A stretch of 64,000 bases of DNA from Planctomycetota bacterium. Lineage in GTDB: Bacteria; Planctomycetota; PLA2. A program made the translations under genes and the position numbers. The notes below the pieces were generated by a model. The model was not told where the DNA came from and did no database searches. It saw only the letters and a list, made by a program, of their open reading frames with translations. Location: contig JAJFFF010000022.1 of the NCBI GenBank assembly GCA_021776785.1, forward strand, positions 1 through 64,000, read 5' to 3'. Positions 1 through 64,000 of this stretch are shown here, piece after piece. Each line of letters opens with the position of its first letter. Position 1 is the first letter of the stretch.

Positions 1-140
1 CGGAATCGTCCGCTTACAGCGGAACAGGCTCGGGCCCCGCGGCCAACGCGGCGTTCTCGGGTGCCGGCGCGACGATCACGGGTAGCACCGCCACGGGCGG
101 CACCGGTCGTGACACGAACTTCTGGAAGCAGGCTGGCTAA
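1..140 (+). CDS. Prepilin-like protein, 3' end only (tandem paralogue of the next gene)
   Basis: The window opens inside this gene; the reading frame runs from base 3 to a TAA at 138-140. The visible tail is rich in Gly, Ser, Thr and Ala and ends with a GRDTNFWKQ-type motif. The next gene ends with GRDGNFWKR and also shares an AYSG motif about 40 residues from its end. The two are therefore tandem copies of one pseudopilin/prepilin-like family. Function beyond that is not visible because the N-terminus lies outside the window. An intrinsic terminator follows at 168-194, so the copies are probably separate transcription units. Confidence 0.75.
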   Translation, partial: ESSAYSGTGSGPAANAAFSGAGATITGSTATGGTGRDTNFWKQAG

Positions 141-167
141 ACCGCCAACTTACTTTTTGAAGTTGTC

Positions 168-194
168 GCAAGGGGTCCTTTTGGGGCCCCTTGC
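168..194 (+). terminator. Intrinsic terminator after the first prepilin-like gene
   Basis: An 11-bp stem (168-178 with 184-194, one G-T wobble) closes a short T-rich loop and is followed by a modest T-rich tail. A second, shorter stem (204-209 with 215-220) lies just downstream. Both sit between the stop at 140 and the start at 270. Confidence 0.6.
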
Positions 195-269
195 TTCATT
201 TGACCCCTTAAGCGAAGGGGCGGGTGTCCGAAAAGATATGCGGGATTTTCGAAGACGGACATTGGGGCC

Positions 270-944
270 ATGCGAGACAAGCGCGGATTTACATTGATTG
301 AGCTGATGATCGTCGTGGTCATCATCGCGGTCGTTGCGGCGATCGCGCTACCAAACCTACTCTCGTCGCGGCTCAGTGCGAACGAGACGGGCGCCATTGC
401 GACGCTGCGCAAGTTGCTCTCGAGCCAAGCGCAGTTTCAAGCGCGCGCGCTCGCCGACGAGGACAATGACGGCATCGGCGAGATGGGCGTATTCGCTGAG
501 CTCTCCGGCGGCGTTGGCGTTCGTGGAGGGAACATACTCAGGCCCCTCGTCTTGTCCTCCGCCTTTCGCGCGGTCAATGCATCCGGCGAGCTTGCCACGC
601 ACGGCTATCAGTTCCGGATCTTTTTACCGGACGCTTCCGGCGACGGCATCGGCGAAGTGGCGGGCGGTGGCCCTCCGGCTGGCATCGATCCCGACGTCGC
701 GGAAACGACGTGGTGTTGCTACGCGTGGCCGACGAGCTACGAGATGAGCGGCCTGCGCACGTTTTTTGTCAACCAGGGCGGCGACATCATCTTTACCGAC
801 AACCGCGCGTACTCCGGTCCGGGCGCGGGGCCGACACCCGGCGCGGCGATGGGTGGCTCTGGTTCTGCGAACTCGATTACAGCGGCCGTGGCGACCGGTG
901 CGTCGGGCCGCGACGGAAATTTCTGGAAGCGTATCGGCAGCTAG
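270..944 (+). CDS. Prepilin-type protein with N-terminal cleavage/methylation motif
   Basis: The N-terminus MRDKRGFTLIELM is a textbook type IV prepilin/pseudopilin signal: a short basic leader, cleavage after Gly and Glu at +5, then a hydrophobic helix to about residue 30. The 224-residue protein should be processed by a prepilin peptidase and assembled into a pilus or type II secretion pseudopilus. Two Asp-rich stretches (DEDNDGIGE near residue 66 and DASGDGIGE near 125) look like calcium-binding loops, as in GspG-like major pseudopilins. The C-terminus is Gly/Ser/Ala-rich and ends in FWKRIGS, matching the preceding partial gene. No secretion ATPase or platform gene is nearby, so the machine must be encoded elsewhere. 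Confidence 0.85.
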   Translation: MRDKRGFTLIELMIVVVIIAVVAAIALPNLLSSRLSANETGAIATLRKLLSSQAQFQARALADEDNDGIGEMGVFAELSGGVGVRGGNILRPLVLSSAFRAVNASGELATHGYQFRIFLPDASGDGIGEVAGGGPPAGIDPDVAETTWCCYAWPTSYEMSGLRTFFVNQGGDIIFTDNRAYSGPGAGPTPGAAMGGSGSANSITAAVATGASGRDGNFWKRIGS

Positions 945-1130
945 CAACCCGTGGCGAGCTTGGAACAACGAGAGTCGTTCCTCGCCCTCGTGACGTTGCA
1001 ACGAGCGGCCAAACGCTGCGCTCTCCCCGCCGGCGTCCTGTCGGATTGTTCATTTTCCTAAACCTTTGAGCGTCTGAACTCCGATAGGGGATCGGAGCGC
1101 GATCGGGGCCTTGGTCCCTACGCGAAATAT

Positions 1131-2018
1131 ATGGTCAGGAAGGTCAGCGTCATCGTGCCGGCCTTGAACGAGGCGGCGTCCATTGATGGTCTCATTCGTG
1201 AGATTTGGGCGGTTGCTGAGACACGCGCCGAGCACGAGCAATTCGAAATCATCGTCGTGGACGACGGGTCCACCGACGGCACCGGCGACATCGCCGCGCA
1301 GGCGGGTGCACGCGTCGTGCGCCATCCGTACAACATCGGCAACGGCGCCGCGGTCAAAGCGGGAATGCGCGCGGCCACCGGCGACGTCTTCTTAATGATG
1401 GATGCGGACGGACAGCATCGCCCCGAGGAGATTCCGATGCTCCTCGACGCGCTCGAGGATCACGCGATGGTCGTCGGCGCTCGGCAAAAATCCGGGCAAG
1501 CCAACTTCCACCGCCGTCTTGCGAACGGCGTCTACAACCGTTTCGCAACCTACGTCACCGGCAAGAAGATCGAAGATCTCACGTCGGGCTTTCGCGCAAT
1601 TCGTGCGGGCGTCGCGCAGCGATTCGTGTATCTGCTACCGAACACGTTCAGCTACCCGACGACGATCACGCTCTCGTGTTTTAAGACTGGACTTCCGGTT
1701 TGCTATCGCCCGATCGCGGCGCGGAAGCGAATCGGCAAGAGCAAGATTCGGATCTTTCGCGACGGCGCGCGGTTCTTCTTGATCATTTTGAAGATCGCGA
1801 CCATTTTCAGTCCGTTTCGCGTGTTCTTTCCGCTGTCCGCGCTGTCGTTCCTGACGGGCGCCGGCTGGTACGCCTACACGTTCGCCACCGCCGGACGCTT
1901 CACCAACATGTCCATGTTGATGTTCGTGCAAGCGGTGATGCTGTTTTGCTTGGCGTTGATCTCCGAGCAGGTTGCGCAACTGCGCTTCGACCGCAGCGAG
2001 CGACGAGGGGCGTCGTGA
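1131..2018 (+). CDS. GT2-family glycosyltransferase (DPM1/ArnC-like)
   Basis: The 295-residue protein starts VSVIVPALNEA and carries VVDDGSTDGT and MDADGQH, the nucleotide-sugar and metal-binding motifs of GT-A fold family 2 enzymes. It most resembles polyprenyl-phosphate sugar transferases such as dolichol-phosphate mannosyltransferase and ArnC. Two hydrophobic helices near residues 215-275 would anchor it in the inner membrane. It opens a tightly coupled operon: its TGA overlaps the GTG start of the next glycosyltransferase. The likely role is loading a sugar onto a lipid carrier for glycan assembly; the sugar cannot be read from sequence. No strong Shine-Dalgarno is visible before the ATG at 1131. 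Confidence 0.88.
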   Translation: MVRKVSVIVPALNEAASIDGLIREIWAVAETRAEHEQFEIIVVDDGSTDGTGDIAAQAGARVVRHPYNIGNGAAVKAGMRAATGDVFLMMDADGQHRPEEIPMLLDALEDHAMVVGARQKSGQANFHRRLANGVYNRFATYVTGKKIEDLTSGFRAIRAGVAQRFVYLLPNTFSYPTTITLSCFKTGLPVCYRPIAARKRIGKSKIRIFRDGARFFLIILKIATIFSPFRVFFPLSALSFLTGAGWYAYTFATAGRFTNMSMLMFVQAVMLFCLALISEQVAQLRFDRSERRGAS

Positions 2019-3187
2019 GGGTCCTCTGGTTCGGAACCTACAGCGTGGGTGGGGGCTATCCGCGAAACACCGTCCTCATCGAGTCACTTCGCGCCGTCGG
2101 CGTCGAAGTCCGCGAGTGCCACGTCCCCCTCTTCGGAGGAGCGCAAGACAAAGTCGCCGCCGCGCGCTCCCTTGGCGCATTGATGAAGACGGGGCTCCGT
2201 GCCGTGGGCGCGTGGGTTCGATTGGCGTTTCGCTTCTATCGGGCGGGACGGCGCGACATCGTCGTGGTCGGCTACACCGGGCACGCCGACGTCTACCTGG
2301 CGCGGTTGCTCTCGATCGTCTGGCGCAAACCGGTCGTCCTCGACGCGTTCTTGAGTCCGTACGACACGGTTGTGTTTGATCGCGGCATCGTGGCTTCCAA
2401 CACACGAGCGGCGCGCACTCTCTTTCATCTTGAACGCGGTGCGCTGCGCCTCTCCGATCTTGTGCTGACCGATACGACCGCTCACTCCGATCACATGGCA
2501 TCGTTGTTTTCGGTGCCGCGCTCACGCTTTGTTTCGATTCCGGTGGGGTCGCTGGTCAAGCGCCCAGCGCGTCGTCTTGCCGAAGCGCGTGTGCCCGTTG
2601 CCGTCGGCGTGGCCGGAGGCGGGGTCGACGACGAGTCCTCCCGCCCGTTCAGAGCGTTCTTCTGTGGATCGTTCGTGCCGCTGCAAGGCGTGGACTACAT
2701 CTTGGACGCCGCCGCGCGCGCACCCGACATTGAGTTCGCGCTCGTGGGGGATGGACCCGACGGTGCGCGCGTGGAACGCGACGTTGCCGCGCGGAATCTC
2801 CCCAACGTTCGTTTCGAGCGCACGTTCATCGCGCGTGACGAGCTCGAGCGGCGGCTTGCGGAGGCCGATGCGGTCTTGGGTGTGTTCGGCAAGACCGCGA
2901 AGTCGCCGCGCGTTGTGCCCTGCAAGGTGTACGACGGCCTCGCCGCCGGGCTGCCGGTTGTGACCGGAGGCGGCGCGGGGCCCGCGGAGTGGCTGCACGA
3001 CGGTCAAGACTCGCTGCTTGTGAGCCGCGATGATCCTGCCGAGCTTGTGCGTGCGCTTCGACGGTTGCGCGACGAACCCGGACTCGCGCCACGGCTGCGA
3101 GCCGGCGCGCGGCGTGCGGCGCGGGAACGATTCAGTCGTCGTGCCATCGGACAGCGTCTTCTCGAAGCGTTGCAGAGGGTCGTATGA
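2015..3187 (+). CDS. GT4/GT1-family glycosyltransferase
   Basis: This 390-residue protein begins at a GTG overlapping the upstream stop (GTGA, 4 bp). That start gives an N-terminus VRVLWFGTYSVGGGYPRN, the usual first strand and glycine loop of GT-B enzymes. A C-terminal Rossmann half contains a FFCGSFVPLQGVDYI-type strand-loop, VGDGPD, and a CKVYDGLAAGLPVV segment where the family's EX7E region falls. Predicted to be cytoplasmic, transferring a sugar from a nucleotide donor in polysaccharide or glycolipid synthesis. Longer in-frame upstream extensions would overlap the GT2 gene heavily and were rejected. It is translationally coupled to both neighbours. Confidence 0.8.
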   Translation: MRVLWFGTYSVGGGYPRNTVLIESLRAVGVEVRECHVPLFGGAQDKVAAARSLGALMKTGLRAVGAWVRLAFRFYRAGRRDIVVVGYTGHADVYLARLLSIVWRKPVVLDAFLSPYDTVVFDRGIVASNTRAARTLFHLERGALRLSDLVLTDTTAHSDHMASLFSVPRSRFVSIPVGSLVKRPARRLAEARVPVAVGVAGGGVDDESSRPFRAFFCGSFVPLQGVDYILDAAARAPDIEFALVGDGPDGARVERDVAARNLPNVRFERTFIARDELERRLAEADAVLGVFGKTAKSPRVVPCKVYDGLAAGLPVVTGGGAGPAEWLHDGQDSLLVSRDDPAELVRALRRLRDEPGLAPRLRAGARRAARERFSRRAIGQRLLEALQRVV

Positions 3188-4254
3188 AAATTGCGATCAA
3201 CGGCCTTGCGGTCTCGCGCTCGTTGCCGGGGTTGGGACGCACGACGCTGCATACGGTGCGTGCGCTCCTCGCGGCTAGTGCCGAGCACGAGATCTATCTA
3301 CTCCTTCCGCGGGACGCGCCGAAGACGCTCGACGTCGGTGGCGATCGGCTCCATCTCGTTCGCACGGATCTGTCGTTGGGCGAGCCGCTTCAGAGTGAGC
3401 CGTCGGACCCGCGCGAGCTGTCCGAATGGATCGACGAGACGATGGACGTTTACTACGCGCCCAGCTTCCTGCTGCCGCCGCTGAGCGGTGCGCGTGCGAC
3501 GGTGCACTGCGTCCACGATCTCGCGTGGCGCAAGTTGCCCGCCAGCAAGAGCGAGGTGTTTCGCTCGTATCTGAACTACCGCATTCCGGAAGTGCTCGAA
3601 CGTGCGGATCGCATCGTTTGCGTTTCCAACGCGACGCGCAACGATGTGGTCAAGCAATTCGGGGCCGATCTTGAAACACGCGTGCGCGTCGTACCGCTCG
3701 GTGTCGATCTGGCGCGCTATTTTCCGAGAGACGAAGAGACCACGGAGGCGGCCTTCGTCGCCGTCGTTGGAAGTTACGACGCTCGCAAGAACATCCACTC
3801 GCTGCTGGAGGCGTTCCCCGTGTTTCGCGCGCGGATGCGTCCGTGCCGACTGGTGATGGTGGGGCCCGCCGACGCGAGAGCGGCCAAGCCGCCCGCCGTA
3901 GACTTCTTGGGGCACCTGGATGAGGATGAACTCGCGTCGCTTTACCGGCGCGCGTTGATGGTCGTCCAGCCGACGCACTACGAAGGTTCTGGACTGCCGG
4001 TGCTCGACGCGATGGCGTGTGGAACGCCGGTCGCGTGCGCGGACACGGCCGTGTTTCGTGAGATCGCCGGCGACGCCGCGCACTATTTCGATCCCTACGA
4101 CGCCAGCTCGATCGCAAGGGCGATGGACCGTTTGGCGCGCGACGAGGCGCTGCGTCAATCGTTGTCGCGGCGCGGTGTGGCGCGCGCGCAGTCGTTCCCG
4201 TGGGAAGCGAGCGCAAACAAGCTGCTCGCCGTCTTTATGGAGGCCGTGGCATGA
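3184..4254 (+). CDS. GT4-family glycosyltransferase
   Basis: A 356-residue GT-B glycosyltransferase whose ATG overlaps the previous stop (ATGA). It shows HDLAWRKLP, VSNATRNDV, the VVGSYDARKNI donor-site loop and HYEGSGLPVLDAMACGTPV, which carries the family EX7E pair. These are hallmarks of GT4 mannosyl-, galactosyl- or rhamnosyl-transferases in O-antigen and exopolysaccharide clusters. Its order and spacing match the neighbouring genes, so it should act in the same pathway. Donor and acceptor are unknown. Confidence 0.88.
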   Translation: MKIAINGLAVSRSLPGLGRTTLHTVRALLAASAEHEIYLLLPRDAPKTLDVGGDRLHLVRTDLSLGEPLQSEPSDPRELSEWIDETMDVYYAPSFLLPPLSGARATVHCVHDLAWRKLPASKSEVFRSYLNYRIPEVLERADRIVCVSNATRNDVVKQFGADLETRVRVVPLGVDLARYFPRDEETTEAAFVAVVGSYDARKNIHSLLEAFPVFRARMRPCRLVMVGPADARAAKPPAVDFLGHLDEDELASLYRRALMVVQPTHYEGSGLPVLDAMACGTPVACADTAVFREIAGDAAHYFDPYDASSIARAMDRLARDEALRQSLSRRGVARAQSFPWEASANKLLAVFMEAVA

Positions 4255-5318
4255 TCCGTGTGGCGCTTCATGTGGTGGCCGGATCGCGCGGCGGTCCGCG
4301 GACGTACGGCGTGGCTTTGGCGGAAGCGCTGGCGCGCCGCGACGATGTCGATCTGGTCGTGCTGACCGATCGCCCGCAGACGTTTCCTGGCATCCCAACG
4401 GTTCGCTTGCGCGGCCCCCGTCCCTATGCGGACCACGTCGTCGTTCCGCGCGTGCTCGGTCGCCTCGCGCCGGACGTGTACCACAACACAAAGAACGCGC
4501 TTCCGCGCAAGATCGCGTGCCCGTCCGTCGTGACGCTACACGACCTCGCGTACCTCCACTTTCCGGAGACGTTTGGTTGGTTGTCGCGCGCGTATCTCAA
4601 GTGGCATCACGAGCACGCGGCGAAGCACGCGCATCGCATCATTGCGCCTTCCGAGCACGCCGCGAGCGACATCAGCAACAACTTGGACGTTGCCCGCCAT
4701 CGCTTGCGCGTTGTGCATCACGGCGTGGCGCCGGCCTTCCATGAAGCGCCGCCGGAGCCGACTCTGGATCTTCCGCGTCCGTACATTCTTTCGGTCGGCA
4801 CGATCCAAGCGCGTAAGAACTTAGATGTTCTTGTGGAGGCTGTGGCTTTGCTGCGCGCGTATCGCCGCGAGCCGTTTGAACTTGTGATTGCGGGGCGTCG
4901 CGGCTGGAAGACGGACGCGTTTGATGCGGCGTGCCGCAAAACGCCTGTGCGTTTGCTCGGCGTGGTCGATGACAAAGAGTTGCCTTCGCTCTATGCGAAT
5001 GCCGCCGCGTTTGTCCAGCCGTCGTCCTACGAGGGATTTGGGCTCACGGCCGCAGAGGCGCTGGCGACCGGTGTTCCGGTGATCGCGGCGGAAGCAGGGA
5101 GCCTGCCGGAGGTGGTCGGTGACGCGGGCATCCTGGTTCCGCCGCGGAGCGCCCCGGCGCTGGCGACCGCAATCGAACGAGTGCTGGACGACGGACCGCT
5201 GGCCGCGAAGCTGCGCGCCGCGGGATTGCGCCGTGCCCAAGAGTTTTCTTGGGACCGCTCCGCACAGGAACATCTCGATGTCTACCGTGACCTAAAGGAC
5301 ACGAAGGTGCCCGTGTGA
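4251..5318 (+). CDS. GT4-family glycosyltransferase
   Basis: The ATG at 4251 overlaps the preceding stop (ATGA) and gives MIRVALHVVAGSRGGPRTYG, a clean GT-B N-terminus, so the longer upstream frame is not the start. The 355 residues include LHDLAYLHFPE, APSEHAASDI, SVGTIQARKNLD and SYEGFGLTAAEALATGVPV with the EX7E pair. It is a close relative of the preceding gene (same HDLA, S-A-D-I and ARKN landmarks), suggesting tandem duplication with changed specificity. It is coupled to the following membrane protein by a GTGA overlap. Confidence 0.88.
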   Translation: MIRVALHVVAGSRGGPRTYGVALAEALARRDDVDLVVLTDRPQTFPGIPTVRLRGPRPYADHVVVPRVLGRLAPDVYHNTKNALPRKIACPSVVTLHDLAYLHFPETFGWLSRAYLKWHHEHAAKHAHRIIAPSEHAASDISNNLDVARHRLRVVHHGVAPAFHEAPPEPTLDLPRPYILSVGTIQARKNLDVLVEAVALLRAYRREPFELVIAGRRGWKTDAFDAACRKTPVRLLGVVDDKELPSLYANAAAFVQPSSYEGFGLTAAEALATGVPVIAAEAGSLPEVVGDAGILVPPRSAPALATAIERVLDDGPLAAKLRAAGLRRAQEFSWDRSAQEHLDVYRDLKDTKVPV

Positions 5319-7279
5319 GTTGGTGGCGCACAGAAATTGCACGAGCACCGCGCCTGTTCGGGGCGGTGCTCGTGATGGCGGTCGCCGCAGCGACATACGC
5401 CAACACGTTGGACGGCGGATTTCATTTCGACGATGGCCATCACATCACCGAGAATCCATACGTCCGCGACGCCGCGTTTCTCGACGACTTTTGGACGCGT
5501 CCGGATCTGTTCAGCGCGCTTCCCGGCCACCACATGTACCGCCCGGTCGTAATGGCCGCGCACACTCTCAACTACCGATGGGGCGGCTACGACCCCCTCG
5601 CCTGGCGCCTGACCGCGATCGCGCTCCACGTCATCGCAACGCTAGGTGTATTTTTGGCCATTGCGGCGGTCTCGGACCGGCTGAAAAGCCATCGTCCGCT
5701 GACCGGGGCCACCGTAGCCGCCCTTATCTTTGCCGCCCACCCCGTCCTTACCGAGTCGGTGAACTACGCTAGCGCGCGTTCCTCGTTACTCGCGACGGTC
5801 GGCGTTGTGTGGGCGCTCACGTTGCACTTCGCGGCCGAGAAACGCCGCCGCCCGTGGGCGCGGCTATCGCTCTGGGCGCTCTCGCTTAGCTCGTTTGCGT
5901 TCGCGCTATTCAGCAAAGAAATCGCGTGCATGTATCCCGTGCTGCTTCTTTGGTGTTGCCTGCGAACCCGCAGCCGCTTGGTGCCCGTCCTGCCAACGTT
6001 TCTGGTCTTAGGGCTCTATCTGTTTACGCGAGATCTGCTGTTGGGCAGTGCCGTTGTGGACTTCCAAGCGCGTGCGGCCGGAGTGGCGCAGGCCGATCCG
6101 TCGACCGGGGCCGGGCGACCGGTTCTATGGAACCTGTTCACGCAAGCGCGTGTCATTCTCCACTACCTGTGGCTTGTTGTGTGGCCGAGCGACCTCAGTG
6201 TGAATCGGCACGTGCGCGTGTCTTCGAGCGCGTGGGACCTGGACGTAATCGCGTGTGGCCTGACGATCATCGGGCTATGGGTGGTCGCGTGGCGGGAGCG
6301 CGTGCGCTTCCCACGACTGAGCATGGGGATCGTGTGGTTTTTCATGGCGCTGGCGCCGACCTCGTCGATCGTTCCGCTCAACCAAGTGATGAACGAACAC
6401 CGGATGTACCTGCCGATGGTCGGCATCATGCTTGCCCTCGCGGCCGGCGTCTCGGTGGTGTGGCGCGGGCGGTGGCGCGGATGGCGCATGGCCGTGCCGA
6501 TCGGCGCTGTCGTGGTCGCGCTCGTCGTCGTTTCGCACCGACGAAATCGCGATTGGTCGACGAGTGAAGCCCTGTGGACGGCGGCGGTGCGTGTGTCACC
6601 GGAGTCCGGCGCTTGCTGGAACGCTCTGGGAACACAACAGCGACTTGCCGGGAAGTACGACAGGGCACTGGCATCGTTCCAGCGGAGTCGCAAGCTCGAC
6701 GAACGCGCGTGGGCGCCGCGTTTCAACCTGGGGACGCTCTACCTGCAGCGTGGGCACGAAACCAAAAACGAGGATGATTTTGTGCAAGCCGAACGGTGGT
6801 TGCACGAATCCCTTGAGGTGGAGCCGGATTCCGAGCGCTCCCGCTGGTACTTGGCCGAAACGTGGAACCAGATGGGGCGCGTAGCCGAAGCGGAGGCCGA
6901 GTGGCGCGCGCTAGCCGGCCGCAACGAACGGTTGCGCGTGATGACGCGCTTTCCGCTTGCGGGCTTGCTCGCGGAGCGCGGCGACTTTGCGCAGGCCGAG
7001 GCGCTCTACCGCGAAGCGCTGGAGAGTCCGCGCGATCCCGTGAGCGCCTATCTCGGGCTGGCCGAGTTGGCCGACCGCCAAAAGCAACCCGAGCAAGCGC
7101 TCCAGTGGGCGCGCGAAGCGTTGCGTGTCCGACCGCACAGTCCCTCGCCGTACGTCTATCTTGCGCATCGACACGCCGGTCAACCGAGCGCCGTTCGTTA
7201 CCTGTTTGAAGCGGAGCGCCGCGGCTATCGCCCGACGCCGCGCGAGCGCAGCAAGATCCTCGCCCGCAGCCGGCCGTGA
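5315..7279 (+). CDS. TMTC-like polytopic membrane protein with C-terminal TPR repeats
   Basis: The GTG start at 5315 overlaps the upstream stop. The 654 residues begin with a membrane helix and then a YANTLDGGFHFDDGHHI segment typical of TMTC-type and bacterial GT-C proteins (acidic loop after helix 1). About ten hydrophobic helices follow to roughly residue 410, then TPR-like helical repeats to the end. Known TMTC proteins transfer mannose from a lipid carrier to proteins; here transfer of a lipid-linked sugar or glycan on the outer face is inferred. It completes the coupled run of glycosyltransferases and is the operon's probable export-side enzyme. Confidence 0.8.
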   Translation: MSWWRTEIARAPRLFGAVLVMAVAAATYANTLDGGFHFDDGHHITENPYVRDAAFLDDFWTRPDLFSALPGHHMYRPVVMAAHTLNYRWGGYDPLAWRLTAIALHVIATLGVFLAIAAVSDRLKSHRPLTGATVAALIFAAHPVLTESVNYASARSSLLATVGVVWALTLHFAAEKRRRPWARLSLWALSLSSFAFALFSKEIACMYPVLLLWCCLRTRSRLVPVLPTFLVLGLYLFTRDLLLGSAVVDFQARAAGVAQADPSTGAGRPVLWNLFTQARVILHYLWLVVWPSDLSVNRHVRVSSSAWDLDVIACGLTIIGLWVVAWRERVRFPRLSMGIVWFFMALAPTSSIVPLNQVMNEHRMYLPMVGIMLALAAGVSVVWRGRWRGWRMAVPIGAVVVALVVVSHRRNRDWSTSEALWTAAVRVSPESGACWNALGTQQRLAGKYDRALASFQRSRKLDERAWAPRFNLGTLYLQRGHETKNEDDFVQAERWLHESLEVEPDSERSRWYLAETWNQMGRVAEAEAEWRALAGRNERLRVMTRFPLAGLLAERGDFAQAEALYREALESPRDPVSAYLGLAELADRQKQPEQALQWAREALRVRPHSPSPYVYLAHRHAGQPSAVRYLFEAERRGYRPTPRERSKILARSRP

Positions 7280-7315
7280 CCGAGCGCTGCGCCTTCCATT
7301 TGTTAGGGTGACGCC

Positions 7316-7663
7316 GTGCCGTGTCTTGTACTCAACGTCTTCGTGGGCGAGGCGGAGCCCGTGCGCGTCGAGTTGGACGGCGAACACTTCGTCGTGGGGA
7401 GAGAACCCGGCGTCGCCATCCTGATCAAAGACGAGGTCGTCTCGCGGCGGCATCTGCTCTTTGCGTGGGTCGATGAGCGTTGGCTCGTCCAGGACTTGCA
7501 TAGCGCGAACGGCATCACGCTGAACGGCGAACGCATAAAGACCGCCGAAGTGCGCGAGAACGATGTGGTGGGCGTAGGCGAAAACGGGCCGCGCATCGAA
7601 GTCGTCGCTGCCGAGAACATCGATCCGAGTGATCTCGATCGCACGCGGTTCTTTCGCCCTTAG
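7316..7663 (+). CDS. Small stand-alone FHA-domain protein
   Basis: The 115 residues from a GTG start are almost entirely one forkhead-associated domain: VVGREPG, VVSRRHLLF and LHSANGITLNG are the canonical GR, SRRH and NG phosphothreonine-binding loops. Such domains dock partners phosphorylated by Ser/Thr kinases. No kinase is encoded nearby, so its partner is elsewhere. It lies 36 bp after the glycan operon and could be its last gene, linking polysaccharide output to kinase signalling; that link is speculative. Confidence 0.85.
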   Translation: MPCLVLNVFVGEAEPVRVELDGEHFVVGREPGVAILIKDEVVSRRHLLFAWVDERWLVQDLHSANGITLNGERIKTAEVRENDVVGVGENGPRIEVVAAENIDPSDLDRTRFFRP

Positions 7664-7691
7664 GCGGTCGACGCTACCTCTCAGGCAGAGC

Positions 7692-8951
7692 CTAAAAAAC
7701 AAGCGAAGCTAGGACGCACGCGGCGAGCACCGCGGCGGGCGCGACCGCGCGGGCCAACGCGCGCATGGTCACGCCGTAGGTGCGCGAGAGCCGGTGGGCG
7801 ATGACGGACGCCACCAACGAACGCGCGGCCAGGGTGTAGATCACAGTGATTAGCCCGCCATATCGCGCGGCGGGAACGATCACGAGCAACGATGCGAGGT
7901 TGCCAAGCGACCAACGCATCTTCTTCCGCGCATCGCCGTGCGCCAGCCAAAGCGCGCCCGGCTGCGAGTTGAATCCGGCCGCCATCACCGCGATCCCAAA
8001 CGGGACGAGCAGCGGACCGACGGACTGCCATGGCGGCGGATACAGAACGCGGAGGAGAACAGGGCCCAACCAGCACAGGGCGCCGCCTGCCAAGACGAGC
8101 GTCACGGCGTAGCCCCGTGTAATGCGGAGATACAGTTGCGCCGTTTGTTGCGGGTCGTTTTTTGCTTCGCTGAGGACCGGAAGGGCGACCTGATCGACGA
8201 CCGCGTTGCATCGATCCACCAGCGTGAGGCTGTGGCGCAGACCGAACCGATACAGCCCGAGTGCGAGCGGCCCCAAAAACGTCCCGACGGCGAGCCGATC
8301 CGCTTCGCGAAAGCCGGTGTCGGCAAACCGGGCGCCGACGATGCGCCAGCCGTCCCGACGGCGCGGCGTCTCTCCGCCCGGTTGTGCGCGCGGAGCAAGC
8401 AACCAGAGGAGGGCTGCGCCGCAACAGGCGCCGAACAGATCGGAGAGAACGAGCGCCCACGCCCCGAGTCCGGCGCGTGCGGCGTAGATCGTGGCGCCAA
8501 ACACCGCCGCCGCCACCGCGACGTCGATGCCGGCGAGGCGTGCAAAAGAAAGCGTGCGGGCCAGGCGGGCGCGTGCTGTGGCGGCGAGCCCGAGGATCCC
8601 CAGCGTCAGGACACCGGCGCGCAACAAGCTCGGTTCCAATGCGAGCCCGGCGGCGATCCAGGGAGCTAGCAGCCACAACGCGAGAGCCAGACCCCAGCCG
8701 ATCAACGCCGCCTCGCGCGCCGCCCGCGCCTGATCGATGTGCCGTTGCTGGATGCAGAGGATGTGCAAACCGCCATCGGCGGCCGCGCCGGCGATCCCAA
8801 CGACGATCGCCACGAGCCCCGCGATGCCGAACTCCTGCGGCGAAATCCACGGGGCGATGAAGTACAGCAACGCAAACGCGATCGCGATTTGGAGCGCCTG
8901 CGCCGTCAGACCCCATGCGGTGGCGGCAAAGAGCGTCCGGCGTCGCGGCAT
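7692..8951 (-). CDS. Wzx-like polysaccharide flippase (MATE/MOP superfamily)
   Basis: A hydrophobic 419-residue protein with about 12 membrane helices. A YFIAPWISPQEFGIAGLV-type loop, a mid-protein FADTGFREADRLAVG segment and later FGLRHSLTLVDRCN are typical of Wzx/RfbX lipopolysaccharide exporters. It should flip lipid-linked oligosaccharide across the inner membrane and complements the glycosyltransferases on the opposite strand. The start was set at the ATG giving MPRRRTLFAATAW, a basic n-region just before helix 1. Upstream ATGs at 8966 and 9047 are in frame, but the latter would overlap the divergent NUDIX gene. Confidence 0.82.
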   Translation of the reverse strand: MPRRRTLFAATAWGLTAQALQIAIAFALLYFIAPWISPQEFGIAGLVAIVVGIAGAAADGGLHILCIQQRHIDQARAAREAALIGWGLALALWLLAPWIAAGLALEPSLLRAGVLTLGILGLAATARARLARTLSFARLAGIDVAVAAAVFGATIYAARAGLGAWALVLSDLFGACCGAALLWLLAPRAQPGGETPRRRDGWRIVGARFADTGFREADRLAVGTFLGPLALGLYRFGLRHSLTLVDRCNAVVDQVALPVLSEAKNDPQQTAQLYLRITRGYAVTLVLAGGALCWLGPVLLRVLYPPPWQSVGPLLVPFGIAVMAAGFNSQPGALWLAHGDARKKMRWSLGNLASLLVIVPAARYGGLITVIYTLAARSLVASVIAHRLSRTYGVTMRALARAVAPAAVLAACVLASLVF

Positions 8952-9038
8952 GTATGCGGCCACCATACCGATTTTGACGCCGCCCACGCATTCGGAACCG
9001 TGGCGGATCTCGGGTGCGCGCGGCCTACAATAGGAGCC

Positions 9039-9602
9039 GTGTCGCACGCGTCCGATCCGCGCCTACAGATTTGTTTCTGCCCACGCTGTGGAAGTGGCGA
9101 CCTCGTGAGCGCGATTCCGGCGCGCGACGATCGGGAGCGCACGATGTGTCGCGCGTGCTCGTATGTGCACTATGTCGGGCCCGCGTTCGCGGCGGGCGCG
9201 ATCTTGCACGACGGGTCGCGAATCTGCCTGGTTCGGCGCGCGCTCCAACCCGGGCGCGGACTGTGGTCGTTTCCCGGCGGATTTGTGGATCTCGGGGAGT
9301 CGCCGGAAGCGGCCGCGCGACGCGAGGTGTTGGAGGAGACGGGCTACGACTGTGTGATCGAGTCGCTCGTCGGCAACTACGCGTCGGTCGGTCCGCGCAA
9401 CAAGCAAGTTGTGATTGCGGTGTACGGGGCGCGCGTCGATGGAACGGAGATCGCGACCCCGCCGGTCGCAGAGGCTCTCTCGGAAGAGGTGCTCGCGATC
9501 CGGTGGTTTGCGCGCGAAGAGTTACCGGGCGATGACGACATGGCGTTCGCGGGCACGACGCCGGCGCTACAGACGTTTCTTACGAGTTTCGGGACGGCGT
9601 AA
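9039..9602 (+). CDS. NUDIX hydrolase with N-terminal zinc ribbon
   Basis: From the GTG at 9039 the 187-residue protein has a zinc ribbon (CPRCG and CRAC) followed by a Nudix domain with a perfect box (GFVDLGES then RREVLEETGYD). This is the layout of NudC-like and ADP-ribose/NADH pyrophosphatase relatives that hydrolyse nucleoside diphosphate derivatives. Mg2+-dependent hydrolysis is expected; the substrate is unknown. It is divergent from the flippase and convergent with the protease gene, with which it overlaps by 23 bp at the 3' ends. Confidence 0.88.
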   Translation: MSHASDPRLQICFCPRCGSGDLVSAIPARDDRERTMCRACSYVHYVGPAFAAGAILHDGSRICLVRRALQPGRGLWSFPGGFVDLGESPEAAARREVLEETGYDCVIESLVGNYASVGPRNKQVVIAVYGARVDGTEIATPPVAEALSEEVLAIRWFAREELPGDDDMAFAGTTPALQTFLTSFGTA

Positions 9603-10956
9603 GGCGCACGCGAAAACGACCTTCCGGCGTGTTCACGATGAAATGAACTTCGCGTGGCATCGAGTCCGTGAACGCCTGCATGACGTCGGAGAAGTCGGCG
9701 CGTTCGCGGATGGAGCGGCGTCCCCCGGGCCAGAGCACTTCGGTGATGACGTCGCCGGGGAGCAACCGGTTGCGCGAGTTGGCGGCGCCGGCGGTCGAGC
9801 CCGGCGACACACGCGTGACCACGACGCCGCGCGTGCGCGGATCCAGTCCCAACTCTCGTGCGCGCGTCGGCTCCAGCGACTCGACTTCGATGCCGAAGCT
9901 CGCGGTTTTTTCCTCGCCGAGACGAACGGAAATGTCGCGCGATTCTTTGCCCGTGCGCACCGAGATGTTTAAGACCCCACCCGGGCCGGTCTGCGCAAGG
10001 CGTGCAGCAAGGACGCGCGAGTCCTTCAACACACGCCCATCCACGGCGGTGATGACATCGTTGGCGCGGACGCCCGCGTCAGCGGCGGGGGAGTTGGGGA
10101 CCACGCTGCGGACGATGATGCCGCCCTTTACGAAGTCGCCGCGTACGCCAAGAAACCCACGTTTGGCCACGCCGCGCTCGACGAGTGAGATGGCGATGGC
10201 GCGCGCCAGGTTGATCGGAATCGAAAACCCGACGCCGACGTTGGCGCCCGTCGCTCCCTGAATGGCCGTGTTGATTCCGACGACCTGTCCGTCCATGTTG
10301 ACCAGCGGGCCGCCGGAGTTGCCGCGGTTGAGTGCGGCATCCGTTTGAATGAAATCTTCGGATGCGTTCGTGCCTCGACCGCCGATGAGTCCGGCGCGTC
10401 CGGTGGCGCTTACCACGCCCAGGCTCACGCTCGAGGCGAGTTCGTAAGGGGCGCCGATGGCCAAGACGAGCTCGCCGACCTCAAGCGCGTCCGAGTCGCC
10501 GAGCGGGGCGACGGGCACGGGCTTGTTGCCGGCGTCTAGAATCTTGATGACGGCGACGTCGCTCCGCGAGTCGGCGCCCAGGACACGAATTTTTTCGAAC
10601 GTGCGCCCGTCGTCCATGTGCACGCTGAGCTGCGTCGATCCGGAGATGACGTGCCGGTTTGTGAGGATGTGCCCGCTCTTGGAGAAGACAAATCCTGAGC
10701 CCGACTGGATGACCCGCATCCCGCCGCGCCAATCGCGGCGGTAGCCGAGGATTCTAACGACGGCCGGACGCACCCGGCGAGTCGCTTGGATCATGGGCCG
10801 GGAAATGTCCTTCGCGGACCGTGTCGGCGGAAGCGGCTCGGCGACGAGTTCTTTGGGCGCATCTTCGCCGGAGGCCGGTTGGGGGCCCAAAAAGGCGGCA
10901 AAGTAGACACCGAGCGCACTGCCGAGAATCAGGAGAGTGAAGGCGCGTCGAAACAT
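9580..10956 (-). CDS. HtrA/DegP-like periplasmic serine protease with two PDZ domains
   Basis: The chosen ATG at 10956 is preceded by GGAG at good spacing and gives a 458-residue protein starting MFRRAFTLLILGSALG, a signal anchor. The trypsin-like domain has the catalytic His in TNRHVI, Asp in SDVAVIKI and Ser in GNSGGPL. Two PDZ domains follow (near residues 255-340 and 345-455), the second more divergent. HtrA proteins degrade or refold damaged envelope proteins. It is transcribed divergently from the DprA-like gene, with 132 bp between starts for both promoters. Confidence 0.9.
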   Translation of the reverse strand: MFRRAFTLLILGSALGVYFAAFLGPQPASGEDAPKELVAEPLPPTRSAKDISRPMIQATRRVRPAVVRILGYRRDWRGGMRVIQSGSGFVFSKSGHILTNRHVISGSTQLSVHMDDGRTFEKIRVLGADSRSDVAVIKILDAGNKPVPVAPLGDSDALEVGELVLAIGAPYELASSVSLGVVSATGRAGLIGGRGTNASEDFIQTDAALNRGNSGGPLVNMDGQVVGINTAIQGATGANVGVGFSIPINLARAIAISLVERGVAKRGFLGVRGDFVKGGIIVRSVVPNSPAADAGVRANDVITAVDGRVLKDSRVLAARLAQTGPGGVLNISVRTGKESRDISVRLGEEKTASFGIEVESLEPTRARELGLDPRTRGVVVTRVSPGSTAGAANSRNRLLPGDVITEVLWPGGRRSIRERADFSDVMQAFTDSMPREVHFIVNTPEGRFRVRLTPSRNS

Positions 10957-11088
10957 GTTCGTCTCCATCCTAACTCTACGTCTCCCGTCGCCCGGGCGGT
11001 TGTTCGAAAAGTGGCCTGGAGAGAGGATTTTGAGATGGATTGGGAGCAAACGAGCCTCCGGGATGAAACCGATTTCGACTCTTAGGGT

Positions 11089-12351
11089 GTGCAAGACCGA
11101 AAATCCGACCCCCTACACGGCGAGACGACGCCCGCGGAGCGCGAGGATGACGACGGTGCGATCCGGGCGGCGCTGAGCGCGTCGTTTTTGTCGCGCTGGT
11201 GGCGGCGCCTCGTCGACGCGGGACCGGCGGGGCCGGATCCGGATGGACTGGCGCGCGATGGACTGGCGCGCGATGGATTGGGGCGCGATCTCGGGGCGGC
11301 CGCCATGGCCGCCACGGGCGCCCGGGCGCCGACGCGCGTCGCGGCATTGCTTGGCTGCACCCGGGCCGAGGCCGCCTCCCTCGTGCGGGAGTTCGCGGCG
11401 ATTGATCCAAATCAGGTGCGTGCGGACGCGCAAGCGGCGGGGGCCGACGTCGTCACGTGGCGCCGCTCGTCTTACGCGGACGGTTGGCGTGATTTGGCGG
11501 ACCCACCGCCAGCGTACTTCCAGCGCGGGGCCCGTCGTTTTGACGATCAACCCATCGTGGGCCTGGTCGGTGAACCGCTCGCCGGATTTGATCCATCGTT
11601 GGTGGCGGGGCCCGCGCCCGGTTCGCGCGGCGCACTCGTTGCGGCGCTGTGTCGCGACCTCACGACCGCCGGGGTAGCGGTGGCGGCGACGGTCGAGATG
11701 CAGCTGGGCTGTGGCGTTCGCGCGGCGTTGGAAGCGCAAGGCGAGGTGCATCTGTTTTGTCGCGGCGGAATTGCTTGGACCGAAGCATCTCTCGGGTTCG
11801 GTGCCGGTGCGAATACGAACCAAGCCACGAGTGGCGCCAAGAGTGGCAACCGAACCGACGGCGCCGGACCCGCGGTTTGGATTTCGGAAGCGGCGCCGCG
11901 TTCGCCGCCGGGCGAGCGGAGCACCGTGGTGGGTCGGCTGATGGCTGCGTGGAGTAGTGCTCTCGTCGTGCTCGGCCCCGGGCCGACGGCGCGGGCCGCG
12001 ATCGATGCCGCGGTCGATCTTGGACGCCCGCTCCTGGTCGTGCCCGACAGGATTGAAACGATGACGGGGCGGATGGCTGTGGAACTCATCCGTGACGGCG
12101 CCTTGCCCGTGGGGTCGGTGCTCGACATCTTTTCGGCGCTGGGGTTGGTCGGACGGACCTCGACGACGCTGTCGCGGATCGAGCGACGCTGCCTCGATGC
12201 GCTGGGTGACGACGGCGCGCGCTTAGAAGAGGTCGCGCGGCGCGTCGGGCTGAGCGCGCAATCGGCGGCGTCTTATCTCATCGCGTTGCTTGCGCGCGGA
12301 TACGTCCGTCGCTTCGATGAGAGGTTTTTCGAAGAGCGGGCGCCGCCCTAA
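11089..12351 (+). CDS. Divergent DprA/Smf-like protein
   Basis: The 420-residue GTG-started protein resembles DprA in overall plan: an N-terminal helical region, a Rossmann-like core (VGEPLAG, GSRGALVAALCRDL, LVVLGPGPTARAAIDAAVDLGRPLLVVPD) and a C-terminal winged helix (near residues 350-415). DprA loads RecA on incoming single-stranded DNA. The hallmark SGGARGID signature is not recognisable, so DNA handling is inferred and activity uncertain. Residues 52-67 carry a three-fold DGLARD repeat encoded by a perfect or near-perfect 15-bp tandem repeat (11242-11286), likely a recent expansion in a disordered region. Confidence 0.65.
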   Translation: MQDRKSDPLHGETTPAEREDDDGAIRAALSASFLSRWWRRLVDAGPAGPDPDGLARDGLARDGLGRDLGAAAMAATGARAPTRVAALLGCTRAEAASLVREFAAIDPNQVRADAQAAGADVVTWRRSSYADGWRDLADPPPAYFQRGARRFDDQPIVGLVGEPLAGFDPSLVAGPAPGSRGALVAALCRDLTTAGVAVAATVEMQLGCGVRAALEAQGEVHLFCRGGIAWTEASLGFGAGANTNQATSGAKSGNRTDGAGPAVWISEAAPRSPPGERSTVVGRLMAAWSSALVVLGPGPTARAAIDAAVDLGRPLLVVPDRIETMTGRMAVELIRDGALPVGSVLDIFSALGLVGRTSTTLSRIERRCLDALGDDGARLEEVARRVGLSAQSAASYLIALLARGYVRRFDERFFEERAPP

Positions 12352-12370
12352 CCGTCAGGCAACGACTCTG

Positions 12371-12461
12371 GCCCATGTTGCGGGCCCATGTTGCAGGCCC
12401 ATGTGGCAGGCCCATGTTGCAGGCCCATGTTGCGGGCCAGTGTTGCAGGCCCATGTTGCAG
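12371..12461. repeat. Seven-copy 13-bp tandem repeat (GCCCATGTTGCAG type)
   Basis: Seven head-to-tail 13-bp units with few substitutions fill almost the whole gap between two convergent stop codons (12351 and 12469). Several units differ at one or two positions, so it is an old or slowly diverging minisatellite. It lies outside coding sequence, and consecutive units can pair as GGCC-rich hairpins. Confidence 0.85.
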
Positions 12462-12468
12462 GCGGTGG

Positions 12469-12681
12469 CTAGGAGGGAAGAATCCATTCCATGAGGAAGG
12501 AGAGCGCGAATCCGAACAAGACGATGCCAAACATCAAGACGAACCACGAGCGAACGGCGTGGCGTGCAATCACGCGCACTTCGTTGCGATGCGCGGACGC
12601 CGTCACGAGTGCGATGGCGAGGCAGATCGGCGGCAAGAACGCAAAATCCAGCAACGTGAGCGACGCGGCGAGTATCGTCAT
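12469..12681 (-). CDS. Small two-helix membrane protein
   Basis: From the ATG at 12681 (GGAGGG just upstream) this 70-residue protein has two hydrophobic helices, roughly residues 2-28 and 45-66, joined by a basic loop (HRNEVRVIARH). Its ATG overlaps the stop of the larger membrane protein upstream (ATGA), so the two are translationally coupled and probably form one complex. No recognised family. Confidence 0.65.
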   Translation of the reverse strand: MTILAASLTLLDFAFLPPICLAIALVTASAHRNEVRVIARHAVRSWFVLMFGIVLFGFALSFLMEWILPS

Positions 12682-13517
12682 GACACGCCCTCCCGCTTCG
12701 GGTCCGTGTCCCATCCGTCGTCCCCGTCGGTTTTTCCGTCAGTAGTCCCGTCGGTAGTCGCGTCGTCCCGGCCGTCATCAAGTTCGCGCTCTGAGTCTTT
12801 GCGGTCCTTGCGGTCGGTGCGGTCGACGTAATCGCTTTGCGGGCCGTTCCAGCCGTCTTCGTCCCTTGACGCGCTCGAGTTGCCGGCGGAATCGGTCTCG
12901 TCGTCGGCATCCGGCAAGGCCGGTCCTTTGCCACTCATGGTGCAGGTCGACAAGAAGTCCATGATAACGACGAGGTTAAGGAGGCAGGCCACGCTGGTGT
13001 AAAGAAAGCCGAGTTGGAGATGCGGAACGTTGTGATCGAGTTCCCACGTTCCGGCCACCAGCCATGCGATCCCCGTGGGCAACGCGCAAAACATGTAGGC
13101 GAGGTAGTACACGCCGTCGCGGTCATAGTTGAATACGCGACCGTGGCCAAGGAATGCTCCGATCACAAACGTCGTGGTGATGGCGCAAAACAACAGGATC
13201 GCTTTGCCGCGCCGACCGACGATCCAGTGGCCCAAGCCCGGCACGAGCCACGCGCACAAAATGCCGGCGACGGTTCGTTCCGCAGAAATGGGCGGGTAGC
13301 TCAGGACCGGCTCTTCGGTTGTCGTGACGCCCTCGGTCCGGCCGCGTATGGCCTGACCGAGCCATGTAATGCCCACAAGCGAGACGATGATCGCCACCAG
13401 CGCGCCCCGGTTTTTGGGGTCATTCGACTTCGAGATCGAATAGATGACCGAGCCCAAAACGACAAATGCGACGCCGCCGGTGAGGCGGATCAAGCGTTGG
13501 CGCGGGTTGAGTTTCAT
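12678..13517 (-). CDS. Multi-pass membrane protein with acidic/polar C-terminal tail
   Basis: Starting at MKLNPRQRL, the 279 residues have about five to six membrane helices. A motif near residue 90 (LVPGLGHWIVGRRGKAILL) is characteristic of small bacterial membrane families of the TM2/DUF6677 kind; the exact assignment is from memory. The last 75 residues are hydrophilic and low in complexity (Asp, Glu, Arg, Thr), ending in repeated TDGTTDGKTDG. An alternative GTG at 13604 would add 29 Pro/Ser-rich residues and is less likely. Coupled to the small membrane protein downstream. Function unknown. Confidence 0.65.
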   Translation of the reverse strand: MKLNPRQRLIRLTGGVAFVVLGSVIYSISKSNDPKNRGALVAIIVSLVGITWLGQAIRGRTEGVTTTEEPVLSYPPISAERTVAGILCAWLVPGLGHWIVGRRGKAILLFCAITTTFVIGAFLGHGRVFNYDRDGVYYLAYMFCALPTGIAWLVAGTWELDHNVPHLQLGFLYTSVACLLNLVVIMDFLSTCTMSGKGPALPDADDETDSAGNSSASRDEDGWNGPQSDYVDRTDRKDRKDSERELDDGRDDATTDGTTDGKTDGDDGWDTDPKREGVS

Positions 13518-14011
13518 CGGCGGCGAGTGGGGATTGGAGTGAGGGGACCGATTCGTCGGCAGTCTTTGTGCTGGGGGTGTCGCCACACCGTCCGAGGTGA
13601 CCACGTTCCACAGGGCTTATCGGGCTCTACAGGGTTCTACAGGGCTCCACAGGCGAATTGGGCGAACCGGCTCGCTTATGACGATACGGGTACGGGGGCA
13701 TTCACGGCGGTGGAAACGAAATTCCCCGCGCCCCAAGCTTCGCCGCCGTGTCCAAATTCCACGCCTTCAACGGTCGTGCGACTCGCCTCGACCCACGGCT
13801 CCACCGGACGTTCGAGCACGTTCTCGGGCTGTCGTGCCCGATGGGCACCTCCCCGGGCCGCGCAGGCCGCGCGGATCGCGCGTGGGAGCAGCGACAAGGC
13901 GCCTCCCGGTCCCGGCGAACGGCGCCCGCCGCCGGGTGCATGCGTCGGGGCGCGTGGGGAGCACCCCACGATGCCATCCGCGGCCGCGCGTGGTACGCTC
14001 CGCGACCCCCA
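13518..14011. other. Non-coding gap with a short decamer repeat
   Basis: No convincing gene in this roughly 490-bp interval between two divergently transcribed genes. Bases 13611-13655 contain four imperfect copies of an ACAGGGYTCT-like decamer. The rest is GC-rich and should hold the promoters of both flanking genes. Open frames crossing it have no recognisable protein features. Confidence 0.5.
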
Positions 14012-14524
14012 ATGGAAGGCAAAATTCGATTTCGCGTCCGCTACGGCGAGACCGACTGCATGGGCCGCGTGTACCACGCCAACTACCTCCAGTACTTCGA
14101 GTGCGGACGGGTGGAGTTGCTGCGTGACGAGGGGTTTGACTATGCCCGCACCGAGCGCGAGGGCTGCTACCTGCCCGTGATCGACGCGTATGTGAAATAC
14201 CGCGCCCCCGCGTTTTTCGATGACGAGATCGAGGTGGCCACGCGCGTTCTCGACTACTCGTATGTGCGGTTGACGTTTGGATACACCGTCACGCGCGTCG
14301 CGGACGGCACGATTTGCGCCGATGGCCACACCGTGTTGGCCGCCGTCGATCAAGCGGGCGAGCCGCGCAAGCTTCCGGCCGATCTGCGGAGCCATCTCGC
14401 CTCGCTGCCTCTGCCGCCGGAGCGCGAGCGGCGCCGCGCGCGCCGTGGTACGGGGAGCCCGGGGAGCGCAGGGGCCGCGGCGCGCGACAGCGATTCCAAT
14501 CGCGCGAGCCCGAATCCGAATTGA
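14012..14524 (+). CDS. Acyl-CoA thioesterase, 4HBT hotdog family
   Basis: The 170-residue protein begins MEGKIRFRVRYGETDCMGRV and continues YHANYLQYFECGRVELLR, the signature of 4-hydroxybenzoyl-CoA/YbgC-type thioesterases with the catalytic Asp in the ETDCMG turn. It should hydrolyse short acyl-CoA thioesters; YbgC relatives associate with the Tol-Pal envelope system, but no tol genes are here. The last 35 residues are Arg/Gly/Ser-rich and probably disordered. Confidence 0.88.
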   Translation: MEGKIRFRVRYGETDCMGRVYHANYLQYFECGRVELLRDEGFDYARTEREGCYLPVIDAYVKYRAPAFFDDEIEVATRVLDYSYVRLTFGYTVTRVADGTICADGHTVLAAVDQAGEPRKLPADLRSHLASLPLPPERERRRARRGTGSPGSAGAAARDSDSNRASPNPN

Positions 14525-14544
14525 AGGAAGAGAGCCACGACTCT

Positions 14545-15591
14545 ATGCGTCGAAACACCATGAGCGCCTGTTTGGACTTCATGCAACGACTCTTCGTTTC
14601 CCCACGCCGTGGGACCCACCGCCGGCAGCTCGTCAGCGTGAGTTTTTGTCTGATCGCTGCGGGACTCGTCCCGGCGTGCGAATCGACGAAGAAACAGGAG
14701 ACGGAAACGTCGGCGGCCTTTCGCGCCGAAGCGGAGGAGGAAAACTCGCCGCTGTTTTCGTCCGACGAAGGCATTCGGCTCATTCGCAGCACCGAGCGCA
14801 ACGTGAAGCACTTCTTGGAGCTCCGCATTCAGGGTGAAACGCAACAGATGTTGGCGGTTCGGCGCGCGATCAGCCGCTCGGTTGACGACAATTTCGACAC
14901 GTTTCGCGACACCGCGCTGAAGTCGGAGTTCATCGTTCATCGAAACATGGCCGTGAAGTGCCTTGGGTTCTCCACCGACAACCGTGAGAAGGCGCGCGTC
15001 GCCCTCATCGAGCTCACCGAAGGAGCGGACCTGACGCTCGTCAAGAACGCGGCGCTTGGACTTGGACTTCTCCGTCAAAAAAACACCGACGTCACCGTTC
15101 TCGTGAAACTCCTGGCCCACGGCGACGTAGAAGTGCGGACCAACGCGGCCACCGCGCTCAAAGACATTTGGATCATCAAAGAGACACCGCGCGAACTCAC
15201 GCCGCAATACTGGACCGCCATCGACCGGTTGATTTCGTTGCTCCATCAGAAGCAATCGATCCGCGGACGCCGCGCCGCGGTGTGGGCCCTCGCGAACTTG
15301 CGCCACCCCGACGTCTTGGAGCATCTCGTCTCCGGTCTCAAGGACCAAGATGAGTACGTCCAGATCGGCGGACTCTACGGCATCCGTGTTCTCGGCGATC
15401 AACGCGCGATTGAGCCCCTCCTTGAGTTTTTGGAGAACGGCCCGACGACGGCGACGGAGTCGTACGCCAAAAACGCTCTCGTCGCGATTGCCGTCCAAAG
15501 CGGATTCGCTAAGACGCCCTCGGAGTGCGACGACCTGGCCGCGAATCCCAAGGCGTGGCGCCAGTGGCTCATCGCCAAACGCATGGGCTAA
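14545..15591 (+). CDS. HEAT-repeat lipoprotein
   Basis: The 348 residues carry a hydrophobic segment ending VPAC followed by a Lys/Glu-rich linker, consistent with a lipoprotein signal after a longish basic n-region. Residues 100-345 are repeated helical pairs with HEAT/armadillo spacing (VKNAALGLGLLRQ, VRTNAATALKDI, GRRAAVWALANL, VQIGGLYGIRVLGD). Such solenoids are protein-binding scaffolds. Two starts are possible, 14545 and 14570; the first keeps more basic residues. Follows the thioesterase by 20 bp, so possibly co-transcribed. Confidence 0.75.
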   Translation: MRRNTMSACLDFMQRLFVSPRRGTHRRQLVSVSFCLIAAGLVPACESTKKQETETSAAFRAEAEEENSPLFSSDEGIRLIRSTERNVKHFLELRIQGETQQMLAVRRAISRSVDDNFDTFRDTALKSEFIVHRNMAVKCLGFSTDNREKARVALIELTEGADLTLVKNAALGLGLLRQKNTDVTVLVKLLAHGDVEVRTNAATALKDIWIIKETPRELTPQYWTAIDRLISLLHQKQSIRGRRAAVWALANLRHPDVLEHLVSGLKDQDEYVQIGGLYGIRVLGDQRAIEPLLEFLENGPTTATESYAKNALVAIAVQSGFAKTPSECDDLAANPKAWRQWLIAKRMG

Positions 15592-15592
15592 T

Positions 15593-15662
15593 GCGAGCGC
15601 ATGAGCACGCGAGCGCATGAGCACGCGAGCAAGCGAGCACGTGAACGTGAGAACGTGAGAAC
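15593..15662. repeat. Short tandem repeats leading into a start codon
   Basis: Three 16-bp units (GCGAGCGCATGAGCAC type, the third degenerate) are followed by 8-bp GTGAGAAC units. The array ends precisely where the next gene's proposed GTG begins, so the start of that gene lies at a repeat boundary. Confidence 0.8.
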
Positions 15663-16007
15663 GTGAGTGCGACGCCGGACGAATTCCGCGCAGCGATCGT
15701 CGCGGCGATCCTAAGCGAGCACCGCTGCGACGCGGTCTACCTCGATCGGGTCGCGGTCACCGAAATCGTGAGGGGCAAGACGTTGTGGGACGGCGACGTT
15801 TTCGTGTTGGGCCTGATCGGTCACGCCCGCGCGGCGCGGTGTTACGCGTGGATGGATCCTGCAAGCGGCGGCGAAGTTCGGGTCGTAGCGATCCTGCACG
15901 AAAACCACATCGACTCGCCGCGCAACGCGATCCGCGACTGGCTCGTCCGAGAGTTCAAGCGGCGCGCGCTCGAAACGATGAATCCGCCCGCCCCGGATAT
16001 CGGCTGA
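15663..16007 (+). CDS. Hypothetical protein, 114 residues
   Basis: No recognised family. The sequence is coherent (VYLDRVAVTEIVRG, GDVFVLGLIGHARAARCYAWMD, VVAILHENHIDSPRNAIRDWL) with alternating strand and helix character and no signal or membrane segment, suggesting a small cytoplasmic alpha/beta protein. The GTG start abuts a tandem repeat and is uncertain; the first few residues may not be native. Confidence 0.6.
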   Translation: MSATPDEFRAAIVAAILSEHRCDAVYLDRVAVTEIVRGKTLWDGDVFVLGLIGHARAARCYAWMDPASGGEVRVVAILHENHIDSPRNAIRDWLVREFKRRALETMNPPAPDIG

Positions 16008-16043
16008 GTTCGCGCGTGGTGCGAACCGCGCGGGTGGCTGGTC

Positions 16044-18212
16044 TTAGAGCGCCGCGGCGGGGTCCATGTCCACGACAAGATCGATCTTGCGCGTGACTTT
16101 TGTGCCGCGCGCGATCGCGCAGGCTTCCGCCAAGGCCGACGCGCTCGTGGAGAGCATCAGCACCATGAACCGCCAACGCCCGCGTAACCGTTCGAGAGGC
16201 GCTTTGGCCGGTCCGCGCACTTCGACCAGTGTCGTGTTGCTGTGGCGCCGTACGGAATCGGCGACGCGTTGCATCTGCGTCTTGGCGAGCGCCTGGTCCT
16301 CGCCGGAGACGACCAGCAAGGCGCATCGACGGAGCGGTGGCAAGCCCAACAGCTCGCGCTCCTCCAACTCAGCCCGCGCAAACTTCTCAAAATCATGTTG
16401 AGCAGCGAGCGCCACCGCGTAGTGACCTGGGTTGTAGGTCTGCACAATCACGCGCCCGCCCCGTTCACTGCGCCCCGCGCGCCCGGCGACCTGCGCGATC
16501 AACGAGAAGGTTCGTTCGTTCGCGCGAAAGTCGGGCAGGTGCAGCGCTGTGTCCGCGTTGACGATACCGACCAGCGTCACGTTGGGAAAGTGATGCCCCT
16601 TCGCGACCATCTGAGTGCCCACCAAGATGCGCGCCGCGCCGTTGCGGAACTGATCCAACGCTTCTTCAATTTGATCGCCGCGCGCCGTATCCGAATCCAC
16701 GCGGACGTACGTCACACGCGGCCACGCACGCTCCGCCTCTTCGAGAACTTTCTCGGTGCCGCTCCCGACTTGTTTCAACGCCGCCTGGTGACACTCCGGG
16801 CACCGGTCCGGAAGCGGTGTCTCGTGACCGCAGAGATGACACGCCGCGCGACGCCGTCCCTTGTGGAAGACGAGTGTCGAGGAACAGTGGGGGCACGACA
16901 ACATGTGCTTGCAGCGCCCGCACAGCACGAGCGTCGCAAACCCGCGCCGATTCAGGAACAAGATCACCTGGCCGCCCGCGTCGATCGCGTGTTGCACCGC
17001 AACGCGTAGCCGCGGCGAGAACAGGCGGCCGGGCTCGCCGGACATGTCCACCAACTCCACCGGCGGCATCGGCAACTTGCCTACGCGGTGCGGCAGCCTG
17101 TGCAGGACGTAGCGCCCGCGTAATGCGTTCGAGTACGACTCCAACGACGGCGTGGCCGACCCGAGCAACACCGGGCAGTGGACGGCCTTTGCGCGCACGA
17201 GCGCGACATCCCGCGCGTGATAGCGCGGCGTCGTCTCCTGCTTGAAGCTGTTCTCGTGCTCCTCATCCACGACCACCAATCCCAGGTGCGGCACCGGCGC
17301 GAAGATGGCCGAACGCGGTCCGATCACAACGTCCGCCTCGCCGCGCCGAATTCGCGTCCACGCGCGCCGTCGCTCGCTCTCGCTTTGCGCCGAGTGCAAC
17401 ACGGCTACGCGATCGAAGCGCGCGCGAAACCGACGCACGGTCTGAGGCGTGAGCGCGATCTCCGGCACCAAGACGATCGCCTGGCGTCCGTCGCGCACCG
17501 TCTTGTCGATCGCGCGGAGATACACTTCGGTCTTGCCGCTGCCGGTGACGCCGAGCAGCAGGTGTGTGCGAAAAATCTTCGCTTCGATGTCGGGGTAAAT
17601 CGCGTCGAGCACCGCGCTTTGCTGAGGTTCTAATTCCGGCGGCGTTTCGCCGGTCGCCGCCGTAGCGGTCGCGAACTGCTCGTCGGCGTCATGCTCTTCG
17701 ATGCGCACCATCCCTGCCTTCACGAGCGTCTGCAACGCCGCGCGCGAAATGCCGGTCTCGGCAAGCAACCGCGCCACGACGGGCGGCTTGCGATAGCCCT
17801 GCAACTCCTCCCAGAGTTCGGCGGCGCGCTTGGCGCGTTTGGAGAGGCTCTCGATCGTCGCCCCCTCGACGATGACCGCGCACCGCACCTTCGGCCGAGA
17901 CTTCCGCACGCCGCCGGGCAACATGGCTTGGATGACCTCGCCCAGCGAGCAGCAGTAGTAACCGCTGATCCAGCGCGCGAGTTGCATGAGTTCGGCGGGG
18001 AGGAGCGGATCCGGATCGAGGATCGACGCGATGTCCTTGATGCGCGGAAGCTCACTGGTGTCCTCGAACGCGACCAAGTACCCGATGCGCGTCGTCGTTC
18101 GAAACGGAACGCGGACGCGCTGCCCGAGTTGCACGGACGCGCGGAGCCGCTCCGGAACGGCATACGTAAACTCCGTCGGCACGGGGAGGTCGAACGCAAC
18201 GCGGGCAAACAC
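16044..18212 (-). CDS. priA: Primosomal protein N' (replication restart helicase PriA)
   Basis: At 722 residues this is full length for PriA. It has the N-terminal 3'-DNA-binding domain (FARVAFDLPVPTEFTY), a Walker A GVTGSGKTEVYL, a DEEHE Walker B and SATPSLES. The zinc-binding insertion has paired cysteines (CGRCKHMLSCPHC, CHLCGH, CPEC), and helicase motifs V and VI follow (GTQMVAKGHHFP, QVAGRAGR). PriA reloads the replisome at stalled forks and D-loops. It stands alone here and faces the sigma gene at 18508. Confidence 0.96.
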   Translation of the reverse strand: MFARVAFDLPVPTEFTYAVPERLRASVQLGQRVRVPFRTTTRIGYLVAFEDTSELPRIKDIASILDPDPLLPAELMQLARWISGYYCCSLGEVIQAMLPGGVRKSRPKVRCAVIVEGATIESLSKRAKRAAELWEELQGYRKPPVVARLLAETGISRAALQTLVKAGMVRIEEHDADEQFATATAATGETPPELEPQQSAVLDAIYPDIEAKIFRTHLLLGVTGSGKTEVYLRAIDKTVRDGRQAIVLVPEIALTPQTVRRFRARFDRVAVLHSAQSESERRRAWTRIRRGEADVVIGPRSAIFAPVPHLGLVVVDEEHENSFKQETTPRYHARDVALVRAKAVHCPVLLGSATPSLESYSNALRGRYVLHRLPHRVGKLPMPPVELVDMSGEPGRLFSPRLRVAVQHAIDAGGQVILFLNRRGFATLVLCGRCKHMLSCPHCSSTLVFHKGRRRAACHLCGHETPLPDRCPECHQAALKQVGSGTEKVLEEAERAWPRVTYVRVDSDTARGDQIEEALDQFRNGAARILVGTQMVAKGHHFPNVTLVGIVNADTALHLPDFRANERTFSLIAQVAGRAGRSERGGRVIVQTYNPGHYAVALAAQHDFEKFARAELEERELLGLPPLRRCALLVVSGEDQALAKTQMQRVADSVRRHSNTTLVEVRGPAKAPLERLRGRWRFMVLMLSTSASALAEACAIARGTKVTRKIDLVVDMDPAAAL

Positions 18213-18507
18213 GGGCCGCCCAACGTACCGCCGCCCGGCCCCTTTTCGCTCGTTCCGAATTCTGCTCGCATCCGACGCGCCCCGGCTGGCGGCCGGGCGG
18301 ACGTCTCACAGAAACCGCACGAAATCGGAAATATCAGCGAAAAATCGTGCGGGTCTGCGTTCTCAGCGAGGGTTGGGCGCCCAGGAGACTGTCTTTATGT
18401 GTGCAGGGCCGCGCTATGCCCGAATCGTTCGATGGCCCGGACGCGCGGGCGCCGCCCGCCCTGCTCAGGCTCCGCCCGTGCGCGGGATCTGACGGACTTC
18501 GGCGTCT
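18213..18507. promoter_or_regulatory. Divergent intergenic region between priA and an ECF sigma gene
   Basis: These 295 bp hold no gene. They should contain the promoters of priA (leftward) and the sigma factor (rightward); ECF operons are often autoregulated, but no clear paired -35/-10 elements could be picked out by eye. Confidence 0.4.
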
Positions 18508-19125
18508 ATGGGTAGTTCATTTGGTCTCGACCGCGACGCGTTTCGCCAGCTGTTTGAGGAGCACCGCGAGCCGATCTTTCGGTATCTGGTGCGGCTTTCG
18601 GGCAATCGGCACGATGCGGAGGACCTGCTTCAGGAGACGTTTGCCCGCTACTGGCGCAAGCAGGAGCAGTTTCGCGGCGAGGGCAGCATCGGTGGATATC
18701 TCCGCCGTATCGCGTACCGGACCTTCCTCAACGCCCGCAGCAACCTCTCGCGCGCCCGGTCGGCCGCTCCGCTCGAATCGGTCGAGCCGACGCTCGGGGA
18801 GCGGGGGCCCGCCGCGCGCGCCGAAAAGCGGGACTGGGAAGCGCATCTGCTTTCCGCCGTACGAAAAGTCGTCCTTGACCTGCCTGACTCGTGGCGAGAC
18901 GCGTTCATTTTGTTCCGATATGAGGGACACACGATGAAAGAGATCGCGAGCCAGCTCGACATTACGCCCAAAGCGGTGGAAGCGCGTCTGGCGCGAGCGC
19001 TGCGCGCCGTTCGGGCGGGGCTTGGCGACGTTGTGCAGGACCGGGACGATCGCGCGTCGCGCGGCGACGATGCCTCGCGGCCCTCCGCGTCTCCGAAGAA
19101 TCGCGGAACCGGGGGCGTTGTATGA
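18508..19125 (+). CDS. ECF RNA polymerase sigma factor (module A)
   Basis: A 205-residue sigma-70 family protein with only regions 2 and 4. Region 2 runs FRQLFEEHREPIFRYLVRL through RHDAEDLLQETFARYW; region 4 has AFILFRYEGHTMKEIASQL and ITPKAVEARLARALR. The tail after residue 180 is Arg/Ser/Asp-rich. Its stop overlaps the ATG of the next gene, a membrane protein likely to be its anti-sigma. It is the paralogue of the sigma at 52714: both share RHDAEDLLQETF, FRGEGS and RRIAYRTFLNARS. Confidence 0.92.
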   Translation: MGSSFGLDRDAFRQLFEEHREPIFRYLVRLSGNRHDAEDLLQETFARYWRKQEQFRGEGSIGGYLRRIAYRTFLNARSNLSRARSAAPLESVEPTLGERGPAARAEKRDWEAHLLSAVRKVVLDLPDSWRDAFILFRYEGHTMKEIASQLDITPKAVEARLARALRAVRAGLGDVVQDRDDRASRGDDASRPSASPKNRGTGGVV

Positions 19126-20315
19126 CAGGCCCCTGGCTGGAGCGGATGCGCGACTACGTCGGCGGAAATCTCAGCGTCGACGACGCGGCCGCGTTTCTGA
19201 AGTCTTGTCGCGACGACCCGGAGCGAATGGAGCTCTTGGAAGCCTACGAACTCGTCGCGCGCGCGCAGCCCGCACCGATCGCGCCTTCGACGACTACGTT
19301 TGAAGATCTCCCGCTGGACGACGTGCCGCTTGACGATGCTGTCGCGGCCGCCCAGGGATCGTCTCGTGCATCTCCGCCGCTCGCGTACCGATGGTGGGTT
19401 GCAGCGGCGGTCGCGTTGCTCGCGATCGGATGGTCGCTCTGGGCGAATCGCGATGCTGGCCTAGACGCGAACGAAACCGCAGACCGCGCGGGCGCGCGGC
19501 CCACGGTGACCCTGCAGGCGCTATACGATGACGCTCCGGTCCCGGACCGGCCGCTTGCGGATCTCGATGTGCTGCCCGACGACGCGACGGAGATGCGGAC
19601 GGCGGATGAGCACGGACTTGTGTGGATGGCGCTGCTCGAGGACGCGCGCCACATCGCCCGCTTTTCAAACCGGCGCATCCTGTTGTTTGTCGAGTACCCG
19701 GGGTGCCCGCTTTGCTTGGGGTTTGCGCAAGACGAGTTTCAAGACGCGGAAGTGATTCGGGCAGCCGCCCCGTTTGTGTTGGTTCGATTGGATTGGCGCG
19801 AAACGCCGCGCGCGCTGCGGCACCGCCCGGCCGAAGGTTGGCCGCTGTTTTTCGTGCTCGATCCCAACGCCCAGGACTGGGACGCGAAGCCTTTGGCGAC
19901 GCTCAAGGGAAATCGCGACGCAGCGGCGATGACTGAGTTTTTTAGCGCGAACGCGCCGGCGGCCGCGCCTCGCTGGGATGCATGGACCGATGCGCTCCAG
20001 CGCTTGCGTGAGCTCGCCGCGGACGCACCGTTGCGGGATCGTCTCGACGCTTTGGAGCGCGCGCGGACGATGGGCGGTGCGTTGGGCGACTACGCCGATC
20101 ATGCGTTGGCTCGCGCGCACCGCGACGCGCAAACGGCGCTGCGCGGCGTGGCGCAGCAGAAGGACGCCGCGGGCCAGTTAGAGGCGATGCGCGGTTTGAT
20201 GGACCGCTACGCCGGAACGCGCTACGCGGCAGACTTTGCGGCCGTTACGGCCTTTCTTGAAACGCACGGCGTGTGGCCGGAGTTGGTTGCTCCTCCGGGC
20301 GCCGCTCAGCGGTAG
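19122..20315 (+). CDS. Putative anti-sigma factor fused to a CPLC thioredoxin-like domain (module A)
   Basis: This 397-residue protein has three parts. A short cytoplasmic N-terminus (about 1-48) resembles anti-sigma N-domains but lacks the HxxxCxxC zinc motif. One membrane helix lies near residues 90-107. An extracytoplasmic domain follows with ILLFVEYPGCPLCLGF; the CPLC at 195-198 sits after a beta strand exactly as the CxxC of thioredoxin-fold proteins. A helical tail of about 110 residues follows. The ATGA overlap with the sigma gene supports a sigma/anti-sigma pair. Regulation by thiol redox state or by a bound partner is inferred. A full-length paralogue is at 53259. Confidence 0.75.
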   Translation: MTGPWLERMRDYVGGNLSVDDAAAFLKSCRDDPERMELLEAYELVARAQPAPIAPSTTTFEDLPLDDVPLDDAVAAAQGSSRASPPLAYRWWVAAAVALLAIGWSLWANRDAGLDANETADRAGARPTVTLQALYDDAPVPDRPLADLDVLPDDATEMRTADEHGLVWMALLEDARHIARFSNRRILLFVEYPGCPLCLGFAQDEFQDAEVIRAAAPFVLVRLDWRETPRALRHRPAEGWPLFFVLDPNAQDWDAKPLATLKGNRDAAAMTEFFSANAPAAAPRWDAWTDALQRLRELAADAPLRDRLDALERARTMGGALGDYADHALARAHRDAQTALRGVAQQKDAAGQLEAMRGLMDRYAGTRYAADFAAVTAFLETHGVWPELVAPPGAAQR

Positions 20316-21727
20316 ATTCGCAGGTCGGCGCGGACGAATTGGTCCGACCGAACGATCGCCGCGCTGAGTGCCGTCGGAACCGCAAGCGAGCGAATTTCAA
20401 ACAGCGGCATCGACCAACCCATGGCCGTCGCGGCCTCCGCGCGAAACACGAACGCGCCTAGGTTTTTGGGCTGCAACACATCGCCGTGTTTTTGTTCACG
20501 CAGCCAGCGGCCGATGCTGAGTTCCGTCGCGCCGCGCGCACATCCGAGCGCGTGCCGCACGACCTGGTGCGCTTGCGATCCGATGGCGCAGTACCAAACG
20601 CCGTCCTCGCGGGCGACCGACAACGCGACCGCGGGGGGTTTGCGCGCGCTCGAGCTCAAAATGTGCGCGAAACGGGCCGGCGCATCGATGTTTGTCGTTC
20701 GCACTTCGGTTTTGCGATCCATGAAGACGTCAAATTCGTAGCTCTCGTCGCCGTCGATGAGCGCTAGTTCGTCCGGCGTTTCTTTGGAGCGGATCACGAA
20801 CAGAATTGTGTTGGGCCGCGCGCGCAGTTTCGTCGTCACGATGGCGACGACCACCGCGGCATCGCCGACCTCAAGCGGGAAGCCGAGTTGTTCCCAGCCT
20901 TGCTTTTTGAGTGCTAAGCCGGCGAGAGCCACCGTGCTGTGGGGCGCCGCGGCGACGAGTTTGCCCATGCCGTCGGGCAAGGCGTGTTGCAGGGCGGTAT
21001 CCGCGCGCGGTTTGAGTTCGACATCGACCCCGACGGGCTCTTCGCTCTTGCCGGGGCGAAATCCAACGAGCAGAGACTCAATCTGCGATGCCGCGAACGC
21101 GGCGGCGCGGGGCGGCCACCGTGCGATCTCGCGCCCGAGAACGCGGACGCCCTGCGGTTTGCGCGTCGGCTCGTGCAGAAACAGGTACGAGAACATGCGC
21201 TTTAAGTCGCCACCGTCGCGCGGCCGCCCGACCAACGCGATCGGGTACGTCGAGGCCTGACGGAAGAGCGGTTCGTCGTCGCTACGGCGCGGGCGGACGG
21301 CGGTTTCGCTGAGCGACAGGTAGTTTTGCGCCACGCGCTGGGGCGGGCGCAGCCGCGTGTTCTCGCGGTTGGTGAAAAAGGCCTCTTCGAAGGCGCCGAA
21401 GTCGGTGTACGGAAGGAGCCAGACGAGTTGCTGGTCGTGCGTCCAATACGACCCCACGGGACGCTGCTGCGCCACGCCTTCGAGGCCGGGGACGTTGGTC
21501 GGGCGGCCGATTCGGTCCACTCCGGTGTCGGCGTCCTGGCGCGCGTACGGCGCTTCGTACGACTCGCGCAGGTCGTCGATCGAGGCGTAAACGACCGCAA
21601 ACGAGAAGTCGTCCGGCACGAGAGCCGCGATGTGCACCTGTTTGAGGTCGAAAAAGACAAAATAGACGAGGGCGACCCCGAGGAGGAGCAAACCGGTCAA
21701 CGCCAGCGACATCGAACGCATGGCCAT
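20306..21727 (-). CDS. Membrane-anchored protein of unknown function
   Basis: The 473 residues start with one hydrophobic helix (about 8-28, SLALTGLLLLGVALVYFVFF) that would anchor a large extracytoplasmic domain. That domain is rich in strands (FSFAVVYASIDDLRESY, QLVWLLPYTDFGAFEEAFF, VVVAIVTTKLRARPNTILFV) and resembles the general style of DUF3352-like proteins, but I cannot assign a family. Its 3' end overlaps the module A anti-sigma gene by 10 bp in convergent orientation, so the two may be differently regulated. Confidence 0.7.
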   Translation of the reverse strand: MAMRSMSLALTGLLLLGVALVYFVFFDLKQVHIAALVPDDFSFAVVYASIDDLRESYEAPYARQDADTGVDRIGRPTNVPGLEGVAQQRPVGSYWTHDQQLVWLLPYTDFGAFEEAFFTNRENTRLRPPQRVAQNYLSLSETAVRPRRSDDEPLFRQASTYPIALVGRPRDGGDLKRMFSYLFLHEPTRKPQGVRVLGREIARWPPRAAAFAASQIESLLVGFRPGKSEEPVGVDVELKPRADTALQHALPDGMGKLVAAAPHSTVALAGLALKKQGWEQLGFPLEVGDAAVVVAIVTTKLRARPNTILFVIRSKETPDELALIDGDESYEFDVFMDRKTEVRTTNIDAPARFAHILSSSARKPPAVALSVAREDGVWYCAIGSQAHQVVRHALGCARGATELSIGRWLREQKHGDVLQPKNLGAFVFRAEAATAMGWSMPLFEIRSLAVPTALSAAIVRSDQFVRADLRIYR

Positions 21728-21754
21728 GATCTTAATCGTGACCGCCCGGATATC

Positions 21755-22360
21755 TTGGACTGCTTGCTGGCTCTTTCGACATCATGCGGTCCTGCGACGT
21801 GGCGCTTGGACCGAATCGTCACGTCGTTTCGTGAACTCGACGTGAGCGGTGTGGCGCTTCATCGTGGCGCGGAGCGTGATGAAGTGCGTGCGCTGGCCGC
21901 CTTGGCGCGCCGCGTTCCGATCGTCGCGGTGTTCGGGAACAAGCCTGGATTCGCGCCGCCGCTCGTCGTGGTGGATGGCGTGATTGCGGCCGACGACCGC
22001 GAACAGTCGCTCGACGCCTTTTGCCGTTCGTTGCACGCGATGCGCGATGTGCGGATTGCTGTGCGGTGCGGACCGGAGCCTGATGGACACCCGTCGCCCG
22101 ACGAGATTGAGTGGATCGCGGACGCCGTGCGCCATGTCGGTTACTGGCACGACGTGGCGCGTGCCGACGAGTCGTACTTAGAGGCGGCCGGCAACCGGTT
22201 GTTTGGAGCGTCGTTTCATCCGCTCGAGTACGCCGCGCTGAGATCGTTGCGCGCGGCCTTGCCGAGCGGTGCGCCGGCGGTCGTCTCCTGCCCGACGGGG
22301 ACGTCGCGAACCGAGGTCTTGGAGGCGTGGCGTTGTGCGCGAGGTGAATTTCGTGCGTGA
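21755..22360 (+). CDS. TIM-barrel-like protein (sugar isomerase/AP-endonuclease superfamily?)
   Basis: About 201 residues. The sequence LALSTSCGPATWRLDRI, ELDVSGVALHRG, RRVPIVAVFGN and GYWHDVARAD follows the strand-helix rhythm and first-strand style of sugar-phosphate isomerase/epimerase TIM barrels. It is short for a complete barrel, and metal ligands are not obvious. No in-frame ATG or GTG precedes the conserved part; a TTG at 21755 is the best start, only 27 bp from the divergent gene's start. It overlaps the next gene by 8 bp. Confidence 0.55.
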   Translation: MDCLLALSTSCGPATWRLDRIVTSFRELDVSGVALHRGAERDEVRALAALARRVPIVAVFGNKPGFAPPLVVVDGVIAADDREQSLDAFCRSLHAMRDVRIAVRCGPEPDGHPSPDEIEWIADAVRHVGYWHDVARADESYLEAAGNRLFGASFHPLEYAALRSLRAALPSGAPAVVSCPTGTSRTEVLEAWRCARGEFRA

Positions 22361-22988
22361 GTTGGTTGTCGTCCGGCACGGCGAGTCCACCGGCAACGCG
22401 CAGGGCCTTGCGCAGGGGCGTCTGGACTATCCCTTGACCGAACGGGGCCGCGATGACGTGCGCGCGGCGGCCGCGCGCATGACGGAAAACGGTTGGACCT
22501 TTTCGCATCGCGTCACGAGCCCCGTCCAGCGTTGCGTGGAGAGCGCCGAGTTGTTGGTGGGAGCGCTGGGGGGCGCCGCGTTTGACGTCGACGAGGCGTT
22601 TACCGAGATCGATTGCGGGAGCGCGACGGGCCGACGCTACCGCGACGTCATGAAAGAGCATCCTCAGTTCTTTGAGCGCCCCGCGAACGAGTGGTTGGGA
22701 TTCGCGGAACTTGGCGGTGAGTCCAACGCCGAACTGCTCGCGCGTGTCGGCGCCGGACTCGACGCCATCGGAGCAAGAGACCCCATCGCCCGCGTCCTCT
22801 TGGTTACGCATGGCGGCGTGTTCAAGGCCGTCCTCGCCCATCTCCTTGCGCTTCCCACGAACTTCTTCTTAGACCTGCAGTACAGCTCGATTCTCCGTCT
22901 CGTCCGCAAGAAAATCGGCGCACAAGAAGTGTGGGCGTGGAGTCACTTCATGCCCCCGCACAACGAAGCGACCGACACTTCTTTTTGA
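22353..22988 (+). CDS. Histidine phosphatase (phosphoglycerate-mutase-like)
   Basis: The GTG at 22353 has AGG-rich sequence upstream and gives VRELVVVRHGESTGN, with the RHGE catalytic motif at residues 8-11. Other superfamily residues are visible: the partner Arg in TSPVQRC, Glu in FTEIDCG, and the second His in LLVTHGGV. The 211-residue length is typical. The family includes phosphoglycerate mutases, alpha-ribazole phosphatase and SixA-type phosphatases; the substrate cannot be told. It overlaps the TIM-barrel-like gene and is probably co-transcribed with it. Confidence 0.9.
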   Translation: MRELVVVRHGESTGNAQGLAQGRLDYPLTERGRDDVRAAAARMTENGWTFSHRVTSPVQRCVESAELLVGALGGAAFDVDEAFTEIDCGSATGRRYRDVMKEHPQFFERPANEWLGFAELGGESNAELLARVGAGLDAIGARDPIARVLLVTHGGVFKAVLAHLLALPTNFFLDLQYSSILRLVRKKIGAQEVWAWSHFMPPHNEATDTSF

Positions 22989-23029
22989 GCACTCTTGGCT
23001 CGGCGCCGGAGCCGGAGTACGCTGCGGTT

Positions 23030-23290
23030 GTGACTGACTCGCTTCCTCCCGCCACGTTCGAAGTCTTGGTTTCCACGTTCGCCACGCAGGCCGCCGTCGC
23101 GTTGGGCCAGATCCCCAACCCTGTGACCCGCCAGTCGGACCTGGACCTACCGCAAGCGAAGTTCGGCATCGATTTACTGCAGCTGCTCGAACAAAAAACC
23201 AAAGGCAACCGCAACGAGTCCGAAGACAAGTTCATCCAAGACTGTCTCTACCAATTAAGAATGCTGTACATAGACAAAAGCGCAAAGTAA
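23030..23290 (+). CDS. DUF1844 family protein
   Basis: An 86-residue protein from a GTG with GGAG upstream. It has the DUF1844 core: FEVLVSTFATQAAVALGQ, then DLPQAKFGIDLLQLLEQKTKGN and a closing YQLRMLYID. The family is small, helical and widespread in Planctomycetota, Acidobacteria and Deltaproteobacteria; its role is unknown. It ends 20 bp before the foldback element. Confidence 0.88.
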   Translation: MTDSLPPATFEVLVSTFATQAAVALGQIPNPVTRQSDLDLPQAKFGIDLLQLLEQKTKGNRNESEDKFIQDCLYQLRMLYIDKSAK

Positions 23291-23301
23291 ACAGCCCAAC
23301 C

Positions 23302-23338
23302 CCAACCCCCCCAATGCGGTACCGGGTTGGATTTTTTT
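23302..23338 (+). terminator. Likely terminator at the entry of the foldback element
   Basis: A 7-bp C-rich/G-rich stem (23302-23308 with 23324-23330) is followed directly by a run of seven T. It lies just after the DUF1844 stop, and most of it is contributed by the left arm of the foldback element. Confidence 0.5.
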
Positions 23339-23593
23339 CGCCATAAAAGATGTATTGAAAACATGTTAGGGCGTCAAGGTGCGGCATTTGTGACGCACTT
23401 TGGGCACTTTTGGGCACCCGCACCGTCGGTTTGAATGCAACAGTGTGCTGGATGGGCGCGAATCGGTGTTTCGCGGCCGTTTCCCCGCGAGCGCGTGGCC
23501 GGGAGTGCGGCGCCAATGCCGCACTTCGATAGCATAACCCGTTTGAATACAGGGTCTTACAGCCGAAAAAATCTAACCCGGTACCGCATTGGG
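23310..23593. mobile_element. 284-bp foldback/MITE-like element with 91-bp imperfect inverted arms
   Basis: The outer 30-31 bases at each end (23310-23340 and 23564-23593) are inverted copies with one substitution and one A/T-run length change; each contains GGTACCGGGTT. Similarity continues inward so that 23310-23400 and 23503-23593 pair as two long imperfect arms around a loop of about 100 bp. The inner part of each arm has a second short hairpin (GTGCGGC...GCCGCAC type). No open reading frame is present, so if mobile it is non-autonomous. A single-armed relative occurs at 32265-32355. The right arm includes the last codons and stop of the kinase gene at 23573. Confidence 0.75.
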
Positions 23594-26500
23594 TGGGGCG
23601 GCGAGGGGGAGTCTTACCACTACTTTTGTGCCTTCTTTTTGTTTTGAGTTTATTGTTATGGTTCCGCCGTAGTCGTCGATGATTCTTTTCACGATCGGCA
23701 TGCCTAGACCCGTACCGGAGGTCTTGGTGGTGAAGCTTGGTTCGAAGATGCGGGCCATGACATCGGGCGGAATTCCCGTTCCGTTGTCTTCAATGTCGAT
23801 GCGCGCTCGTTCGCCTTCTCGTTGCGCGCGGAGCGTGACGATCGTGGCGTCGGCCTGGCGCGCGTTTGTGACGAGGTTGATCAGGACGCGACGCAGCTCG
23901 TCGTTGTCGGCGTGTACGAGCAACGGCGCGTCGCGCACATCGGTCACGAGTTCGCTTCCGCCCGCCGCCGCGTAAAACGCCGCGACTTCTTGCACAACCG
24001 GCGCGAGGTCTAGAGCCTCCAGCCGTTGGTTGGGAAAGCGAGCGTACGCACTGAACGCGCCGGCGATCCGATGCAGCGCGTCAATCTGATCGAGGATCAG
24101 GCCCGCGCCGCGTTCAAACTCCTCCTCAAACGACTTGGGATCGTCTGTGTGAATGGCGACCAGGTTTTGCACCGTCAGTTTGATCGGCGTGAGCGGGTTC
24201 TTGATTTCATGGGCGATCTGACGCGCCATCTCGCGCCACGCGGCCGCCTTCTCGGCGCGCACGCGTAGATCCTGAGCCTCGCGCAGCTCAACCGTCATCC
24301 GGTTGAACGCGGCAATCAAGTCGCCGAACTCGTCGTGGCGCCCCTCGGGCAGGCGCGCATCCAAGTCACCGGCGGCGACACGACTCGTCGCTTCGCGCAA
24401 CTCCTGAACGGGCCGCGTCAAAGAGCGCCCCAGCCAAAGCGCGAGCAAGGCCGTGACGATCGCGCTCAACATGTAGAGCGCAAGCAAGGGCGCGTTGCTC
24501 GCAGCAGCGTCCCGATCGAGCGAACGCCGATCCTCCAACGCCGGCGCGGCCAAGATCAACGGCTGCTCCTCGCCCGGTCGATCAAAACGACGATACGCGG
24601 CGCGCAGCGAAGCGCCGTACACAAAGGCCTCGACCCCCGAGTAATCGTCGCGATTTTCCAAGACGAGCGCGGTGTACGGCGCGGCGTCCAAACGCCGACT
24701 CAAGAGGCCCGTGTCCCAAATGCCGGGACGACTTGTCGCGACCAACTCCGCGCCGCGATACACGTTGATATCGACGAGGTGGTTGCCCGCAACGGTGGCG
24801 CACCATTCGTTGGTCGGCTCCGCGCGCCGCTGACGAAGTAGGGTGGCCGCGAGATCGAGGCGTCGATCCAAGCGGTCCCGAATCTGCTCTTCGTGGCGCT
24901 CCTCGGCGGCCGTCCGGTTGTGCGTGGCGAGCAGGAGAATCGTCGGCACCGACAATGCGAGCAGCACAAGGGCGACCCGATGCCGAAACAGCAGTCGCAC
25001 AGCGCCACGGGCGCGGATGGCGAGATAGGTCATGTAGACCAAGCACGCGATCGCTGCTGCCAGCAAGATTTTGGCGAACACAAACGCGGCTGCCTGCCAC
25101 GCGTTCTCGCGAAACAAAATGCCCGCAAAGCGATACCGGCCGTGCGCGACGATCAAACGAGCATCCTGATCGCGGTAGCGCGAACGCTCCTCGGCGTGGC
25201 CCGCCCGCCGTGCGCGCGCAAGCACCGCTTCAGTCGGCGTCGGCGCGTCCGCGATGGCGCCGGCGCTCGTCGCACGCGGCGTTCCGTCGGGCGCATACTC
25301 GACAAGCAACGCAGGCGGCGCGCCCGCACTGACCAACTGGTCAAGGGGCTCGCCAAACATCGCAGGGCGCAACTGAGCCATCAGCATGTCCCACGGGTCC
25401 GGAGCGAGAATGCGCACGATACCGGCCAACCGTTCGTCGCCGATGGTGCGCAGCTCGAAGTCGATCACATGAAACTGCACCGCCCGCCCGGCGCCCCGCC
25501 CTGAGAGACGTTGGTTTCCGAGCCGCTCGCGATTCGGCGGCCCGGGCAGCCAATGTGCGGGAGGGCTGTCATAGTCGAACGCGCTGACCAACTCGCCGGA
25601 ACGACTCCACACCTGAACCGCGCACGGCTCGCCCGGTGTCCAACGCGACGCGCTCCAAATGCGAAACGCGACGTTGTGCGAGGGGCGTCCCTCCACGAGA
25701 ATTTGCGCGACTTCGCGATCCACACCTTCGACGTCGTCGGTGGCATGCGCGGTCGCGCGCTCCAATCGCGCCTGCACGGCATCACTGCGCGCACGACCGA
25801 GTAGCTCCTGCGCGCGCGCAGCCGTGGCGTGCGCCGTTTCGGACCGATGGGCGTCCATGAGCGGGGATGCCGCCACGATCGCGGCGAGAAGCGTGACCAT
25901 CGTTGCTCGTTCGGGCCGCGTTGCGCGCCTCTCGACAACAAACCCCGCGACGACGCATCCAAACGCGAGGACGAAGCCGTCCCGCGCGAACCAACCCGCC
26001 GCGACCGCGAGCGGCGCGAGCCACTGAAGGTGCGGATAAATCGAACGGAGCCACGTGCGCGCGTTGTGCACGAGAAAAAAGAGCGCGATCGTCAACAGGC
26101 AAACGGCGCTGAGAAGCATCGTTGCTTCCAGCGTCGGGATGACCGCAAGGGGATCGAACACGAGCATGCCGTCGATCCGCGCCGGTACGGAAGCGACCAT
26201 GGCGCGAAACCCGCGCGGCGCGAAATACGATGCGACCAGCGCTACGCCCGCAAACACGTACACAACGGGCTCGCGCCGCATCCGCCGCGCGTAGCGCAAC
26301 AAAACCCACATCGCGCCCAAAAGGGCGCCCGCCGTGAGCAGCGAGTCCGCCGGTCCCGACCAAAGCGGGTGGGGGCCGACATCGGGCGTCAGCCACGGCG
26401 CCCACGTCGGCACGCGCAACAACGCGGCGAACCAACGCAGCGCGATCATCGCGAGCGCAACGATGGCGGGCATCGCCCAAGACGACGGCGGTAGACGGTG

Positions 26501-27214
26501 CAGAACGCGTCGCAGCAGCTCCAGCGACAAGGCGGCGACGACGAGCCACAGACCAAGGGAGCGACGATCGCGGCGCTTGTGGTCGTCGACGCTGGCGCGC
26601 TCCGTCGCGGTTGGTTCGCGCATCGTGACGTGAACCAAGTCCGCGATCACAATCACGTGACGCGCGCGCCCCTCGTCGGCGTGATGAACCGGCACCGTGC
26701 TGCTGCCAAACCGCAGGCGAATCGAGTGCAGGCCGCACTCCTGCGCGATGCGGTCGGCCGCGCCGCGCTGCAGCGGAAAGCGCTCGCCCAGGGCCAAAAA
26801 CGTCAGCGCAAGGCCGTCGCCAGCGGGACGAGACGCAAACAGAAGCGGATGCGCGGGATGGTCCAACACGTTGACGGATTCGCGACCCACCGACGACTGC
26901 GCCATCTCAAACGCGTCTGCCGTGTCGAACGTCCGCCCCGCCCAAGCCAGCGCCTGACCCGCACCGTCCAGCAGCACGACACCGTCCACGGCATGGTCGC
27001 GCGCGATCTCTTCGGCGCGCGCAAACTGCGTCGCGGCGTCCGACTCGCCAGCCAACCCCGCCAACTCTTCGGCGCCGGACTCCACATGATCGCGCCACTC
27101 CTGGAAGGCAGCCCGGAGACGACGTTCCGCTTCCGCAAACCCCGGCGGAGTAGACGTCGGCCAGACCAATGCCAGCAGACCGAGCACGGCCAAAACGGCC
27201 GCGACACGACGCAT
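23573..27214 (-). CDS. NtrY-like membrane sensor histidine kinase, very large
   Basis: At 1213 residues this is much longer than typical NtrY (about 750). It has an N-terminal helix, a periplasmic-type domain, about a dozen membrane helices and a second extracytoplasmic stretch. Then come a HAMP linker (about 925-980), a HisKA box with the phospho-acceptor His at residue 1002 in IAHEIKNPLTPIKL, and a HATPase with DNGTGIPP, FEPSFTTK and GTGLGMPIVKRI. It begins 6 bp after the NtrC-like gene and should phosphorylate that regulator. The final residues NAVPG and the TAG stop lie in the inverted arm of the foldback element, so the C-terminus was set by that insertion. Confidence 0.9.
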   Translation of the reverse strand: MRRVAAVLAVLGLLALVWPTSTPPGFAEAERRLRAAFQEWRDHVESGAEELAGLAGESDAATQFARAEEIARDHAVDGVVLLDGAGQALAWAGRTFDTADAFEMAQSSVGRESVNVLDHPAHPLLFASRPAGDGLALTFLALGERFPLQRGAADRIAQECGLHSIRLRFGSSTVPVHHADEGRARHVIVIADLVHVTMREPTATERASVDDHKRRDRRSLGLWLVVAALSLELLRRVLHRLPPSSWAMPAIVALAMIALRWFAALLRVPTWAPWLTPDVGPHPLWSGPADSLLTAGALLGAMWVLLRYARRMRREPVVYVFAGVALVASYFAPRGFRAMVASVPARIDGMLVFDPLAVIPTLEATMLLSAVCLLTIALFFLVHNARTWLRSIYPHLQWLAPLAVAAGWFARDGFVLAFGCVVAGFVVERRATRPERATMVTLLAAIVAASPLMDAHRSETAHATAARAQELLGRARSDAVQARLERATAHATDDVEGVDREVAQILVEGRPSHNVAFRIWSASRWTPGEPCAVQVWSRSGELVSAFDYDSPPAHWLPGPPNRERLGNQRLSGRGAGRAVQFHVIDFELRTIGDERLAGIVRILAPDPWDMLMAQLRPAMFGEPLDQLVSAGAPPALLVEYAPDGTPRATSAGAIADAPTPTEAVLARARRAGHAEERSRYRDQDARLIVAHGRYRFAGILFRENAWQAAAFVFAKILLAAAIACLVYMTYLAIRARGAVRLLFRHRVALVLLALSVPTILLLATHNRTAAEERHEEQIRDRLDRRLDLAATLLRQRRAEPTNEWCATVAGNHLVDINVYRGAELVATSRPGIWDTGLLSRRLDAAPYTALVLENRDDYSGVEAFVYGASLRAAYRRFDRPGEEQPLILAAPALEDRRSLDRDAAASNAPLLALYMLSAIVTALLALWLGRSLTRPVQELREATSRVAAGDLDARLPEGRHDEFGDLIAAFNRMTVELREAQDLRVRAEKAAAWREMARQIAHEIKNPLTPIKLTVQNLVAIHTDDPKSFEEEFERGAGLILDQIDALHRIAGAFSAYARFPNQRLEALDLAPVVQEVAAFYAAAGGSELVTDVRDAPLLVHADNDELRRVLINLVTNARQADATIVTLRAQREGERARIDIEDNGTGIPPDVMARIFEPSFTTKTSGTGLGMPIVKRIIDDYGGTITINSKQKEGTKVVVRLPLAAPPNAVPG

Positions 27215-27220
27215 GAGCGT

Positions 27221-28582
27221 TTACTTTCCGGGCTTCTTGAGCCCGTACTTCTCGATTTTCTTGTAGAGGTTCGATCGCTGCATATGGAGCGTTTCGGCGG
27301 TTCGCTTTACGTTCCAGTGGTTGTCTTCCAAACGCCTGACGATGAAATCTCGCTCCGCGCGTTCCTTGAATTCTTCAAACGTAGCGACCGAGCGATACGG
27401 ATCTTCCGGCGGCGCTTCGTTGCGCACCGCACCGCCCGCGGCCCGCGTCACATCCGGCGCATCGATCGACGAGCCACGCGCCAGAATCGCCAAGTTCTCG
27501 ACGACGTTCTTCAGCTGGCGCACGTTGCCGGGCCAGTCTTCGCGCAGCATGAGATCTTTCGCCGCGACCGTGAACTCGCGCGTCGAAAGGCCGTTACGCT
27601 TGACGGCGTCCGCCAAAAACGCCGTCGCCAAGAGCGTGATGTCGTCGCCGCGATCGCGCAGCGGCGGACAGCGAACCTCGACGACGTTGAGGCGGTAATA
27701 CAAGTCCTCGCGAAAACGCCCCTCGCGAACTTCTTCCAAAAGATCTTTGTTGGTCGCGGCGAGAACGCGCACGGTCACTTCGATCGGCTTGTTGCCGCCG
27801 ACGCGCTCGACGCGGTTTTGCTCCAGCACGCGCAACACTTTGGCCTGCGCGGCGAGATCCATGTCCCCGATCTCATCGAGGAACAACGTGCCGCCGTCGG
27901 CCAGCTCGAACTTGCCTTTTTTCTGGGCGTGCGCGCCGGTGAACGATCCCTTCTCGTGGCCAAACAGCTCACTCTCCAGGAGGTCTTTCGGAATGGCCGC
28001 GCAGTTCACGTCGACAAACGGACCGTGCGACACCGGGCTCAGGTCGTGAAGCCGGCGCGCGACGAGTTCCTTCCCCGTCCCGTTCTCGCCTGTGATCAAA
28101 ACGCGCGCGTGGGTGGGGGCGACGCGATCGATCGACGCGAGCAGCTCTTGTACCGGCTCGGACTGCCCGATCATCTTGGCCGCACCGCGTTCCTTGAGCG
28201 TTAGGTTTTCGCGCGCGAGCGACGTCTGCCGCAGGGCGTTGCGCGCCAGGACGAGCACCCGATCGCGATCGAGCGGCTTCTCGAGAAAATCAAACGCACC
28301 CTCGCGGGTCGCGGCGACGGCCGTGTCGATCGAACCGTGCCCCGAGATCATGACAACCGGTAGCTCCGGTCGATCGCGCCGCAGGTCGCCCAAGATCTCC
28401 ATGCCGTCGCGGCCGGGCATCTTGATATCTAAGAACACGAGCCCGATGTCGTCTCTCTCCGCGAGGACTTGGAGCCCTTGGCGTCCGTCCTCGGCGAGCT
28501 CGGCGTCAATCTTGTCGCTTTTTAAAGTCATCCGGAGCGCTTCGCGCACGCCCGGGTCGTCATCAATGATGAGTGCCTTCAT
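27221..28582 (-). CDS. NtrC-family sigma-54-dependent response regulator
   Basis: From an ATG with AGGAGG six bases upstream, the 453 residues start MKALIIDDDPG. The receiver has acidic residues 7-9, phospho-acceptor Asp52 and Lys102. The AAA+ domain has Walker A GENGTGK (165-171) and the sigma-54 contact loop GSFTGA at 212-217, where most relatives have GAFTGA. The Fis-type helix-turn-helix ends in NWNVKRTAETLHMQRSNLYK-like sequence. It should activate sigma-54 promoters when phosphorylated by the NtrY-like kinase downstream. No gln or nif gene is near, so the regulon is unknown. Confidence 0.93.
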   Translation of the reverse strand: MKALIIDDDPGVREALRMTLKSDKIDAELAEDGRQGLQVLAERDDIGLVFLDIKMPGRDGMEILGDLRRDRPELPVVMISGHGSIDTAVAATREGAFDFLEKPLDRDRVLVLARNALRQTSLARENLTLKERGAAKMIGQSEPVQELLASIDRVAPTHARVLITGENGTGKELVARRLHDLSPVSHGPFVDVNCAAIPKDLLESELFGHEKGSFTGAHAQKKGKFELADGGTLFLDEIGDMDLAAQAKVLRVLEQNRVERVGGNKPIEVTVRVLAATNKDLLEEVREGRFREDLYYRLNVVEVRCPPLRDRGDDITLLATAFLADAVKRNGLSTREFTVAAKDLMLREDWPGNVRQLKNVVENLAILARGSSIDAPDVTRAAGGAVRNEAPPEDPYRSVATFEEFKERAERDFIVRRLEDNHWNVKRTAETLHMQRSNLYKKIEKYGLKKPGK

Positions 28583-28588
28583 CTGTAG

Positions 28589-28594
28589 CCTCCT
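28589..28594 (-). promoter_or_regulatory. Shine-Dalgarno that fixes the NtrC-like start
   Basis: A perfect AGGAGG on the minus strand lies six bases before the ATG at 28582. It rules out the 27-codon upstream extension of the frame. Confidence 0.8.
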
Positions 28595-28773
28595 AACGGC
28601 CCGAGTGTCTCCTGAGGGGGACATTTTGGCCAGGGATTTACTGTCCACTTTGGGGTAAGGCAAACCGCGGGCCGAATCCGGCCGGTTTAGGGCGGCTTAG
28701 AGCGATTTAGGGCGAGTTCGCGTGGATTCGCGCCGAAAGGGCCCCGGCGTGCGTTACTGATAAGCAGAACTCC

Positions 28774-29361
28774 ATGGCAGTAACAGGTGGCGAAGCCCTC
28801 ATGCTCCGAATGGCAACCGGGGACGTGGTTGCGTTTGAGGAGATGCTCTCTTCGCATCAGGGGATGGCGTATCGATTCGCCTACCGCATCTTTCGCGACC
28901 GCCATATCGCGGAAGACGTAAGCCAAGAGTTCTTTTTTAAGCTGTTTCGCAACGCCTCACGCTACGAGCCCGCGGGCAAGTTCAAGACGTACTTCTACAA
29001 AGTGCTCAACAACTTGTGCCTCGACACGCTGCGGCGGATGAATCGCAAGTCGCTCCCGGACTTCCAGTCGTTTGAGAATCCGATTCTCGACGGCATGCCC
29101 GAGCGCGACGATCGCGGTGCGCCCGACGACCATGCGCGTGTGCGCGAAGAGCGCCGGTTGGTGCGCGAGGCGATTCAGCAGCTCCCGGATCCGCAGAGGC
29201 GAGTGATTGTGTTGCGGGAGTTGGAAGAGTTGAAATATCGGGAGATTGCCGAGGTCTTGGGGTTGAGCCTTAACGAGGTGAAGGTGCTCATCCATCGCGG
29301 GCGAAAATCGCTCCTCAAGATCATGCGGCGTTCTCCCCTCTTTGAGGGCCATGATTCATGA
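28774..29361 (+). CDS. ECF RNA polymerase sigma factor (module B)
   Basis: A 195-residue two-region sigma factor: region 2 has YRFAYRIFRDRHIAEDVSQEFFFKLF and TYFYKVLNNLCLDTLRR; region 4 has LPDPQRRVIVLRELEELKYREIAEVLGLS then VKVLIHRGRKSL. It is more distant from the other sigma factors in the window and closer to general SigE-like types. Its stop overlaps the next ATG (ATGA). It is transcribed divergently from the NtrC-like operon, with about 190 bp between starts. Confidence 0.93.
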   Translation: MAVTGGEALMLRMATGDVVAFEEMLSSHQGMAYRFAYRIFRDRHIAEDVSQEFFFKLFRNASRYEPAGKFKTYFYKVLNNLCLDTLRRMNRKSLPDFQSFENPILDGMPERDDRGAPDDHARVREERRLVREAIQQLPDPQRRVIVLRELEELKYREIAEVLGLSLNEVKVLIHRGRKSLLKIMRRSPLFEGHDS

Positions 29362-30935
29362 TCAGTGACGAGATGCGGGAGCTTCTGTCGGCCTATGTCG
29401 ACGGCGAGCTGCGCGGCTCCGACGCCGTACGGATCGAAGCGTTGTGCAAACGCGATCCGGCGATCCGGCGCGAAGTCGTGGACTACCGCAAACTACGCGC
29501 GCGGCTTCGCGCGTGGGACGAGGCGGACCATCCCGCCGACGCGCCCATGGGTTTTCGACAGCGGATGGTGGAGCAGGCGCATGCACAGCAGCGCGCGGCC
29601 GATCGACTGCGCGACCGATTTGGCGCGTGGTTGCAGCCGCTTCCGATCGCGGCTGGTTTGCTCGTCGCGACGGCGTTGGGCGTAACCGCGGCAGTGATGG
29701 GCGCGCCGGCGTCCGTCCAGATGCAAGACGAGCGCGCCGCGATCCCGTTGCCCGAGTCAGAACCGACGGGTTCGTTGCGCGTCAATCCCGGTGCGGAATC
29801 GCCGCCGCTGGAGTTGCCGGCCTCGAGCGTCGCCGACGCGGAGAGCTTCCGCGACGTCATGCGGCGTCGCTTGGACAACCGGATTGTGAACGGGCACGCG
29901 ATGTCCGACGATTCGATCGCGCTGCAAGAAGAGATGAAGATGCTGGTCCTGGCGTGGGAACGCCGGCGTGCAGCCCGCGAACCGATGCCGCGTGAACGGC
30001 GCACGGTGACGGCTCCGGTCGACCCGCGCATGACCGCGCTGATGGCGCCGCTGAGCGTCGTTTCGGCGCCCCTTAGTGGTTTGGTGTTGCTGCGCCGCCC
30101 GCAGATTCCGGCGAGCGCGTTTGCCGCCGAGGTGGCCACGACCGTCGCGACCGATGCGGACGGCGAGACCAACCTGTATGTGAGTTCGCCGCAGCGCAAG
30201 CCGTTGATTATTCCGGCCGGGACGGTGTGGGTGGGGGCGCTCGATAAGAGTTACCGCACGCGCATCGCGACGCGGACCAGTTGGCTTAACAAGGCGGATC
30301 TGATCCCCACGGTTTGGGCCGACACGATCGAAGCGCCGCGTGGACGCGGTGCGTATGCGCGCAAACTCAGTTCGCAGCCGATCGTCTTGGGGCCGCGGAC
30401 GCGACAGGCGTTGCTAACGCGTTCGGGCAAGGACCAAGAGGCGCGCGCGGTTCTGCAAAAGATCTACGGTTCGCGCCCGCTGCACGAGCTGATGGCGAAG
30501 AGTCAGCGTGCGCGCGAGCGTACCGTGACGCGCTTGATGCGTGCCCTGGAAGGCGATGGCCGCGCGAACGGGTTCGTTATCTTCTCCAAAGAGGGCAACG
30601 TGCTCGGCGCAGAGCTGTTCGGCAGTCGCGCGCTCATGCTCGAAATGGCGCCGCGTTTGTTGCACGGTTACCTGCTCGAATCGGGTCCGGTATCTTTGAA
30701 GACTTCTGTCGCCTTGCAGGCATCCGGCTCGCACGACACGATGCACAGTGCCCAAAAAATCTTCGAAGAGTTGATGGCCACGTGCTCCATCCGTGACGTC
30801 GCGGGCGGCTCGCGCGAAGGCCGCGACGACTGGCCCAAGGCGTTGCGCCGCGTCAACTTCGCGGTCGGCGGCACGATCCGCGGCCATGGTCTGGTCTTTG
30901 GCGACCGACCGGTCCACGTGACTCTGTTTCCGTAA
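29358..30935 (+). CDS. Putative anti-sigma factor with C-terminal ARPP-1-like domain (module B)
   Basis: The N-terminus (MRELLSAYVDGELRGSDAVRIEALCKRDP) is a classic anti-sigma/zinc-finger-like helical start, here without a full zinc motif. A membrane helix lies near residues 95-115. After a linker, residues from about 265 to 440 resemble the ARPP-1 domain (DUF6569): a strand-rich part with RKPLIIPAGTVWVG, and a closing ANGFVIFSKEG...GAELFGSRALMLEMAPRLLHGYLLES that matches how that domain ends. The remaining 85 residues are unassigned. The 525-residue protein overlaps the sigma gene, so sigma sequestration with extracytoplasmic sensing is inferred. Confidence 0.75.
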   Translation: MISDEMRELLSAYVDGELRGSDAVRIEALCKRDPAIRREVVDYRKLRARLRAWDEADHPADAPMGFRQRMVEQAHAQQRAADRLRDRFGAWLQPLPIAAGLLVATALGVTAAVMGAPASVQMQDERAAIPLPESEPTGSLRVNPGAESPPLELPASSVADAESFRDVMRRRLDNRIVNGHAMSDDSIALQEEMKMLVLAWERRRAAREPMPRERRTVTAPVDPRMTALMAPLSVVSAPLSGLVLLRRPQIPASAFAAEVATTVATDADGETNLYVSSPQRKPLIIPAGTVWVGALDKSYRTRIATRTSWLNKADLIPTVWADTIEAPRGRGAYARKLSSQPIVLGPRTRQALLTRSGKDQEARAVLQKIYGSRPLHELMAKSQRARERTVTRLMRALEGDGRANGFVIFSKEGNVLGAELFGSRALMLEMAPRLLHGYLLESGPVSLKTSVALQASGSHDTMHSAQKIFEELMATCSIRDVAGGSREGRDDWPKALRRVNFAVGGTIRGHGLVFGDRPVHVTLFP

Positions 30936-30957
30936 GCGCGCACGCATCCCTAGAACC

Positions 30958-31001
30958 AAACCCGCAGCCGATTCGAACATGGATCGGCTGCGGGTTTTTT
31001 T
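30958..31001 (+). terminator. Strong intrinsic terminator after module B
   Basis: A perfect 15-bp stem (30958-30972 with 30983-30997) is closed by a 10-base loop and runs straight into T residues to 31001. It ends the sigma/anti-sigma transcript. Confidence 0.95.
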
Positions 31002-31071
31002 GGGATGCGGTGATCGTGGGGCGGTGATCGTGGGGTAAGTGTCGCGCTGGGGGGCGCGAGATTCCGCGCGA

Positions 31072-31260
31072 TTACGACCGGCTCTCGGACGGGCGGTCCG
31101 GTAGCGGGAACGGCTCGATGAGGTTGAGCCATTGGTCCACGTCGTCGTCCTCCCAGTCCTGAGCGGGGCGCATCAGATGGTCTTTCATCTGGCGCGTTTG
31201 CCGTGCGCACACGTGTTGCGCGGCACACAAAGACAGGATCAAAAGCAAGAGGACGAGCAT
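31072..31260 (-). CDS. Small exported or membrane protein
   Basis: 62 residues: a leucine-rich hydrophobic segment (LVLLLLILSLCAAQHVCA) that could be a signal peptide or anchor, then a short acidic tail with DWEDDDVDQWLNLIEPFPLP. A GTG two codons upstream (31266) is the alternative start. No clear Shine-Dalgarno. No recognised family, and it could be spurious. Confidence 0.4.
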   Translation of the reverse strand: MLVLLLLILSLCAAQHVCARQTRQMKDHLMRPAQDWEDDDVDQWLNLIEPFPLPDRPSESRS

Positions 31261-31356
31261 GGTCACTTGTACTAACGCCGATCAGCCCCATTTGGTTGCG
31301 TAGGGAGCCAATTTGGCGTCTAAATCGGGGTTTGGCGCGGCTTTTGGGCTCTTGGC

Positions 31357-32085
31357 CTACGGATCGAGGACGACTTCGCCGGTCGTGGCGACCCCGTCCA
31401 TGTGGAGCGCGATCACCGCGCGCCGCCCGATCAACGCGGCGCTGCCGGTCACGTCGGCGCGCGTCTCAAACGTCAGCGCCAGGTCCAGGTGACCCGCGGC
31501 GAAGACGGCGCCGTTTCGTCCGCTCGGCAGATCCGCGACCATGTTTGCCGCGATGTCTTCGCCGATGAGATGCAGCGTGCATCCGGTGAAATACTGGCTG
31601 TCCAAAACGCCCTCGATCAACGTGCCGCGATCCGCGTCCGACACGAAATCGAGTCGACCGTTGCACGTCATGAAGTTGGTTCCAGCGTTCACCGTTACTT
31701 CGACGCGTTCGACGTCGTTGGAGGCGACCGATGCGAGGCCGTCGCGGACGTAGCGAACCAAGAGTCGTAAGCCGAGCGTTTCGTTGTCCACCAAGCGCGT
31801 CGTGCAGATCAAGGTATAGACGCCGTCCGCATCCGGGCCCTCTACGCGACAACCTTCGCGGGCGGCGTGCGCCTCCAGTGCGTCCGCGTCGCGGAGATCG
31901 GGAAGGGCCGCGCAGAGGTCGGCGGCGATCTGCAACACGCTGAGCGTGCGCGTCACGCAATCCTCGCGTACGTCGTCGGCGGCGAGGTTGGCCGCTTCGA
32001 CGGCCGCCGTGTCCGCACCGCCGCCCGCACAACCCGCAAGGGCGCGCAGTGCGCAGGCAACGAACAAGACGACAAACGAACGCAT
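31357..32085 (-). CDS. Lipoprotein of unknown function
   Basis: The 242-residue protein begins with a signal ending in the lipobox LAGC, so it is a lipoprotein. The mature part has several cysteines (DCVTRTL, LCAAL, GCRVEG, ICTTR, TCNGRL, GCTLHL) that could form disulphides, and a beta-rich second half. No family recognised. Confidence 0.7.
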   Translation of the reverse strand: MRSFVVLFVACALRALAGCAGGGADTAAVEAANLAADDVREDCVTRTLSVLQIAADLCAALPDLRDADALEAHAAREGCRVEGPDADGVYTLICTTRLVDNETLGLRLLVRYVRDGLASVASNDVERVEVTVNAGTNFMTCNGRLDFVSDADRGTLIEGVLDSQYFTGCTLHLIGEDIAANMVADLPSGRNGAVFAAGHLDLALTFETRADVTGSAALIGRRAVIALHMDGVATTGEVVLDP

Positions 32086-32264
32086 GTTTTAATTTCCAAA
32101 CAAAAGGGGGCGAGACAGACCGGGTGCGCGAATGGCGTACCGAGTGTGCCCTCATAGCCCTCTCGAACCGACGTTCCGATTCTAAGAAGCATGACCTAGC
32201 GAAGAAAAGCCCAAACAACTGTTGTTTCGCGTTCCACTCCGTCGTCGGCGCGAAAATTGGACGA

Positions 32265-32355
32265 AAGTGCGGCGCCGATGCCGCACTTCGACGCCATAAC
32301 GAGCCCACCAAAAACAACTTACGACAAAAAAATTCCAACCTGGTACCGCCTTGGG
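32265..32355. repeat. Single-armed copy of the foldback element
   Basis: These 91 bp match the right arm of the element at 23503-23593: the same inner hairpin (AAGTGCGGC with GCCGCACTT around GCCGAT), then the CGAxAAAAAATTCCAACC run and a GGTACCGCCTTGGG end. No left arm is found upstream. As in the first copy, a minus-strand gene reads into the GGTACC end. Confidence 0.7.
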
Positions 32356-32402
32356 GGGGCCGCCTTGGGGGGGGCCGCCTTGGGGGGGGGGCCGCCTTGG
32401 GG
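32347..32402. repeat. G-tract tandem repeat (CCGCCTT plus G7-10, four copies)
   Basis: Four units of CCGCCTT followed by 4 to 10 G follow directly on the repeat's outer end, which itself ends CCGCCTTGGG. The array seems to have grown from that terminus and could form G-quadruplex structure. Confidence 0.8.
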
Positions 32403-32449
32403 TGGTCGGTGCGGCGTTGGGTGCTGGGTGGTTGCGTCGCGGCGGTGGG

Positions 32450-33154
32450 TTACTTCTTCCAGGACTGCGTGATGTTTTCTCTTAGCCAGCTTGACCACGC
32501 GGCGCCGTTGGTGAATTTTTCGCCGTTGCAGTAGGCCGTGAGCGCGTTTTGGAGCGGCTCTTTGAGAAGGTCTAAGCGGACGCGCTCTTTTGTCGTGCGC
32601 CCTTTGCCCGCGGCTTTGGATTCGGTTTTGACGTAGGTCTGCACGAGGATCTTCGCGACGTTTTTGCGCGTCTTTTCGTCGACGGTGTTGTACGACGCGG
32701 ACCCTTGGATGGCGGCGGCGGCGACCTCGTCGGTTTTGTCGTGCACCATTTTCATGATCGTGGACAAGGCGCGGGTGTCGCCACACGCGCCGAGCGCCTT
32801 GACGATTTCAAGGCGCAGGTCATGGCGCTTGCCCTCCGCCTTGTAGCGTCGATACAACGTCGAAATGCCGCGCCCACCGCCCGCTGCGAGACACGAGCAA
32901 ATGCCGCGATAAAACTCGATCCCCTTCTTGTACTTACGTTCGAACCCGCGATTGAGCGTGCGGACCACACCGACGGCGAGCTTGGCGCTCATCTTCTTCA
33001 TGACCGGCTTGAGCTTGGCCTCGATATCGCTCATGTCATTCGACGACGAAACGACGCGGTGGCGGAACTGAACGATCGCGTCAATCGCAACGCGGTCGGA
33101 GTTCGCCGCCGCAACCGACGTCAACAGGACCAGGGCAACCCATGCACGTGTCAT
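32450..33154 (-). CDS. Exported HEAT-like repeat protein
   Basis: 234 residues with a signal peptide (MTRAWVALVLLTSVAAA) and a helical body containing HEAT-like pairs (DLRLEIVKALGACGDTRALSTIM, DEVAAAAIQGSASYN). Lys/Arg-rich overall. It is the last gene of a minus-strand run, 1 bp after the previous gene's stop, and probably interacts with that gene's product. Function unknown. Confidence 0.7.
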   Translation of the reverse strand: MTRAWVALVLLTSVAAANSDRVAIDAIVQFRHRVVSSSNDMSDIEAKLKPVMKKMSAKLAVGVVRTLNRGFERKYKKGIEFYRGICSCLAAGGGRGISTLYRRYKAEGKRHDLRLEIVKALGACGDTRALSTIMKMVHDKTDEVAAAAIQGSASYNTVDEKTRKNVAKILVQTYVKTESKAAGKGRTTKERVRLDLLKEPLQNALTAYCNGEKFTNGAAWSSWLRENITQSWKK

Positions 33155-33155
33155 C

Positions 33156-34235
33156 TTATTTCTCCGTGTCCGTCGGCGCGGGGAGCAACGAGCGATCGGC
33201 TTCCGGGTGATAGAAAAACCAGCTCCTCCCGAGACCGATCAACGTAATCGTCGACTCCTTTTTGCCCGCCGTTGTATTGAGCTCGAGCTTGGCTTTCGCC
33301 CAGTGGCCGAAAAACGCAATGTCGGTGACCTTAAACGATCGAATCGGCGCGCCGAGGAGGTCGGGCTTGCGCCGCGCCCGTTCAAAAAACCGCGCCAGGG
33401 CATCCTTGGCTCCGTCCGCGTCCCGCAGTAGCGGCGAGTACGAGTTCCAGTAGACCTTGCGGAAGTGATACTCGTTGATTAGGTGACCGGTCGCGCAGCA
33501 TTCATCGCAAGCTGTGCCGTCGGGGTAAGAACCCTTCCCTCGGCAGAGCTTGTGCCGCGCGTGCAGCTTGTTAGGGCGTCGCGATTGAAAGTGCGCACGC
33601 AACGCGGCTTCGATTTGCTTGCGCGCATACTTCTCGTGATCGAGCCCAGTCGCGATGCCCAAGTCGCGGTCCACCGGCGACGCGGGCGGCATGCCGTTCT
33701 CGAAAGCGAGCGTGCCGTTGGTTTCCTCCGCGCGATCGACGGGGTCCCTTTCGGGCGACTCGTTTGTGGGCCTCTTGGGACCTGGCTGCGGATCCGGCTT
33801 GGGCGCCGGTTCCGGGGTCCCGTTGTCGGGTTTATTTTTGTCCGGCGTTTCGGCGGGTTTCTCTTTGTCCGGGGGAGCGGGCTTTTTCAAGCGCGGCTTC
33901 AATCGAAACTCGATTTGAAATCGCATCTTCTGCATGTACCGCGCGGCGACGGAAAGCTGATGGATCACGCCGCCGTGCTCTTCGATATCGAGCGCTTTTT
34001 GCAAGAGCGCGCAGCCGTCGTCCATGATCTTGACGGCTTCCGAAAGCGCGTCGAGTTGCTTCTCGCGCGGAATGCGGTCGAGAATCCAGTCCTTGTAGAC
34101 CGTGGTGCCGCGCTTGATCATCGGCATCGCTTGCGCGACGAGTTTTTGCGCCTTGCGGCTCTTGAGTCCGCCACCGGCGCTCACAAGCCCAGCGCAAAGA
34201 ACTCCCGCGAGAATGATTCCCCAACCCGATTTCAC
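33156..34235 (-). CDS. Exported protein with a DnaJ-like zinc-finger half-motif
   Basis: 359 residues. A signal peptide (to about 20), a helical segment, a Pro/Lys/Asp-rich linker (about 115-165), then a C-terminal domain. Near residue 235 it has CRGKGSYPDGTACDECCATGH, close to the CxxCxGxG repeats of DnaJ zinc fingers but with one Cys changed. The end resembles small alpha/beta (NTF2-like?) folds: FKVTDIAFFGHWAKAKLEL. Sits 4 bp after the P-loop gene and 1 bp before the HEAT gene. No family assigned. Confidence 0.65.
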   Translation of the reverse strand: MKSGWGIILAGVLCAGLVSAGGGLKSRKAQKLVAQAMPMIKRGTTVYKDWILDRIPREKQLDALSEAVKIMDDGCALLQKALDIEEHGGVIHQLSVAARYMQKMRFQIEFRLKPRLKKPAPPDKEKPAETPDKNKPDNGTPEPAPKPDPQPGPKRPTNESPERDPVDRAEETNGTLAFENGMPPASPVDRDLGIATGLDHEKYARKQIEAALRAHFQSRRPNKLHARHKLCRGKGSYPDGTACDECCATGHLINEYHFRKVYWNSYSPLLRDADGAKDALARFFERARRKPDLLGAPIRSFKVTDIAFFGHWAKAKLELNTTAGKKESTITLIGLGRSWFFYHPEADRSLLPAPTDTEK

Positions 34236-34239
34236 GCGC

Positions 34240-34821
34240 TCATCCTAACGGACGGCATGCATCGGCGCAGAACGCGGTTACGCGCGCCACGCGTTCATCG
34301 GTGGAATGCGCGCCTTCGAGGCGCAGAACCGGGCAGGAGAGGCCCGCGAGCCAAGTCTCATGCCGCGCCTGCGATCGGCCTCCCTTGTCACCGGCCTCAT
34401 ACGATCGCGCCCAGTCCAAAAACTCGGCGCTCTCTCTCTCAAACTTCGCGCGATCGGTTCCGGCCACCGCAAAACGGGCCTGCTCGCGCACGCGTAGGCG
34501 CTCTACGCGAACGGCCGGCGGGACGTACAGGTAAACGACGAGATCAAACAGCGCCGGGATCGCCTCGCTCCATCCGTCGAGCGAACCCGATTCGATCCAC
34601 GCGTCATGCGCCGACAGGTCAGCCAACAACATCGCGTCGCGTTCGCGGGGAGCGCGCTTCACGCGATACGGCCACGAATCGGTCCAGAAGTAGAAATCGC
34701 TGTCGAACCGCGGCACGCCGAACGCGCGCGCAAGCGCCCATCCCAGCGTTGTTGTGCCGGCGCCCGAGGGGCCGGTCACGTGAATGCGTTGGATGCGTTT
34801 TACCGAAGCGGAACGTTCCAC
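34240..34821 (-). CDS. P-loop nucleotide kinase (adenylate-kinase-like)
   Basis: 193 residues with a Walker A GPSGAGTTTL near the N-terminus and FDSDFYFWTD where adenylate-kinase-like enzymes place the acceptor loop. An Arg-rich LID-like helix (VERLRVREQARF) follows. Such proteins phosphorylate small metabolites or nucleotides; the substrate is unknown. Its start lies 22 bp inside the end of the upstream protease gene, so translation is probably coupled. Confidence 0.8.
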   Translation of the reverse strand: MERSASVKRIQRIHVTGPSGAGTTTLGWALARAFGVPRFDSDFYFWTDSWPYRVKRAPRERDAMLLADLSAHDAWIESGSLDGWSEAIPALFDLVVYLYVPPAVRVERLRVREQARFAVAGTDRAKFERESAEFLDWARSYEAGDKGGRSQARHETWLAGLSCPVLRLEGAHSTDERVARVTAFCADACRPLG

Positions 34822-35555
34822 TGCGCCAGTCTACGACGCAGGTACTCCGCAAGCACGGCGCGGGAGCGCGTCGGACTTCGTTCGTTGATGATGCCGATGA
34901 CATCGCCGCGCGCGTCGAGCACCGGACTGCCGCTCGACCCCTTGGTGACGATCGCGTCACTTTCGAGGTATCCCTTCGCGACGCCGGTGGGATCTGGCAA
35001 CGCCAACCGCAACACGGTGCCGACGATCTCGGTGCGTTCGCCGCCGCCCGGATGGCCGATCACGCGCACCGACTCGCCGGGGCGGGGCAGCGACTGGCGC
35101 AACGTGAGGTACGGCATGGCGCGGGGCGCCCCGCGGATGCGAAGTACGGCCAGGTCGCCGCCCGCATCGAACCCGACGACCTGGGCGAAGTAGAGCGTCT
35201 CGCCCTGCTCGACCGTGATGTACTCGTCATCCAATCCGCGCGACGCGACCACGTGATGGTTGGTGACCACGTACCCGTCCGCGCTCACCAAAAAACCGCT
35301 GCCGCGACTCTCCGAGAGCTCCAGTGCGCGCGGCGAAAGCAGTTTCTGGCCGTGATGGCGCACGCGCACGATCGCGGTCTCCGGCAGGCCGGCGCGGAGG
35401 GACGCGCCATCGTCGGTGTCCCCGACGGACGCGCGACTTCGCCGTTCGGGCGCGCCGCGGCCGGTCGGTGTGGCGCAGCCCAACCCAAAAAGGATCGCGA
35501 AAGCGCCACACACCATGAAGGGACTCGCCCTCCGACGTTGTAGGATGCGCGCCAT
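34800..35555 (-). CDS. Trypsin-like (S1C) serine protease, lipoprotein-like
   Basis: About 251 residues. The catalytic triad is clear: His in VTNHHVV, Asp in GGDLAVLRI, Ser in KGSSGSPV. There is no PDZ domain, unlike the HtrA-type protease at 9580. The N-terminus MARILQRRR followed by a hydrophobic stretch ending GLGC suggests a lipoprotein signal with a non-ideal lipobox. An alternative ATG at 35516 would lose the basic n-region. The chosen ATG shares a CCATGG with the start of the divergent Tricorn gene. Confidence 0.8.
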   Translation of the reverse strand: MARILQRRRASPFMVCGAFAILFGLGCATPTGRGAPERRSRASVGDTDDGASLRAGLPETAIVRVRHHGQKLLSPRALELSESRGSGFLVSADGYVVTNHHVVASRGLDDEYITVEQGETLYFAQVVGFDAGGDLAVLRIRGAPRAMPYLTLRQSLPRPGESVRVIGHPGGGERTEIVGTVLRLALPDPTGVAKGYLESDAIVTKGSSGSPVLDARGDVIGIINERSPTRSRAVLAEYLRRRLAQWNVPLR

Positions 35556-38500
35556 GGGCCGTGCCATTCTCCTCACTCTAGTTCTACTAACGACAGTCGC
35601 CGCCGAAGAGGCGCGTTGGATTCGCTATCCGGCCATTTCGCCGGACGGTCAATTGGTCGCGTTCAGCTATCGCGGCGACATCTGGGTTGCAAGCACGAAA
35701 GGGGGCTCGGCGCGCGCCGTCACCTCGCATGTCGGGCACGAGACCCAGCCGATTTGGACGCCGGACGGGAAACGCTTGGTGTTTCGTTCGGAGCGCCACG
35801 GCAACTTCGACCTGTTTCACGTCTCGGTGGACGGTGGGGACGAGGTGCGCATCACGCACCATTCGGCCGAAGACCGTCCGTGCTACGTGACCCCGGACGG
35901 CAAATCCGTTGTGTTTTCGTCGCGACGGTTAGACGCGCCGCGCGCGGCACTCGCGAGCCCACGCCCGAGCGAGCTGTACCGCATTTCGTTAACCGGCGGT
36001 CAACCGCGCCAAGTCTTGACGACGCCCGCCCTCAACGCGCAGCTCTCGCGCGACGGAGCACGGATTGCGTACGAAGATCGCCCGGGTCTTGAGCACGAGT
36101 GGCGCAAACACCACGTGTCGTCGGCGGCACGCGATGTTTGGACGTTTGAGGTGCAGTCGGGCAAGCACACCAAGCGCACGACGAACTTTCGCGGCGAAGA
36201 TCGCAACCCGGTATGGGCCGCGAACAACGGCCTCTATTTCCTGAGCGAGCGCGCCGGCAGCTTCAACGTGTTTTATAGCGACGGGAAGGCCGCACCGCGC
36301 GCCGTCACCGCGCACACCACGCACCCCGTTCGTTTCCTGTCGATCGCCAAAGACGACACGCTGGCCTACGCCTACGACGGTTCGGTGTGGGTCAAGCGCA
36401 AAGATGGTGAGCCGCAGCGGTTGTCCATCGACGTCGCCGCGGGTCCGCGTTCCAATGCACGCCGCGTCGAGTCGTTTCGCGAAGGCGCGACCGAGATGCG
36501 CGTCTCGCCGGACGAGAAAGAGGTCGCGTTCATCGTTCGCGGCGAGGTTTTTGTCGCTTCGGTCAAGCACGGCACGACCAAGCGCGTCACCAAGACGCCG
36601 CAACAGGAGCGCAACCTTTCGTGGGCGCCCGATGGCCGCACGCTGTACTTCGCAGCCGAGCGACGCCACTCGTGGGACCTGTATTCGGTCACGATTCGCC
36701 GCAAGGAGGAGTCGCACTTTTTTTTGGCGACGGTGCTCGACGAGGCGGTCGTGCTCGCGACGGCGGCGGAGGAGTTTCAGCCCGAAGTCGCGCCGGACGG
36801 CAAGTCGATCGCGTACGTTCACAACCGCGACGAGATCCGGCTCCTGGATCTGGCCACCAAGAAGACGCAGGTTCTCGTGCCCGCGGCGCGCAACTACTCG
36901 TACGCCGATGGCGATATCGATTTTCGTTGGTCGCCCGACGGTCGCTGGCTCGCGCACACGCTTCTAAACGACGGCGCGTGGGCGGAAGGCGTCGGCGTCA
37001 CGTCGATCGAAACGCGCGAAACCGTCAACATGACCCGCAGCGGCTATTGGTGCGGCTACGGTCGCTGGAGTCCGGATGGGGCGTTTTTGGCGTACGTGTC
37101 CAACCGGTTCGGGCGGCGCAGCCACGGCAGCTGGGGCAGCGACGGCGACATCCTTGCCATTGACCTTACGCAAAAGGCCCATGATCGCGCGAAGCTCTCG
37201 GAGGAAGAGTTCGAGTTGCTCAAAGACAGCGAGGACGACGGCGACGAGAACGAAGAAGCCGACAAAAAGGGCGACGACGAAGAGGCGCCCAAGAAACGTC
37301 GCGGTAAGAAGGACCAGAAAAAGAAGAAGATCGAGCCGATCGAGATCGAGTTCGACAACCGCGATGAACGCGGACGCCGGTTGACGTTGCACTCGGCCGA
37401 TCTCGGTTCGTTCGCGATCGCGCCGGACGGTGAGTCGATTGTGTACTGGGCGCGCGTCGGTGAAAAGTGGGACGTCTGGATCCACGAGATCCGCAAGCGC
37501 GAAACGCGCAAGCTCGTCGGTGTCGGCGGTAGCAACCAAGGCGACGTCGTGTTCAGCGAAGACGGCGACAAGGTGTTTCTCCGCTTCCCGAACGGTACGC
37601 TCGGTACGGCGGCCGTGCGTGGTGGTGGCGGCGGCAGTGGCCGACGCGGCAGCGCGCGCGGCGGTTCCGGCGGAGGGGATCGCGAGACCATCAAGTTCCA
37701 AGCCGAGATGGAGATCGACGGCCCCGCGGAGCGGCGCTACATGCTGGAGCACTGCTGGCGTCAGTCCAAGACAAAGTTTTATCGCGCCGACATGCACGGC
37801 GTGGACTGGGCGGCGATGAAAGCGCACTACGCGCAGTATCTCGATCACATCGTGGACAACCACGAGTTCGCCACGTTGCTCAGCGAGATGGTCGGCGAAC
37901 TCAACGCGTCCCACACGGGATCGCGCTATCGCATCCCGCAAGACGGCGCCGACCAAACGGCGTCGCTGGGCCTGCTGTACGAGATCAACAACGAGGACGG
38001 TCTGCGCGTCGCGGAGGTTTTGGAGCGCGGTCCGTTCGATCGCGCCGGCAGCCATCTGGCGGCGGGTTGTTTGATCACGCACATCGACGGTGTCGAGATC
38101 GTCGAGGGCGTGAACCCGCATGCGCTTTTGAACCGCAAGGCCGGGAAGCGTGTTCTGGTCGCGGGCGTCGAAGCCGAGGGCGCAGAGTTTTCCGAAGTCG
38201 TGCGGCCGATCGCACTCCGTGCGGAGTACGACTTGCTCTACCGCCGATTCCTCAAGCGCAGCGAGGCATGGGTCACCGAATGGTCGAAAGGGACGCTCGG
38301 CTACGTCCACATCCGCGGCATGAACGACGCGAGTTTTCGCGATCTGTTTCACCGCGTGTTGGGACGTATGGGCAACAAGAAGGGGTTGGTCATCGACACG
38401 CGCTTCAACGGCGGCGGATGGTTACACGACGACCTCGTGAAGTTCTTGGGCGCCAAGCGTTATTCAACCTATCAACCGCGCGGCAAAGAAGCCGGCGCGC

Positions 38501-38853
38501 TTGGCGGCGACCCGAGCTTTCGCTGGACCAAACCGGTCATCGTCGTGCAAAGCCAGGCCAACTACTCCGACGCGCACATCTTTCCTTACGCGTTTAAGAC
38601 GCTCAAGATCGGCAAGCTCGTCGGGACACCGGTGGCGGGCACGGGCACGGCGGTTTGGTGGGAGCGCCTGATCGACCGTTCGTTGCACTACGGCATTCCG
38701 CAAGTCGGCGTGCGCGACGGCAACAACAACTACTTAGAAAATCTCGAGCTCCAACCGGACATCGAGGTCTACAACGATCCGAACGCGCGCGCCGCGGGCC
38801 TCGATAAGCAGCTCAAGCGCGCCGTCGACGAGTTGCTCAAGGAGCAAAAGTAA
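35554..38853 (+). CDS. Tricorn-type S41 protease
   Basis: An exported protein of about 1100 residues (signal MGRAILLTLVLLTTVAA). Residues 25-650 are WD40/PD40 propeller repeats (AISPDGQLVAFSYRGDIWV, IWTPDGKRLVFRS). An acidic then Lys/Arg-rich insert lies at about 549-594, and a Gly/Arg-rich linker near 690-712. The catalytic part has MHGVDW (His), a PDZ at about 800-870 and the S41 core with RFNGGGWLHDDLV and the nucleophile Ser in YSDAHIFPY. Tricorn homologues trim peptides; here an envelope role is likely because of the signal peptide. An alternative ATG lies at 35545. Confidence 0.9.
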   Translation: MGRAILLTLVLLTTVAAEEARWIRYPAISPDGQLVAFSYRGDIWVASTKGGSARAVTSHVGHETQPIWTPDGKRLVFRSERHGNFDLFHVSVDGGDEVRITHHSAEDRPCYVTPDGKSVVFSSRRLDAPRAALASPRPSELYRISLTGGQPRQVLTTPALNAQLSRDGARIAYEDRPGLEHEWRKHHVSSAARDVWTFEVQSGKHTKRTTNFRGEDRNPVWAANNGLYFLSERAGSFNVFYSDGKAAPRAVTAHTTHPVRFLSIAKDDTLAYAYDGSVWVKRKDGEPQRLSIDVAAGPRSNARRVESFREGATEMRVSPDEKEVAFIVRGEVFVASVKHGTTKRVTKTPQQERNLSWAPDGRTLYFAAERRHSWDLYSVTIRRKEESHFFLATVLDEAVVLATAAEEFQPEVAPDGKSIAYVHNRDEIRLLDLATKKTQVLVPAARNYSYADGDIDFRWSPDGRWLAHTLLNDGAWAEGVGVTSIETRETVNMTRSGYWCGYGRWSPDGAFLAYVSNRFGRRSHGSWGSDGDILAIDLTQKAHDRAKLSEEEFELLKDSEDDGDENEEADKKGDDEEAPKKRRGKKDQKKKKIEPIEIEFDNRDERGRRLTLHSADLGSFAIAPDGESIVYWARVGEKWDVWIHEIRKRETRKLVGVGGSNQGDVVFSEDGDKVFLRFPNGTLGTAAVRGGGGGSGRRGSARGGSGGGDRETIKFQAEMEIDGPAERRYMLEHCWRQSKTKFYRADMHGVDWAAMKAHYAQYLDHIVDNHEFATLLSEMVGELNASHTGSRYRIPQDGADQTASLGLLYEINNEDGLRVAEVLERGPFDRAGSHLAAGCLITHIDGVEIVEGVNPHALLNRKAGKRVLVAGVEAEGAEFSEVVRPIALRAEYDLLYRRFLKRSEAWVTEWSKGTLGYVHIRGMNDASFRDLFHRVLGRMGNKKGLVIDTRFNGGGWLHDDLVKFLGAKRYSTYQPRGKEAGALGGDPSFRWTKPVIVVQSQANYSDAHIFPYAFKTLKIGKLVGTPVAGTGTAVWWERLIDRSLHYGIPQVGVRDGNNNYLENLELQPDIEVYNDPNARAAGLDKQLKRAVDELLKEQK

Positions 38854-39422
38854 TGGCCAATGTACTCGCGTTCGCCGGCAGCCTTCGCCGCGATTCTTGG
38901 AACAAAAAACTTGTGCGCGCTGCGGCGGCGGGGGCGACCAACGCGGGCGCCAACGTCACCCTTATCGACGTAGCTGACTACCCGTTGCCGGTGTATGACG
39001 GCGACCTCGAAGCGAGCGACGGTTTGCCTGAAAACGCCAAGAAGCTCAAAGCGCTGTTTGGTCAAAACGATGCGCTGTTGATCGCATCCCCGGAGTACAA
39101 CGCGTCGATCACGGCGGCGCTCAAAAATGCAATCGACTGGGTGTCGCGTCCGGACGGTGACGAGCCCCCGCTCGCCAGCTTTGCCGGCAAAACCGCAGCG
39201 CTGATCGCCACGTCACCGGGCGGGCTCGGCGGGTTACGCGGTCTCGTGCATGCGCGCGCCATCCTGAGTTCGATTCGCGTGCTCGTGATCCCCGATCAGA
39301 TCGCGGTTGCCAAAGCCCACGAAGCATTCGACGAAAGCGGGCAGCTCAAAGACGCGAAGATGCGCGCCCGCGTCGAAGCGATCGGTGCGGCTCTCGCCGC
39401 GACCGCGCAAAAACTGAGTTAG
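38853..39422 (+). CDS. NADPH-dependent FMN reductase (chromate reductase-like)
   Basis: 189 residues, flavodoxin-like. AGSLRRDSWNKKL is the FMN phosphate loop, and SPEYNASITAALKNAIDWVSRP is the signature of the YieF/ArsH-type NADPH:FMN reductases. It should reduce quinones, flavins or metals at the expense of NAD(P)H. Its ATG overlaps the Tricorn stop (TAATG), so it is co-transcribed with that protease, an unusual pairing. Confidence 0.9.
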   Translation: MANVLAFAGSLRRDSWNKKLVRAAAAGATNAGANVTLIDVADYPLPVYDGDLEASDGLPENAKKLKALFGQNDALLIASPEYNASITAALKNAIDWVSRPDGDEPPLASFAGKTAALIATSPGGLGGLRGLVHARAILSSIRVLVIPDQIAVAKAHEAFDESGQLKDAKMRARVEAIGAALAATAQKLS

Positions 39423-39443
39423 CGCAGGACATTCCGCGCTACG

Positions 39444-41414
39444 ATGCCTTCGATGGCGCGCCTTGGAATCGGAATCGTGTTGGCGCTTCTAGGCGTGGCG
39501 TTTTGGTCGGCGCGTCCCGGCGATAGGGAGCGCCAGCGATCGGACGTGAGTAACACGAGCGCGCCGCCGACCGTGCGGCCCAGCGTCGAGCGCGAGCCCT
39601 ACGATCCACTGCGCACGTATGCGACCGACGAGATTCGACAGCTGGTTGCCGATCTCAAAGGCAACTCCGACACGCGGCGCCGTCTCGCTCTGTTGCGACT
39701 CGTCGAGCTCGGACCCGAAGCCAAGTCCGCACTTGCTGACCTCGTAGAGAGCCTGGATCAAAAAAAAGGCGGCAAGTTTCGTCACGTGCGCGTGGAACTG
39801 GTAGCCGCGATCGTCGCGATCGGCCCCGCAGCCCACGATGCCGTTCGCGAGTTGCTCTCCAAAGTCCACTACCGGGCGCGAAGAGGCGCGCTTTCGATCA
39901 TCGAGCAGTGGGGACCTTCTGCTCCGGAGTTCGCGCCGTTGCTCTTCACCCTTGCAAAGCAAGAGCATGACGACTACACGGCCAGTTTGATCGGACGCGC
40001 CCTCGGTGCTCTTGGCGAGACGACGCGGCCTGATTTCGTGAAATGGTTCTCGTCCGACGCTTGGAGCTCGAGTCTCGCAATCGGATATCTCGCGGTTCAG
40101 GGCAAGCCGGCGGTGCGGGAACTGCGTCCCTTCTTGAGCGACACGAGAGGGCGTTGGCGGGTCGGGCACGCACTCGCAGAAAACCACAACGTGGTTGCAA
40201 TCGAAGATGAGGTGTTTCAGACGATTCGGCGGATGGGAGACCAGACACCGCTCGCGATTATGGAGTTCCTATTCTTCACAACGAAGCCGCCTGAAGATCT
40301 AGCGCCGCTTGCGGCGCTCTATGTCCAGGGTCCCACGCGCAATTCGATCATTGGGGACCGCGGCAATCGCACCGTGCTGCTGGGAAGATTCGGCGAGTCC
40401 GGGAAGCGGGAGCTCATAACGATCCTGCGGTCCGACAGCAACGCGGATCGCGCCGCGAGAACGCTCGTTTCGGCGTTCGGAGCGCGCGACGAAGTAGCGG
40501 CGCGATATGCCGACAAGATGCTCGCAAACCCAAACCACAAACACAGCGCGATGGACTTGCGCTTGCTCATGGAACTCGATGCGTTCACGCCGCGACTGAC
40601 CCAGATGTTGGGCGACGAGATGATGAAACCGCGCAACATCTGGAGGGGTGATTTGTGGCGTTTCCTTTATCGGAACGATCCCGACTACGCAAAGCGCCGG
40701 CTCATAGCGTTTCTCGACGACCCCCACACATCCCAGCACGAGATCAAACGATGGTCCTGGTTGATCGAAGCGCGCGACGAGGAGATTGCCAGTGCTGTGA
40801 AACGTCGGTTGCCGGGCGATCGTGCCATCGTGGATGTCGAGCAGGACGTCGCGATGGTTACGAAGATGATTCGAAGGGGACGATTCGACGCCGCCGACTC
40901 GGTCGAAGCTCTTGGGGCGCACGGCGCGTTGCTTGTTCCCGTCATTCGAGAAGTCCTGCGGGAACCGAATTCCCGACACTCATACACAAGGATCGCGATG
41001 TTCCGGTCGGTCGCTGCGATCGGATTTGCGGCGCACGCCGCGGCACCCGACATTGAGCCGTACCTTACGGACGTCGGTGGCCCCACCCGCGGGTACGCAC
41101 ACGTGGCGATGTTTCGAGTGACCGGCGTGCAAAAGTACATGCGCGACGCAGCGCGGGATCTGAATTCGACGGTGCGCTACCTGATTTACAAAGATCTAGG
41201 GACAACCGGATCTTGGGCTGTCCCGCTTCTACTCCAGGGTACGCGCGATACCAATCTGAGAAACGCGCGCGTCGCGATGGCGGCACTCAAGAGCCTCGGA
41301 GTCGAGGGGCGCGAAGCAATCCCGGAACTCCGTCGCCTGATCGCTAACGATGATGCGAACGAATCGCTGCGCATCGGTGCCCGTAACGCATTAACGGCGA
41401 TCGAAGCCAGGTAG
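39444..41414 (+). CDS. Large HEAT-repeat protein with N-terminal anchor
   Basis: 656 residues. A hydrophobic helix near residues 8-22 (GIGIVLALLGVAF) followed by a polar linker, then HEAT-like repeats throughout (RRLALLRLVELGPEAKSALADL, VELVAAIVAIGPAAHDAV and, at the end, VAMAALKSLGVEGREAIPELR). It probably forms an extracytoplasmic solenoid. ATG at 39444 or 39453 both fit. Codon use in 40000-41400 looks slightly less GC-biased than its neighbours. Third HEAT-type protein in the window. Confidence 0.8.
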   Translation: MPSMARLGIGIVLALLGVAFWSARPGDRERQRSDVSNTSAPPTVRPSVEREPYDPLRTYATDEIRQLVADLKGNSDTRRRLALLRLVELGPEAKSALADLVESLDQKKGGKFRHVRVELVAAIVAIGPAAHDAVRELLSKVHYRARRGALSIIEQWGPSAPEFAPLLFTLAKQEHDDYTASLIGRALGALGETTRPDFVKWFSSDAWSSSLAIGYLAVQGKPAVRELRPFLSDTRGRWRVGHALAENHNVVAIEDEVFQTIRRMGDQTPLAIMEFLFFTTKPPEDLAPLAALYVQGPTRNSIIGDRGNRTVLLGRFGESGKRELITILRSDSNADRAARTLVSAFGARDEVAARYADKMLANPNHKHSAMDLRLLMELDAFTPRLTQMLGDEMMKPRNIWRGDLWRFLYRNDPDYAKRRLIAFLDDPHTSQHEIKRWSWLIEARDEEIASAVKRRLPGDRAIVDVEQDVAMVTKMIRRGRFDAADSVEALGAHGALLVPVIREVLREPNSRHSYTRIAMFRSVAAIGFAAHAAAPDIEPYLTDVGGPTRGYAHVAMFRVTGVQKYMRDAARDLNSTVRYLIYKDLGTTGSWAVPLLLQGTRDTNLRNARVAMAALKSLGVEGREAIPELRRLIANDDANESLRIGARNALTAIEAR

Positions 41415-41462
41415 GCCTCGACCGCCGCTTATGAGTAGTCGTGGATGAGGGCGTAAGAGCGC

Positions 41463-42347
41463 TTAGTTTTCGAGCGCGGCCCAGGTCGTTGTGATCGTTG
41501 CGTCGATCACCTCGTCGCCGTCTTCGTCGATCAACAGCTCGACGTTGACGTTGTCGAGTGCGTTGATCGTCACGGTCGAACCGTTCAGTCCCGTGACGCG
41601 GAACGTGCCCGTGTCGGGGTTGGAATCGATCCCGCCGCTCACCGTCGCCGGCGTTTCAAACGAGATCGAACCGCCGATGATCGAACCGTAGTACGTTCCG
41701 TCAAACGTCATCGCGTACGTGTTCGCGCCGGTGTCTTCGGTGCGCGAAAGTGCGAAGTCAGTCCACGAGCGCGAAACCGAGAGGCTCGGGCCACCCAAGT
41801 ACGCCGCAAGGGACGTACCCGAGATCGACGTCGTGTTGGCATTGCCGTCCGGCGAGCTCGCGCGCACCGTGTAGCTGCCATCGACGCGGACAAACGCCTC
41901 GCCGAGCGTGAACGTGAAGCTCTGATACGACACGTCGAGTTCGCGGACGAACGCGGCACCCGGCGTACCGGAAATCTCGGTCGCCGTCAGCGTCACCGTG
42001 CCGGCGAACGAGAACGTGATCCCGAAGATCTCAAACGAGCAGTTGTTAAACGTGTAGATGATCGAGTCGCCCGTCGAGAGAACGCCCAAGGGCGCCACAT
42101 CGTTCGGCGTGATCGAGGCGCTGCCGCCTTGGCAAAGCGCGGCTTGCGCTTCGGCATCTTCAAATAAGTCAGCGAACTGCGTGACGAAGTCATCCATCTG
42201 CAAGAGGAAATCTGTCGTCAGCGTCGCTTGGACAGCCAACGTCTCCGCGTTTTGCGCCGAGACGGTAAGCGTGCCTTCGGTACTGCCACTACAACCGACC
42301 AGCCCAATCATGAGCAGGCCCGTCAGGCAAATTGTCTTTAAGGTCAT
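41463..42347 (-). CDS. Beta-rich lipoprotein
   Basis: 294 residues with a clear lipobox (GLLMIGLVGC). The mature protein is rich in Thr, Ser and short strands (TVTLTATEISG, TYAMTFDGTYYGSIIGGSISF) and ends with NVELLIDEDGDEVIDATI, whose DEDGDE may bind calcium. Looks like a surface or periplasmic beta-sandwich protein; no family recognised. Confidence 0.75.
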   Translation of the reverse strand: MTLKTICLTGLLMIGLVGCSGSTEGTLTVSAQNAETLAVQATLTTDFLLQMDDFVTQFADLFEDAEAQAALCQGGSASITPNDVAPLGVLSTGDSIIYTFNNCSFEIFGITFSFAGTVTLTATEISGTPGAAFVRELDVSYQSFTFTLGEAFVRVDGSYTVRASSPDGNANTTSISGTSLAAYLGGPSLSVSRSWTDFALSRTEDTGANTYAMTFDGTYYGSIIGGSISFETPATVSGGIDSNPDTGTFRVTGLNGSTVTINALDNVNVELLIDEDGDEVIDATITTTWAALEN

Positions 42348-42529
42348 GCCTCGATATCGGCGGACCGCGAAAAAGACCGAAGCGTCCCAACTGTCTCACC
42401 CGCCCCGATCCGACACCCTGGGCGTAACGCGTTGGCGATTCCCTGTTTAGAGAGCGCTTTCGGGCAAAAAAAGTCGGTTCCGGGGGATTTTGCTGCGCGT
42501 TTTTGCGAGCGTGGTCCGTCTGGTCTGTG

Positions 42530-43087
42530 ATGCAAGCGGAAGTTTCAGCGGCGATGGGCGGCGATCACGAAGCGTTTACCCGGCTTTATCGCCGGTATGC
42601 ACGGCCCGTGTTCTTAGAACTCGTGGCGCGTTTGCGGCGTCGTCACGATGCCGAAGACGTGTTGCAGCAAACGTTCGTCACGGCGTGGCGGGCGTTGCCG
42701 CGATTGCGCAAACCGGATCGCTTCGTGCCGTGGCTGTTTCGCATCGCACGCAACAAGGCGCGTGACCACATGCGTCGCGATGGCGCCCGCGGGCTCCGTC
42801 TGCACGATGTCGATTTGTTGGCTGCGGTGGGAGACGACACGCAGCCGCGCATCGACGCGGTCCGCGACTTGGTCGCCGGGCTCAAGCCGCGTTCGCGCAC
42901 GATCGTGCTCTTGCGCGCCGTGGAGGGGTGGAGCGCCGAGGAAGTCGCGCGCTCCCAGCGCATGAGCGTGTCGACGGTGCGGCGGCACTACAACCGCGCG
43001 CTTGCTCAACTGAGAGAATCACTGACCAGGAGAAAGTCCGATGACGAAAAACAAAAAAACCGAACAACTCGTCGCCTCAGCATATGA
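42530..43087 (+). CDS. ECF RNA polymerase sigma factor (module C)
   Basis: From the ATG at 42530 (a GTG lies one codon upstream) this is a 185-residue sigma factor. Region 2 has AFTRLYRRYARPVFLEL, RRHDAEDVLQQTFVTAWR and PWLFRIARNKARDHMRR; region 4 has LKPRSRTIVLLRAVEGWSAEEVARSQRMS and VRRHYNRALAQLR. Its last 47 bases overlap the next gene, whose Shine-Dalgarno lies inside this frame, which argues for tight coupling. No classical anti-sigma follows; instead come three ExbD-like membrane proteins. Confidence 0.93.
   Translation: MQAEVSAAMGGDHEAFTRLYRRYARPVFLELVARLRRRHDAEDVLQQTFVTAWRALPRLRKPDRFVPWLFRIARNKARDHMRRDGARGLRLHDVDLLAAVGDDTQPRIDAVRDLVAGLKPRSRTIVLLRAVEGWSAEEVARSQRMSVSTVRRHYNRALAQLRESLTRRKSDDEKQKNRTTRRLSI
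43028..43032 (+). promoter_or_regulatory. Shine-Dalgarno inside the sigma gene for the first ExbD-like protein
   Basis: AGGAG eight bases before the ATG at 43041 lies within the 3' end of the module C sigma gene. It fixes the start of the next gene and shows that the 47-bp overlap is genuine. Confidence 0.8.
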
Positions 43088-44297
43088 GCATCTGCATCCG
43101 TCCACGAGCGTCGAAGACGGCGTGCTCGCGGAGTTGACGCTGGAGCGCGACGGCGCGCGCATGACGGCGCGCCTGTGGATGGGGGTGGCCGCTGCTGCGC
43201 TCTTGGGCGCGACGTTGCTTTTGGCGCTCGCGTTTCGCGGCGGAGACGCCAGCTCACCCGACCTGCATGTTGCGGGGGAAGGCGTCGCGTTGCCGGTCGT
43301 GCAACAGCCGTTGGCGGCGATCCGCAAAGCGAAGCGATCGATCCAGGTGCGCGTGACCGACACGGGGCAGGTCACCGTCCGTGGCGATCAAAAAGAGAAC
43401 GCGTGGCGCAAGGTTTCGCTCGAAGGGTTTACAAGCTACCTCCAAGAGTTTGCCGCCGCGTACACGTCGGGCTTGAAATGGAAGCAGAGGAAGGCGAAGT
43501 TAGCGCACGTGCGCATCATCATGGCCGTAGACAAGAGCGTGTCGTGGCAGCACGTGCAATGGCTGATGCAGGTCTGCGCCGAGCAGTCGTTTGGCAATAT
43601 CGCGTTTGAGTTGATGAGCGCTGACAAGAAACGGTTCCTCTTTGACGCGTCGCTTCCAACTGATCGTGGCATCGGTCCCATAGGCGACGGGATCGAAACG
43701 GTCGATGGCGAGATGATCGAAGAAGAGATCGAAGAGGAACCCGAAGAAGAAATCGTCGAAGAAGAAATCGAAGTCGTCGACGAGAGACCGGAAGAAGAAC
43801 CAATCGTCGAAGAGGATCCGAAAGAAGAGATGGAAGAAGAGATCGAGGTCGAAGAAGAGATCGAAGAAGACTTGGACAAGCGCCTCGACGGACACAACGA
43901 GAGGCCGGACGCCGACGAGCCGTTTCGCGGCCCGCGCAAGGGTGATCGAATCGGTATTCGCCGTACGAAGGAAACCCTGACCCTCGACCTAAAGATCGAT
44001 GTCAGATGGAACAAGGACCGGACGGCAGTCGTGTATCGCATGATGGGGAGGCCGGCGATGACGCTCAAAGACGTGGTCAAGTTGGTCCGAGACGGTAAGC
44101 GCGCGATCAAAGTGATGCCGGCAACACATCGCGCCGAAGCGCGCGGCAGCCCGGACGTGCCGTTCGGCGCCGTAGCGGCGTTGGTCGCAACGCTGCGCGC
44201 CGAGGGCGTGAACAAAGTGTCGTTTCGCGGCACGCAACTGCCGACCCAGGAGCAACGCCTGGCGCCGTTGTTGCCCAAAGTGAAGTCGTCGCGGTAG
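43041..44297 (+). CDS. Single-pass membrane protein with two ExbD/TolR-like domains and a Glu-rich linker
   Basis: 418 residues. A cytoplasmic N-terminus of about 44 residues is followed by one membrane helix (45-65). A first ExbD-like domain runs from about 100 to 195 (IQVRVTDTGQVTVRG, VRIIMAVDKSVSWQHVQWLMQ). A highly acidic linker at 221-283 is made largely of EEEIEEE-like repeats. A second ExbD-like domain lies at 312-398, ending DVPFGAVAALVATLRAEGVNKVSF. ExbD/TolR proteins normally have one such domain and pair with an ExbB/TolQ motor, absent here. The N-terminus could be an anti-sigma contact; that is inference from position only. Confidence 0.75.
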   Translation: MTKNKKTEQLVASAYEHLHPSTSVEDGVLAELTLERDGARMTARLWMGVAAAALLGATLLLALAFRGGDASSPDLHVAGEGVALPVVQQPLAAIRKAKRSIQVRVTDTGQVTVRGDQKENAWRKVSLEGFTSYLQEFAAAYTSGLKWKQRKAKLAHVRIIMAVDKSVSWQHVQWLMQVCAEQSFGNIAFELMSADKKRFLFDASLPTDRGIGPIGDGIETVDGEMIEEEIEEEPEEEIVEEEIEVVDERPEEEPIVEEDPKEEMEEEIEVEEEIEEDLDKRLDGHNERPDADEPFRGPRKGDRIGIRRTKETLTLDLKIDVRWNKDRTAVVYRMMGRPAMTLKDVVKLVRDGKRAIKVMPATHRAEARGSPDVPFGAVAALVATLRAEGVNKVSFRGTQLPTQEQRLAPLLPKVKSSR

Positions 44298-44373
44298 CAC
44301 CACAACGCGCAGCGATTGCATCCGATAGAATAGCCGCGCGCTCGCCGAACCATGGACGGCGAGCGCGCGCACT

Positions 44374-45276
44374 ATGAACAAACGAGGTTTCTGGAGTCGT
44401 TGGTATCCCGTCGTTGTGGTCGTGCTCGTGGGAGCGACGTTGGCCTGCCTTCATGTTTGGAAAACGGGAACCGACGAAGCTAAACGATCCGTCACGTTGC
44501 GCGTTGAGGCGGACGGCCAGCTCTCCTTGCGCACTTGGCGGTGGAACGCGATCACGAACGCCGAACTCGTAGCGCATCTGGATCGGTTGGCGCGCCACCA
44601 TATCGACCGCTACTTCGACGTGGCGAGCATCCTGCGACACGACTTGGCGGACATTCCGGTGCGCATCCACGTTGCGCACGATGCGAGATGGGGCGATGTG
44701 CGCGGCGTTGTCCGTTCGGTCGTTGACGCACACTTCACCGATGTCTTATTCCACGTCGGCCAAAAAGGGGGCGGCACCGCAGAGTGTCGAGTGTTCGAAC
44801 TGACCGACAATAAGAAACACGTGGCCGCGCCCTACAGCCCTGGGCGCTTCGAAGTTTCAGACGAAGACTTGGAGCTTGCGCAGTGGGTCATTGGGCTCGG
44901 TGGATCCAATCTTCCTGACTGGAGGTTTGACATCACGGTCGTCGTGGAGTGGGACGTAGATCGAGCGGGATTTCTGTACTCGGTCGGACGAGGGGCCCGC
45001 CGGTCCGCGGGCGAAGTTGTTTACGCGATTGGGAAAGCGGTACACAAGCTGCGTGAAGAGAAGCGGGGCGAGAGCACGGAGTTCACGCTGTTCGCGATGG
45101 CATACCGCGACGTGCCTTTCTCCGAGATCGCGGCCTTGATCACCGGATGTCGCGAGCAAAGTGTCGACAAGGTGCGTTGCGCGTTTCTTGAGACTACGGA
45201 AGGCGCACGAGCGGCCGTGGCCACGTCGCGAGCAGCGAAAGAGAGGGCGACGCGGAAGGCGAACGATGCCGAGTAG
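44374..45276 (+). CDS. Single-pass membrane protein with twin ExbD/TolR-like domains (second copy)
   Basis: 300 residues: a short N-terminus, a membrane helix at about 11-28, one domain from 38 to 150 (VTLRVEADGQLSLR, PVRIHVAHDARWGDVRGVV) and a second from 185 to 290 (FDITVVVEWDVDRAG, then DVPFSEIAALITGCREQSVDKVRC). The IGLGG before the second domain and the DVPFxxIAxLIxxCRE motif are shared with the next gene. It lacks the long acidic linker of the first copy and follows it by 76 bp. Confidence 0.72.
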   Translation: MNKRGFWSRWYPVVVVVLVGATLACLHVWKTGTDEAKRSVTLRVEADGQLSLRTWRWNAITNAELVAHLDRLARHHIDRYFDVASILRHDLADIPVRIHVAHDARWGDVRGVVRSVVDAHFTDVLFHVGQKGGGTAECRVFELTDNKKHVAAPYSPGRFEVSDEDLELAQWVIGLGGSNLPDWRFDITVVVEWDVDRAGFLYSVGRGARRSAGEVVYAIGKAVHKLREEKRGESTEFTLFAMAYRDVPFSEIAALITGCREQSVDKVRCAFLETTEGARAAVATSRAAKERATRKANDAE

Positions 45277-45309
45277 CGAGAATCTCATGTCTGAAACGAT
45301 GCTGAAGCC

Positions 45310-46242
45310 ATGAGACGCAACACGGACGCGATAGTCTGGTCGACCGAGGAGAGCGATCGAGATGGCCCTCAGCGTTGGCGGATCGGGATCTCGATCCTCG
45401 CAGCCGTGGTTGCGTGCGTGGTGGCGGCCTACCTCTGGGATCATCGCGCACCGGCGTTTCTAAACAACGTCATGGTTCGTTTGGATGAGCGTGGGCAGAT
45501 CACCATCCGGCGCGGAGCGTGGCGCGACTACTCGTTACAGCAACTTCAGGACTACTTGGCTGAAATCGGCAGCAACGTGACCGGCGCGGATGCGACCTAC
45601 AGGAGCCAGCCGTGGCTGTTCCGGCACAAGCTCGAACAGGTTCGAATCACGCTCCGCGTGGATGAACGGGCGTGCTGGGATCACGTGCGATTGATACTCA
45701 CCGCCTGCAACGCCGCCGCTTTCACGAGCGTCTCGGTGCGTGTGCACATCGCGGACGGTGATACCTTGGAGTTCCCCGACTTCGTCGCGCAGCGAGGGAT
45801 GGACCAAGATCCTGAATTGAGATTTCGCCCGGGCGATCTGGATCGCATGAACTCCGAACTTGAACTCAGTCCGATCATCGGACTAGGGGGCGGCTACGAT
45901 CCGGACGCGCCGGACTCGCGGTATTGGGTTCCCGTATCGGTTGTGTGGCGGGAGCCCGGCCAACGCCTCTTTTACGCGTTTCCCGATGGCGGCCGCGCAT
46001 CCCTACCGGACGTGAATCACGCGGTCGAACGCGCCATCGCACGTGTAATCGAAAGTCATCCGGAGCAAACCATCGAATTCAGCTTGACGCTGGCTTGCGA
46101 GCCGGACGTTCCGTTCGGCCCGATCGCCGAGTTGATCGTCGCGTGCCGCGAACGCGGTGTTACAAGGGCTACGTGCAACGGATTGACGGCGCCGCCGGCC
46201 GAACGCACGGCTTCTCGTCTTCCAATCCCGCAGTCGCGATAG
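45310..46242 (+). CDS. Single-pass membrane protein with twin ExbD/TolR-like domains (third copy)
   Basis: 310 residues with the same plan as the previous gene: membrane helix at about 23-43, first domain 53-148 (VMVRLDERGQITIRR, VRITLRVDERACWDHVRLIL), IIGLGGG hinge, second domain 200-295 ending DVPFGPIAELIVACRERGVTRATC. It lies 33 bp after its paralogue, so the three copies and the sigma gene form one likely operon. Charged N-terminal residues (about 22) face the cytoplasm. Confidence 0.72.
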   Translation: MRRNTDAIVWSTEESDRDGPQRWRIGISILAAVVACVVAAYLWDHRAPAFLNNVMVRLDERGQITIRRGAWRDYSLQQLQDYLAEIGSNVTGADATYRSQPWLFRHKLEQVRITLRVDERACWDHVRLILTACNAAAFTSVSVRVHIADGDTLEFPDFVAQRGMDQDPELRFRPGDLDRMNSELELSPIIGLGGGYDPDAPDSRYWVPVSVVWREPGQRLFYAFPDGGRASLPDVNHAVERAIARVIESHPEQTIEFSLTLACEPDVPFGPIAELIVACRERGVTRATCNGLTAPPAERTASRLPIPQSR

Positions 46243-46247
46243 GCGCC

Positions 46248-46790
46248 ATGACCAACAACACGGGCCACACGTTTCAGCCGATTCGATCCGACGACCGGGA
46301 TGCGGTCGCCGCGTTTCTTGTCGCGAGCGAGTGGCCGTTTCACGTTTACACGACGTACACAACGGAGCGCGCGTTGGAAGTGGTGGACGACGGTTTCGCG
46401 TGGGGCGCAACGCTCGAAGCGCATTGGATGATGCAGGGCGACGAGCGTGTCGGCATCGTGCGCGTGTTCGACCTCAACGACCCGACCGCACTTTTGGATT
46501 TGCGCATCGCGGGAGGCGCGCGCGGTCGCGGACTAGGCAAAGCGATGGTGCGATGGATCACGGACCACGTGTTTCAAAACCACGCAACCGTGACGCGCGT
46601 CGGCGGATACACGCGCATCGACAACACGCCGATGCGCCGCGTGTTCGAACAATGCGGCTACCAAAAAGAAGCGCACTATCGCCGAGCGTGGCGCGACGAC
46701 AACGGCCCGCAACACGACACGATCGGCTACGGCATCCTGCGCGATGAGTGGGCGAGCGGGACGGTGATGCCCGTGCCGTGGGACGCCTAG
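46248..46790 (+). CDS. GNAT-family N-acetyltransferase
   Basis: 180 residues. The core AGGARGRGLGKAMVRWI is the acetyl-CoA pyrophosphate loop (R/Q-x-x-G-x-G/A), followed by YTRIDNTPMRRVFEQCGYQKE, the usual end of GNAT folds. It probably acetylates a small molecule or amine; the substrate is unknown. It starts 5 bp after the third ExbD-like gene and could be its co-transcribed last gene. Confidence 0.88.
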   Translation: MTNNTGHTFQPIRSDDRDAVAAFLVASEWPFHVYTTYTTERALEVVDDGFAWGATLEAHWMMQGDERVGIVRVFDLNDPTALLDLRIAGGARGRGLGKAMVRWITDHVFQNHATVTRVGGYTRIDNTPMRRVFEQCGYQKEAHYRRAWRDDNGPQHDTIGYGILRDEWASGTVMPVPWDA

Positions 46791-47251
46791 ACCGAGCCGA
46801 GCCGCCCGTTTCAAAAGTCACGGCGATCGCTCGGAATCGCGTCTCACGATCGGCAGGGGCTTGTCATCCACGCACCGCAGACACGGCGCCAACCAACGGC
46901 CAAGAATCCAACGACAGCATCGCAAACGGATCTCGCGTCGGTTTTGTTCGGCGCGCTGCGCCATATCCCACACCGCGTGCGGCTTCTCCCAAATCCGCCA
47001 AGGTTTTGCGGAACCGATCCAAGATTCCGGAGCGCGGCCCCAAGTGGTTGCCAAGGGTGAGGTTAGGGAGCCCGCGCGCAAGCGCCGGGGCGCGCGGCGG
47101 CGGAGTTCTCCACAATTTGCGGCGCGCCGACGAAATTCCGGCTAGCGCCGCGGATTTTTCACTCAAAGCTGGAAGATCCGCCGACCGAGCCTACTATCTG
47201 AGGAAGGCAGCCAAAAAAGCCAAAAGGCAAACGGAAGCCAAACAAAAAGAC
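46791..47251. other. Gap before tRNA-Pro, no convincing gene
   Basis: About 460 bp upstream of the tRNA. Two overlapping minus-strand frames (46818-47081 and 46864-47166) and one plus-strand frame span it; the first has paired cysteines (CCRW, CLRC) but none has a supported start or family. The last 60 bp before the tRNA are A-rich and probably include its promoter. Confidence 0.5.
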
Positions 47252-47326
47252 CGGGGTGTGGCTCAGCTTGGCTAGAGCGCTGCGTTCGGGACGCAGAGGT
47301 CGCTGGTTCGAATCCAGTCACCCCGA
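47252..47326 (+). tRNA. tRNA-Pro (anticodon CGG)
   Basis: A full cloverleaf is visible: 7-bp acceptor (CGGGGTG with CACCCCG), D stem GCTC/GAGC, anticodon stem CTGCG/CGCAG with loop TTCGGGA giving CGG at 47287-47289, and a T arm around TTCGAAT. The discriminator is A and the CCA is not encoded. A hairpin-type terminator follows at 47336-47364. Confidence 0.95.
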
Positions 47327-47335
47327 TACAAATCG

Positions 47336-47364
47336 AAGAACCGTCCGACCTCGGGCGGTTCTTT
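47336..47364 (+). terminator. Terminator-like hairpin after tRNA-Pro
   Basis: AAGAACCG pairs with CGGTTCTT around a short inner stem and runs into a few T residues. The same hairpin recurs after the tRNA 3' copies at about 47524 and 47890, and a diverged version lies at about 52365. Confidence 0.65.
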
Positions 47365-47396
47365 AGATTTGAGAACTCACCAGCGACCTCTGGTGG

Positions 47397-47514
47397 GGGT
47401 AGCGAAGGGCGAGAGCCCGTAGCGAAGGGGGGCCAGCCCCCCTTTAGTGCAGGCGCCGCTGCAAAGCTACCGGCGAAGCCGGTCGCTTTGCTGGTTCGAA
47501 TCCAGTCACCCCGA
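47397..47514 (+). repeat. tRNA-tail repeat unit 1
   Basis: A block of about 95 bp starting GTAGCGAAGGGCGAGAGCCC has four to five small perfect hairpins, among them GGGC/GCCC, GGGGGG/CCCCCC and ACCGGC/GCCGGT. It is fused to a copy of the tRNA-Pro T arm and 3' acceptor strand at 47491-47514, identical to the functional gene over those 24 bases. Confidence 0.85.
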
Positions 47515-47590
47515 TACAAATCGAAGAACCGTCCGACCTCGGGCGGTTCTTCCAATTTGAGGATCAACCCAACCAGCGACCTCGAATGTG

Positions 47591-47709
47591 GGGGTAGCGA
47601 AGGGCGAGAGCCCGTAGCGAAGGGGGGCCAGCCCCCCTTTGATGCAGGCGCCGCTGCAAAGCTACCGGCGCAGCCGGTCGCTTTGTTGGTTCGAATCCAG
47701 TCACCCCGA
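47591..47709 (+). repeat. tRNA-tail repeat unit 2
   Basis: Second copy of the hairpin block plus the tRNA-Pro 3' end (47686-47709), differing from unit 1 at only a few positions. The sequence after it diverges: the terminator hairpin is missing here. Confidence 0.85.
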
Positions 47710-47769
47710 GGCGTCCGAAACCCGGTCCAACTCGTTGGCTACCGAACAAGGAACAGCGCTCGAAGCACA

Positions 47770-47880
47770 GGGGCGAGAAAGCCCGTAGCGAAGGGGGGCC
47801 AGCCCCCCTTTAATGCAGGCGCCGCTGCAAAGCTACCGGCGAAGCCGGTCGCTTTGTTGGTTCGAATCCAGTCACCCCGA
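47770..47880 (+). repeat. tRNA-tail repeat unit 3
   Basis: Third copy, with the tRNA-Pro 3' end at 47857-47880, followed again by the terminator hairpin. A decaying start of a fourth block is seen at 47941-47980 without a tRNA tail. Confidence 0.85.
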
Positions 47881-48135
47881 TACAAATCGAAGAACCGTCC
47901 GACCGCGGGCGGTTCTTTCAAATTTGGACCAACCAACCAGGGGTAGCGGCGGGCGAAAGCCCGTAGCGAACACGCTCGGCAAGCCCCCTCGGCCCTCTTC
48001 GTGCTCACGCCGTTCGCACTTGTAGTACATTTCCTTATCGATTGGATCGGGTGCGAGTGAACCACGCGTCTTCTCCCGATCCGCTGGGTGCAGGCCGCAA
48101 GCGTCGCGGCAGAATGAAGAGGGCGAGACGAGGTC

Positions 48136-50364
48136 GTGCGAGTGAGGCCGATTGCAATCGCTGTGTTGGCCATAGTCGCGGCCGTTGCTGTGTACTGTGT
48201 GCTGCTCCCGTTGGACCCACCCGAGGTTGCGCCGCTACCCGCAGTGGAATGCGTCCGGCTGCCAAAACGAATCGTGCACTTTGAGATCACGGCGGGTGGT
48301 CGTCCATGCGTGGGCGCGCGAATCACGTTGGAGTCCGCCGGCGGCGCGCTCGAGACGGATCGCGAGGGAAAGGCGAGCTTCCTCGTGCCGGACTGCCGTT
48401 CTAGCTATCTCGTGCAGTTGCCGGGCTACTACTGTTCGTGGGGCGAAGTCGGCGTCTACGAACAATACGACGACGAATGCGAAGAGCGCGTCGACGAAAC
48501 TGCTTCGATTGAACTGGCACCTGCTCCCAATAGCCGGGGCCGCGTTGTTTTGCCGGATGGCGAGCCGGCGCGGCGTGCGCTCGTCCGGATCTTGCAGGAC
48601 GAGCGGGGCACTGCGGTGGAACGCGCCCAGGTGACGGATGACGAAGGCCGATTTGGAATATCGTCGAACCCGCCCTTTGTTGTGGAAGCAGTCGCAGAGG
48701 GATACGGCGTTGCCTCGTTGCGCGTGAGCCAATCAAGCGACATCGTCGTGCGCCTAGGCGACGGCGCCAGCGTCACCGGGCGCGTAGCGGGGACGAAGCG
48801 ACCGTCGGACGCGCAGGTGTTTGCCATCTCGACCGATGTCTTCTGGATGGTGGACCGCACCTGGTTCGAGCGATCGTCGTTCGGCGACGCAGACCGAGAG
48901 TTTTGCGCCCGCGCGGCGGTGGACGCGAACGGAAACTTCGTGATCCGTGGCGTGCCTCCCGGTGAAACCATCCTCGTCGCGTTTTTGCCGCGGGAAGGTG
49001 AAGCACGCACCACCCCGTTCGAGGCAGCGGGCGAAGTGCGCAGGAACATTCGGTTCAAACCTCAGGCGGGGTTGCTCGTGAAACTCGTGGGCTCGGACGG
49101 CGAGCCGATCACGGACCCGCACATGGACTTAACGAGTTCGCGTGAAGGAGACTGGAGTCGCGCGGCGTACTCCCACGTTGAGGGAGGGCACTTGTTCCTC
49201 GACGTGCCTCTTGGCCGGTACAAGTTGAGCGTGGCGCCGCGCGGTCACATGCGGGAGACGCTGGAACTAGACCTTGCGCGCCCAGGGCTACACACGTATG
49301 TGCATCGGGCGAAGGCCGGCTTAGCGCTTGTGGGGAGGGTCATCGATCGGAAGGGACGGTCGGTTCCGCGCGTAACGGTGAGCTTCCTAGTTGAGCCCGA
49401 GGATGAGGATGCAGCATCGCGGCGGCCGATGGCGTGGAAGCTTCTCGGCCATGCCGAGACTGGAAACGACGGAAGATTCAAGATCCGCGGTCTTCCAAAA
49501 GTCCGCGGGTGGGTTGTCGTCGGCGGAGACTCGACGGGTTACGCCGAAACCAAGCGTGAGGCCGTCGCGGGGGAATCGAAACTGGGACCCATCGTGGTCT
49601 CGCGGCTTGCGTCTCTGCGAGTGAGACTGACCCCGGCGCCCAAGATCACAAACGTCAATGTTGAGGTCTGGTTGGACGGGAGTTGGGAGTCACCTCGCAG
49701 TGAAAAGGTCGGCGCCGACGGAACGATTCGACTTTCCGGCCTTGGGACAGGGCGTGCCGGTGTCGTCAAGATTGAAGTGGTCGGCTACGCGCCGAGCGCT
49801 GTCCGATTTGGCGAACTCGCACCAGAGGAAGACCGCGACCTTGGCGTCGTCGAGCTGACTCAGGGCCGCACGTTGAAGGGGGTCTTGCAAATGCGCAACG
49901 GTGATCCCGTGGCGAGAGCCAAAGTGTCGTTGGCCAGAACCATGATCGCGAGATGGTGCGAGACAAACGCGGATGGGCGATTCGAGTTAAGGCGCGTCGG
50001 AGTCGAGCCTGCCACTGTGTTTGTTGAGGCGGACGGCTTCGTTGCGGTCGCCGTACGCGAGGGAAAAATCGACGCCAGTGGTGAGCTGCGCATTGTGGTC
50101 GAGCGGGGCGGAATCGTGACCGGTCGTACGGTTGACCAGAAAGGCAAGCCGCTTGACGGTCTGATTGGACACGTGCGTTTGCGTGGGCCGAAAGGCGACA
50201 CATGGATCGACATCGATCGGACGGGCAAATTTCGCCAGCGCGTGTTGCCCGGTTCGTACGACGTGATCGTCGTGCGCCGTTTTGGCGAGAGAGCCGTCCG
50301 GCGCGTCACCGTTCGCGAAGGAGAGACCACTGAGATTGACGTGGCGTTGTTGCCGTCGCGGTGA
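48136..50364 (+). CDS. Exported protein with carboxypeptidase-regulatory-like repeats
   Basis: 742 residues from a GTG. The N-terminus is a signal anchor (AIAVLAIVAAVAVYCVLLPL). The rest is a string of about seven beta-sandwich repeats of the carboxypeptidase-regulatory/CnaB-like type, visible as recurring GRVVLPDGEPARRALVRI, VIDRKGRSVPRVTVSF and VDQKGKPLDGLIGHV openings with TDDEGRFGI- or NADGRFELR-type middles. Such proteins form extended surface stalks. It lies in the interval bracketed by tRNA-Pro remnants. Confidence 0.82.
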   Translation: MRVRPIAIAVLAIVAAVAVYCVLLPLDPPEVAPLPAVECVRLPKRIVHFEITAGGRPCVGARITLESAGGALETDREGKASFLVPDCRSSYLVQLPGYYCSWGEVGVYEQYDDECEERVDETASIELAPAPNSRGRVVLPDGEPARRALVRILQDERGTAVERAQVTDDEGRFGISSNPPFVVEAVAEGYGVASLRVSQSSDIVVRLGDGASVTGRVAGTKRPSDAQVFAISTDVFWMVDRTWFERSSFGDADREFCARAAVDANGNFVIRGVPPGETILVAFLPREGEARTTPFEAAGEVRRNIRFKPQAGLLVKLVGSDGEPITDPHMDLTSSREGDWSRAAYSHVEGGHLFLDVPLGRYKLSVAPRGHMRETLELDLARPGLHTYVHRAKAGLALVGRVIDRKGRSVPRVTVSFLVEPEDEDAASRRPMAWKLLGHAETGNDGRFKIRGLPKVRGWVVVGGDSTGYAETKREAVAGESKLGPIVVSRLASLRVRLTPAPKITNVNVEVWLDGSWESPRSEKVGADGTIRLSGLGTGRAGVVKIEVVGYAPSAVRFGELAPEEDRDLGVVELTQGRTLKGVLQMRNGDPVARAKVSLARTMIARWCETNADGRFELRRVGVEPATVFVEADGFVAVAVREGKIDASGELRIVVERGGIVTGRTVDQKGKPLDGLIGHVRLRGPKGDTWIDIDRTGKFRQRVLPGSYDVIVVRRFGERAVRRVTVREGETTEIDVALLPSR

Positions 50365-50421
50365 ACCCGGTAGAATATGAAACCTTCGAGCACACTTGCG
50401 AGCACACTTGTCGGGGCCGTT

Positions 50422-50820
50422 ATGAAAATTGAGAAAACCTACAACCTTCCTTTTTCTGTCGAGAAGGCGTATCAGGCGTGGGTCGCGTCAACGACCGTCA
50501 TTGCGCCGGCGACGAGTATGGATATTGACCCACGAGTCGGCGGGCGCTATCGACTGTTGATCGACACTGCTGACTTCACGGCAAAAAATGAAGGGAAATT
50601 CTCACGAGTTGAACCACTCTCACGACTGACCTACACGTGGGAATGGAACAAGGACGGAGAAGTTTCAACCATTGATGTGCGATTCACGAGCGTGGAATCA
50701 GGCACTCAAGTTGACATCGTTCATAGCGGTTTTTCATCCCAAGAAAGTATGTCCGTCCACGATTCTGGATGGGACAGCTACATCGAGGGATTTTCCAAGC
50801 ATCTCGCCGACACCGCATAG
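50422..50820 (+). CDS. SRPBCC/AHSA1-type protein, low GC
   Basis: 132 residues: MKIEKTYNLPFSVEKAYQAW and VGGRYRLLIDT are the start of an AHSA1/START-like helix-grip fold, with LTYTWEWNKDGE and VDIVHSGF following. These bind hydrophobic ligands or act as Hsp90 co-chaperone-like proteins. Base composition is near 50% GC, clearly below its neighbours, and codon use is mixed, suggesting transfer. The stop codon is followed at once by a remnant of the tRNA-Pro 3' end. The ATG at 50422 has GGGG upstream; an in-frame ATG at 50377 is less likely. Confidence 0.82.
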   Translation: MKIEKTYNLPFSVEKAYQAWVASTTVIAPATSMDIDPRVGGRYRLLIDTADFTAKNEGKFSRVEPLSRLTYTWEWNKDGEVSTIDVRFTSVESGTQVDIVHSGFSSQESMSVHDSGWDSYIEGFSKHLADTA

Positions 50821-50824
50821 TGGT

Positions 50825-50838
50825 CCAGTCACCCCGAC
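50825..50838 (+). repeat. Distal tRNA-Pro 3'-end remnant
   Basis: CCAGTCACCCCGA, the last 13 bases of tRNA-Pro including the discriminator, recurs here in the same orientation about 3.5 kb from the gene. The next 20 bases loosely match the sequence following the tRNA (CCGTCC at matching distance). Confidence 0.65.
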
Positions 50839-50918
50839 CAAGCCGTCCATAAATTAGCCTGCGGAGAGTCCGCTTCACCACTCCGGGCCGTCCACATTGC
50901 CGCACGCGAGGTTTCCAA

Positions 50919-52229
50919 ATGAAACAGGCACCTGTCATCCTGCTCATATCCGTCCTCGCACTCTGGCCCACCCCGCAAACATCACACGCCGAATCCAACC
51001 CGGCCCCCAAGCGCGTCTCCGTCCTGCCGGTCTTCTTCGTGCCATCGGACCAGCCGCAACCCACGGTGGCCCAACAAGCCGCTCTCATAAAGCACCTACG
51101 CATCGCCCAAGCGCGCTACAAGGAGTTGCTCGGCGGTCGCGACACGTTTCGGCTCGAGAAAACACCACTGGTCTACGTCGGTCGTCATCCGCTGCTTGCC
51201 TATCGCCCGCTTCCGGGCGACGCCAGCCACGAGTTTGCCGCGGAGCTTTTGGCCCACCTGAAAACCGACCGCTTCACGTGTCCCTACGTGCTCGCGATCG
51301 TCGTGATGAACCCGTGCGAGAACTGGCCGGCCGGCGGCGCGCGCCCGCTCAATTGCGGATTCAATCACGGCGGCGGTTTCGTCGAAGTGTCGTCTTACGG
51401 CTTGGACAAAAACCCTGGTTTTCAAGGGACGTTGCAGCACGAGCTGGGACACGGGTTCGGGCTCGTCCACGTCGACGCTTACGGCTACTCCATGACGGAC
51501 AACGAGTCGCTCATGTCGTACAACCCAAAGCACCACACCGCCGGATTCGAGCCGAGTAAGACCCCTGGAATTTTGATCCCCGAAGACATTCGCGCGTTGG
51601 CCCTAAATGATCGCGCGTTCGGGAAGCTCGAGTTCAAGCCGAGCAAAGACGTACCCGCTGGCTACAAGATCCAAAAGATTGCGCAGCTCCCGGCCTGGCC
51701 CATCCCCGGCGAAGCATCGTTTGAAGAAGACGTCGCCAAGCGCGAGAAGGGCGGCAGCGGCTTCGAACTCTTCGTCGGTGGAAAGCGCGTTGCTTACGAG
51801 CCCACTTGGAATCGGCGCAACGCACTCGCGCGGCTGCGCAAGGAGTTAAACCGCAAGTCCAAAAAGCCCGTCGAAGGGCGGTTCAACGGGCACGTGCTGC
51901 ACGCGGACGAAAAAGGCTACCAGCTCTTTTTTAACGGAGTCCGTGTCGGCCACGAGCCCGCCTGGACCATGCAGCAAGCCATCGAGAACCTCCGCGGGAA
52001 CCGGTCGAGAAGACCCCAGATGCGCGTCGAAGGCCGCTACAACGGAGAGCTCATTCTTTGGGCCGAGCCGACCGGATACGAGCTCTTTTTCAACGGAGTC
52101 CGCGTCGGCCACGAACCCAAGTGGACCAAGGAACAAGGCCTCGCAAACCTGCGCTTCAACCTAAAAGCCAACGCAAAGCAGCACGTAAGCGCCCGATTCG
52201 AAGGCGTCGAACTCCGAATCGAGCGGTGA
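50919..52229 (+). CDS. Secreted zinc metalloprotease-like protein with three C-terminal repeats
   Basis: 436 residues with a signal peptide ending near SHA. The zincin motif HELGHGFGLVH (HExxHxxGxxH) lies around residues 173-183, with LMSYNP downstream as a possible Met-turn, so it is a metzincin-like protease. The last 170 residues contain three repeats of a GxELFFNGxRVGHEPxWT unit separated by ELxxKSKKPVEGRFNG-like linkers; these may bind substrate or the cell surface. Substrate unknown. Confidence 0.82.
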   Translation: MKQAPVILLISVLALWPTPQTSHAESNPAPKRVSVLPVFFVPSDQPQPTVAQQAALIKHLRIAQARYKELLGGRDTFRLEKTPLVYVGRHPLLAYRPLPGDASHEFAAELLAHLKTDRFTCPYVLAIVVMNPCENWPAGGARPLNCGFNHGGGFVEVSSYGLDKNPGFQGTLQHELGHGFGLVHVDAYGYSMTDNESLMSYNPKHHTAGFEPSKTPGILIPEDIRALALNDRAFGKLEFKPSKDVPAGYKIQKIAQLPAWPIPGEASFEEDVAKREKGGSGFELFVGGKRVAYEPTWNRRNALARLRKELNRKSKKPVEGRFNGHVLHADEKGYQLFFNGVRVGHEPAWTMQQAIENLRGNRSRRPQMRVEGRYNGELILWAEPTGYELFFNGVRVGHEPKWTKEQGLANLRFNLKANAKQHVSARFEGVELRIER

Positions 52230-52486
52230 CCGGGCGGCGCGTAGGTCGCCAGCGACCCCCTGGATTTCTGCCGCGGGTCGGGGGCGGGTGAGCGGAGATC
52301 CAACCCGCGAGCCATGGGGCGGAGATCGGTCAACCCGCTCTTGGTGACAATTTCCCCAAGGAACCGCCGACGTCGGGCTGTTTTTTCGGATTTGAGGACC
52401 CCACAGGCCAAGGATTCCTTGAGGGGTAACCCCAGGAGCCCCTGTCTACATAGGTGCAACCCAAACTCACTCGAAAGGAATCCGAG
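52230..52486. other. Intergenic region with a diverged terminator repeat
   Basis: No gene. Bases 52362-52400 resemble the hairpin that follows tRNA-Pro (GAACCGCCGACGTCGGGCTG then T6) and probably terminate the protease transcript. The second half should carry the module D promoter. Confidence 0.55.
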
Positions 52487-52702
52487 ATGAAGACTTTGAA
52501 AGTTATCGTTTTGGCGCTTGGCCTCTGTGCGCTTCCGGCGCTTGCCGGCGACTGCCTCTCCGGCACCGAATGCGTCAACGCCTGCCCGCTTGCCAAGCAA
52601 GCCAACACGCGGATGGCGACCGGCAATGAATCGTTGAGCGTCTCCGTCACCATGCGCGAGCAGCTCGTGAAGACTGTTCTGCGCAACGTCGAAGGCATCT
52701 AA
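52487..52702 (+). CDS. Small exported Cys-containing protein (module D)
   Basis: 71 residues: a signal peptide (MKTLKVIVLALGLCALPALA) then GDCLSGTECVNACPLAKQAN and an amphipathic tail. Three cysteines with C-x5-C-x3-C spacing sit right after the predicted cleavage site. A good Shine-Dalgarno (AAGGAA) fixes the start. It lies 11 bp before the sigma gene and in the same operon as a CPLC thioredoxin-like membrane protein, so it may be a redox substrate or ligand of that sensor; this is inference. Confidence 0.75.
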   Translation: MKTLKVIVLALGLCALPALAGDCLSGTECVNACPLAKQANTRMATGNESLSVSVTMREQLVKTVLRNVEGI

Positions 52703-52713
52703 AAGCGCACTCC

Positions 52714-53262
52714 ATGGTCTGGGAATCTCGGGAGCGGATTGAGTTTCGCCAGCTCTTCGAGACGCAAGCGGACGCCCTGTTTCGATACCTGTACCGACTC
52801 GCGCGCAATCGCCACGACGCCGAAGATCTCTTGCAAGAGACGTTCGTACAGTTGTGGAGAAAGCGCGGCCAGTTTCGGGGCGAGGGTAGCTTTGCCGGCT
52901 ACGTGCGCCGCATTGCGTACCGGACCTTTCTGAATGCACGTTCGCGGCTGGCCCGCCGCAACGGCGCCGTTTCGCTCGACAGCAGCCCTGAGCCGCTCGA
53001 CAGCGAACGCGGCCCGGCGGAAGCGGCCAGTCGCGACGATCTCGAGCAGTTCGTGCTCGCGCGCGTCCGGCAAGCGGTGAATGCACTGCCCGACTCGTTG
53101 CGCGAACCGTTTGTGCTCTTTCGGTTTGAAGGACTTCGGCTGAAAGAGGTGGCGGCAGTGCTCGGCATCACAACCAAAGCGGCCGAAAACCGCGTGGCGC
53201 GCGCGCTCCATTCCGTGGCCGCGCAAGTGGACGACCTACGCACGGAGTACGGAGGGCGATGA
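52714..53262 (+). CDS. ECF RNA polymerase sigma factor (module D)
   Basis: 182 residues, regions 2 and 4 only: FRQLFETQADALFRYLYRLAR, RHDAEDLLQETFVQLWR, YVRRIAYRTFLNARS; region 4 LPDSLREPFVLFRFEGLRLKEVAAVLGIT and AAENRVARALHSV. Closest relative in the window is the module A sigma, nearly collinear over its whole length. Its stop overlaps the next ATG. Confidence 0.93.
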   Translation: MVWESRERIEFRQLFETQADALFRYLYRLARNRHDAEDLLQETFVQLWRKRGQFRGEGSFAGYVRRIAYRTFLNARSRLARRNGAVSLDSSPEPLDSERGPAEAASRDDLEQFVLARVRQAVNALPDSLREPFVLFRFEGLRLKEVAAVLGITTKAAENRVARALHSVAAQVDDLRTEYGGR

Positions 53263-54392
53263 TGGATCTCGAAACCATGCGCAGCTACGTCGACGGCACC
53301 TTGCCCGACGAAGACCGTGCGGCGTGGGAAGCGCAACTCGCCACCGATCCCGAGTTGGCGCGCGCCGTCGAGACCTATCGTCTGATCGTGCGTGCGACGG
53401 ATGTGCCCGCGCCCAAACGTTCCGCTCCGCTTACGTTTTCGCGCAAGGGCGAACCCGTGTGGCGTCGCCGTCTCGTGACGGGCGCGGTCGCCGCCGCGCT
53501 GCTCCTTGCCGCGAGTTTCGCGCTCTGGCCGCAACCGAAGGCCGCCGATTCGCGCGACATCGCGGCTGTTCCCATCGCCCCCAAGAGCGTGTCGCTCCAA
53601 GCGATTCCGCTCGGTCCGATTCAGCCCTTAGACATACCGTCGTGGCCGCGCGCGCTCGCGAGTTTCACGCCGCCGCGCGGCGACGTCCCGCTCGCGTGGC
53701 AAAACGACCTCGCCGAGGCCGAAGCGTGGGCGCGTGCGTCCAACCGTCCGCTCCTTGTGTTTTTGCACCACGAGCAGTGCCCGCTGTGCCGGCAATACGA
53801 ACGCGGGCCGTTCCGGCAACGCGAGGTCATCGCTGCGGCGCAGGACTTCGTGATGCTCAAGCTGACGCACGACGCCGTGCCTGCGTGGATCGCCGAGACC
53901 GTGCCGGAAGGTTGGCCGGTGTTGGCTGTGTACGAGCCGCGCGGTCGCATCCTCGCCGGGCTGACCGGCGTAAAACAGGCCCCGCGTTTGGCGCAGTGGT
54001 TACAGCGCGGCGCGCGCGCGTGGCAAAAGGCGGGGCATCAACCCCCGCCGAGTTGGGACGCCCTGCAAAAAGCCGCACAAAAAATGGAGCAGGCGGCCCA
54101 GGCCGACGACCCCGCGGTCCAACTCGCGCTGTGGAAGTCTGTCGAAACCGACGGGCCGGACGGCGTTTTGCGCGACGCCGCGCGGGCGCAACGCGTAAGC
54201 GTGGAAGCCTCAATCCAAGCCGAGCTGTTCGCCGTGCGCGACGGCCCTCTGGCGCATGCCGCCGCAGCACTTGCGCAACTCGCGCAGGCGTGGCGCGGCA
54301 CCGCATACGCCGACGATCTCGCGCGCATCCGGCGTCATGTCGAACGACACGGCGTGTTTCCGGAGCTGCGCTCCAAAAACCGTGGGGGGTAG
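53259..54392 (+). CDS. Putative anti-sigma factor fused to a CPLC thioredoxin-like domain (module D)
   Basis: 377 residues, a full-length paralogue of the protein at 19122. N-terminus MRSYVDGTLPDEDRAAWEAQL resembles anti-sigma helices and lacks zinc ligands. Membrane helix about 73-90. Extracytoplasmic domain with PLLVFLHHEQCPLCRQYERG, the CPLC at 174-177; then EGWPVLAVYEPRG, equivalent to the EGWPLFFVLDPN of the paralogue, with the cis-Pro region of thioredoxins. Helical C-terminal tail ends RHGVFPELR, matching THGVWPELV in the paralogue. Overlaps the sigma gene by 4 bp. Confidence 0.77.
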   Translation: MMDLETMRSYVDGTLPDEDRAAWEAQLATDPELARAVETYRLIVRATDVPAPKRSAPLTFSRKGEPVWRRRLVTGAVAAALLLAASFALWPQPKAADSRDIAAVPIAPKSVSLQAIPLGPIQPLDIPSWPRALASFTPPRGDVPLAWQNDLAEAEAWARASNRPLLVFLHHEQCPLCRQYERGPFRQREVIAAAQDFVMLKLTHDAVPAWIAETVPEGWPVLAVYEPRGRILAGLTGVKQAPRLAQWLQRGARAWQKAGHQPPPSWDALQKAAQKMEQAAQADDPAVQLALWKSVETDGPDGVLRDAARAQRVSVEASIQAELFAVRDGPLAHAAAALAQLAQAWRGTAYADDLARIRRHVERHGVFPELRSKNRGG

Positions 54393-54433
54393 CAGCCGTT
54401 GCGGTTGTCAAACCTCAAGGAAGGAAGACCGAC

Positions 54434-55285
54434 ATGAGCCGAATCGAAATCACATCTCTCGCTCTTTTGCTGTTTGCGACGATTGCGCAGGCGACGCCGT
54501 TGGGCGATGCCAAGGAGCACTTCGCCGCCGGCCGGTTCCAAGAGGCGATCAAGGCTGCGGAAACCGTCGCGGAAAAAGACGCCGACTACGCGCGTGCGCA
54601 GTATCTGCGTGGCGAGATCGCGCTGATGCTCGACGATGTCGAACAAGCGACGACATCGTTTCGGAGCGCGCTTAAGGTCAAGCCGAAGGCGGAGCCGATC
54701 CTGACGGGCTTGGGGCGCGCGCTCCTCGCCGCTGAAGAGTACGCCGAAGCCAAAGAGGTTTTGGGGCGTGCAGTGAAAGCGAAGCCGACGTCGGCGCGCG
54801 CCCACTGTTTTTTGGGGATCGCGACGCAACACGACACGCTCGGCGCTAAGGGCAAGAAATCGATCGATAAGGGGCTCAAGCTCGGCGGCGACGATCCGGT
54901 GATCACGCAGGCCGCCGTGTTGTTTTATCTGGGCGAGAACAAGCTGAAGAAGGCGACGCAGGTCGCCGACCGCTTTCGCAAAAAGAACAAGAAGCACCCG
55001 CTCGGTTACTTCTTAAGAGCGCTGGCGCTGGAGCGGTCGGAAAAATACGACGACGCGATCGAGGCGTACCAAAAAGCGATCGCGCTCGACGAACACTTCC
55101 TCGACGCTCACAAGAACCTAGCCATCCTGTGCATCGCGCAAAACCCGCTCTACAAAAACAAGAAGCGCACGCAGATTGCGATGAAGCATTTCGAGAGCTA
55201 TCGCAAGCTGGGCGGCAAGGACCCGGCACTCATCCAGATCCACGAAACGCTCAAAAAATTCATCGGACAGATCACCGGCGGGTAA
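54434..55285 (+). CDS. Exported TPR protein (module D)
   Basis: 283 residues with a signal peptide (SLALLLFATIAQA). The body is TPR repeats (HFAAGRFQEAIKAAETVAEKDADYARA, EEYAEAKEVLGRAVKAKPTSARA, EKYDDAIEAYQKAIALDEHFLDA). A strong Shine-Dalgarno (GGAAGG) lies before the ATG. It follows the anti-sigma-like gene by 41 bp, so is probably the module's fourth member and may dock to the sensor's helical tail. Confidence 0.85.
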   Translation: MSRIEITSLALLLFATIAQATPLGDAKEHFAAGRFQEAIKAAETVAEKDADYARAQYLRGEIALMLDDVEQATTSFRSALKVKPKAEPILTGLGRALLAAEEYAEAKEVLGRAVKAKPTSARAHCFLGIATQHDTLGAKGKKSIDKGLKLGGDDPVITQAAVLFYLGENKLKKATQVADRFRKKNKKHPLGYFLRALALERSEKYDDAIEAYQKAIALDEHFLDAHKNLAILCIAQNPLYKNKKRTQIAMKHFESYRKLGGKDPALIQIHETLKKFIGQITGG

Positions 55286-55308
55286 CGTTCCGGCCGCGTC
55301 GCCAAAGG

Positions 55309-55875
55309 TCAGTGGAGTTGCGTGCCGGGGAGGCCGGATTCAAGGATCGACTTCGCGATCGGCGACGGTCGCTCGCGCAGATAGGGGACGTCCGCCAGCC
55401 ATAGGATGCATCGCTCTGGATTCGCATCGATGCCCGCCTCGGCCAGTGCGACGAATTCCTGTGGAACCCAACTGATCAAGTAACCCGTGAACTGTACGAA
55501 TCGCCCGGAGCCCGCGCCGTCGTCCTCGGTCACATAGCCGAGCCAAGTGTCCCAAGGCGGCGTGTTGTCGTCGTCGAAAAAACCCCGGCTCTCCTGCCGC
55601 GCCGCTCCATCGGATAAGTTGGAGTCCGGGTCGTATGCCAGCAACCGTCCGTTCGCCGTCCCTGATGTTAATCCCGCACGAGTGAGTGCAGAGCGCCGGC
55701 GAGTGAGCGCCGACTCCACGACGTCTTCGAACTTCCGCCCAAACGGATGGGGCGCGCACGAAGCCGTCCTAAGGCTCTTCGCGGGTTCTTCCAGAACCGC
55801 GTGTCGGGCGCACCACACCACCGTCTCGGCAAGTCCCATTCGAAAAGCCGACAGGGAGAACGCGGGTTCGTTCAT
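55309..55875 (-). CDS. Hypothetical protein, 188 residues
   Basis: No recognised family. Soluble, with a helical N-terminus (FSLSAFRMGLAETVVWCARHAV), a central RGFFDDDNTPPWDTWLGYV and a FVQFTGYLISWVPQEFVALAEAGIDANPERCILWL segment that reads like a compact alpha/beta or SUKH-style domain. Convergent with module D, so separately transcribed. Confidence 0.65.
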   Translation of the reverse strand: MNEPAFSLSAFRMGLAETVVWCARHAVLEEPAKSLRTASCAPHPFGRKFEDVVESALTRRRSALTRAGLTSGTANGRLLAYDPDSNLSDGAARQESRGFFDDDNTPPWDTWLGYVTEDDGAGSGRFVQFTGYLISWVPQEFVALAEAGIDANPERCILWLADVPYLRERPSPIAKSILESGLPGTQLH

Positions 55876-55902
55876 AGGCCCATCCTAGGGGTGAGTTGTG
55901 AG

Positions 55903-55995
55903 CTAAGGAAACAGCGTCATCATCCAGAAGACTCCGAAGAAAGAAATCCGCACGCAGACAAAATGAAGAGGAGCTTCGCGCGGTATTAGCTTCAT
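55903..55995 (-). CDS. Possible 30-residue hydrophobic peptide
   Basis: A short frame encodes MKLIPREAPLHFVCVRISFF then GVFWMMTLFP. GAGGAG lies at ideal distance before its ATG, which is unusual for a random frame of this size. The second half is hydrophobic enough to insert in the membrane. Could equally be chance; no homologues can be checked here. Confidence 0.35.
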   Translation of the reverse strand: MKLIPREAPLHFVCVRISFFGVFWMMTLFP

Positions 55996-56068
55996 CGCTA
56001 CTCCTCTCTCCGCTTCCGTTCGAGCGCGGCCTTCTGCAGGGCGCGGCGTTTTTGTTTGGCTTGGGCGG

Positions 56069-56758
56069 TTGCCTGCTTATCTGGGCCTAGCGGCCGCGTG
56101 TGCGGCACCGCTTGCGATCACGAATTACATGTTGCTCGCAGTTCCTGGTGAGTATGGCGTGTACTGGACCCCGTTCGTTCCGTTTCTTTCGCGGGTGTGG
56201 ACATTTTGCATGGCGATCCCGACCCTTGTGTGGGGCGCTGCCGCCACGGGGTTTGTCGTCTTTTGCGCGTCCGTTCGATTCACCTTGCGTCGGGAACGTC
56301 CGTCTGTACCCCTTGCGCCTCGCAGCGGTGCGGATCTCAGACGCTTGCTCGGCTTGCTCGTGTTGTATCTCGGTGTGCGCACGGCATCGGTTGCAGCCGT
56401 GCTGGCGGGTCCCTCGGGCAACGTCGGCACCGTTGTGATCACCACGGTTGTCGAGGGCTTGTTGCTGCGCACCGCGTGGGATGTCGTTCCCGCGTTTTTT
56501 TGTGGCGAGCGATGGACGCTTCGTCGCACCGTTTTGGATTCTCGACGACGTAAGCGCCGTGCATTGGCACTCGGGATGACGCTGAGCGGTGCGCGAATCG
56601 CCTTCTACTTCGCGATGAGAACGACCGACGTTTACTGGAATCACCAAGCGTATCTCATTGCCGATACGGTTATAGCTTGCGTCGGGGGAGTTTGGGTCGC
56701 GCTTGCCTATCGCGATCTTGTGACGACGCGATCTGCCGTACTGAACGCCGCGTTCTAA
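56069..56758 (+). CDS. Multi-pass membrane protein, paralogue of the gene at 60219
   Basis: About 229 residues with four to six hydrophobic helices. Aligns with the protein at 60219 along its length (LGLAAACAAPLAITNY versus LGIAAGCAAPVAVANY; PTLVWGAAATGF versus PLLVWGVPATSF; SLSGVW-type end). Similarity extends about 12 residues upstream of the TTG at 56069, into GRGVFVWLGRLPA, but that part has no ATG, GTG or TTG; where the paralogue has its ATG this gene has GCA. The start is therefore uncertain and may have decayed. Function unknown. Confidence 0.6.
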   Translation: MPAYLGLAAACAAPLAITNYMLLAVPGEYGVYWTPFVPFLSRVWTFCMAIPTLVWGAAATGFVVFCASVRFTLRRERPSVPLAPRSGADLRRLLGLLVLYLGVRTASVAAVLAGPSGNVGTVVITTVVEGLLLRTAWDVVPAFFCGERWTLRRTVLDSRRRKRRALALGMTLSGARIAFYFAMRTTDVYWNHQAYLIADTVIACVGGVWVALAYRDLVTTRSAVLNAAF

Positions 56759-56922
56759 ACCGGTTCGCGTGAGGCGGCGTCGTTCGCGCGAGTCGCGCCA
56801 TGGATCGGCGGACGGCTGCCGCTGCTCAAACCTCAAGACCTCGCCGTAGCGCGAGCGGGCGTATTGGCCCGTACAAGCACATCGCGGAGATCTCTCTCGA
56901 CGGCCCCGAACACGCGCGCTCG

Positions 56923-57807
56923 CTATGCGCCGAGCCGCTCGCGGACCATCCCCCCGAACTTTCGCGCCGCGTTGGTCCGGTAGCGCAACAGGCTCCACAC
57001 GACGCAAATGTCCCGGCTCGGCCGCGCGCCGGCGAACGGTCGATACACCCGGCGCTTGGACCGGTCCTGTGCTCGCATCATTTCGGGTACGACCGAGACG
57101 CCGAGTCCGTTCGCGACCATCTCCGCGATCGTCGCCAGTTGCGCTCCGCGTGAGACCACCGCCGGTTGGCTGTCGCGTTGCCGGCAAAAACGGGTGACCT
57201 GGCCGGAAAGGCAGTGATCCTCATGCAGCACCAACGTGCGCTGTTTGTCGAATGCTCCCCACGACACCGACTTGCGTCTCGCCAACGCGCTGTCTTGGGG
57301 CAGCAGCACCCACAACGGTTCGGTCGCGATCGTGTCGATGTGCACCGCGCGGTCGTCTTCGAGCGAGGACGTAATCGCGAGATCGAGCTTGCCGTTCACG
57401 ATGTCGTCGAGCAGACGGTCCGTAACGTTCTCTTCGATGTGAACCGTCGCGTCCGGATAGCGTTTCGTAAACGCCCGCACCAGCCCCGGCAGGAGAAACG
57501 GCGCAATCGTCGGAATCGCTCCGACGTGAAGAATCCCGCGCACGGCATCTCGCGTGTCGCTTGCATCGCGCCGCGCATCCACAAGTTCGGCGAGGATGTG
57601 TCGCGCGCGCTTGAGAAATCGCTCGCCCGCCTCCGTCGTCACCACGCCGCGCGCAAGCCGATCGAACAACGTCGTCCCCAGCTCGGTCTCCAGCTTCTTG
57701 ATCTGCTGGCTTACCGAAGGCTGTGCGACGTGAAGTCGTTCCGCGGCTCGTGAAACGCTTCCTGCTTCCGCCACCGCGACGACGTACTCGAGTTGCCGGA
57801 TCTCCAT
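56923..57807 (-). CDS. oxyR: LysR-family peroxide sensor OxyR
   Basis: 294 residues. N-terminal winged helix (MEIRQLEYVVAVAEAGSVSRAA, VAQPSVSQQIKKLE). In the regulatory domain, LHEDHCLSGQVTRFC places cysteines at residues 199 and 208, the same numbers and spacing as the redox pair of E. coli OxyR. It is divergent from katG, with a matching operator in between, and should activate katG when oxidised. The confidence in OxyR rather than a generic LysR rests on these three facts together. Confidence 0.92.
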   Translation of the reverse strand: MEIRQLEYVVAVAEAGSVSRAAERLHVAQPSVSQQIKKLETELGTTLFDRLARGVVTTEAGERFLKRARHILAELVDARRDASDTRDAVRGILHVGAIPTIAPFLLPGLVRAFTKRYPDATVHIEENVTDRLLDDIVNGKLDLAITSSLEDDRAVHIDTIATEPLWVLLPQDSALARRKSVSWGAFDKQRTLVLHEDHCLSGQVTRFCRQRDSQPAVVSRGAQLATIAEMVANGLGVSVVPEMMRAQDRSKRRVYRPFAGARPSRDICVVWSLLRYRTNAARKFGGMVRERLGA

Positions 57808-57850
57808 GCACGCCAGCGTAAGCGCGCGCGCGGTTGGAGGCGAGCAATCT

Positions 57851-57885
57851 ATAGGCCATGCCTATCGGTGCCATCGGTGGCATAG
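57851..57885. promoter_or_regulatory. Probable OxyR binding site between oxyR and katG
   Basis: ATAG at 57851, seven bases, CTAT at 57862, then a weaker ATCG at 57873 and another ATAG at 57882. The first two elements exactly fit half of the OxyR consensus (four ATAG/CTAT blocks at 10-bp phase). The site is near the oxyR start and about 60 bp before katG's ATG, suiting both autoregulation and activation. Confidence 0.65.
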
Positions 57886-57918
57886 GCTTGAGGAGGGCCC
57901 GGGCGCGGGGTCCAATGA

Positions 57919-60114
<2,196 letters not shown>

Positions 60115-60137
60115 TCGGCAACGAAGACGAACGAGAA

Positions 60138-60175
60138 AGAGGGTTACGACCTTACGGGCGTAGCCCTCTTTTTTT
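60138..60175 (+). terminator. Intrinsic terminator of katG
   Basis: An 11-bp stem (60138-60148 with 60159-60169, one G-T pair) is followed by seven T residues. Confidence 0.92.
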
Positions 60176-60218
60176 GCCGAGGTGATTCGGACGACGTTTC
60201 GAGTCTTAGACTGGCGTG

Positions 60219-61016
60219 ATGAGGCGTCGCCAAGCATCGTTTTCGGTCTTGCCCATCATGGGACGTGGGCTGCTGCTTTGGTTTAAGCGTGCGCCGCTCC
60301 ATCTTGGGATCGCTGCTGGATGCGCCGCTCCGGTCGCCGTGGCGAACTATCAATGGGTGCTCGTCGAAGGGTGGCCCGGATTGCGTTTCTTCGAGCGCGA
60401 ACCTTCGTATTGGACGTTTGCGGGACAATTGATCTCCGAAATGCCGCTCCTTGTCTGGGGCGTTCCGGCCACGTCGTTTTGGATTCACTTTCTCGTGGCC
60501 CAACGTGTCGTTAGTCTGCCCAGCAATCGGCCTCCGGGCGTTGCGCGTCAACGCACCGCACGCGAGATAGTCAGGCCGATCGGATTCATGGTCGGCTACC
60601 TGGTCGTGCGGGTCGTAGCGATCCTCGCGATCCTGACATCAGAATCGCAGTTCGGGATTGTGGTCTATGGCCTCGTCGAATGCGCGCTGGTCACGCCGTT
60701 CTTCGTAGCGATCCCAGCCTTGCTGCTTCATCGCACGCATCCGTTGCGGCGCAGCGTCGCTCTCGTGCGGCGCAAGGCCGCGCGCATATTCGCCGTGCTA
60801 GCATCTCTGGTCACGCTGCGGCTGTTGCTGTTCATCGCGCTTCAATCGGAATCTTCTCCCGAGGTAGAGGGCCACATCTATTGGGTCCACCAGTCGTGGC
60901 TCGCTGCGGACGTCGTATTCGCTTCGCTGAGCGGCGTGTGGGCCACGCTTATCTACGTCGACCTCGATCGCTACGTGGGTGGACTCGACACAGCCGACGT
61001 GGCGGAGTCGTTCTAG
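60219..61016 (+). CDS. Multi-pass membrane protein, paralogue of the gene at 56069
   Basis: 265 residues, about six hydrophobic helices (LHLGIAAGCAAPVAVANY, MPLLVWGVPATSFWI, IGFMVGYLVVRVVAILAIL, FFVAIPALLLH, FAVLASLVTLRLLLFIAL, VFASLSGVWATLIYVDL). Collinear with the protein on the far side of oxyR-katG. ATGs at 60219 and 60258 are both possible; the second begins exactly where similarity to the paralogue starts. No recognised family. Confidence 0.65.
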   Translation: MRRRQASFSVLPIMGRGLLLWFKRAPLHLGIAAGCAAPVAVANYQWVLVEGWPGLRFFEREPSYWTFAGQLISEMPLLVWGVPATSFWIHFLVAQRVVSLPSNRPPGVARQRTAREIVRPIGFMVGYLVVRVVAILAILTSESQFGIVVYGLVECALVTPFFVAIPALLLHRTHPLRRSVALVRRKAARIFAVLASLVTLRLLLFIALQSESSPEVEGHIYWVHQSWLAADVVFASLSGVWATLIYVDLDRYVGGLDTADVAESF

Positions 61017-61020
61017 TGCG

Positions 61021-61060
61021 CACAAAAATAGCCGGCAGGGCTGTTCACGCCCTGCCGGCT
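61021..61060 (-). terminator. Terminator for the Ig-like lipoprotein gene, perhaps bidirectional
   Basis: A perfect 12-bp stem (61030-61041 with 61049-61060). The T run lies on the minus-strand side (61022-61029), so it ends the leftward transcript; the hairpin may also slow rightward transcription from the membrane-protein gene. Confidence 0.88.
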
Positions 61061-61079
61061 TCGTCGTGATCTGGTTGCT

Positions 61080-63209
61080 TTAATCGTCGATTGTGAACGG
61101 GATTTCGAGGCGGTTGATGACCGCTCTTGCTCCCGTGAAGAAGTTGGCGTTGAGTACCGCTTCGTAGCGGATGAACCGGAGGCCATCCACCGCGTTGATG
61201 TCTTGCGTGAACGGCACATCATCCACGATTCCATCCGCCGATCCGGACCAACGCCACGTCACCGACGCGCCGCCGTCTTGCACCGTCGGGCGCAGAAGCG
61301 GTGCGAAGAAGTCCGGCGACTCCACGCCCGTGTCGTAGTAACGCGATGTCGCCACCGACCTCAGCTTTGCGAGTTCGAACTCCATGATCGTTGTCGCGGC
61401 CGAGGGGTTCGAGACTGCTGCCGACGGCGCCGGCACGAGCGCGTTGCTTCCAAAGATGCCGTCCGCGCGCCGCAGGCCAAACGTCGTGTTCTGGTTGCAC
61501 GAACCGGTGAAGATCGTGATGCAGTTGCACGTCGGCGCCCCGCCAACTTGCGTGACGCCCAAGAAGTTGCGGCTCGTCTGGAACGTTCCGCCTTCGCTCG
61601 CTTCCACGTCCACGATCAGATCGTTGACGCCGTCATAGGCGAAGAACGTGTCGAACGCCGGCCAGTCCTGGAACCCATCGTTTAGGTTCCCGCCATTGAT
61701 CTCCGCCGATTGGGCGATGCTGTAGCCGGTCGGGTTGACGACGGTCACAAACCCATTCACGTCGAATTGATCCGAGAGGCCGCCGGTCGCGAAGCCCGTC
61801 CCGGTCTTTTTGTGGCCCAGCCGCAACGTGACGCTCGGGTACGTCGTTGCAAACGTTGCGTCGCTTTCGGGACCCCAGCCCGCGCGAATGATCGTTCCCG
61901 CGCCGCCGACTTCTGTCTGGCGATACAGGTTGAGTTGGCGCCGGCCCGCCGCGGTCGGCGGGTTGGGCGGTACGGCCGGAAGGTCCGGCCCGATGAGCGG
62001 GTTCGCGCCGGGACAGTAATCCTCTTCGCCGATCACACGCCCAAAAGGCACGAGCGGGGGCGACGGAGACGGAGCGGTTTGGGGGCGGTTGATGCTTAGT
62101 GCAATCCCTCCCGCCGTGATCGCGCGCACGTCCACGGTCGCGAGACGCGTCGTGATCGGTTGCGAAACGATCGAGAACGGAAACGTCGCGTCGTCGCTCC
62201 ACACCGCGTCCGTGAGCGCCGGATCGCGCGCGCTCGTTGTGTCAAACGCCTCCGTGATCACACCGGTGTTGGGGGAGTTGGGATTGAACGCGGTGGTGAA
62301 CGTCTGCAGGAACGTGAAGTTTTGAATGGAGTTGCCGGCGAGATCGCGCGGGAGTGTCCCCGGCGTGAACTTCGTCGGATCGGTCGGGTCGATAAAGTTG
62401 ACCTGAATTTTGAACGGACCCTGCCCGAATCCGAACACCGGAACCATCGTGACGCGCTTCAGCGAGCCATCGAAGAATACGGCCGACGGGATGTTGTCCT
62501 GAAACGCCGGCGACGTCGCCGTGGCGTTGGTTAGGAATACGTTCTCGCCCAGCGCGAACGTGGCCGGGTTGATCGGTTCGGAAAACTCCATCGTCACGGC
62601 CGCGTCGGACGGAATCTGGCCGAGTCCGTTGGGGCCGGGCGTGAACTCGAGTCCGACGATGCCCGGCGGACCCGGGTTTGGATCGTTCCAACCGGACCCG
62701 GTCGTGAACGCGCTCGAAAGAACCGACGATGCCGTCGAGCCGTTGACGAGCGACAACGCGATCGGGTTGCCCTCGATGCTCTTTACGAACCGCGTGGCCG
62801 GTCGATTGTCTCCAGCCTGGTGCAGCGGAATTTCGACTCGGATTTGAATGCCCGCTTCGAAGCCGCTTGCGTTGTCTTCGCGAGCCTGCGTGATGGTCGG
62901 GTCGAACTCGATCACGTTGCCGGAGATTAAGAACGCTCCCTTGGGCCGCGATTGAAAGTTCGCGCCGGTTCGCACGAGGATCGACTGGTCGGTGACCGAG
63001 TCCGGGTCGACCGTCGTCGAGAAAATGATGCGAATGACGTCGTTGCGTGCGACTGCACTTTCCCCGTCGCCGGGTTCGATGCGGACCAACGCCAAGTCTT
63101 CTGGATCAAAGCTCGCGTCGGCGCCGCCGCCGCCCGAGCATCCAGCGCCAAAGCCGGCCAATCCTGCTACCAGGACGCCAGCGAAGCGCTTGGGCCATCC
63201 CCAATACAT
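61080..63209 (-). CDS. Large Ig-like (SbsA-type) lipoprotein
   Basis: From an ATG with AGGAG at good spacing, 709 residues. A signal peptide ends FGAGC (non-ideal lipobox), followed by a Gly/Asp-rich linker. Two bacterial Ig-like repeats of the SbsA type are clear (VRIEPGDGESAVARNDVIRIIFS and IPSDAAVTMEFSEPINPATF). The rest is beta-rich with Asn/Thr/Pro-rich loops, a CNCITIFTGSCNQN disulphide-like cluster, and no catalytic motif. Probably a surface or stalk protein. Confidence 0.82.
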   Translation of the reverse strand: MYWGWPKRFAGVLVAGLAGFGAGCSGGGGADASFDPEDLALVRIEPGDGESAVARNDVIRIIFSTTVDPDSVTDQSILVRTGANFQSRPKGAFLISGNVIEFDPTITQAREDNASGFEAGIQIRVEIPLHQAGDNRPATRFVKSIEGNPIALSLVNGSTASSVLSSAFTTGSGWNDPNPGPPGIVGLEFTPGPNGLGQIPSDAAVTMEFSEPINPATFALGENVFLTNATATSPAFQDNIPSAVFFDGSLKRVTMVPVFGFGQGPFKIQVNFIDPTDPTKFTPGTLPRDLAGNSIQNFTFLQTFTTAFNPNSPNTGVITEAFDTTSARDPALTDAVWSDDATFPFSIVSQPITTRLATVDVRAITAGGIALSINRPQTAPSPSPPLVPFGRVIGEEDYCPGANPLIGPDLPAVPPNPPTAAGRRQLNLYRQTEVGGAGTIIRAGWGPESDATFATTYPSVTLRLGHKKTGTGFATGGLSDQFDVNGFVTVVNPTGYSIAQSAEINGGNLNDGFQDWPAFDTFFAYDGVNDLIVDVEASEGGTFQTSRNFLGVTQVGGAPTCNCITIFTGSCNQNTTFGLRRADGIFGSNALVPAPSAAVSNPSAATTIMEFELAKLRSVATSRYYDTGVESPDFFAPLLRPTVQDGGASVTWRWSGSADGIVDDVPFTQDINAVDGLRFIRYEAVLNANFFTGARAVINRLEIPFTIDD

Positions 63210-63515
63210 AGTCCACTCCTTCGGTTCCCGTACCCGATTTCTGACCTGTGCGCGCGAGTACGCGCGGAGCGAACAACCGACACTGCTAACGCAAGCCGCG
63301 TTCCGCTTGAATGACGGGCCGCTTGAATGACGGGCGACTGTCAAATCTGGGGCGTGTTCTCGCCCGATCGCGTGCACTCTCGTACGAGTTACGCGACGCG
63401 CGTGCGCGCACGCACGCTCCCCGGCGTGCGACTTGGCTCAAACCGCTCACGAAAAAACGCGGGGCTGGGCGGCCCCGCGTTCGGTATCGAGTTGTTGGCT
63501 TGCGAACGATGCGAC
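63210..63515. other. Intergenic region between the Ig-like lipoprotein and DinB genes
   Basis: About 305 bp with no gene: the promoter side of the lipoprotein gene (63210-63450), then the terminator of the DinB-like gene. Confidence 0.55.
63452..63480 (-). terminator. Intrinsic terminator of the DinB-like gene
   Basis: A 9-bp GC-rich stem (63457-63465 with 63472-63480) with six T residues on the minus-strand side. Confidence 0.9.
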
Positions 63516-64000
63516 CTAGGCGAACGGGTCGACGTCGGCGGTCGGGCCGTAGACCGACGGGACCGCTTCGCCGATCGAACGCAGGTACGTCGAGAGCTGG
63601 CCGCGGTGGTGGTAGGTGTGGTTGAACAGGAACGAGCGGATCGCGACCGCGCGCGGCATCGCCATGATTTCCTGATCGCCCTTCTTGAGGCTCCACATTT
63701 CGCCTGCGCGGGGGCCGAGCGACGAGAGCCAATCCTTGGTCGCGGCGTAGGCTTCATCGTGCATCTTCAAGAGCTCGGCGCGCGTCGCGGGGCCTTCGTT
63801 CGGCTCGGGACGATCGTTGATATCGAAACCGTCGCCGCCCAAGATCTGCGTCATTTGGGCGCCGGCGCCCGCGATGTGGCCGCAGAGTTGGCCGAGCGAC
63901 ATCCCTTTTTCGTGCGGACGCCAACCGTATTTCGCTTCGGGCGCTGCTTCGAGCAACGCACGCGTGGATTGCGATTCCATCTCCAACTCGGCCAAGTAGC
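63516..64000 (-). CDS. DinB/YfiT-like protein, probably incomplete at the window edge
   Basis: At least 160 residues. MSLGQLCGHIAGAG and FLFNHTYHHRGQLSTYLR carry the three histidines of the DinB/YfiT four-helix-bundle metal site. Related proteins act as thiol-dependent transferases or hydrolases (bacillithiol or mycothiol types); the specific role is unknown. The frame stays open to the edge (YLAELEMESQ), so the true start is probably beyond base 64000, although a TTG at 63995 is possible. Confidence 0.8.
   Translation of the reverse strand, partial: YLAELEMESQSTRALLEAAPEAKYGWRPHEKGMSLGQLCGHIAGAGAQMTQILGGDGFDINDRPEPNEGPATRAELLKMHDEAYAATKDWLSSLGPRAGEMWSLKKGDQEIMAMPRAVAIRSFLFNHTYHHRGQLSTYLRSIGEAVPSVYGPTADVDPFA

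Follow-up and report, generated by a model that had tools for sequence, protein, structure and literature searches.

The operon described here, found in the first 64,000 nucleotides of contig JAJFFF010000022.1 of a Planctomycetota bacterium (GCA_021776785.1; this whole stretch is called the window below), is likely to be an ECF sigma/anti-sigma factor unit in which a membrane protein, c1, is the anti-sigma factor and uses a domesticated ExbD heterodimer as its sensor. Judging from its sequence, c1 probably holds the sigma factor in check, while its periplasmic part appears, from profile comparisons and predicted structures, to be the ExbD1 and ExbD2 periplasmic domains fused into one chain, without the membrane channel part. 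We found no earlier description of an ExbD-type anti-sigma sensor.

Table 1. Features of the sigma factor operon and of c1 (positions within the window)
Feature	Position	Strand	Description
Putative autoregulated ECF promoter	42494..42523	+	Block TGCGCG-YTYTTG-N11-CGTCTGG
ECF sigma factor	42530..43087	+	185 aa; ATG at 42530, stop at 43087; Sigma70_r2, Sigma70_r4_2
c1	43041..44297	+	418 aa; proposed anti-sigma factor anchored in the membrane, its sensor a fused ExbD1-ExbD2 pair
c1 cytoplasmic segment	43041..43166	+	Residues 1-42 or so; candidate for a minimal anti-sigma domain
c1 transmembrane helix	43167..43235	+	Residues 43-65, without TPMID channel motif; from AlphaFold helix and sequence
c1 D1, ExbD1-type	43338..43616	+	Residues 100-192; hhalign; pLDDT ~85
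c1 SLPTDRGIGPI	43653..43685	+	Relic of LPTDKGINPI, the motif that follows the membrane segment in ExbD2
c1 acidic inter-domain linker	43695..43967	+	Ends DEPFRGP...IGI, TonB-like
c1 D2, ExbD2-type	43953..44225	+	Residues 305-395; hhalign
c2	44374..45276	+	Paralogous membrane-tethered D1-IGLGG-D2 protein; ~9 cytoplasmic residues
c3	45310..46242	+	Paralogous membrane-tethered D1-IGLGG-D2 protein; ~21 cytoplasmic residues
GNAT acetyltransferase	46248..46790	+	PF13302, E 7.6e-12; starts 5 bp past c3

The sigma gene product is readily recognized by Pfam (Sigma70_r2, E 6e-16; Sigma70_r4_2, E 3e-13) and is 62% identical to the sigma factor of G002, which adjoins an ortholog of the twin-domain protein. 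As the first-pass annotation had stated, c1 occupies the position of an anti-sigma factor directly downstream of the sigma gene, with which it overlaps by 47 bp (c1 start at 43041, sigma stop at 43087); its ribosome site, AGGAG, is good. The same annotation had remarked on the absence of an ExbB/TolQ motor, and indeed no ExbB gene was found near the locus: the genome's single ExbB sits on another contig, C27, in an operon with its own canonical ExbD1 and ExbD2.

Each of the three membrane proteins had been claimed to carry two ExbD/TolR-like domains, which proved correct. A Pfam scan of c1, c2 and c3 yielded ExbD alone (PF02472; 30.4 bits for c1, above the cut-off of 25.4, and 21.4 for c3 and 17.5 for c2, both below it), with the match covering the periplasmic part of the model only, and no FecR/STN domain. 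The second domain has no Pfam match in any of the three and becomes visible solely by comparison with ExbD2. The first domains match the D1 profile with E values of 1e-26 to 1e-31, the profile having been built partly from these same sequences. In independent profile comparisons by hhalign, D1 was matched to the canonical ExbD1 of the lineage at 98.9% (E 1.8e-17) vs 1.6% for ExbD2, and D2 to the canonical ExbD2 at 98.2% (E 5.4e-14) vs 30% for ExbD1. The same pairing holds in two sublineages taken separately, and when aligned to the neighbouring exbD1 and exbD2 genes, the twin profile matches across one intervening stop (E 5e-39). Because D1 matches ExbD1 and D2 matches ExbD2, the twin can be read as a fused ExbD1-ExbD2 periplasmic pair; that the two domains stem from two different ExbD proteins had escaped the first-pass annotation. 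The ExbD2-like motif of c1, which lies at the junction, was recognized by comparison with the canonical ExbD2 on contig C27 of G000 (...FLPTDKGINPIP), and its LPxDRG core is the same in relatives.

Comparison of predicted structures with ExbD and TolR likewise revealed an ExbD-type fold. A Foldseek search with c1 returned ExbD (8pek), TolR (5by4) and ExbD with the TonB D-box (8p9r/8vgd) at TM 0.8, whereas c3 found ExbD 8pek with prob 0.99 but at rank 7 and with a non-significant E value, so that the fold assignment draws on c1 and on hhalign. A sequence search against solved structures gave nothing useful. The profile comparisons and the fold search rule out a chance or low-complexity ExbD match.

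According to its sequence, c1 consists of an N-terminal cytoplasmic segment, one transmembrane helix placed by AlphaFold and a periplasmic C-terminus; the AlphaFold model of c3 has a transmembrane helix at residues 22-44 and a D1 with pLDDT 80-90. The pattern DVPFxxxAxLxxxxRxxxV is found, as reported, in c1 (DVPFGAVAALVATLRAEGV), c2 (DVPFSEIAALITGCREQSV) and c3 (DVPFGPIAELIVACRERGV), and IGLGG, also as reported, is confined to c2 and c3. The TPMID motif with its channel aspartate, present in the canonical ExbD1 and ExbD2 on contig C27, is absent from all three proteins. Between c2 and c3, phmmer gave an E value of 1e-24.

Neighbourhoods combining a sigma gene with a twin-ExbD gene do recur, as the reading of the first-pass annotation requires. 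An ECF sigma gene is overlapped, by 4-47 bp, by a gene for an ExbD-type membrane protein in nine of the 17 genomes of the order, distributed over both of its families, so that eight genomes besides this one have a protein of the same plan in the same position. In a control, similar sigma loci elsewhere were collected with the sigma factor as query, and an ExbD-like gene lay nearby in 1 of 75, namely that of the family relative G002. Two independent origins of the sigma/ExbD pairing in the two families were not supported: a tree with a single sigma clade was not rejected (p-AU 0.896), and both families' sigma factors may belong to one clade.

The strongest support for reading c1 as an anti-sigma factor comes from relatives that begin with an anti-sigma zinc-finger motif, HxxxCxxC, which starts the protein in six of the nine genomes (zf-HC2 scores of 13-16 bits, below the Pfam cut-off). 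The finger is missing in c1, G002 and G007. The G007 protein keeps the remainder, and thereby links the finger-bearing relatives to the finger-less c1. Pfam anti-sigma models found no match in c1, whose tail is short and of CnrY-like length. A sigma-binding segment had been proposed for residues 1-44 of c1. In its favour, the tail weakly matches a profile of the segment that follows the finger in the relatives' anti-sigma domains (6.5 bits, equalled by 2 of 2000 shuffles), a match that drops to 10% when G007 is left out; the G007 intermediate itself reaches 25 bits against the same profile (0 of 2000 shuffles). AlphaFold, on the other hand, leaves the c1 tail unplaced and at low confidence. 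In the long relatives, a degenerate aspartic-protease domain was also suspected (LLEEPLARALGL); it had no Pfam match and the claim was dropped.

With respect to known systems, c1 can be compared with FecR-type proteins, in which a periplasmic STN domain, borrowed from secretins or TonB-dependent receptors, pairs with its partner via strand addition (PMC11637429). Like FecR, FoxR and PupR, c1 combines a putative cytoplasmic anti-sigma part, one transmembrane helix and a periplasmic C-terminus borrowed from an envelope machine, and like cell-surface signalling anti-sigma factors in general it is tied to the Ton system, yet its sensor is ExbD1-ExbD2 instead of FecR/STN. Both of its periplasmic domains have the fold and the ancestry of ExbD/TolR (PF02472), but c1 fuses two different ExbDs, is linked to a sigma factor and has neither the channel transmembrane segment nor an ExbB partner. 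Class I zinc-binding anti-sigma factors and CnrY have been described (PMC7406223): the six HxxxCxxC-bearing relatives and the overlap with an ECF sigma gene recall the former (zf-HC2), the short c1 tail recalls minimal class II factors of the CnrY type, and the periplasmic ExbD pair, together with the missing finger of c1, G002 and G007, sets the family apart from both.

Could c1, c2 and c3 instead be structural or periplasmic ExbD-like accessories, merely co-transcribed as targets of a sigma factor that is regulated otherwise? ExbD-like proteins with several domains but no sigma gene next to them are numerous in the same genomes, including lipoprotein-like ones on contigs C7 and C25, c2 and c3 are nearly devoid of a cytoplasmic part and the c1 tail contains no recognized anti-sigma domain. 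We nevertheless consider this quite unlikely, given that the gene next to the sigma gene overlaps it without exception and its product invariably has an N-terminal tail and transmembrane helix, that six relatives carry the finger, and that other ECF genes in the window are overlapped, as is usual, by an anti-sigma-like partner. Highly improbable is a genuine proton-motor ExbD set that would serve the genome's ExbB under its own sigma factor, in the style of iron uptake. The missing TPMID motif and membrane aspartate largely refute it, D1 and D2 are fused in one chain with a single transmembrane helix, and the distant ExbB operon is already equipped with both ExbDs, even if the ExbD domain of c1 does exceed the Pfam cut-off and an ExbB with canonical partners does exist elsewhere in the genome. 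An ordinary motor ExbD was rejected for want of the channel residue and of a nearby ExbB.

The first-pass annotation had conjectured that the ExbD-like domains sense peptidoglycan or force. How an anti-sigma factor of this kind might sense its stimulus is suggested by the linker of c1, which has the acidic segment PFxGP...IGI in common with the order's TonB-like protein, a resemblance missed in that annotation. That protein is universal in the order (17 of 17 genomes), and PFxGP..IG[ILVT] has 22 distinct contexts in 1.48 million translated residues, c1 being one and nearly all others belonging to TonB-like/cyclase modules of the order. The ExbD dimer of E. coli clamps the D-box, a strand of TonB, between its two protomers; on opening, it binds to peptidoglycan (PMC10907165, PMC10771500). 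The two ExbD domains and linker peptide of c1 resemble this arrangement, here in one chain; the peptide sequence differs from the E. coli D-box, and its binding in c1 is predicted by analogy. The short cytoplasmic tail of c1 would bind the sigma factor and keep it at the membrane, while the groove of the fused pair would be occupied by the protein's own TonB-like linker until a competitor, conceivably the TonB-like protein of the sole ExbB-ExbD1-ExbD2 motor or peptidoglycan, displaced it. Displacement would then expose c1 to proteolysis, for which S2P homologues are present, and free the sigma factor; c2 and c3 could pair with c1, either as partners or as decoys.

A bolder idea, in which the cell would monitor how its Ton/Tol-type motor is working, with the tethered pair and peptide as a gauge of motor engagement or force and the real TonB-like protein or peptidoglycan as competitor, seems rather unlikely to us. 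The tethered-peptide step cannot be general, since c1 has no IGLGG and neither G002 nor the zinc-finger relatives have the TonB-like linker. An alternative that keeps c1 as anti-sigma factor and rivals the sensing step only, possible if doubtful, would see in the ExbD-like part a handy alpha-beta scaffold that senses a small ligand or periplasmic protein unrelated to the motor. D1 and D2 are very diverged (22-30% identity), and two other sigma partners in the window bear thioredoxin-like periplasmic domains, implying that the lineage mixes sensors freely. A mere scaffold fits less well with the fact that all nine genomes preserve both halves, ExbD1 followed by ExbD2, and in most cases the LPxDRG strand as well; along with the TonB-like linker of c1, this suggests retained pairing.

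Should the anti-sigma reading of c1 be true, ExbD would join the few domains of envelope machines that have been taken over as anti-sigma sensors, of which the STN domain of FecR-type proteins is the known case. It would also offer a natural covalent ExbD1-ExbD2 pair in which ExbD pairing and opening, on which models of the Ton motor now hinge, can be examined without the membrane channel, as well as a first handle on the stimulus of an ECF group in uncultured planctomycetes.

As to the borders of the operon, a scan for sigma-70 promoters found none. The block upstream of the sigma gene (Table 1) has the same position and spacing in G000 and G002 and is a weak, putative candidate for an autoregulated ECF promoter, defined by these two sequences and with three other matches per genome elsewhere. 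At the other end, the GNAT acetyltransferase gene is possibly the last member of the operon.

Re-reading the sequence confirmed the coordinates of the ECF sigma gene and of the three tandem twin-ExbD-like membrane proteins that follow it (c1, c2 and c3), as well as the motifs quoted in the first-pass annotation. The genome is a 5.0-Mb planctomycete draft; the window is part of its contig C15 and has a GC content of 63.7%. That annotation's idea of a recurring sigma plus twin-ExbD neighbourhood holds in related genomes: in 9/17 genomes of the order (G000, the window's own, its family relative G002, and G006, G007, G008, G010, G013, G014 and G015), an ECF sigma gene is overlapped, by 4 to 47 bp, by a gene whose protein ends in an ExbD1–ExbD2 module, to which G002 adds a C-terminal HEAT-like extension. 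As a control, an ExbD-like gene lay within reach in 1/75 similar ECF loci from other genomes, that of G002 only, and no such anti-sigma gene accompanied the inspected ExbD-like long proteins outside the order (sample of 392 planctomycetes).

Six of the sigma-overlapping proteins begin with MLSC/MLTC/MWTC...HxxxCxxC, a zinc-binding anti-sigma pattern, with zf-HC2 scores of 13–16 bits where scanned, each below the cut-off; in the draft sequence, the reading frame of the G008 copy is broken. In G007, the finger is lost and the remainder kept, its N-terminal cytoplasmic tail matching the others' post-finger segment (25 bits, 0/2000 shuffles as good). The c1 tail resembles the same segment more weakly (6.5 bits, 2/2000 shuffles). 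The sister-family sigma genes form a supported clade, and tree testing does not reject their union with the window's sigma in one clade. The link to sigma is conserved and has the appearance of a sigma/anti-sigma pairing.

Coordinates of features in the window and, where a locus handle (L) is given, within that locus
Feature	Position	Remark
ECF sigma gene	42530-43087	
c1	43041-44297	47-bp overlap with ECF sigma gene
Stem-loop, c1–c2 gap	44335-44369	
c2	44374-45276	
c3	45310-46242	
GNAT acetyltransferase		starts 5 bp 3′ of c3
tRNA-Pro (CGG)	47252-47326	sole tRNA in window
Further ECF sigma genes with their anti-sigma-like partners	18508-20315; 52714-54392; 28774-30935	
ExbD-like protein directly 5′ of ECF sigma	L032 2815-6723; L079 3436-7794	two different families
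Long zinc-finger protein	L097 3287-5392	and relatives
Canonical ExbB-ExbD1-ExbD2 operon	L107 975-8876	several relatives
TonB-like proteins and segment carriers of the order	L220 3649-5184; L035 5025-7970; L244 3256-5916; L245 3272-10852	

By sequence comparison, the twin is a fusion of ExbD1 and ExbD2. The only ExbB of the genome is encoded in a canonical operon alongside two tandem exbD genes, and the twin-protein profile spans both of these across the intervening stop (E 5e-39). Profile–profile comparison assigns first domains to canonical ExbD1 (98.9%, E 1.8e-17) and not to ExbD2 (1.6%), whereas second domains match ExbD2 (98.2%, E 5.4e-14) and score lower against ExbD1 (30%), a pairing that holds for the window's family and its sister family taken separately. 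The c1 junction retains SLPTDRGIGPI, the stretch after the membrane helix in ExbD2 (FLPTDKGINPIP). Pfam places the ExbD periplasmic region above the cut-off in c1 and below it in c2 and c3; none of the three matched the membrane part of the model or, on inspection, carried the channel aspartate motif TPMID. The ExbD/TolR-like fold was borne out by the AlphaFold model of c1 (pLDDT ∼85 for the first domain, ∼70–80 for the second), with which Foldseek retrieved from the PDB ExbD (8pek), TolR (5by4) and ExbD in complex with TonB or a D-box peptide (8p9r, 8vgd; TM 0.8 by target); the c3 model was weaker. At L107 and in several relatives, TPR-like proteins precede the canonical operon, and a sulfatase-like and a secretin-like gene follow.

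Every genome of the order (17/17) encodes relatives of a protein in which a TonB-like SxxxH membrane helix and an acidic linker are followed by a conserved PFxGPxxNxxIGLGGGAGG segment and a squalene-cyclase-like domain. Across 1.48 million translated residues, PFxGP-(2-8)-IG[ILVT] turned up in 22 distinct contexts, one being c1 and nearly all others TonB-like/cyclase modules. Between its two domains, c1 carries an acidic linker of this kind with the ending DEPFRGPRKGDRIGI; at that place c2 and c3 show IGLGG, and some relatives fuse the twin directly to such a linker and cyclase-like domain. A VWA-type protein and another of 2526 aa also contain the PFxGP..IGLGGGAGG segment or a variant of it.

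In E. coli, the paired periplasmic domains of ExbD shut against one another, part to take hold of a single TonB strand between them, and bind peptidoglycan (PMC10771500, PMC10907165). Tethering a covalent ExbD1–ExbD2 pair that has a TonB-like peptide of its own to a tail able to bind sigma would make a natural switch: at rest, the c1 pair would be occupied by its own peptide, and the real TonB-like protein, motor ExbD or peptidoglycan would change this state. Sigma binding by c1, the ligand and proteolysis are steps we infer. As the acidic linker is missing from G002 and from the zinc-finger relatives, the step with the tethered peptide cannot apply generally. FecR-type anti-sigma factors, whose STN domain likewise comes from envelope machines, offer a precedent: their pairing by strand addition is predicted, and regulated proteolysis releases them (PMC11637429); S2P homologues are present. 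We read the locus as an ECF/anti-sigma system whose sensor module has a clear origin, and no report of an ExbD-type anti-sigma sensor was found in the incompletely covered literature searched.

An anti-sigma-like partner overlaps each of the window's three further ECF sigma genes by 4 bp; two of these partners are paralogous and have thioredoxin-like periplasmic domains, and the third combines a zf-HC2/RseA_N-like start with an ARPP-1 domain. The sigma factors of L032 and L079 are fused to a long C-terminal part with, by eye, carboxypeptidase-regulatory-like repeats. In the long zinc-finger proteins, ∼330 residues without a Pfam match separate the membrane helix from the first domain and include a conserved Y(T/S/A)G...EPLARALGL block. 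The c1–c2 gap holds a perfect 13-bp stem with a 9-base loop and no T tract (−32.5 kcal/mol, z −3.4 for the gap), which may reduce expression of c2 and c3 or shield the c1 transcript. Repeated sequence 3′ of the tRNA, to ∼48000, yields spurious ORFs.
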